Virus record (IMG/VR): IMGVR_UViG_3300021964_000663 | Location: 1 to 21,348 of that record | Source: a virus | Strand: one strand, 5' to 3' | Length of the DNA: 21,348 bases | In this document: one piece after another, positions 1 to 21,348 of the stretch | How the letters are laid out: every line of letters begins with the position of its first letter | Position numbering within the stretch: the first letter of the stretch is position 1 | Program-made: the position numbers and the translations under genes | Notes under the pieces: generated by a model | Database searches by the model: none | Told to the model about the DNA's origin: nothing | What the model saw: only the letters and a program-made list of their open reading frames with translations

Positions 1-2
1 CT

Positions 3-539
3 GCAAATACAAGACAAGAAGCAGAAGAATTTTTAGAATTTGAAAGGTTGAAGCGTGATGAAAAACATAGATTAGAAACTGTAGAATGTATCAAAGAAAG
101 TAGTTTATCTAAAACTTTAAAACAAAAATATATAGCCTGTACAAAAAGAGTATATAAAAATAATCTGAGAGAAAAAATTCCGAAAGATACTGTTATGCAT
201 TTATCAGAAAAATATGGAGACGCAAGAAAAAATAGTAGTCAAGAAGGTAGAACATTTAGAGATTTTAATATTACATTTGATTATGTTTTAGAAATGTATG
301 ATAAGACAAAAGGACTATGCCCATTTTTTCAATTACCTTTTGTTGTGGAAAATAAATTGTTACCTAAATACATGAGAAATTATGAAGCACCAAGTATTGA
401 TAGGTGGGATAATTCCAAGGGTTATGTTTATGGGAATATAAAAATCATGTCTTGGAATGCTAACAGAATGAAAGGTAATTTATCCTTAAATAAATTTGAA
501 ACCTTTTGTCAAAATTCATTAAACTATTTAACAAAGTGA
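3..539 (+). CDS. HNH-like endonuclease fragment, 5' end outside the window
   Basis: The reading frame is open from the left edge to the TGA at 537-539, so the gene is cut and its real start lies upstream. An internal TTG at 48 could be mistaken for a start but has no Shine-Dalgarno site. The C-terminal half resembles phage HNH-type nucleases: a GLCPFFQLPF segment sits where these proteins have a C-x-x-TG-x-P turn, followed by SIDRWDNSKGYVYGNIKIMS and a downstream N-R-M-K. In that family the S-x-D-R and N residues belong to the metal-binding core. The usual second Cys and clear His residues are not visible, so activity is uncertain. The N-terminal part is Lys/Glu-rich and helical. The next gene follows 10 nt later. 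A homing or packaging nuclease role is possible but not shown. Confidence 0.6.
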   Translation, partial: ANTRQEAEEFLEFERLKRDEKHRLETVECIKESSLSKTLKQKYIACTKRVYKNNLREKIPKDTVMHLSEKYGDARKNSSQEGRTFRDFNITFDYVLEMYDKTKGLCPFFQLPFVVENKLLPKYMRNYEAPSIDRWDNSKGYVYGNIKIMSWNANRMKGNLSLNKFETFCQNSLNYLTK

Positions 540-549
540 GGTAAAAAAA

Positions 550-789
550 GTGAGTAAAATCAATGACTTATTAGAAGAAGCAAGACGGCAAGGGGCATTT
601 GACAAATACTATGAATGGGATATCCCAAAAAAATATAGATTCCCTGTATTTAAAGAACAAATAGGTAGTGTTATATTCGTATACAAATTAAAAGAACACA
701 CAATTAAAAATGAAAAAAAAGATGTACAGTTAGAAAAAATTGTGAATGAAACTTTAAACAAAACGAATAACATTAATAGAGGTGAATGA
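550..789 (+). CDS. Hypothetical 79-residue protein
   Basis: I do not recognise this protein. It starts at GTG, preceded by the purine-rich stretch GTGAGGTAAAAAAA, which supplies a GAGG Shine-Dalgarno site. The N-terminal half is mixed and aromatic (a YYEWD segment near residue 20, a hydrophobic VIFVYKL strand near 40); the C-terminal half is a Lys/Glu/Asn-rich helix. There is no signal peptide or membrane segment. Its TGA overlaps the ATG of the following mini-gene (ATGA), suggesting translational coupling. Being small and inside a compact phage early region, it may be a host-directed accessory protein, but nothing in the sequence specifies a function. Confidence 0.6.
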   Translation: MSKINDLLEEARRQGAFDKYYEWDIPKKYRFPVFKEQIGSVIFVYKLKEHTIKNEKKDVQLEKIVNETLNKTNNINRGE

Positions 790-890
790 AAAAACCTTAC
801 ACAGTAAGACAAATTTTTTACTTGACAAATTGTATGAAGTATGAAACAATAAGAGCAAGTCAAAAAACAGAAAGGAAAACTAATGACTAA
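786..890 (+). CDS. Possible 34-residue mini-protein bridging two genes
   Basis: This short frame starts at the ATG that overlaps the preceding stop (ATGA at 786-789), has an AGAGGTG Shine-Dalgarno site just upstream, and ends at TAA 888-890, overlapping the next ATG by 8 nt. Overlap on both sides at the exact sites used by this phage argues for a real gene. The predicted peptide begins MKKPYTVRQIFYLTN and is basic, with no known domain. The same DNA also carries the recurrent CTTAC-ACA-GTAAG hairpin and a promoter-like element, so it may be regulatory DNA that happens to be open. Confidence 0.4.
   Translation: MKKPYTVRQIFYLTNCMKYETIRASQKTERKTND
796..808 (+). repeat. Recurrent CTTAC-ACA-GTAAG hairpin, copy 1
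   Basis: A 5-bp perfect stem (CTTAC/GTAAG) with a 3-nt ACA loop. The same element recurs at 4007-4021, 5625-5641 and 7403-7420. Here it lies just upstream of the promoter-like element at 822. Confidence 0.6.
822..850 (+). promoter_or_regulatory. Sigma-70-type promoter for the 244-residue gene
   Basis: TTGACA at 822-827, 17-nt spacer, TGA plus AACAAT (-10 with extended TGn) at 842-850. The upstream context TTTTTTACTTGACA is identical to that of the promoter at 2933, and the AAGTATGA spacer segment is at the same offset in both. The predicted start near 857 leaves a short leader to the ATG at 883. It overlaps a possible mini-ORF, which lowers certainty. Confidence 0.55.
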
Positions 891-1617
891 GAAAAAAACA
901 GAAACGCAACAAGAAACAGAATCAGTTATTGACGGTTTACTTGTTGAGAAACTAGACGCTTGGCGTACTGAGGAAATCAAAAGGGAAAACTCCCATGTGA
1001 TAGTTGATTTAATAGATTATCTATCTACTAAAGTTTATCCCGATTTCAAAAATAAAGATACTGATAAGGAATTAAAAGCCGTTAGGAAGTATATCCTAGC
1101 AAGTTATCCCTTTGATGAATCATTAGGTATCAGTAGAAATGCGTATGATGTGATGAATAGTAGAATATCTAGAGGTGGTCAATTAGTCTATCGTAAAAAG
1201 ATTATTATCAAAGATGATAGACTTAGAGATAAAAAAGGAAATGCCTTGACGATTTCTAAAATGGAAGACATCCACAATAACTTCATCAATAAAACTTCTA
1301 AGCCTAAACTAGAAGCAGTAAAGGAAGAAGTGGAAGTTGAAGAAGATACGCCATTAACAGTAGAACAATCACCTAGAAAACCACAAGAGGAATTATCCCA
1401 TAGTGATATGATTAATGAATTATCAAGTACTGATTTGTTTGTTGATGTAAGTACGACATTCTTTACAAAGATGATGACATTAAATTCTAGTGATTTAAAT
1501 AATCTATTCGAGGATAGAAATTTCGTGGAATATGTACAAGAAAATTACAAACCATTGAAACATCTATTGGAGCAGATTATTAAAATAGGTGTCAAGAAAA
1601 AATCTAAAGTTGCGTAA
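883..1617 (+). CDS. Hypothetical 244-residue early protein
   Basis: I do not recognise the family. The start is supported by AGAAAGGA seven bases before the ATG, the standard ribosome site of this phage, and by a promoter at 822-850. The N-terminus is polar (MTKKKTETQQETES); residues about 30-120 form a mixed, probably folded region with YPDFKNKDTDKELKAVRKY and an ISRGGQLVYRKK basic stretch; residues about 140-175 are a Glu/Val/Pro-rich linker; the C-terminal 70 residues are helical and end in a basic KKKSKVA tail. There are no membrane segments or catalytic motifs I can name. A strong stem-loop follows immediately, so this gene probably forms its own short transcription unit. The basic patches would fit a nucleic-acid-binding regulator, but that is only inference. 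Confidence 0.75.
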   Translation: MTKKKTETQQETESVIDGLLVEKLDAWRTEEIKRENSHVIVDLIDYLSTKVYPDFKNKDTDKELKAVRKYILASYPFDESLGISRNAYDVMNSRISRGGQLVYRKKIIIKDDRLRDKKGNALTISKMEDIHNNFINKTSKPKLEAVKEEVEVEEDTPLTVEQSPRKPQEELSHSDMINELSSTDLFVDVSTTFFTKMMTLNSSDLNNLFEDRNFVEYVQENYKPLKHLLEQIIKIGVKKKSKVA

Positions 1618-1630
1618 TCAATCTAACTTC

Positions 1631-1660
1631 AAGGACAGGGGTTATATTCCCCTGTTCTTT
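1631..1660 (+). terminator. Stem-loop terminator after the 244-residue gene
   Basis: AAGGACAGGGG pairs with CCCCTGTTCTT (11 bp with one G-T wobble) around a 7-nt TTATATT loop, followed by a short T-run (TTT, then ATAT). It sits 14 nt after the stop at 1617 and before the SD of the next gene. Confidence 0.7.
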
Positions 1661-1679
1661 ATATAGAAAGGAAAACAAA

Positions 1680-1826
1680 ATGAGTTGTATGCACAATGAA
1701 ATACTACTAGAAAAATGGTATGAGGAAGCCTTACAAGAAACATTAAAAGAATATAAAGATGTATCTAAGGCCGAAGAAGAAGCAGAAAAGATAGCAAGGG
1801 ATAGATTACAAAGGGAAAGTGAATAA
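1680..1826 (+). CDS. 48-residue acidic helical protein
   Basis: A short frame, easily missed. ATG 1680 follows AGAAAGGAAAACAAA, the same ribosome-site context as neighbouring genes, and its TAA shares one base with the next ATG (TAATG). The peptide begins MSCMHNEILLEKWYEEALQE and continues as one predicted charged helix rich in Glu, Lys and Ala (a KAEEEAEKIARDRLQRES tail), with coiled-coil character. It opens a chain of five overlapping small genes running to 2574. No function can be assigned. Confidence 0.6.
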   Translation: MSCMHNEILLEKWYEEALQETLKEYKDVSKAEEEAEKIARDRLQRESE

Positions 1827-2011
1827 TGACTAATGAGAAAGCATTTATGATAGCTGATAGATTGTTTTGGATATTCATTGAGAATACGCATCCCAATAAA
1901 ATAGATGACTATATTGAAGCTGACCCTGACAATCCTGACGGCACAAGAAATACCGAAAGAGGTATAGAATTATTTGATGAGATAGAAGAATTTGTAAGGG
2001 GGATAGAATGA
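1826..2011 (+). CDS. Hypothetical 61-residue acidic protein
   Basis: Start and stop are fixed by coupling: the ATG shares a base with the preceding stop, and the TGA overlaps the next ATG (ATGA). An AAAGGGAAAG ribosome site lies within the end of the upstream gene. The sequence has an aromatic core (ADRLFWIFIENTHPNKIDDY) followed by an acidic Asp/Pro-rich loop and a Glu-rich C-terminal helix. No membrane segment and no recognised family. Acidic small early phage proteins are sometimes inhibitors of host factors or DNA mimics, but nothing specific supports that here. Confidence 0.6.
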   Translation: MTNEKAFMIADRLFWIFIENTHPNKIDDYIEADPDNPDGTRNTERGIELFDEIEEFVRGIE

Positions 2012-2181
2012 ATAAAGTTATTGGTTGGAAGGCAACACTTGAGTTGAGTTGGGATGACGGAACAACAGAAAAGATTAATGACTATGATTTTTCAGATTGG
2101 TTAAATGAACAAATTGATTATGAGATTAGTGATTATGAAGAATCTAAAGCTATGATAGAAAGGGAAGACAATAATGATTGA
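2008..2181 (+). CDS. 57-residue acidic protein
   Basis: ATG 2008 overlaps the preceding stop by four bases and TGA 2179-2181 extends 8 nt past the next ATG, so the frame is locked into the overlapping chain. The N-terminus MNKVIGWKATLELSWDDGTT looks like a beta hairpin, followed by a strongly acidic stretch (INDYDFSDWLNEQIDYEISD). The N-terminal strand-turn-strand plus acidic tail is common in small phage proteins, but I recognise no named family. GGGGGATAG upstream may act as the SD. Confidence 0.55.
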   Translation: MNKVIGWKATLELSWDDGTTEKINDYDFSDWLNEQIDYEISDYEESKAMIEREDNND

Positions 2182-2386
2182 TAAATTAAAGAAGGCACGA
2201 TACACTTTACGAGATACAGAAAAATATCTTAGTGGCATCCTAGCGTATGAATGGATGCATCATCATCCACACTTTCATGGCAATACAAAACAAGTCATGC
2301 AAGATATACGAGATAATCTGATTAAGACTAGCGAAGAACTCAGAGGGATTATCGATTCTATAAACTTAGATATCGACAAACAATAA
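2174..2386 (+). CDS. Hypothetical 70-residue helical, His-rich protein
   Basis: Starts 8 nt before the upstream stop with AGAAAGGGAAG upstream as ribosome site. Two predicted helices flank a histidine cluster (WMHHHPHFHG, about residues 27-36) that could bind metal, though such clusters also arise by chance. The N-terminal helix (LKKARYTLRDTEKYL) is basic and the C-terminal helix mixed. Its TAA shares one base with the next ATG. No family recognised. Confidence 0.6.
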   Translation: MIDKLKKARYTLRDTEKYLSGILAYEWMHHHPHFHGNTKQVMQDIRDNLIKTSEELRGIIDSINLDIDKQ

Positions 2387-2574
2387 TGGCGGTATATTAC
2401 CTATCCGATTATATAAAGTTTACTCAAGAGAAACTTGATGAAGCTAAAAAGAATTGGAGAAATGGGGAAGAATGGGATGATGAGGAATACGAGAGGGTAG
2501 AATTTTTAGAACAAACACTAAAACATCTAGTGGAAATGAGAGAACATGGGGAAATATTCTATACTGACTTTTAA
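2386..2574 (+). CDS. Hypothetical 62-residue acidic helical protein
   Basis: Last gene of the overlapping chain 1680-2574; its ATG shares a base with the previous stop (TAATG). The sequence is a helical hairpin: SDYIKFTQEKLDEAKKNW, an acidic turn EEWDDEEY, then FLEQTLKHLVEMREHG. There is no membrane segment or catalytic motif. A stem-loop 12 nt after the stop may end this unit as well as the opposing gene. Function unknown. Confidence 0.6.
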   Translation: MAVYYLSDYIKFTQEKLDEAKKNWRNGEEWDDEEYERVEFLEQTLKHLVEMREHGEIFYTDF

Positions 2575-2583
2575 ATCCATGAT

Positions 2584-2622
2584 AAAACATACACGAGGGG
2601 TATCTAATACCCCCTGTATGTT
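2584..2622 (-). terminator. Stem-loop between converging units, best oriented for the minus strand
   Basis: AACATACA (2586-2593) pairs with TGTATGTT (2615-2622), and GGGGTAT (2597-2603) with ATACCCC (2607-2613), around a CTA loop with a small internal loop. On the minus strand the hairpin is followed by TTTT; on the plus strand no T-run follows. It could serve both the plus chain ending at 2574 and the minus-strand gene beginning at 2821. Confidence 0.65.
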
Positions 2623-2659
2623 CCTTAAAACAAGTTTTTATACCTTGTTTTCTTGTGGA

Positions 2660-2821
2660 CTAGGCTCTTTTATTCTTAAATTGTATATAAGCCCACTCCC
2701 TGTCATCTTGTCTATATTCATTTTCCACAAATCGCCTGACGCAGTCTTCATTGTTTGAATCATGATGAAACATGCCAAGAAAAAAGCTGATAGATTTTTT
2801 AGTAATACCAAAAACATTCAT
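2660..2821 (-). CDS. Small minus-strand gene in the early region, 53 residues
   Basis: A gene opposed to all its neighbours. Reading the minus strand, a promoter (TTGAAA-16-TATAAT), then AGGGGGTG as a near-consensus Shine-Dalgarno site, then three staggered ATGs at 2825, 2821 and 2817. The ATG at 2821 has the best spacing (8 nt) and gives a protein starting MNVFGITKKSISFFLG with a charged, aromatic C-terminal half (RRFVENEYRQDDREWAYIQF), a composition typical of small phage proteins. The ATG at 2817 opens a different frame of 59 residues (to 2638) with a hydrophobic N-terminus, which remains an alternative. A terminator stem-loop lies beyond either stop. No helix-turn-helix or known domain is visible. 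Confidence 0.55.
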   Translation of the reverse strand: MNVFGITKKSISFFLGMFHHDSNNEDCVRRFVENEYRQDDREWAYIQFKNKRA

Positions 2822-2858
2822 TCATTACACCCCCTTTTTTATTTCGTGTATAATTTAT

Positions 2859-2886
2859 ATTATAATGTAAAATCGTTATTTTTCAA
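2859..2886 (-). promoter_or_regulatory. Minus-strand sigma-70 promoter
   Basis: On the minus strand, TTGAAA (2886-2881), a 16-nt spacer and a perfect TATAAT (2864-2859). The predicted start near 2852 gives an approximately 30-nt leader to the ATG at 2821. It is divergent to the plus promoter at 2933. Confidence 0.6.
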
Positions 2887-2917
2887 GTGTTTTTATGGCA
2901 TATCTGCTATGCAAGTT

Positions 2918-2967
2918 TTGTACATTTTTTACTTGACATTCGTGTACAAGTATGAGAGAATGTACAA
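2918..2967. promoter_or_regulatory. Candidate operator cluster of TGTACA sites
   Basis: The palindrome TGTACA occurs three times in under 50 bp: within TTGTACA (2918-2924), TGTACAAG (2943-2950) and TGTACAAA (2961-2968). These positions lie upstream of the -35, inside the spacer, and just after the -10 of the plus promoter, where a repressor would act. The hexamer also occurs elsewhere inside genes (for example near 8357), so binding is a hypothesis. Confidence 0.35.
2933..2961 (+). promoter_or_regulatory. Sigma-70-type promoter driving the structured leader
   Basis: TTGACA at 2933-2938, 17-nt spacer, TGA plus GAGAAT (extended -10) ending at 2961. It shares TTTTTTACTTGACA and AAGTATGA with the promoter at 822. 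The predicted first transcribed base is about 2968, exactly where the left arm of the 14-bp inverted repeat begins. Confidence 0.6.
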
Positions 2968-3054
2968 ATGTTAGGGAACAGTATCTTTATTAACAAATTA
3001 TTAAAGAAAGGAATCCAAGTTTATGTGTATATAAATCCTCACTGTTCCCTAACA
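2968..3054 (+). ncRNA. Structured leader RNA or small RNA closed by a perfect 14-bp stem
   Basis: TGTTAGGGAACAGT (2969-2982) is perfectly complementary to ACTGTTCCCTAACA (3041-3054). The 58 nt between them fold into two hairpins: CTTTA-T-TAA / TTA-T-TAAAG with a CAAA tetraloop (2985-3006), and AGGA plus TTTAT paired with ATAAA plus TCCT around a GTGTAT loop (3009-3039, 7-nt bulge). The result is a three-way junction that would start at the predicted transcription start. The second hairpin hides an AAAGGA ribosome-site sequence. Pairing is read directly; existence of the RNA and any function are inferred. It could be a 5' leader controlling the gene at 3065, a stable 5' cap-like structure, or a free small RNA. 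Confidence 0.5.
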
Positions 3055-3078
3055 CAAAATAGTAATGAACAAATATAA
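2968..3078 (+). CDS. Possible 36-residue leaderless ORF overlapping the structured leader
   Basis: An ATG sits at the predicted transcription start (2968) of the promoter at 2933. The frame, beginning MLGNSIFINKLLKKG, runs to TAA 3076-3078 and overlaps the start of the next gene at 3065. If translated without a leader, ribosomes could reinitiate at 3065, which itself lacks a Shine-Dalgarno site. The frame may equally be accidental, since the same bases build a long RNA stem. Confidence 0.25.
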   Translation: MLGNSIFINKLLKKGIQVYVYINPHCSLTQNSNEQI

Positions 3079-3253
3079 AGTATATACTCATCTAGTCACT
3101 GTAAGACATTACAGTATTTTGGCAGATACACCTGACAATGCAAAGAATCTAGCCAAGAGTATAGTAAAGAAATTGTCAAGACAGAATCCTGTTATCATGT
3201 TTGAAAGGGATTATGTAAGAATAAAAAAAGTAGAAAGGATAGACAATGAATAA
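3065..3253 (+). CDS. Small YxVxxxxxxYxIxADT-type protein, 62 residues
   Basis: The protein opens with two predicted strands (YKVYTHLVTV and HYSILADT) followed by an Ala/Lys helix (DNAKNLAKSIVKKL) and a final basic strand. The ADT-x-x-x-A-x-x-x-A arrangement is shared with the protein at 3478-3669 and with many small phage and plasmid proteins of unknown role. No Shine-Dalgarno site is visible next to the ATG (CACAAAATAGTA precedes it), so translation probably depends on the structured leader or coupling to the upstream ORF. The stop overlaps the next ATG by 8 nt. Function unknown. Confidence 0.65.
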   Translation: MNKYKVYTHLVTVRHYSILADTPDNAKNLAKSIVKKLSRQNPVIMFERDYVRIKKVERIDNE

Positions 3254-3494
3254 AATAAGAATAGAATGTCAAGAATGTGAGGGCCTAGGCCGTATACCTG
3301 TATGCCCTGAGCCAAGGTATGATGAATGGGAAGATTGCCCTGTATGTGAAGGTCATGGCCATTGGCTTGAAGAGGAAGAAGTAGTAGAAAAAATGAGAGG
3401 CAGTTGTATTGTTGATGAAGAGATTGATACAATGTTTAATGATTATGAAGTAGAAAGATTAACTGAAAGGAAGAACAATGGATATTATGACTAA
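3246..3494 (+). CDS. DnaJ-like zinc-finger protein, 82 residues
   Basis: Two CxxCxGxG repeats, CQECEGLG near residue 8 and CPVCEGHG near residue 32, are the hallmark of DnaJ-type zinc modules, in which the four cysteines bind one zinc ion. The rest is acidic and helical, with no J-domain, so it is not a chaperone by itself. In this family the module binds proteins or nucleic acids. ATG 3246 lies inside the end of the upstream gene with GAAAGGA just before it. A similar CxxC pair is found inside the phage's DNA polymerase, which makes a replication-associated role conceivable but unproven. Confidence 0.75.
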   Translation: MNKIRIECQECEGLGRIPVCPEPRYDEWEDCPVCEGHGHWLEEEEVVEKMRGSCIVDEEIDTMFNDYEVERLTERKNNGYYD

Positions 3495-3669
3495 GACTTA
3501 TGTATTGTATGTGGAAGAAAAGAAAACTAAAAAGTATTTTGTAAAAGCTGATACAGAAGAACAAGCTAAAGAAAGATATTTAATAGACGGCTTAACTTCT
3601 AACTTGTATGATAAAGATGAAGAACGAAAAATACTTCATGTAGCTTTAGCTGAGTTTAAACTTGACTAG
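3478..3669 (+). CDS. Second small ADT-type protein, 63 residues
   Basis: GAAAGGAAGAACA places the start at ATG 3478 rather than the in-frame ATG at 3487. The sequence TYVLYVEEKKTKKYFVKADT followed by EEQAKERY repeats the strand-strand-ADT-helix layout of the protein at 3065, suggesting an old duplication or a shared small fold. There is an acidic middle (DKDEERK) and no membrane segment. It overlaps the zinc-finger gene by 17 nt and is followed by a 129-nt intergenic region with the primase promoter. No function recognised. Confidence 0.65.
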   Translation: MDIMTKTYVLYVEEKKTKKYFVKADTEEQAKERYLIDGLTSNLYDKDEERKILHVALAEFKLD

Positions 3670-3707
3670 ATTTTCCACTATGAAGTATATGTATATAACC
3701 CCCCAAA

Positions 3708-3766
3708 CCACATGTGGATGTTATCATACTTTTAATAATTTGTCAAGGATAAAATTTTACTTGACA
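3708..3766. promoter_or_regulatory. Palindrome and inverted repeat upstream of primase promoter
   Basis: CCACATGTGG (3708-3717) is a perfect 10-bp palindrome. TGTCAAG (3741-3747) is the inverse of CTTGACA (3760-3766), the latter containing the -35 box. Both are plausible protein-binding sites for controlling the primase promoter. Nothing else is seen in 3670-3760. Confidence 0.35.
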
Positions 3767-3788
3767 TTCAGAAAAAAAAGTGTATAGT
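3761..3788 (+). promoter_or_regulatory. Sigma-70 promoter of the primase gene
   Basis: TTGACA 3761-3766, 16-nt spacer ending in TG, TATAGT 3783-3788; an alternative perfect TATAAT lies at 3789-3794 but with 22-nt spacing. The predicted start near 3795 is only about 4 nt before the primase ATG, so the message would be leaderless. The ATTTTACTTGACATTC context matches the promoter at 2933. Confidence 0.7.
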
Positions 3789-3798
3789 TATAATACAA

Positions 3799-4596
3799 AT
3801 GGAATACAAATACCAACTAAATAAAATAAAAGAACTGAACATAGCTTCAGGACAACACTATCGTGGTGACTGTTTATTCTGTTTGAATCGTAATACATTA
3901 TCAGTTAGAAGTGAGAATGGAAGATTGTCTTGGAACTGTTTTCATGCTAACTGCGATGCTAAAGGCTCACTAAGTGTGAGTACTACCGTAGATGACTTAC
4001 AAAATTTCTTACACAGTAAGACTAAACCCTCCATTGAACAATTCTCTTTCACTGTTCCTAGGGAATTTGTAACCGTCTACGGTAATAATAAAGCAAGAGA
4101 GTATATTGATAAATATCAGCTAGAGAATACCGAGGCTAGACTGATGTATGATGTGAAACAAGATAGAATTGTGTTTCTAATTGAAGAAGAAGGCACTGTT
4201 GTGGGTGCAATCGGTAGAGCGTTGGCTGATGACACATTCCCTAAATGGTATAAGTATGGTACATCATCATTACCTTTCATGGTGGGTACAAATAAATATG
4301 TAGGCGTACTAGTAGAGGATTGTGTCTCAGCCTGTAAGGTAGCACTAGCGAATCTTACAGGGATAGCTATCATGGGTACACGATTACCTGATGAGTATAT
4401 AGTTCCCATTGCAGATAAAATTGATAGATGTTTTGTTTGTTTGGATAAAGACGCTACAGAAAAAAGTTTCAAAATAAGAGATACTCTATCCTATCACATT
4501 CCTAGTTATGTAGAAATGATAGATAAGGATTTGAAGTATTATAGTATTAATGAATTAAAAGAATGGGGGGAAAAAATATGCAAGAAGATTGGTTAG
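3799..4596 (+). CDS. DNA primase with zinc ribbon and TOPRIM domain
   Basis: Makes RNA primers for lagging-strand DNA synthesis at the phage fork. An N-terminal zinc ribbon is visible: Cys25 and Cys28 (CLFC), then Cys47 and Cys52, as in T7 gp4-type primases, where it reads the template trinucleotide. A linker (about 60-90) leads to a TOPRIM region with the conserved Glu at about 173 (VGVLVEDCVSACK) and the DxD pair at about 216/218 (CFVCLDKDAT), which bind magnesium. At 265 residues it is a primase alone; the helicase is encoded separately at 5654, unlike the fused T7 protein. No Shine-Dalgarno site precedes the ATG, and the promoter sits just upstream, pointing to leaderless translation. The zinc ribbon begins at residue 25, so a later start is excluded. 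Confidence 0.88.
   Translation: MEYKYQLNKIKELNIASGQHYRGDCLFCLNRNTLSVRSENGRLSWNCFHANCDAKGSLSVSTTVDDLQNFLHSKTKPSIEQFSFTVPREFVTVYGNNKAREYIDKYQLENTEARLMYDVKQDRIVFLIEEEGTVVGAIGRALADDTFPKWYKYGTSSLPFMVGTNKYVGVLVEDCVSACKVALANLTGIAIMGTRLPDEYIVPIADKIDRCFVCLDKDATEKSFKIRDTLSYHIPSYVEMIDKDLKYYSINELKEWGEKICKKIG
4007..4021 (+). repeat. Recurrent hairpin, copy 2 (inside primase)
   Basis: TCTTAC-ACA-GTAAGA, a 6-bp stem with ACA loop, in the linker region of the primase gene (encoding FLHSK). Identical core to the copies at 796 and 5625. Confidence 0.6.
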
Positions 4597-4676
4597 CTAT
4601 AGTATTAGTATGTATTGTTCTGTTTATCATTGGTTATGTATTCTTTAATTTGCCTATATATGATTGGCATGTATAA
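4578..4676 (+). CDS. 32-residue single-span membrane mini-protein
   Basis: ATG 4578 lies inside the end of the primase gene after GGGGGGAAAAAAT, which can serve as ribosome site. The peptide has a short acidic head (MQEDW), one hydrophobic helix (LAIVLVCIVLFIIGYVFF) and a short polar tail, so it should sit in the inner membrane. Stop TAA 4674-4676 overlaps the next ATG by 8 nt. Single-span mini-proteins in phages include holin accessory proteins, exclusion proteins and inhibitors of host membrane enzymes; which applies here cannot be told. Confidence 0.6.
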   Translation: MQEDWLAIVLVCIVLFIIGYVFFNLPIYDWHV

Positions 4677-4953
4677 TAATGTAATTTTAGAAAGGCACTA
4701 CAAAAAAGGTAGTAGGAAAGGAAGGTTCAAGATTTCTGAAAAGAGTAAAGAGTTTTGGAAATCTTGGGATAGTGTAGTTAGTATACCTGAAAAGCAATTA
4801 AATCCTAATACAAGAGAACACTATCATCGCAACAGTCTAGTAGAAAAAATGGATGTTAGTGACACAAGAGACTATAAGATGAAGGTATTTAACTGCGATA
4901 GGAAGACAAAAAAGATGTACGAAGCGTACTATAAGACACACTCATATACATAG
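4669..4953 (+). CDS. Hypothetical 94-residue basic protein
   Basis: ATG 4669, overlapping the stop of the membrane mini-gene by 8 nt, is preferred; a longer version starting at TTG 4615 would place a second hydrophobic stretch over the mini-gene and is probably an artefact. No strong SD precedes 4669, so coupling is likely. The protein is Lys/Arg-rich (ERHYKKGSRKGRFKISEKSK, then WKSWDSVVS), with a polar C-terminal half containing NCDRKTKKMYEAYYKTH. Its basic nature and place between primase and helicase suggest nucleic-acid binding, but no family was recognised. Confidence 0.6.
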   Translation: MYNNVILERHYKKGSRKGRFKISEKSKEFWKSWDSVVSIPEKQLNPNTREHYHRNSLVEKMDVSDTRDYKMKVFNCDRKTKKMYEAYYKTHSYT

Positions 4954-4965
4954 AAAGGAAATACA

Positions 4966-5409
4966 ATGGGATTGTTTGACAGAGAAAAGACGTATTTAGT
5001 GGATATCATGGGGGTAGCCACAATAGTAAAGGTAGGCCAAGATAAGTATGATGATATCTATGGAGAGCCTACGGTGATGTATAGCTTAGGCTATTACAAT
5101 AAAGCACTAGAAGACTTAGGTGGTAATGACGACCATACCTTTGAGCCTATGAAAAAGGATAAGACTACAGGTTGTCAAATAGCTACATGGAAGAGGTTAA
5201 AAGAATATCAATTACCTTTTAGTGAAACAGGATATCGCTCCGACTTTAGTCCTATTGTGAAGGAAGGCACATACTCATCAGTAGAAGATGTGATTATGGA
5301 TAGTGCTATCAATACTTTAAAACATTGTGGTATTACAAGAAATAAATACTTCGATGCAGAAACAATGCAAGATGTTCCTGTTGTAAGAATAGTAGAGAAG
5401 TTATCTTAG
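4966..5409 (+). CDS. Hypothetical 147-residue protein
   Basis: A clear ribosome site, AGAAAGGAAATACA, precedes ATG 4966. The sequence looks like a folded soluble domain: N-terminal strands (TYLVDIMGVATIVKVG), an aromatic middle with MYSLGYYNKALEDLGG, a KTTGCQIATWKRLKEY segment and a C-terminal VVRIVEKL strand. There are no catalytic motifs I can name, no signal peptide and no membrane helix. It lies between primase and helicase in the same unit and ends one base into the following gene (TAGTG). Function unknown; a replication accessory role is only guilt by association. Confidence 0.65.
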   Translation: MGLFDREKTYLVDIMGVATIVKVGQDKYDDIYGEPTVMYSLGYYNKALEDLGGNDDHTFEPMKKDKTTGCQIATWKRLKEYQLPFSETGYRSDFSPIVKEGTYSSVEDVIMDSAINTLKHCGITRNKYFDAETMQDVPVVRIVEKLS

Positions 5410-5624
5410 TGGAAAAATTTAATTACATGGTAGGTATAACTTTTATTTTATTTTTATTTATGATTACTTCTTGTTCATACACTGTAGAAAAGAATACTAA
5501 AAACGATATTGCTATTGAGCCTTTAGATTCTATTCAAAAAATAGATTGTGAAGCTGATAACATAAAGAAGTTAGACATAGCTAAATGTAAAATGGAGACA
5601 AGACTATTGGAGTTAAAGTATTAA
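5409..5624 (+). CDS. Small predicted lipoprotein, 71 residues
   Basis: GTG 5409 shares a base with the preceding stop; an ATG six codons later is an alternative start. The N-terminus has a hydrophobic helix (VGITFILFLFM) ending in ITSC, a good lipobox, so signal peptidase II should cleave before Cys at about residue 22 and leave a lipid-anchored protein. The mature part is a short polar domain with two further cysteines. Phage lipoproteins of this size include superinfection-exclusion proteins and outer spanins; an early/replication position fits exclusion better than lysis. No homolog recognised. Confidence 0.65.
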   Translation: MEKFNYMVGITFILFLFMITSCSYTVEKNTKNDIAIEPLDSIQKIDCEADNIKKLDIAKCKMETRLLELKY

Positions 5625-5641
5625 ATCTTACACAGTAAGAT
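5625..5641 (+). repeat. Recurrent hairpin, copy 3 (helicase leader)
   Basis: ATCTTAC-ACA-GTAAGAT, a perfect 7-bp stem with ACA loop, filling the gap between the lipoprotein stop and the helicase Shine-Dalgarno site (AGAAAGG at 5642). It could protect the message or affect ribosome access. Confidence 0.65.
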
Positions 5642-5653
5642 AGAAAGGTACAC

Positions 5654-6913
5654 ATGGAAGACGGCAATCTAAGATTATATGTTCTTAAAATACTACTCAC
5701 TAAAAAGAATTTTCTTAGAGTTAAAAACATTATTCATGATGATTTCTTTACAAATGGAGTAAAAGATATCTATAAAGCTATCGCTCAGATTTATGAAGAC
5801 AATCCTGAAATAGAACAAATTAACTATGATGATTTACGAATCAGTTATTTTGAGACATACTTCTCTAATCAAAGTGTTAACGCTCAACTAAATATAAAAA
5901 ATATCATTAGTAGATTAGAACAATCAAAACCAATGACAGATAGTGTTATTGAAAATGCTATCAAGAGTATGTACAAGATGTCAAAGGCAGATGAAATGTC
6001 AAGACTTTGTATTGAGATAGGAAACAATCCTAGTAAACATTCTTTCCAAGAAATAAAAAGATTTCTTAATGATGTGGATGAGGACAACTTCGAAGAAAAG
6101 GAAAGCACTCTAGTCAGTACAGATTTAGATGAGATTCTATCTATCAATGAACACAATGGTGAGTTCAAATTTAACATATCTGAATTAGAAAATAGTACAG
6201 GGGGAATTGGTAGAGGTAATTTTATGGTAGTATTTGCTAGACCTGAAACAGGTAAAAGTGCCTTTTGGGTTAGCCTTGTAGCAAAGCAAGACGGCTTCGC
6301 TTGGCAAGGACATAAGTGCCATTCTTTTATTAATGAAGAACCTGCTAGAAGGATTCAAATGAGAATGGTTAATGCATGTAGTGATATTACTAGGAAAGAA
6401 GTATACAATGGTAGTAGACATTTAGCTGATACTCATTGGAATAAAATTAAAAATAATATATTTACTCATGACAAAGTGGATATGACTATGGAAGATTTAG
6501 ATACTTACTGTAAAGATAATGAGGTAGATGTTTTAATCATAGACCAATTAGACAAAGTTAACGTTGTAGGTAAGTATAATTCTTCTCATGAAAAACTAAG
6601 AGAGATATATAGACAAGCTAGAGAGATAGCTAAAAGACATAACTGTTTAGTTATTGGTATGTCTCAGGCATCTGCAGAAGGTCATAACAAAGCCACTTTA
6701 AGTTTTGATGTTATGGAAAATTCTAAAACAGGTAAGGCTGCTGAGGCTGATTTGATTATAGGTATTGGCAAAAACGATGCTGAAGAACTTGATGTCAATG
6801 AAGGACATCGAAGAACTATATCCATATCAAAAAATAAACTGTCAGGAACACATCCTGTATTTCACCTTCATATTATACCGTCACTGTCACAATACAAGTC
6901 AATACTAGATTAG
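5654..6913 (+). CDS. Replicative DNA helicase, DnaB/RecA-fold type
   Basis: Unwinds duplex DNA at the replication fork using ATP. Residues about 1-150 form a helical N-terminal domain as in DnaB proteins. The RecA-like motor shows Walker A at 195-202 (ARPETGKS), a Glu at about 228-229 (INEEPARR) in the place of the catalytic glutamate region, Walker B at about 293-298 (VLIIDQLDKV), a sensor-like MSQAS at about 336-340 and a basic SKNKLSG stretch near 392. The first Walker A glycine is replaced by Ala, which is tolerated in related phage helicases. At 419 residues it is near the usual 400-460. The start follows AGAAAGGTACAC. It is separated from the primase by four small genes. DnaB-like helicases may need a loader; none was identified. 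Confidence 0.88.
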   Translation: MEDGNLRLYVLKILLTKKNFLRVKNIIHDDFFTNGVKDIYKAIAQIYEDNPEIEQINYDDLRISYFETYFSNQSVNAQLNIKNIISRLEQSKPMTDSVIENAIKSMYKMSKADEMSRLCIEIGNNPSKHSFQEIKRFLNDVDEDNFEEKESTLVSTDLDEILSINEHNGEFKFNISELENSTGGIGRGNFMVVFARPETGKSAFWVSLVAKQDGFAWQGHKCHSFINEEPARRIQMRMVNACSDITRKEVYNGSRHLADTHWNKIKNNIFTHDKVDMTMEDLDTYCKDNEVDVLIIDQLDKVNVVGKYNSSHEKLREIYRQAREIAKRHNCLVIGMSQASAEGHNKATLSFDVMENSKTGKAAEADLIIGIGKNDAEELDVNEGHRRTISISKNKLSGTHPVFHLHIIPSLSQYKSILD

Positions 6914-6927
6914 AAAGGATGATAACA

Positions 6928-8982
6928 ATGATTACAGTATTAGATATAGAAACCACCTTCACCAAAGAGGGAGACCCAACACCTTTCAATCCTAACAATA
7001 GATTAGTAAGCATAGGTATTAATAACGAATACTTTTTTTTCTATCATAAAGAAATGACTGACATGAAAAAAATTCAAGAGAATAAGATAGCCATTCAAAA
7101 GATTCTAGATGAATCTGTATTAGTCGTAGGACATAACTTAAAGTTTGATATGTCATGGATGTATGAGTTTGGATTTAAATATGAGGGAAAATTATATGAC
7201 ACCATGTTAGCAGAGTATGTAGTTAACAGAGGTGCAAAAGATAAATCTATCTCTTTAAAAGAATCCTGTAAGAGAAGAGGACTAAGCATGAAGTCAGATA
7301 TCTTATCTACATATATGGATAGTGGATATGGTATTGATGAAATTCCTATGGAGAAATTAGAAGAGTATGGTAAGCAAGACGTAGCTATTACTAAGCAACT
7401 ATATCTTACACAAGTAAGATTGTATAACCAACCTGGGAATAAAGTCCTAAAACCTACAAGAGATTTAATGAATGATTTCCTACGTGTATTAATTGATATG
7501 GAATGTAATGGAAACTATATTGACTTACAAGAATTAGATGTCGTAGAGAAAGAACTCAATCAAGAATACTACAAACTTAAAAATAAGATTGGTAAAATTA
7601 TTCAACAGGTTATGGGTGATACTAAAATAAACCTATCATCAACAGAAGATTTATCTAAAGTTATTTACTCTAGAAAGGTTCACGACAAGAATACTTGGGC
7701 CACACTATTTAATATTGGTATAGATAAAAGAACTAAGAAGCCTAAGAAAAGACCAATGATGACCGACAGAGAGTTTTCTAATGTCATCACTAAACATACA
7801 GAGCAAGTCTATAAAACTATTGCACAACAATGTAATATATGTAGTGGTGTAGGTTATATAAGACAACTAAAGAAAGACGGAACACCTTTTAAGAACCTAT
7901 CAAAATGCAGTAAATGTAAAAGTGAAGGTATGTTGTTTATTGAAACAGAAGCTAAGGCAGGTTTTAATTGGACTACAAAACTTGTGGCAGATGTTTCTCA
8001 AGGTGGATTCAAAACAGATAAGGAAACATTAAATAGGATTAGTAAGTTAGCTGAAGGTTCTTTAAAAGAGTTTGTGGATAGTGTTATTAGGTATAGTGCT
8101 ATTGAAACTTACCTCAATACTTTTGTGACAGGTATTAAAGATAACGTAAGAGAAAACAAAGTACTGCATCCTTCTTTTAATCAGCATACCACAGTGACAG
8201 GTAGGCTATCTTCTTCTAAACCTAACTTCCAAAATATGCCAAGAGGTGATAAGTTTCCTGTTAAGAGAGTTATTAAATCTAGATTTGAGAATGGTGAGAT
8301 ATTAGAAGTAGACTTCTCACAATTAGAATTTCGAACTGCAGTATTTCTAGCACAAGATGTACAAGGTATGAAGGATATTGCAGACGGAGTAGACGTTCAT
8401 CAATATACGGCTGATGTTATTGGGTGTTCAAGACAAGACGCAAAGGCCCACACATTCAAACCTTTGTATGGTGGTATGTTAGGTAAGAAAAAAGAGAAGG
8501 AGTATTATGAGAAATTTTTAAAGAAATATAAAGACATTGCTGATTGGCATATGAAATTACAAGAGAGAGCGTACAGTTCTAATATTGTAAGACTGCCTAG
8601 TGGTAGAGAATATTATTTCCCTAATGTTTTTAAAAGGGTAAATAAAAGAACAGGTTTTATATCGTATTCTAATTCAACAAATATAAAAAACTATCCTGTT
8701 CAAGGTTTTGCTACTGCTGATATAGTTCCCTTAGCATGTATTAATGTTTGGGAATTATTAAAAGAACGTGGAAAGAAAAGTCTAATTATTAATACTGTCC
8801 ATGATTCTGTAATACTAGACATGCATCCTGATGAGATTGATGATGTTGTAAACATTGTCAAGACTGGTTTTAAGAATGTGAAGGATGCGATGTTTACTAG
8901 ATATAATTGTGAACTCAATGTACCTTTAGACTTTGAAATAAAAAAAGGTAAAAATTGGCTTGACTTATCCACAATTATATGA
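6928..8982 (+). CDS. Family A DNA polymerase with 3'-5' exonuclease and DnaJ-like zinc insertion
   Basis: Replicates the phage genome. Start: ATG 6928 lies 9 nt after AAAGG, whereas the in-frame ATG at 6919 almost touches it, so 6928 is preferred (684 residues). Numbered from there, exonuclease motifs are D6/E8 (LDIETT), NLKFD ending at D74, and D151 (GKQDVAITKQ). An insertion with CNICSGVG (Cys302/305) and CSKCKSEG (Cys327/330) resembles half of a DnaJ zinc module. The polymerase follows: TGRLSS near 424, motif A DFSQLEFR (D462), motif B R502, K506, F510, Y514-G515, motif C HDS (H625, D626). F510 aligns with Phe762 of E. coli Pol I. There is no 5'-3' nuclease domain. The insertion is, from memory, characteristic of HMO-2011-type marine podoviruses. 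Confidence 0.93.
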   Translation: MITVLDIETTFTKEGDPTPFNPNNRLVSIGINNEYFFFYHKEMTDMKKIQENKIAIQKILDESVLVVGHNLKFDMSWMYEFGFKYEGKLYDTMLAEYVVNRGAKDKSISLKESCKRRGLSMKSDILSTYMDSGYGIDEIPMEKLEEYGKQDVAITKQLYLTQVRLYNQPGNKVLKPTRDLMNDFLRVLIDMECNGNYIDLQELDVVEKELNQEYYKLKNKIGKIIQQVMGDTKINLSSTEDLSKVIYSRKVHDKNTWATLFNIGIDKRTKKPKKRPMMTDREFSNVITKHTEQVYKTIAQQCNICSGVGYIRQLKKDGTPFKNLSKCSKCKSEGMLFIETEAKAGFNWTTKLVADVSQGGFKTDKETLNRISKLAEGSLKEFVDSVIRYSAIETYLNTFVTGIKDNVRENKVLHPSFNQHTTVTGRLSSSKPNFQNMPRGDKFPVKRVIKSRFENGEILEVDFSQLEFRTAVFLAQDVQGMKDIADGVDVHQYTADVIGCSRQDAKAHTFKPLYGGMLGKKKEKEYYEKFLKKYKDIADWHMKLQERAYSSNIVRLPSGREYYFPNVFKRVNKRTGFISYSNSTNIKNYPVQGFATADIVPLACINVWELLKERGKKSLIINTVHDSVILDMHPDEIDDVVNIVKTGFKNVKDAMFTRYNCELNVPLDFEIKKGKNWLDLSTII
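7403..7420 (+). repeat. Recurrent hairpin, copy 4 (inside polymerase)
   Basis: ATCTTAC-ACAA-GTAAGAT, a perfect 7-bp stem with a 4-nt loop, one base longer than the other copies. It lies just after the third exonuclease motif. Confidence 0.6.
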
Positions 8983-8988
8983 TATAAT
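8960..8988 (+). promoter_or_regulatory. Strong sigma-70 promoter for the SSB-like gene
   Basis: TTGACT 8960-8965, 17-nt spacer, extended TGA plus perfect TATAAT 8983-8988. It overlaps the last codons of the polymerase gene. The predicted start near 8995 gives a short leader containing GAGGT before ATG 9014. It is the best match to consensus in the window, consistent with high demand for the downstream product. Confidence 0.75.
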
Positions 8989-9013
8989 GATAATTATAAT
9001 AGAGGTAATATAA

Positions 9014-9850
9014 ATGACTAATGACTTAATAAATGATATAGATAATCTAAGCAATGATAAACTCATGTCCATGCTTGGTCAAGATGTAGACTCAGGTGGT
9101 TCTATACTAGGTAGATTATCTATTAACTATGATACCGAAGACTCAGACGGTAATCTTATAAAACGAGGTCTATATAAAGTAGAGACACAGGAACATGGAG
9201 CAATCTTTTCCGAGAAAGTTTCTTTTAGACCTTTCCTAAATACTTTTCAATACAAGAAATACGATGAAGAGAATGAGGAAAACAATTATAAATCTGTAAT
9301 GTTTACAAGTTGGTCGGATTCAAAACCTGACACCAATGGTACAGACGCATGTGGCAGTGTACCGAAAGCATTACGAGAAGGGCTTGACCCCGTTGCTAAA
9401 ATGGAACAAGACAAAGTTACATGTTATAGAAATGTTTTTGGTGTAGTATCTATTAAAGGTAAGACATCAAAAGGTGACGAGATAACATTGACTAATGAGC
9501 CTGTTGTCTATAGAGTGCGAGGGGTTAATTTTCTACCTATTGGAGACCAATTAAAAAGTCTATCAAAAAGAAATAAGATTATGTATAATACTGTATTAGA
9601 ATTTTTTGGTACAGAAAAACATACCAAAGGTAGTGTTACTTATTTTGTTGCAAAGATTAAGGATTCAAATAAAGATGTTAAGTTTTCTGATGAAGACAAG
9701 GCAATCCTAAAAGAGTTCTTAGACTATGTGAGAAATGAGAACGATTATGTAAAGGGTGAATATGACATAGCTATAAAAGAAAAGCACAAGTCTACAGTAT
9801 CTCCTGACGACTTGGATGATGCTACTATCTTACAGGAAATGTCCGCTTGA
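9014..9850 (+). CDS. Predicted single-stranded DNA-binding protein
   Basis: Probably coats ssDNA during replication and recombination; this rests mainly on position and composition. It sits directly between polymerase and exonuclease with its own strong promoter, as expected for a protein needed in quantity. The 278 residues contain beta-rich, aromatic segments (GRLSINYDTED, FRPFLNTFQYKKYDE, NYKSVMFTSW, VTCYRNVFGVVSIKG) that would suit an OB-fold-like core, and an acidic C-terminal tail (SPDDLDDATILQEM), typical of SSBs that recruit partners. No canonical SSB signature is visible, so a general replication accessory protein is the alternative. SD GAGGT lies 7 nt before the ATG. Confidence 0.55.
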   Translation: MTNDLINDIDNLSNDKLMSMLGQDVDSGGSILGRLSINYDTEDSDGNLIKRGLYKVETQEHGAIFSEKVSFRPFLNTFQYKKYDEENEENNYKSVMFTSWSDSKPDTNGTDACGSVPKALREGLDPVAKMEQDKVTCYRNVFGVVSIKGKTSKGDEITLTNEPVVYRVRGVNFLPIGDQLKSLSKRNKIMYNTVLEFFGTEKHTKGSVTYFVAKIKDSNKDVKFSDEDKAILKEFLDYVRNENDYVKGEYDIAIKEKHKSTVSPDDLDDATILQEMSA

Positions 9851-10758
9851 CTTTCTTAGAAGAAGTAAAATCATTTTTGGCACAGGCTCAAAACGAGCCT
9901 GTTGCCATACCTAAGAATATTCTTCAAGAGTTTAAAGAAGATTGCGGTAAAGCAGTAGAAAAACAGTTCACAGATGAGAGAGAGAAAGAGTTTAGAATCA
10001 GGATGTCAAACATTGGTAGACCTTTATGCCAATTACAAATGGAAAAGAAACATTTTGGCGACAAGTCCTTAAAGAATTTTGAAAATTACAATCACAAGTT
10101 AAGGAATTTATTTGGTGATATATTAGAAGCAGTAGTTGTAATGCTATTGAAAACAGTGAAGGCTAAAATCAATGGTCTTCAAGGCAGTGTCAAACTTAAC
10201 ACAGAGTATTTTGACATCAAAGGTACATATGATATTATTATAGACGATAAGGTATATGATATCAAGAGTGCTTCACCGTTTGCCTATGAGAAAAAGTTTG
10301 GGGAACAAGGTGGTGGATTTGATAAGTTCGTAGAAGGCGATGTCTTCGGATATCTATCCCAAGGGTATCTTTATTCGGAAGCCACCACCAAGCCTTTCGG
10401 TGGTTGGATTGTTGTTAACAAATCTACAGGTGAGATAATGTTAAGCAGTCCACCTGAAGAAGATGACAAGTACCGTGAACAGGCTATGGGTACTGTAAAG
10501 AAAAATATAAAAGCATTGATGACGGATGAACCGTTTGAAAGATGCTTTGATTTAATAGAAGAAAGTTTTTATCAAAAGAAAACTGGTAATAAAGTTTTAG
10601 GCACTGTTTGTTCTTTCTGTGAGTATAAACATTTATGTTGGGGTGATAATCTTCAGTACTTGCCCCAACAACAATCTAAAGCAAGAAGCCCTAGATATTT
10701 TTGGTATGCTGAGATAAATAAACCCAAGGAGGTATACAGTGAAGAAAGTTCCAGTTGA
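9847..10758 (+). CDS. Cas4/AddB-like PD-(D/E)XK exonuclease with Fe-S cluster motif
   Basis: Predicted DNA exonuclease for recombination, end processing or host DNA breakdown. Starts at TTG 9847, overlapping the upstream stop (TTGA), with AGGAAA upstream. Core motifs: a conserved Glu at 94 (GDILEAV), Asp129 (GTYDIII), D138-x-K140 (VYDIKSAS) as catalytic triad, and Q172-x-x-x-Y (LSQGYLYS), the QxxxY box of RecB-family nucleases. Cys61 (GRPLCQL) and a C-terminal trio Cys255, Cys258, Cys264 (CSFCEYKHLC) match the split four-cysteine arrangement that binds a 4Fe-4S cluster in Cas4 and AddB. It occupies the place of T7 gene 6 exonuclease. No CRISPR array is nearby, so a CRISPR role is unlikely. 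303 residues, slightly longer than most phage Cas4-like proteins. Confidence 0.85.
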   Translation: MTFLEEVKSFLAQAQNEPVAIPKNILQEFKEDCGKAVEKQFTDEREKEFRIRMSNIGRPLCQLQMEKKHFGDKSLKNFENYNHKLRNLFGDILEAVVVMLLKTVKAKINGLQGSVKLNTEYFDIKGTYDIIIDDKVYDIKSASPFAYEKKFGEQGGGFDKFVEGDVFGYLSQGYLYSEATTKPFGGWIVVNKSTGEIMLSSPPEEDDKYREQAMGTVKKNIKALMTDEPFERCFDLIEESFYQKKTGNKVLGTVCSFCEYKHLCWGDNLQYLPQQQSKARSPRYFWYAEINKPKEVYSEESSS

Positions 10759-11026
10759 TGATAATAGTGTTGTTATTGTAATAAAACCCTACGGTGATAA
10801 CAGATTTGCTTGTGGTCTTCATTCTAATTATGAACAAGACACCGAAGATAAAGTGATGTGCTACACTGTAGCTATGGGCCTTTGTCAAATTGCACTTGAT
10901 GACCCTGATATGGTTTATGAGATTGGTTTAAGTGTTGCTGAAATTGAAGAGAAAAAAAAAGAAGTAACTAAAAATGGACACGATAAGGTGTTGAACATAA
11001 CTGAGTGGAGAAAAAAATTAAACTAA
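10739..11026 (+). CDS. Hypothetical 95-residue protein
   Basis: GTG 10739 is preceded by AAGGAGGT, the most complete Shine-Dalgarno site in the window, and overlaps the nuclease gene by 20 nt. The protein has an N-terminal strand pair (NSVVIVIKPYG, NRFACGLHSN), a middle helix (CYTVAMGLCQIALDDPDMVYE) and a basic Lys-rich C-terminus. No catalytic motif, membrane helix or known family. The strong ribosome site suggests high expression. It shares one base with the next ATG. Confidence 0.7.
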   Translation: MKKVPVDDNSVVIVIKPYGDNRFACGLHSNYEQDTEDKVMCYTVAMGLCQIALDDPDMVYEIGLSVAEIEEKKKEVTKNGHDKVLNITEWRKKLN

Positions 11027-11412
11027 TGAAACATAATTCTAATTTTAAATACGATTTGGAGTGGGGAAAACAAGGGGAGACCGTTGTTGCAGAAATACAA
11101 CAAGGTGAAAAGACTGAGGTAAAGTCTGAAAGAGATAAGTGGATTAAGACAGGTAATCACTATTGCGAATATCAAAGTAGAGGGAAAGAAAGTGGGATAA
11201 AGAAAACTCAAGCAGAGTGGTGGACTATTAACTTCTATAGTGGTGATAGATTTTGTTTTAATCTTACATTAAAGACAGAGGACTTACGTAAAATAATAAA
11301 TGATAATAATTTTAATAAAGTTCCTGGTGGTGATAGCAATACATCTTGGGGATACTTAGTTCCTATAATTAAACTAATAGATTTTACAAGCTATGGACAA
11401 AATAAATCCTAA
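11026..11412 (+). CDS. Small PD-(D/E)XK-like nuclease, possible junction resolvase analogue
   Basis: ATG 11026 forms TAATG with the previous stop; a GTG at 11005 is a longer alternative. The 128-residue product matches a pattern I know from phage proteins related to PD-(D/E)XK nucleases: YDLEWGKQGE near residue 9 (Asp10, Glu18), TEVKSERDKW near 30 (the E31-V-K33 catalytic doublet), then TGNHYCEYQSRGKESGIKKT and an AEWW strand. In such enzymes the acidic residues bind magnesium and the Lys positions the water. In T7, the comparable slot holds endonuclease I, which resolves branched DNA before packaging; that role is inferred. It overlaps the DUF3310 gene by 20 nt. Confidence 0.6.
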   Translation: MKHNSNFKYDLEWGKQGETVVAEIQQGEKTEVKSERDKWIKTGNHYCEYQSRGKESGIKKTQAEWWTINFYSGDRFCFNLTLKTEDLRKIINDNNFNKVPGGDSNTSWGYLVPIIKLIDFTSYGQNKS

Positions 11413-11590
11413 TTATTATAGAGAAGGCATAGAGACTGCCGACTATATTGAATCCCATAACATGGATTACTTTCAAGGTAATATAATTAAATACGTAACG
11501 AGGTATAAGATGAAGAATGGTGTAGAAGATTTAAAGAAAGCAGAGTGGTATCTGCAAAGGTTGATTAAAAGATATGAAACCAAGAACTAA
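11393..11590 (+). CDS. DUF3310 protein, T7 gp1.7-like family
   Basis: The 65 residues fit the DUF3310 pattern from end to end: NPNYYREGIETADYIE, then FQGNIIKYVTRYKMKNG and VEDLKKAEWYLQRLI. The family includes the domain of T7 gp1.7, a nucleoside monophosphate kinase that affects dTMP/dGMP use and sensitivity to dideoxy nucleotides. This copy is the domain alone, so enzymatic activity is uncertain. It begins within the end of the nuclease gene and would be translated by coupling. Its place among replication genes fits a role in nucleotide metabolism. Confidence 0.85.
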   Translation: MDKINPNYYREGIETADYIESHNMDYFQGNIIKYVTRYKMKNGVEDLKKAEWYLQRLIKRYETKN

Positions 11591-11729
11591 AAATGGAAAA
11601 CAGTTAGCTAAATGGGCTAAGGCTCGTACAATAAAATTGCCTGAGTATATTATTAAAGAAATAGAAAAAATAGAAAAAATAGTAAAAACATCTAGGGAAT
11701 ATATTAGGAATAAAAATGAGAATAGTTAA
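11574..11729 (+). CDS. 51-residue highly basic mini-protein
   Basis: ATG 11574 overlaps the DUF3310 gene by 17 nt and the frame ends 14 nt into the next gene. The peptide begins MKPRTKNGKQLAKWAKARTI and is very basic, followed by an amphipathic helix (KEIEKIEKIVK) encoded by a 9-nt tandem repeat. The charge suggests nucleic-acid or membrane-surface binding. The SD (AAAGG, 13 nt upstream) is rather distant, so coupling is more likely. No family recognised. Confidence 0.5.
   Translation: MKPRTKNGKQLAKWAKARTIKLPEYIIKEIEKIEKIVKTSREYIRNKNENS
11661..11687 (+). repeat. 9-nt tandem repeat, three copies
   Basis: ATAGAAAAA twice, then ATAGTAAAA. It encodes the repeated Ile-Glu-Lys of the basic mini-protein; length changes of one unit would preserve the frame. 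Confidence 0.6.
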
Positions 11730-11928
11730 AGACCCCTTTACAGGGAAGTTGTTAGTATCTCTTGATGAGTTTGAGAGAAAACAATATAAAGAAAAGAATG
11801 TTTTTGATATGACATATACAAAGATGAAAGTTTTCTTTGACGATATTCATGAGATTGTTATGGGTGAAGTTAGTATTTTAGAAAAAGAATATGAGAGGAA
11901 AAGAAATGAAGAACTATTTAATAAGTGA
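11716..11928 (+). CDS. Hypothetical 70-residue protein
   Basis: ATG 11716 follows TTAGGAATAAAA, giving an AGGA ribosome site. The N-terminus (MRIVKDPFTGKLLVSLDEFE) looks like a strand-turn-strand, followed by a long helix with alternating charges (FFDDIHEIVMGEVSILEKEYERKRNEE). No known motif, no membrane helix. Its end overlaps the next gene by 23 nt. Function unknown. Confidence 0.6.
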   Translation: MRIVKDPFTGKLLVSLDEFERKQYKEKNVFDMTYTKMKVFFDDIHEIVMGEVSILEKEYERKRNEELFNK

Positions 11929-12064
11929 AGAACAAAGACAGGAAGTCTTAAAGTATCTGTGGACCAGACCTTATGGGGAAGTGTATAGAATTATGGAAAC
12001 AATATTGAGATTAGGGGAGAGAAAGGATGACGGATTGGCAGAATCTAGTAAGAAGAAAGTATGA
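11906..12064 (+). CDS. 52-residue phage protein with YLISEEQRQ motif
   Basis: AGAGGAAAAGAA precedes ATG 11906, so initiation is well supported despite overlaps on both sides (23 nt upstream, 38 nt downstream). The sequence MKNYLISEEQRQEVLKYLWT followed by RPYGEVYRIMETI is a pattern I have seen in small proteins of many phages: a helix-loop-helix of about 50 residues, role unknown. The tail is basic (SSKKKV). Confidence 0.65.
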   Translation: MKNYLISEEQRQEVLKYLWTRPYGEVYRIMETILRLGERKDDGLAESSKKKV

Positions 12065-12287
12065 TTATAAAATAGATGTTGGGTTTTATTCTCTAGGAAT
12101 AAATCGTGATTTCAATTTAGTGGTTAACGAGGACACTGTTAACTACAATGTTTTAGACAAAACTCTTAAAGAACTCTATCCTGAGTTTAGACAATCAAAT
12201 GTTATCGTATCTGTAGCAAGGGAAACAAAGTATCAGTTTGAAGAACTATCCGAAAGGATGACTAAGTTTATTAATAAGATAGTTTAA
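12027..12287 (+). CDS. Hypothetical 86-residue protein, last gene of the plus arm
   Basis: The start at 12027 has GGGGAG 7-8 nt upstream. The protein looks folded: a basic N-terminus (WQNLVRRKYDYKIDVGFYSLG), polar strands in the middle and a C-terminal helix (YQFEELSERMTKFINKIV). No recognised domain, signal or membrane segment. Its TAA (12285-12287) directly abuts the stop of the opposing lysozyme-like gene, so this is the end of the rightward transcription unit. The long overlap with the preceding gene implies coupled translation. Confidence 0.65.
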   Translation: MTDWQNLVRRKYDYKIDVGFYSLGINRDFNLVVNEDTVNYNVLDKTLKELYPEFRQSNVIVSVARETKYQFEELSERMTKFINKIV

Positions 12288-12298
12288 TTATCTATTAA
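12271..12298. terminator. AT-rich stem-loop at the convergent junction
   Basis: TTAATAAGATA (12271-12281) pairs with TATCTATTAA (12289-12298) with one bulged A around a 7-nt loop that contains both stop codons. It is all-AT but one pair, with no clear T-run, so it is a weak candidate for a bidirectional terminator; nothing better exists at this junction. Confidence 0.35.
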
Positions 12299-12872
12299 GA
12301 TATTTATTAGGGAATATGTTTTGACTAACACCAGACATACTATCCAATTCTTCTGCTACTATATTATTAGTATCGCCTTTTAGTGCGTATTGATTCGCTA
12401 CTACTTTAATGTCCTTATCTGTGTAGTAGTTCATAGCATCAGGTTCGTTTTCCATCCTGACTATACTCTTTAAAAAACCATAAGAAATATCTTTGTCTTT
12501 TAAGTCTACTATATCTGTTCCTGAACCTAGCTTACCTTTTGTGTTTTCTATTAACATAGGTAGATAGTCTTTATTCTTTGCAGCTATCCCAGACAAGTCA
12601 TCACTTTTATAATTATTTAGTATTGTGTTTAGGTCCTTATCTTTATAGCCTGAAACTACATCTAATATAGCTTTTAAACCTTCCTTTTTAGTTTTATATC
12701 TTCTATAAGGTATATTAGTATCCTTACCTCTATAGTAATCCTTGCCTAAAATATATCCTTCTTTAGCTAGAGTGTCATCTGACACATTTGGTAATGAGTC
12801 TAATTTATAACCCTCTACTAGTAGTTTAACATTTCCCGGATTGTTATTTATATATTTTTGACCTATATCCAT
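12288..12872 (-). CDS. NPGN-type lysozyme-like / virion peptidoglycan hydrolase candidate
   Basis: Probably degrades peptidoglycan, either at lysis or during injection. The N-terminus contains N-N-P-G-N (residues 10-14), followed later by a YRRYKTKKEGLKAILDVV segment (about 56-73) and LNTILNNY (81-88). This order, NPGN, then an aromatic strand with x-x-x-GL, then a helix and T-x-x-x-I, recalls the NPGN family of phage structural lysozymes and transglycosylase-like proteins. It has no signal peptide, so export would depend on a holin, and a three-helix holin candidate lies directly upstream in the same operon (TAATG overlap). Length 194 residues. The catalytic residue cannot be named with confidence; Glu64 is a candidate. 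Alternative: a minor virion protein. Confidence 0.5.
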   Translation of the reverse strand: MDIGQKYINNNPGNVKLLVEGYKLDSLPNVSDDTLAKEGYILGKDYYRGKDTNIPYRRYKTKKEGLKAILDVVSGYKDKDLNTILNNYKSDDLSGIAAKNKDYLPMLIENTKGKLGSGTDIVDLKDKDISYGFLKSIVRMENEPDAMNYYTDKDIKVVANQYALKGDTNNIVAEELDSMSGVSQNIFPNKYLNR

Positions 12873-13318
12873 TATTTCTTCACCAAACTTCCACCGAAGT
12901 ATAGGCCTACTATTGATGACATAAGGTGAGTATCCAAAGGAGTAATCACTACACCTGCAAATGCTCTGTCCATTAGTACTTCCTTCTTCTCTATTAGAAA
13001 CAAAAAACCTGGTTTAAATTCTGTCCATGTTAAGATGACAGGAATATCCATAAGAACAGGAACTATTTTAGGCCATGCAATAACAAAGAACACAGCCGTT
13101 AAAGCTATGATTCTTCTTGTCCATTGAAAGCCTTTGTTCTCATATGTTCTTGCTTTATCTACAAAAGACATTTGTGTTTCTGCTCTTTGTAATAACATCT
13201 TTTGTTCTTCTTGTTTTGCTTTAATGCTTTGACCCCATATAGACATTACTCCACCGAGTAAGCTAGAGCCTAGCATTGTAATCATTTCTACTGGTAATCC
13301 ACCCAACATTTTATTCAT
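12872..13318 (-). CDS. Putative three-helix holin
   Basis: A 148-residue membrane protein with predicted helices at about 9-29 (PVEMITMLGSSLLGGVMSIW), 70-94 (IIALTAVFFVIAWPKIVPVL) and 130-146 (LMSSIVGLYFGG). Between the first two lies a charged, Gln-rich helix (KAKQEEQKMLLQRAETQ), a layout reminiscent of the three-helix holins of gene-transfer agents and marine phages. Holins form membrane lesions that time lysis and release endolysin. Evidence is topology plus position just before the lysozyme-like gene; no specific signature was found. It overlaps the long virion gene by 8 nt (ATGAATAA). A virion membrane-interacting protein is the alternative. Confidence 0.6.
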   Translation of the reverse strand: MNKMLGGLPVEMITMLGSSLLGGVMSIWGQSIKAKQEEQKMLLQRAETQMSFVDKARTYENKGFQWTRRIIALTAVFFVIAWPKIVPVLMDIPVILTWTEFKPGFLFLIEKKEVLMDRAFAGVVITPLDTHLMSSIVGLYFGGSLVKK

Positions 13319-16300
13319 CCCCCACTATGCCGTTCTTTTCGGCTTGTTCGTATATTTCCATTTCTTGTTCTGTTATCTCTCCCCTTTCCATTTTTTCAAA
13401 GAAATCTTGTTGCATATTTTCTAACTTTCTTTTAATAGAGTCGTGTAATTCTTTAGGATTTCTAAATCCTTTCTCTTCTGCAAAATCATACATCCATTGT
13501 TGCCATGCTTGGTCAATGTCTCCCTCAAATTTTATAAAAGATTCAGCCATGAGTTGAACAATATCCCCTTTAGATTTTGCACCCTTACCCATCTCTTGTT
13601 TCATTAGGTATGTAAAGGTCATATACTTTGATTCTTTAACAGAACGCATTGCTAAAAACTTTCTTTTCCACCAATCTACTTCAGTTCTTTTATAGTTATC
13701 GGTAGAACTTCTAATATAAAAAGGGTTATCATTAGATTGATACCACTGTTCAATCCATCCATGCCATGATGTCGGTGTTACTTTTTTCCATGAGTCTCTT
13801 ACTTCTGAGGGTGATGAAGGTGTTATATCTAATAAAGGTTCACCCGTCAATTGCTCACCTAGTTTATAGTTTAAATAATGTTTTGATAGTTCTAGTATAC
13901 CTGATGCTGCATTAATAGAAAATTCTAAACTTGGAAAGTTTATAACTTCTGTTGGGTCTGTTGTAGGTGCTTGTAATGAATTACTCATATCAGCATTTAA
14001 TATAGTAGAAGGCCCTCCAAATAAAAATACATCTGGTAATCCCATATTAATAAGATGGTCACTGAGTGTTCTGAAGTTTGTTAACCCTGTAAAATTTATT
14101 GCTTTAATAATAGAGTCTACAAAAGTAACTCCCACTACACCTTTTAGGCCACCAAAGATAGCTTGACTAGCTAAGAAATTAGCGAGTTGTGTTGTTTGTC
14201 CTTTAGGTATTGGTACAGGTATTTTCTTTTTACCCACTACTAATTTTTCAAACTTTGCTTTTTGTATAGCCTCAGCCATTTGCCCATACCAGTTATGTGC
14301 ATAGGTTTTAAATAAACCTGCTGGTCTTGATATAGCACCTGCCATACTGAATACTAAAGGTCTTTGTGCTGAGTGGTATTCTACCATTAACTTATTAGCA
14401 AGATAAGGAGCTTGTTTAATAATAAAGTTTTTACTATAGCCTAATGCTAACATATGTTCACCCACAGTATTTACAGCTTGTAACCTTGTAAATCTTTCCA
14501 TAAATCCTGCAGGAACTGTGCCTTTTAATGTACCAAATACTTTTTTACCTAATCCTCTAGTATTTATTTTACCTTTTGCATAATAAGTTTCACCTAAATA
14601 TTCCTTTAACATAGCTTCCGTAATCACACCTTGTCTAACAGCAGATTTATTTAAAGCAATATTAAATTCTGTAGGTTTAAATGTACGCATCATACCTAAA
14701 GCAGTGGAATGGTATGCAAGAGCAGTGGCATCAACCATACTTCCACCCCTTGTCTCAATCGCCATACCTGCTAATTTATGAGGTAGCATCTGTAAGGGTT
14801 GTATTCCTTGTAGCATTAAGAATCTAGGATTTAGTGCTAAGAGAAACCATGTGTTTGCTAAGTTTGCAGATTTGATATACCACTTACTTATCATTGATTC
14901 TACTTGAGAACCTAATGGACTGCCTCTCATTTGTTTTACCATTTCATTAATAGGTAATCCTGTAGCATTTTTTCTTACAGTTTCTGCAAATTGAAAATCT
15001 GTTGGGTATAAATCTGCTAATGTTTTCTGCCCTCTAATTCCTATGTCTTTTGTAATTGGTGTTTTATAGAATGTTGTAAAGTCATTTGCAAGTTTCATAC
15101 GTAAGGAACTTTGAATACCACCGTTAACATACATGGTAATAGCCTGTTCAAAATCTTTTAATCTCTTTGAGGGGCTTCCATATGCTCCTAGATATCCCTC
15201 AACAACTTTTCCTTTTCTTGTCATCTTACGTATATTAAAACCTTTTTCTTTGTAAACCTTTGTAACTAAAGTGTCTAATGCATCTAGAGTTTTTTTATTC
15301 ATTTTATTTCTATTAGCTAATTGCATTATATCTTGAAACATTTCTGCAGAATAATCTTTTACTTCACTAACAGTTTTAGAGCGAACATTAATTTGTAGTT
15401 CAGGATTTTCTTTTTGTAATTCTGATTTTATTTTATTGGCTTGTTTTATATTATCCGCTCCGTAGACTCCAATCAAATCACCTTTACTATTGTTTACGAA
15501 AACTTTAAGATTACCTAAATATATTTGTGGAAAATAGTTTGGTCTTTTATTTATCTTTGAAACATTTTTACCACCATAATTAATAACAAAATCATTATAC
15601 ATTTTTTGTACACCGTCAAATGTTTTTTGTATATCTTTCATGGCCACTAATCCTTCTTTAGATAATCCAAAAGTTTCTACATATCCTGGTGTAGCTTCTC
15701 CTGTCTTACTGTCAAACCTATCGTCTTTTAATCTATCATCTCTATTTTGTTTTCTATATAAAGTATACTCATCATTAAGAGATTTCATTGTCTCAATAAC
15801 TTTTAGTTGTTCATCTTTAGATAACCTTTTCCAACGAACTAATGCACCACCCTCAGAAGGGGTTAGCTGTGAGTATTTTAAAGGACTAAATCCTTTTACC
15901 TTTTCTATTTTAGATGTCTGAAATGCTTTAGGATTTTCTAGAAATAGTTTTGTCATATACTCTACTTCCATTACATACTTACTAACTAAGTCTACTCCAT
16001 ACTTTGTAACAGGGTAATCCCCTAAAAATTTTGCAGGTAAGGCATATTTTCTACCACCTTTAAAGAATATATTTTTAAAACTTTGCATCAAGGTATCTCC
16101 CTTAATAGGTGTCATTTTCTTAGTATTAGGTACAGGTATTGTTTTCTTTTCTTCTACTATATCATACTTGCCTTCTTTATTTTTTTTCTTTTTGTTAAGA
16201 GATATATCTTTACCTTTAACCATTAGAAGCTTAGCTTCCGTAGGTGTTAAAGATGCTACCATATCAAAGTCTCTCATAAACTTTGTAGAGAACATGCCAT

Positions 16301-17444
16301 GGTCTCTAATGACAGCACTAACACTTTCCATACTATCTTTTAACTTACCTTTCTGTGCGTTTAACTTATTTATTTCTGTTTTATTGTTTGTTATTTGTGT
16401 TTCAATTTGTGTCTTTATTTCATCTTTTTTTGCTCTATCTTTTTTGCCAATTAGTTTTTCATTTTGAAGTGTTAAATCACTGACTTTTCTTTCATACAAA
16501 TTAAATTGGTCTATTATACCAGCTAAAGATTTTTCTGTATTGTTTATAGCTTTTTCTGCTTCTCTAATATTTTTTTGGATGGATAATTCTTGCTTTACCT
16601 TATTGCCAAAATTTTCTACGACAGTATCTATCTTACTTTTAGCCGTAAGTTTAGGTCCTATAACACCTAAAATAGCAAAGGTTGTGGCATTGGCTAATCT
16701 TTCTTCTGCATTTTCTGCAGGACCTGCCGCACCCATAGCACCCATACCCACTAATCTAGTAGGAATTCCAAACATATTTAATCCTTGTAATAGTTTACCA
16801 CTTAAACCACCTTCAACACCTGCAAGTCCTACACGTGTGGCATACTCTAATCCTGTCTCACCTTCTTTCTTTTCTGATTCTATCAACATATTCATTGCTG
16901 CAAAACCTCCAACAGGGCCTCCTGCCATTATAGCGGGTGTGTATAGTGCTACAATACCTGGTGTCTGTGCTACACCTTGAATAACTGACTGTGTAAATCC
17001 TGTACCTGCTTTCTTTTTGGATTCCAACATTTTCTTTTCGTCACGTTCCTGTTGGTCTTTGTGAAAGTCGTACCACGACATAAGCATAGACTTGACTTTT
17101 CCACCCTCCTCTTGGGGTGCATCTTTTAGTCTAGCTTTTTTTTGTTCTTCTGCTGTGAGAAATGCTCCGGGGATATTTGCAAAGGCTTGTTGTGCAATAG
17201 ATTCATAAGCATTGTATCCTGATTCAATACCATACCTATACATATTATATACTCGAGAACCGAGTGTTGTGGGTTTATCGGTTATAGATTCTCCTATACC
17301 AATAGATTCATCATCAAGTTCATTGTCTTGATTATCTTCTTTTTTTACTTTATCAACATATTGTTGAGTAATTTTTTTTATTTCTTCCCTAGGCATATCG
17401 TCAGGAAAATTGACGAGTTTGCCATCTGGCATACGAACTTTCAT
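13311..17444 (-). CDS. Large internal virion / DNA-ejection protein, 1377 residues
   Basis: Likely carried in the capsid and ejected to form a conduit across the cell envelope, as T7 gp16 (similar length and position). The N-terminus MPDGKLVNFPDDMPREEIKK is a short DG-x-x-V-x-F-P-D-D-M motif common at the start of phage virion-associated proteins. Then come hydrophobic, Gly/Ala-rich stretches (about 154-186 and 205-265), a long coiled coil (about 285-380), a large soluble region, and further hydrophobic segments near 860-895 (NTWFLLALNPRFLMLQGIQP) and 1085-1115. The C-terminus is acidic and helical. No lytic transglycosylase motif was identified, unlike T7 gp16. SD AGGAGA precedes the ATG; 8 nt separate it from the upstream gene. 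Confidence 0.75.
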   Translation of the reverse strand: MKVRMPDGKLVNFPDDMPREEIKKITQQYVDKVKKEDNQDNELDDESIGIGESITDKPTTLGSRVYNMYRYGIESGYNAYESIAQQAFANIPGAFLTAEEQKKARLKDAPQEEGGKVKSMLMSWYDFHKDQQERDEKKMLESKKKAGTGFTQSVIQGVAQTPGIVALYTPAIMAGGPVGGFAAMNMLIESEKKEGETGLEYATRVGLAGVEGGLSGKLLQGLNMFGIPTRLVGMGAMGAAGPAENAEERLANATTFAILGVIGPKLTAKSKIDTVVENFGNKVKQELSIQKNIREAEKAINNTEKSLAGIIDQFNLYERKVSDLTLQNEKLIGKKDRAKKDEIKTQIETQITNNKTEINKLNAQKGKLKDSMESVSAVIRDHGMFSTKFMRDFDMVASLTPTEAKLLMVKGKDISLNKKKKNKEGKYDIVEEKKTIPVPNTKKMTPIKGDTLMQSFKNIFFKGGRKYALPAKFLGDYPVTKYGVDLVSKYVMEVEYMTKLFLENPKAFQTSKIEKVKGFSPLKYSQLTPSEGGALVRWKRLSKDEQLKVIETMKSLNDEYTLYRKQNRDDRLKDDRFDSKTGEATPGYVETFGLSKEGLVAMKDIQKTFDGVQKMYNDFVINYGGKNVSKINKRPNYFPQIYLGNLKVFVNNSKGDLIGVYGADNIKQANKIKSELQKENPELQINVRSKTVSEVKDYSAEMFQDIMQLANRNKMNKKTLDALDTLVTKVYKEKGFNIRKMTRKGKVVEGYLGAYGSPSKRLKDFEQAITMYVNGGIQSSLRMKLANDFTTFYKTPITKDIGIRGQKTLADLYPTDFQFAETVRKNATGLPINEMVKQMRGSPLGSQVESMISKWYIKSANLANTWFLLALNPRFLMLQGIQPLQMLPHKLAGMAIETRGGSMVDATALAYHSTALGMMRTFKPTEFNIALNKSAVRQGVITEAMLKEYLGETYYAKGKINTRGLGKKVFGTLKGTVPAGFMERFTRLQAVNTVGEHMLALGYSKNFIIKQAPYLANKLMVEYHSAQRPLVFSMAGAISRPAGLFKTYAHNWYGQMAEAIQKAKFEKLVVGKKKIPVPIPKGQTTQLANFLASQAIFGGLKGVVGVTFVDSIIKAINFTGLTNFRTLSDHLINMGLPDVFLFGGPSTILNADMSNSLQAPTTDPTEVINFPSLEFSINAASGILELSKHYLNYKLGEQLTGEPLLDITPSSPSEVRDSWKKVTPTSWHGWIEQWYQSNDNPFYIRSSTDNYKRTEVDWWKRKFLAMRSVKESKYMTFTYLMKQEMGKGAKSKGDIVQLMAESFIKFEGDIDQAWQQWMYDFAEEKGFRNPKELHDSIKRKLENMQQDFFEKMERGEITEQEMEIYEQAEKNGIVGDE

Positions 17445-17452
17445 TTTATCTC

Positions 17453-18337
17453 CTATCCTGAATAGTTAGGGTTTATGTCTTCTAGTATATCTAGGTAAGA
17501 TTCTTCCTCTTCGTCTTGTTGCCCTGTGACTTTTTGTGTTGGATAGACAGGCATTTTAGTTTGATAAACAGGGTAATAATATTTTTGTACTACTTTAGCC
17601 TTGTCTTCAGGTGTTCCTGTGATTAAAGTATTATAATCATTTTCAAAACCTGTTCTTATTTCCTTTTGGTTAAACCCTAGAGTTTCAATTGTATTTTTAA
17701 GATAGGATAATATGTCTCCTTGGTCAATAGTAATAGCAGATGTAGAAGGTCTGATAGCTTCATATGCACCGACTACTGGTGTAGGTGCTTCCATTTCAGG
17801 GGGAGTAAATCCACTCACTACTGCTTCTTGCCTTTCTCTTACATCCTTAGGTGGCTCAAACATTAACTTAGATAAAAAGTTTGTGGTGTTCTTACCCATG
17901 TTATTCTTTATCTCTAATCCATTTTTAATTTTAGAAGCGTTGATATCGGATGAGAATTTTTGTTGAGACACTTTAGTGTAATCTTCAAACTTAGTTTTCT
18001 CTTCCTCAGGTAATAATTCAAAGTTTTTCTTTAACTCTGATATTGCATCATTCCTATTATCTGGGGCCATTTGACCTAAAGCAGAAATATATTCTATATC
18101 ATTTGTACCAAATAAAAAGTTAGCAAATGTTCCACCGCCAACAGATGAACCTACCGTTAATGCAGAATCATACGTCTTTTTAATGTTAGCTACTTCTTCA
18201 TCTACTTCTTTTCTAGCTATTTTTAATTCTTCTAAACCTTGTTCACCACTTTGACGTGCTTCATCCATACGAGAAAGTAGTCTTGAACCTGCACCGATAG
18301 CTACTTGCCTTAATGATTTTGAACTAAGCAATCCCAT
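17453..18337 (-). CDS. Putative internal virion protein, 294 residues
   Basis: I do not recognise a named family. The N-terminus is amphipathic and basic (LRQVAIGAGSRLLSRMDEAR), followed by a Glu/Lys helix (ELKIARKEVDEEVANIKK), a Gly/Ser turn and a hydrophobic patch (GGGTFANFLFG). The middle is charged helical, and the C-terminal third is Pro/Tyr-rich (KYYYPVYQTKMPVYP) ending in acidic DEEEESYLDILEDINPNYSG. It is next to the ejection-type protein, so a T7 gp15-like core or adaptor protein is plausible. The start shares one base with the preceding stop, with GGAGATG as ribosome site. Confidence 0.6.
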   Translation of the reverse strand: MGLLSSKSLRQVAIGAGSRLLSRMDEARQSGEQGLEELKIARKEVDEEVANIKKTYDSALTVGSSVGGGTFANFLFGTNDIEYISALGQMAPDNRNDAISELKKNFELLPEEEKTKFEDYTKVSQQKFSSDINASKIKNGLEIKNNMGKNTTNFLSKLMFEPPKDVRERQEAVVSGFTPPEMEAPTPVVGAYEAIRPSTSAITIDQGDILSYLKNTIETLGFNQKEIRTGFENDYNTLITGTPEDKAKVVQKYYYPVYQTKMPVYPTQKVTGQQDEEEESYLDILEDINPNYSG

Positions 18338-18840
18338 TATTCATCTCCCTTCTTTGCCATTAGACCATTCGATTCTTTTTCAGATACTTCTTCTTCTTGC
18401 TTTTTACTTTTTTCTTTATCTTGTATGTCTTTGGCAAAGTTTCTTGTTTTATATAAGTTTTTTAATATTTGTTTTGTTTCTTTAGCTTTAGGTTTACTCA
18501 ACTTTATTTTTTCTACACCTGATGCTTTACCTATTGCTAATATCATTTTCTCTACAATAGGTGATATAACCAAACCTAAATCTACACTAAATGCACCTTC
18601 CATAAAACCTGAAAATACAATTACTCTTGTGATACTTTCTACAGACATACCTGTTTCTAGCATTAAAATAATTTTGGCTAAGGTTTGTTTTCTATGTAAT
18701 CTTTTCCATATAAAATTTGCCGCATCTTCTTTCTTGGAAAACATTGGTGGATTTTCCCATGAATAGTTTTTAGGCGTATCTGTTAAAGACTGTCCTGGAA
18801 CTGGTGTATCAAATGGATTTTGCTGTCTCTCTAATGCCAT
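18337..18840 (-). CDS. Structural protein of the NPFDTPVPGQSLTDTP type, 167 residues
   Basis: The N-terminal motif QQNPFDTPVPGQSLTDTP, with YSWENPP following, is one I associate with conserved virion proteins of marine cyanophages and pelagiphages; their exact place in the particle is unknown to me. The middle has a helix (AANFIWKRLHRKQTLAKIILMLETG) and a hydrophobic segment (LGLVISPIVEKMILAIG); the C-terminus is a very charged Lys/Glu coiled region. Its stop is coupled to the start of the 294-residue gene. Probably a minor structural or internal protein. Confidence 0.6.
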   Translation of the reverse strand: MALERQQNPFDTPVPGQSLTDTPKNYSWENPPMFSKKEDAANFIWKRLHRKQTLAKIILMLETGMSVESITRVIVFSGFMEGAFSVDLGLVISPIVEKMILAIGKASGVEKIKLSKPKAKETKQILKNLYKTRNFAKDIQDKEKSKKQEEEVSEKESNGLMAKKGDE

Positions 18841-19097
18841 TATCCCATAATCCTTTTAGCCATTTCTGAATACTCGTTATTTAAAAAACTATCCCACGCT
18901 TGAAGAAATTCCACATACTGTGCAGAAGATTCCCCAAACTCTACAGTCTTTGCAACTTCAGGGTCTACAGTTTCTCTATACTCATATCTTTTTGGCATGT
19001 TAATAATAGTAGGTGCGGAAACTCCTGTTCCTCCACCACTTCTTCCACCTAAGATACTTGCTCCTATTCCTAATATTTCACCTATTCCTAATGACAT
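18840..19097 (-). CDS. Small Gly-rich putative virion protein, 85 residues
   Basis: Start ATG 19097 follows AAGGAGTAAAA, a strong ribosome site. The N-terminus is hydrophobic and Gly-rich (LGIGEILGIGASILGGRSGG), like the membrane-active N-termini of ejection proteins; the rest is polar and helical (EFLQAWDSFLNNEYSEMAKR). Lying between two structural genes, it is likely a virion component. No named family. Confidence 0.6.
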   Translation of the reverse strand: MSLGIGEILGIGASILGGRSGGGTGVSAPTIINMPKRYEYRETVDPEVAKTVEFGESSAQYVEFLQAWDSFLNNEYSEMAKRIMG

Positions 19098-19109
19098 TTT
19101 TACTCCTTA

Positions 19110-20585
19110 TTAAAACATACCACTAAATATTTCTAATCCAATTGCACCTATAATACTGTTTAGTTGTCCTTGGGATTGTTCATCTAGTAGTGCTAATTCT
19201 GATTCTCTTTCTAGTGCGGCCATTGCAATGTTATGCGCTCTATCCGCTGCATTTTCTGATGATGTGTTGACCCATGATGCCTCATCTCTCCACTGTTGCC
19301 ATAATGCTGATAGTGCGAAGTTAGAAATATTTAGTAAGTTTTGTGCATCGGTTTGATTTGCCGCATTAATACTTGCAGTATTTGCTGTGTTAATACTTCT
19401 TCTCCACGTTACATTTGATTGGTCTACTAATCTTTGATTCTCTACATTAAATCTTTGTCTTTGGTCTTCAAGCTGTGCGTTGAATTGAGAAATTGTTGCT
19501 TGTCTTTGTGCGTTAGCTTCTGCTACACCTATTTCATTTTGTGCATTTTGAGCAGATATTTTATTAGACTCAGCTACAGCATATTGATTCATAGCATCTT
19601 GCCTTGATGCATTGTTTGTATTAATCTGTGTTTGTAGACTTGTAAAGAACTGGTCAGTTTGTGCTTGGCTTTGTGCGTTAAACTGTAGTGACGCATTTTC
19701 TGCCGCTTGGTCTGTCAATAATGTCTGTTGTCTTAGTTGAATATTTGTTAAACTTGATTGTTGTCTATTGGATAAATTTTGCATATCCATTTGGAAATAT
19801 TGTTGAGCATTTAAAACTGCCGCTTGTTGTCTATTATTTAAATTTTGAAATACGGCCTGTTGATAAAACTGTGCATCAGCTTGAGCAATAGGTATAGATG
19901 ATTGCAATACACCTGTAGCTAGAGCCTCAGCGGCAATACTAGATGCACCTAAACCACGCTGTTGCATGGAGGCATCAACTAGTCTTTTTGCCCCTTGAGC
20001 AAAAGCAGGTAGAGGTTTACCCTCATCGACTGATTGTTGTATAGCTTGGGAAATATTAGCGAGTTGACCTTGAACGGTTGCTTCTGGTGGTAATGCTGTT
20101 AAGTCTTGTTGTTCTGCCACCATTGGTTGAGTTACAGTACCTGTCTCTGCTACCATTTGAGGTACAGCTTGACCTGTCACTGCTTGATATTGTGGAGCAG
20201 ATGTTACTGTTGCTTGTTGAATTTGTGCGGCACTAGGTACTTCTGCTGTAGGAATTGTAGGGGCTACAGTGGTTGTAGGGGTTGGTGCTTGGACTTGTCC
20301 TTCTAGGCCTGGGGTTACTTGTAGTGTACTTGGTGTGACTTGTTGTAAAGCTAATCCAGGAGTAACTGCAGTTCCTGTAGGTAATGTAGGTTGTCTCATA
20401 GCCGCACCGACTTGAGCCTGTACTACTTGAGATGGGTCAGTTAAAGGTTCTTGAACTGTTTGATTTGTTTGTTGAGTTGTTGTAGGTTGCGATGCAGTTG
20501 CATCCATAAAACTCTTATAACTTTCTTCTGTACCGAATACTTCTTGTTGCTCTTGAGATAATTCGGTAAACGGTTTATATGCCAT
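19110..20585 (-). CDS. Gln/Ala-rich internal virion protein, 491 residues
   Basis: Residues about 35-165 are low-complexity Thr/Pro/Gln/Val-rich and probably disordered. Residues about 186-245 hold GKPLPAFAQGAKRLVDA, QQRGLGASSIAAEAL and SIPIAQADAQFY, a run I recall from conserved structural proteins of marine phages. From 245 on, a long Gln/Asn/Ala-rich coiled region contains related units (NLNNRQQAAVLNAQ, NLSNRQQSSLTNIQ), then a C-terminal WQQWRDEASWVN segment and a hydrophobic end (IIGAIGLEIFSGMF). The architecture suggests an elongated helical protein of the internal core or injection apparatus, comparable in slot to T7 gp14. The SD is AAAGGGAG. Confidence 0.65.
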   Translation of the reverse strand: MAYKPFTELSQEQQEVFGTEESYKSFMDATASQPTTTQQTNQTVQEPLTDPSQVVQAQVGAAMRQPTLPTGTAVTPGLALQQVTPSTLQVTPGLEGQVQAPTPTTTVAPTIPTAEVPSAAQIQQATVTSAPQYQAVTGQAVPQMVAETGTVTQPMVAEQQDLTALPPEATVQGQLANISQAIQQSVDEGKPLPAFAQGAKRLVDASMQQRGLGASSIAAEALATGVLQSSIPIAQADAQFYQQAVFQNLNNRQQAAVLNAQQYFQMDMQNLSNRQQSSLTNIQLRQQTLLTDQAAENASLQFNAQSQAQTDQFFTSLQTQINTNNASRQDAMNQYAVAESNKISAQNAQNEIGVAEANAQRQATISQFNAQLEDQRQRFNVENQRLVDQSNVTWRRSINTANTASINAANQTDAQNLLNISNFALSALWQQWRDEASWVNTSSENAADRAHNIAMAALERESELALLDEQSQGQLNSIIGAIGLEIFSGMF

Positions 20586-20782
20586 TATTTACTCCCTTTA
20601 ATTAAGTATGCTTCCATCCACATAATCTTTTCTTTTATTACTGCTATATCCTGTTGTATTTGTGATACAGTATCTGCCTTACGTTCTACTGCATCTAGCC
20701 TTTCTGAAAACATCCCCCAAGTCATACTAATGGTTACTAATAGTACCAGATAGGGTAATATGTTTTTCAGTTCTAATTTCAT
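20585..20782 (-). CDS. Membrane-anchored coiled-coil protein, 65 residues
   Basis: One N-terminal helix (about 8-24, ILPYLVLLVTISMTWG) followed by a heptad-rich coil (RLDAVERKADTVSQIQQDIA) to the end. This N-in, periplasmic-coil topology matches inner-membrane spanins (Rz-like) and small phage membrane-tethered proteins. Its position two genes after the coiled-coil proteins and before virion genes, rather than beside the lysozyme-like gene, weakens the spanin idea. The stop shares one base with the next start; the start overlaps the upstream stop (ATGA). Confidence 0.6.
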   Translation of the reverse strand: MKLELKNILPYLVLLVTISMTWGMFSERLDAVERKADTVSQIQQDIAVIKEKIMWMEAYLIKGSK

Positions 20783-21066
20783 CCGTTTGCTGCCTTCATA
20801 TTAGCAACACGTTCCTCATGTTCTTCCCATGTTTTTGCTAATTGCTTTTCTTTTGCATAATCAGGTTTATCTTTATTAAATGCTATTACCTCATCAACAG
20901 TCATGTTCATCCACTTTTGTCTTTCTTGAAAGTTTCTTTCTGCCCATGTCTCTAATCTATCTAAAAGAAATTTATTATGTATTGTTAATTCTTTATTGTC
21001 TGCTCGTAGTTCTTTGTTATCTTTACGAAGTTTATTAACTTCTTCTTCTAGTTTTTTTATGGACAT
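20779..21066 (-). CDS. Coiled-coil protein, 95 residues
   Basis: AAGGAGA lies 5 nt before ATG 21066, fixing the start there; an in-frame ATG at 21099 would add 11 residues and is not supported by a ribosome site. The first half is a strong coiled coil (KKLEEEVNKLRKDNKELRAD), the second a Trp-containing charged helix (TWAERNFQERQKWMNM, later KTWEEHEERVANMKAANG). No known domain. Three consecutive coiled-coil genes (21083, 20779, 20585) suggest interacting products, possibly of the tail or envelope. Confidence 0.6.
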   Translation of the reverse strand: MSIKKLEEEVNKLRKDNKELRADNKELTIHNKFLLDRLETWAERNFQERQKWMNMTVDEVIAFNKDKPDYAKEKQLAKTWEEHEERVANMKAANG

Positions 21067-21082
21067 ACGTTTCTCCTTTATA

Positions 21083-21348
21083 TTAATTATTGAGGGCATT
21101 GAGGGGGTTATTTAAAGACTTATTAATCTCTAAGTTTAAATTCTCTTCGATTACTTTTAGTTCGTCAAATATTTCTCTTGTATCAGCTTTCTGTCTATCT
21201 TCTACATCATTAACAATTTCAGTAATATGTCTAATGTCATTATTCATCTGTCTTAAATCTGCCTTCATATCATTCTTCAAATCTTTTGCTACATCTGCCA
21301 CAATTGTGATTTCTGCTAGTACAGAATCTATTTCTGATTTCAATACAG
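21083..21348 (-). CDS. Coiled-coil protein, 5' end outside the window
   Basis: The frame is open to the right edge of the window; a TTG at 21343 is the only possible start inside and has no visible ribosome site, so the gene probably begins beyond the edge. The visible 86 residues are almost entirely helical and charged with heptad hydrophobics (DSVLAEITIVADVAKDLKND, DIRHITEIVNDVEDRQK), ending in an Asn/Leu-rich tail. Similar phage proteins resemble small chemotaxis-receptor-like or tail-associated coils, but no assignment is possible. Confidence 0.55.
   Translation of the reverse strand, partial: VLKSEIDSVLAEITIVADVAKDLKNDMKADLRQMNNDIRHITEIVNDVEDRQKADTREIFDELKVIEENLNLEINKSLNNPLNALNN

Follow-up and report, generated by a model that had tools for sequence, protein, structure and literature searches.

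A structured RNA with a covarying outer stem at the predicted transcription start of an HMO-2011-type phage operon

Background

Hairpins and ribosome-binding sites located at the 5' ends of mRNAs are known stabilisers (PMC3997798). This is the case for the 5' stem-loops of ompA and papA and for the B. subtilis aprE leader/STAB-SD, in which a stem at the extreme 5' end is combined with a leader ribosome site that does not necessarily start a gene (PMC3997798). The element described here would have the same layout, given its predicted +1, and it includes a ribosome-binding sequence in the leader (AAAGAAAGGA) that is invariant and the same as the Shine-Dalgarno (SD) sequences of the phage genes. 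It differs from ompA, papA, and aprE in that the SD sequence lies in a closed loop and is partly paired, an AUG is part of the stem, and hardly any variation is seen in the loop core.

A similar comparison can be made with put of phage HK022, a folded RNA of similar size that starts an early phage transcript (PMC9378689). Here too, the element is found just downstream of a promoter that, judged by gene order, would be early. However, put consists of two adjacent stem-loops, about 70 nt in all, whereas a single stem, 13-16 bp long among the copies, closes the whole of the present element around a junction or large loop, and there is no Rfam match. Furthermore, leaderless mRNAs are common in Caulobacter, for which 375 have been reported (PMC4117421). 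Leaderless alphaproteobacterial mRNAs carry their AUG at +1, as is predicted here for 9/9 copies, but such AUGs are usually unstructured (PMC4117421), whereas the one considered here is paired in a 14-bp stem. Lastly, translational riboswitches and ribosomal-protein leaders share with the element a structured leader with a sequestered SD sequence; unlike them, the element is without a known aptamer, an Rfam match, or a constant downstream gene.

Results

Genomic setting

The window, i.e. the whole stretch of 21,348 nucleotides that was analysed, carries on its + strand genes for an HNH/endonuclease VII-like protein, a primase, a DnaB-like helicase, a family A DNA polymerase, and a Cas4-type exonuclease; its long minus-strand genes are structural-looking. 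The DNA polymerase is nearest to that of the isolate Pelagibacter phage HTVC033P (52% identity), followed by those of the Roseobacter CRP phages and HMO-2011, and on this basis the window is assigned to an HMO-2011-type phage, the host of which is probably a marine alphaproteobacterium. No phage RNA polymerase was evident in the window. The element is situated between a divergent small minus-strand gene (2660-2821) and a + strand operon (genes at 3065, 3246, and 3478) that precedes the primase gene; the gene order suggests that this operon and its promoter are early. The features considered below are as follows.

2933-2961, + strand: promoter-like site TTGACA-N17-GAGAAT, with TATGA before the -10 hexamer (scan; aligned, and identically placed in all contigs with the element)
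2968-2970, + strand: predicted start of transcription at the A of an invariant AUG (+1 to +3), 7 nt after the -10 hexamer (ATG in 9/9 copies)
2968-3078, + strand: open frame of 36 codons from the +1 AUG, ending inside the next gene (frame 0 open in 9/9 copies, other frames closed)
2969-2982, + strand: 5' arm of outer stem P1, TGTTAGGGAACAGT (fold, inverted-repeat search, covariation)
2984-3007, + strand: possible inner hairpin P2, TCTTTA/TAAAGA in the window (minimum free energy fold of the window; no covariation, 85% of cells paired)
2987-2996, + strand: invariant block A, TTATTAACAA (100% mean pairwise identity, eight sequences)
3002-3030, + strand: near-invariant block B, around AAAGAAAGGAATCCAAGTTT(A/G)TGT (97% mean pairwise identity, eight sequences)
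3003-3012, + strand: invariant SD-like sequence AAAGAAAGGA, containing AGAAAGG (at 3005), the usual ribosome site of the phage
3009-3039, + strand: hairpin P3, AGGA (3009-3012) with TCCT (3036-3039), partly hiding the SD sequence (fold; pairing of GG with the tail kept in 7/7 types)
3023-3025, + strand: possible start of a mini-ORF, ATG in the window and GTG elsewhere, 10 nt past GAAAGGA (downstream frame not conserved)
3041-3054, + strand: 3' arm of P1, ACTGTTCCCTAACA (fold; compensatory double changes in 6/14 pairs)
3065-3253, + strand: first operon gene (MNKYKVYTHL...), of no known family, without SD sequence
3246-3494, + strand: second operon gene, a small zinc-finger-like protein (CxxCxGxG) conserved in relatives

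With respect to the neighbouring genes, the 3246-3494 protein showed weak similarity, under curated cut-offs, to the DnaJ central domain and to Anti-TRAP, and the minus-strand gene at 2660-2821 encodes a conserved protein of 52-57 amino acids (MNVFGITKKSISFF...DREWA) that was retrieved from about 50 viral loci and had no PHROG or Pfam match. Elsewhere in the window, a palindromic TCTTACACAGTAAGA-like repeat occurs in three copies (789-813, 4001-4025, and 5620-5644); two of the copies precede genes and the third lies within the primase gene. These repeats are possibly an operator or a weak terminator.

Promoter and predicted start

The second hexamer of the promoter at 2933 (GAGAAT) is preceded by TG, and the sequence TTGACA-N9-AAGTATGA is common to this promoter and to the sites at 822 (+ strand) and 3746 (minus strand). 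In every copy of the element, the A of the ATG sits 7 nt past the -10 hexamer, and the outer stem starts one or two bases 3' of the predicted +1 (at 2969 in the window, for a +1 at 2968), in agreement with the first-pass annotation, which had placed the stem within a base or two of the predicted start. Where the same promoters occur elsewhere, an ATG is located at about +1 or +2 (L003/L004 and L025/L026). Similarly, the primase ATG lies 7-10 nt past the -10 hexamer of a conserved TTGACA/TATA(G/C)T promoter in 15/15 sequences checked. Leaderless or near-leaderless starts hence seem to be usual at promoters in this region. In the stretch 3761-3799 of the window, and at the same place in 14 relatives, the primase gene is seen to start without an SD sequence and appears leaderless or nearly so. 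A further promoter-like site, TTGACA-N17-TAACAT, is found on the minus strand at 3746-3718, directed away from the primase promoter and conserved in the 15 sequences checked; it would yield a transcript running antisense to both the operon and the element, and no minus-strand gene was evident there.

The outer stem

The arms of P1 (2969-2982 and 3041-3054) form a perfect 14-bp inverted repeat around 58 nt, exactly as had been annotated; by a hand estimate, about 0.06 such repeats with such spacing would be expected in 21 kb of like composition. The RNA of 2968-3054 folds at -26.1 kcal/mol, compared with -11.4 +/- 2.65 for shuffled sequences (z = -5.55), and 0/200 shuffles folded as well. Compensatory changes, the check that the first-pass annotation had proposed, were present: in an alignment of eight sequences, double changes occurred in 6/14 pairs of the outer stem, 99% of the cells were paired, and none of 500 shuffles equalled this, slid controls being near zero. 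The double changes are distributed over the window (one pair), L008 (three pairs), and L016 (three pairs), one pair being common to L008 and L016. In addition, wherever a change on one side has kept a pair, the result is a G-U wobble when read on the + strand, whereas the opposite strand would have an A-C mismatch. This indicates that it is the + strand RNA that folds, although the argument involves three to four independent events and is of modest weight. The alignment thus indicates that P1 is real and selected for pairing rather than for its letters.

The interior

The inner hairpins of the three-way junction proposed earlier are weak: both are present in the minimum free energy fold of the window, but P2 never covaries, RNAalifold favours over it a helix joining block A to the 3' part of block B, and the interior alone was not more stable than shuffled sequence in any of the eight sequences (z from -0.5 to +1.7). 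This rival inner helix (2988-2996 with 3021-3029) fits 98% of the cells, with one broken pair in the window, and never covaries; no compensatory changes were found in it or in P2 in the eight-sequence alignment. The linkers and the tail beside blocks A and B have 41-52% mean pairwise identity, and the ATG 100%. By this comparison, constraint acts on pairing in P1 and on the letters themselves in the core.

The ribosome site in the loop

AGAAAGG occurs 11 times on the + strand of the window, mostly just ahead of gene starts. Its spacing to the ATG is mostly 6-9 in these phages, whereas the next start-like codon in the element is at 10. A mini-ORF from this internal GTG or ATG was considered and rejected, on account of both this spacing and a product that is not conserved. 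In 7/7 types, the tail, although otherwise variable, can pair with the GG of AAAGAAAGGA (probability 0.44-0.87). Summed over the types, this pairing amounts to 4.48; the corresponding sum is 1.62 +/- 0.75 when the tails are shuffled and 1.03 +/- 0.71 when they are random. The comparison takes the seven types as independent and is therefore overstated given their shared ancestry. P3 was assessed by retention of pairing, not by compensatory changes. The proposed hiding of the ribosome site by the second hairpin is thus supported, as a partial hiding. The last 25 nt before the gene at 3065 contain no SD sequence, in line with the first-pass annotation, in which AGGA belonged to the only ribosome-site-like sequence upstream of that gene.

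The +1 frame and the downstream genes

The frame from the +1 AUG stops at or just beyond the ATG of the next gene in every copy. The chance of an open +1 frame is p = 0.05-0.11 per copy, and these chances do not multiply, since the copies are related; for the tails alone, the product is about 0.0075 if independence is assumed. Peptide-level selection on this frame was not seen: most changes in the 5' arm are at codon position 1 or 2 and alter amino acids, and in L005/L006 the core is read in a different frame. The first operon gene is without an SD sequence in 5/7 types (one being present in L008 and L016) and varies among the carriers, being absent in L016 and extended in L008. This suggests that the function common to the carriers acts on the transcript, not on one gene.

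Distribution

Primase relatives provided 34 loci for comparison. The element was retrieved from the window and from eight other viral contigs (L002, L005, L006, L007, L008, L011, L015, and L016), the nine copies representing seven sequence types, the window included, each directly after the same promoter. It is precisely missing in the close relatives L003/L004, whose first gene is the same and has its ATG immediately after the promoter; in more distant relatives without the element, the start is either leaderless or preceded by a short leader with an SD sequence. On the primase tree, the distribution needs three changes, and the nesting of L003/L004 among the carriers, on a moderately supported branch, points to loss of the element.

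The Rfam 15 covariance models (4227 families) gave no match to the element, their one spurious hit (E = 0.77) lying elsewhere in the window, which accords with the first reading that no known RNA is resembled. A covariance model of the element found only the nine copies in the loci searched, and none in HTVC033P or HMO-2011. Exact-core scans of 2.9 million viral contigs revealed no further copies, nor did a loose pattern scan of the loci among the matches listed. Among isolated phages, the region had no DNA match at E 1e-5, the element only chance-level matches, and the leader peptide no match. The core 16-mer was found at 98 places in 84,980 genomes, and a model search of 80 of the 98 gave no convincing match. 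As the model search and the exact-core scans gave no further copies, the family looks confined to one phage lineage within the reach of an exact core, with divergent copies and metagenome records lying outside that reach. The element is a new RNA family of a general kind already known.

Two candidates outside the lineage were rejected. One (L163, 26.6 bits), picked by its exact 16-mer, is part of an RloB gene and was regarded as a chance match. The other is a group of loci (L370, L379, L411, L419, L373, L412, and L437; 25-28 bits) with a coding segment, SIFNDKMKAIQVCV, that is similar, in the same frame, to a part of the element and that we take to be a cobS-type gene segment of other phages. 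As an origin of the element, this group was judged a chance resemblance, although SIF...IQVCV shares the leader frame, because many places had been searched and the similarity of the flanks then stands at the 99.9% point of shuffles.

Discussion

The explanation ranked first, with a probability of roughly 45%, is that the element may be a cis-acting structured 5' leader of the early operon mRNA, namely a stabiliser or gated leader. The 5'-terminal stem would shield the triphosphate end from decay and would keep the +1 AUG paired, gating leaderless initiation, while the partly sequestered SD sequence in the loop may dock ribosomes with no normal gene being started. Stem and docking site would together keep the message stable and set the translation level of the SD-less downstream gene, which could be translated either through standby loading or through coupling to the open frame that overlaps its start. 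A terminal stem with a ribosome site is the layout of known 5' stabilisers (PMC3997798), which supports a stabilising role; similarly, a paired +1 AUG with a frame overlapping the next start suggests gating of leaderless translation. Counted in favour of the leader are also the covariation of the stem, its fixed place at the predicted +1, the invariant AAAGAAAGGA and its kept GG sequestration, the mostly SD-less first gene, the +1 frame open throughout, and the leaderless or near-leaderless messages that the same promoters otherwise give. Against it count that L003/L004 manage without the element, that coupling is not needed in L008 and L016, which have an SD sequence before the first gene, that the invariant AUCCAAGUUU...GUAUAU exceeds what a ribosome-docking site needs, that leaderless AUGs are normally unstructured (PMC4117421), and that peptide-level selection was not seen.

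Invariant loop blocks within a covarying stem also resemble a binding site, and with two mutually exclusive inner helices possible and SD sequestration retained, the element may instead be a translation switch, in which the stem and the SD sequence would be opened or closed when a protein or metabolite binds the invariant core, perhaps as autoregulation by an operon gene. This explanation was ranked second, yet is unlikely: no riboswitch or leader family matches (Rfam 15), and with the first gene missing in L016 and extended in L008, a fixed regulated target is lacking. More speculatively, the leaderless +1 AUG built into the stem base and the partly hidden ribosome site in the loop might set initiation in competition with stem closure, or the core might act on host RNA polymerase or ribosomes, in either case timing early expression. 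Ranked third, and rather improbable, is an antiterminator resembling HK022 put, in which the nascent RNA would bind host RNA polymerase and cause readthrough of terminators. The position just past a presumably early promoter, the fitting size (putL lies just downstream of PL and measures about 70 nt; PMC9378689), the independence of the downstream gene, and the invariant core agree with this, but put is a pair of adjacent stem-loops, whereas here a large loop is closed by a single long stem, and close relatives lose the element with their gene order unchanged.

Independence of the downstream gene, a long stem typical of stable RNAs, and an invariant, mostly unpaired core would likewise fit a trans-acting small RNA processed from the transcript, which might, for instance, sequester ribosomes or base-pair with mRNAs of the host. 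Since no terminator was found after the stem, the element is always joined to the operon, and the loci searched held no conserved complementary site, this possibility was placed fourth and is considered doubtful. A DNA-level element, such as a replication or packaging signal or a palindromic protein site, could be imagined from the perfect inverted repeat 0.8 kb ahead of the primase gene; it is made very improbable by wobbles that are all G-U on the + strand, by stem letters that are free to change, and by a location always at the predicted +1 of a promoter together with absence from close relatives. Equally hard to uphold is a small protein gene starting at the +1 AUG, with the stem as a secondary matter: its frame is open in 9/9 copies and most indels ahead of the core are multiples of three, but substitutions are not concentrated at third codon positions, the core of L005/L006 is in another frame, the C-terminal part shifts frame between types, and no protein match was obtained.

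Conclusions

HMO-2011-type phages infect abundant marine bacteria, and no papers on RNA regulation in these phages were found. An RNA that is backed by covariation, limited to one lineage, and located at a promoter start offers a testable handle on the control of early transcripts in HMO-2011-type phages. In addition, the element could serve to test the structural gating of leaderless messages.
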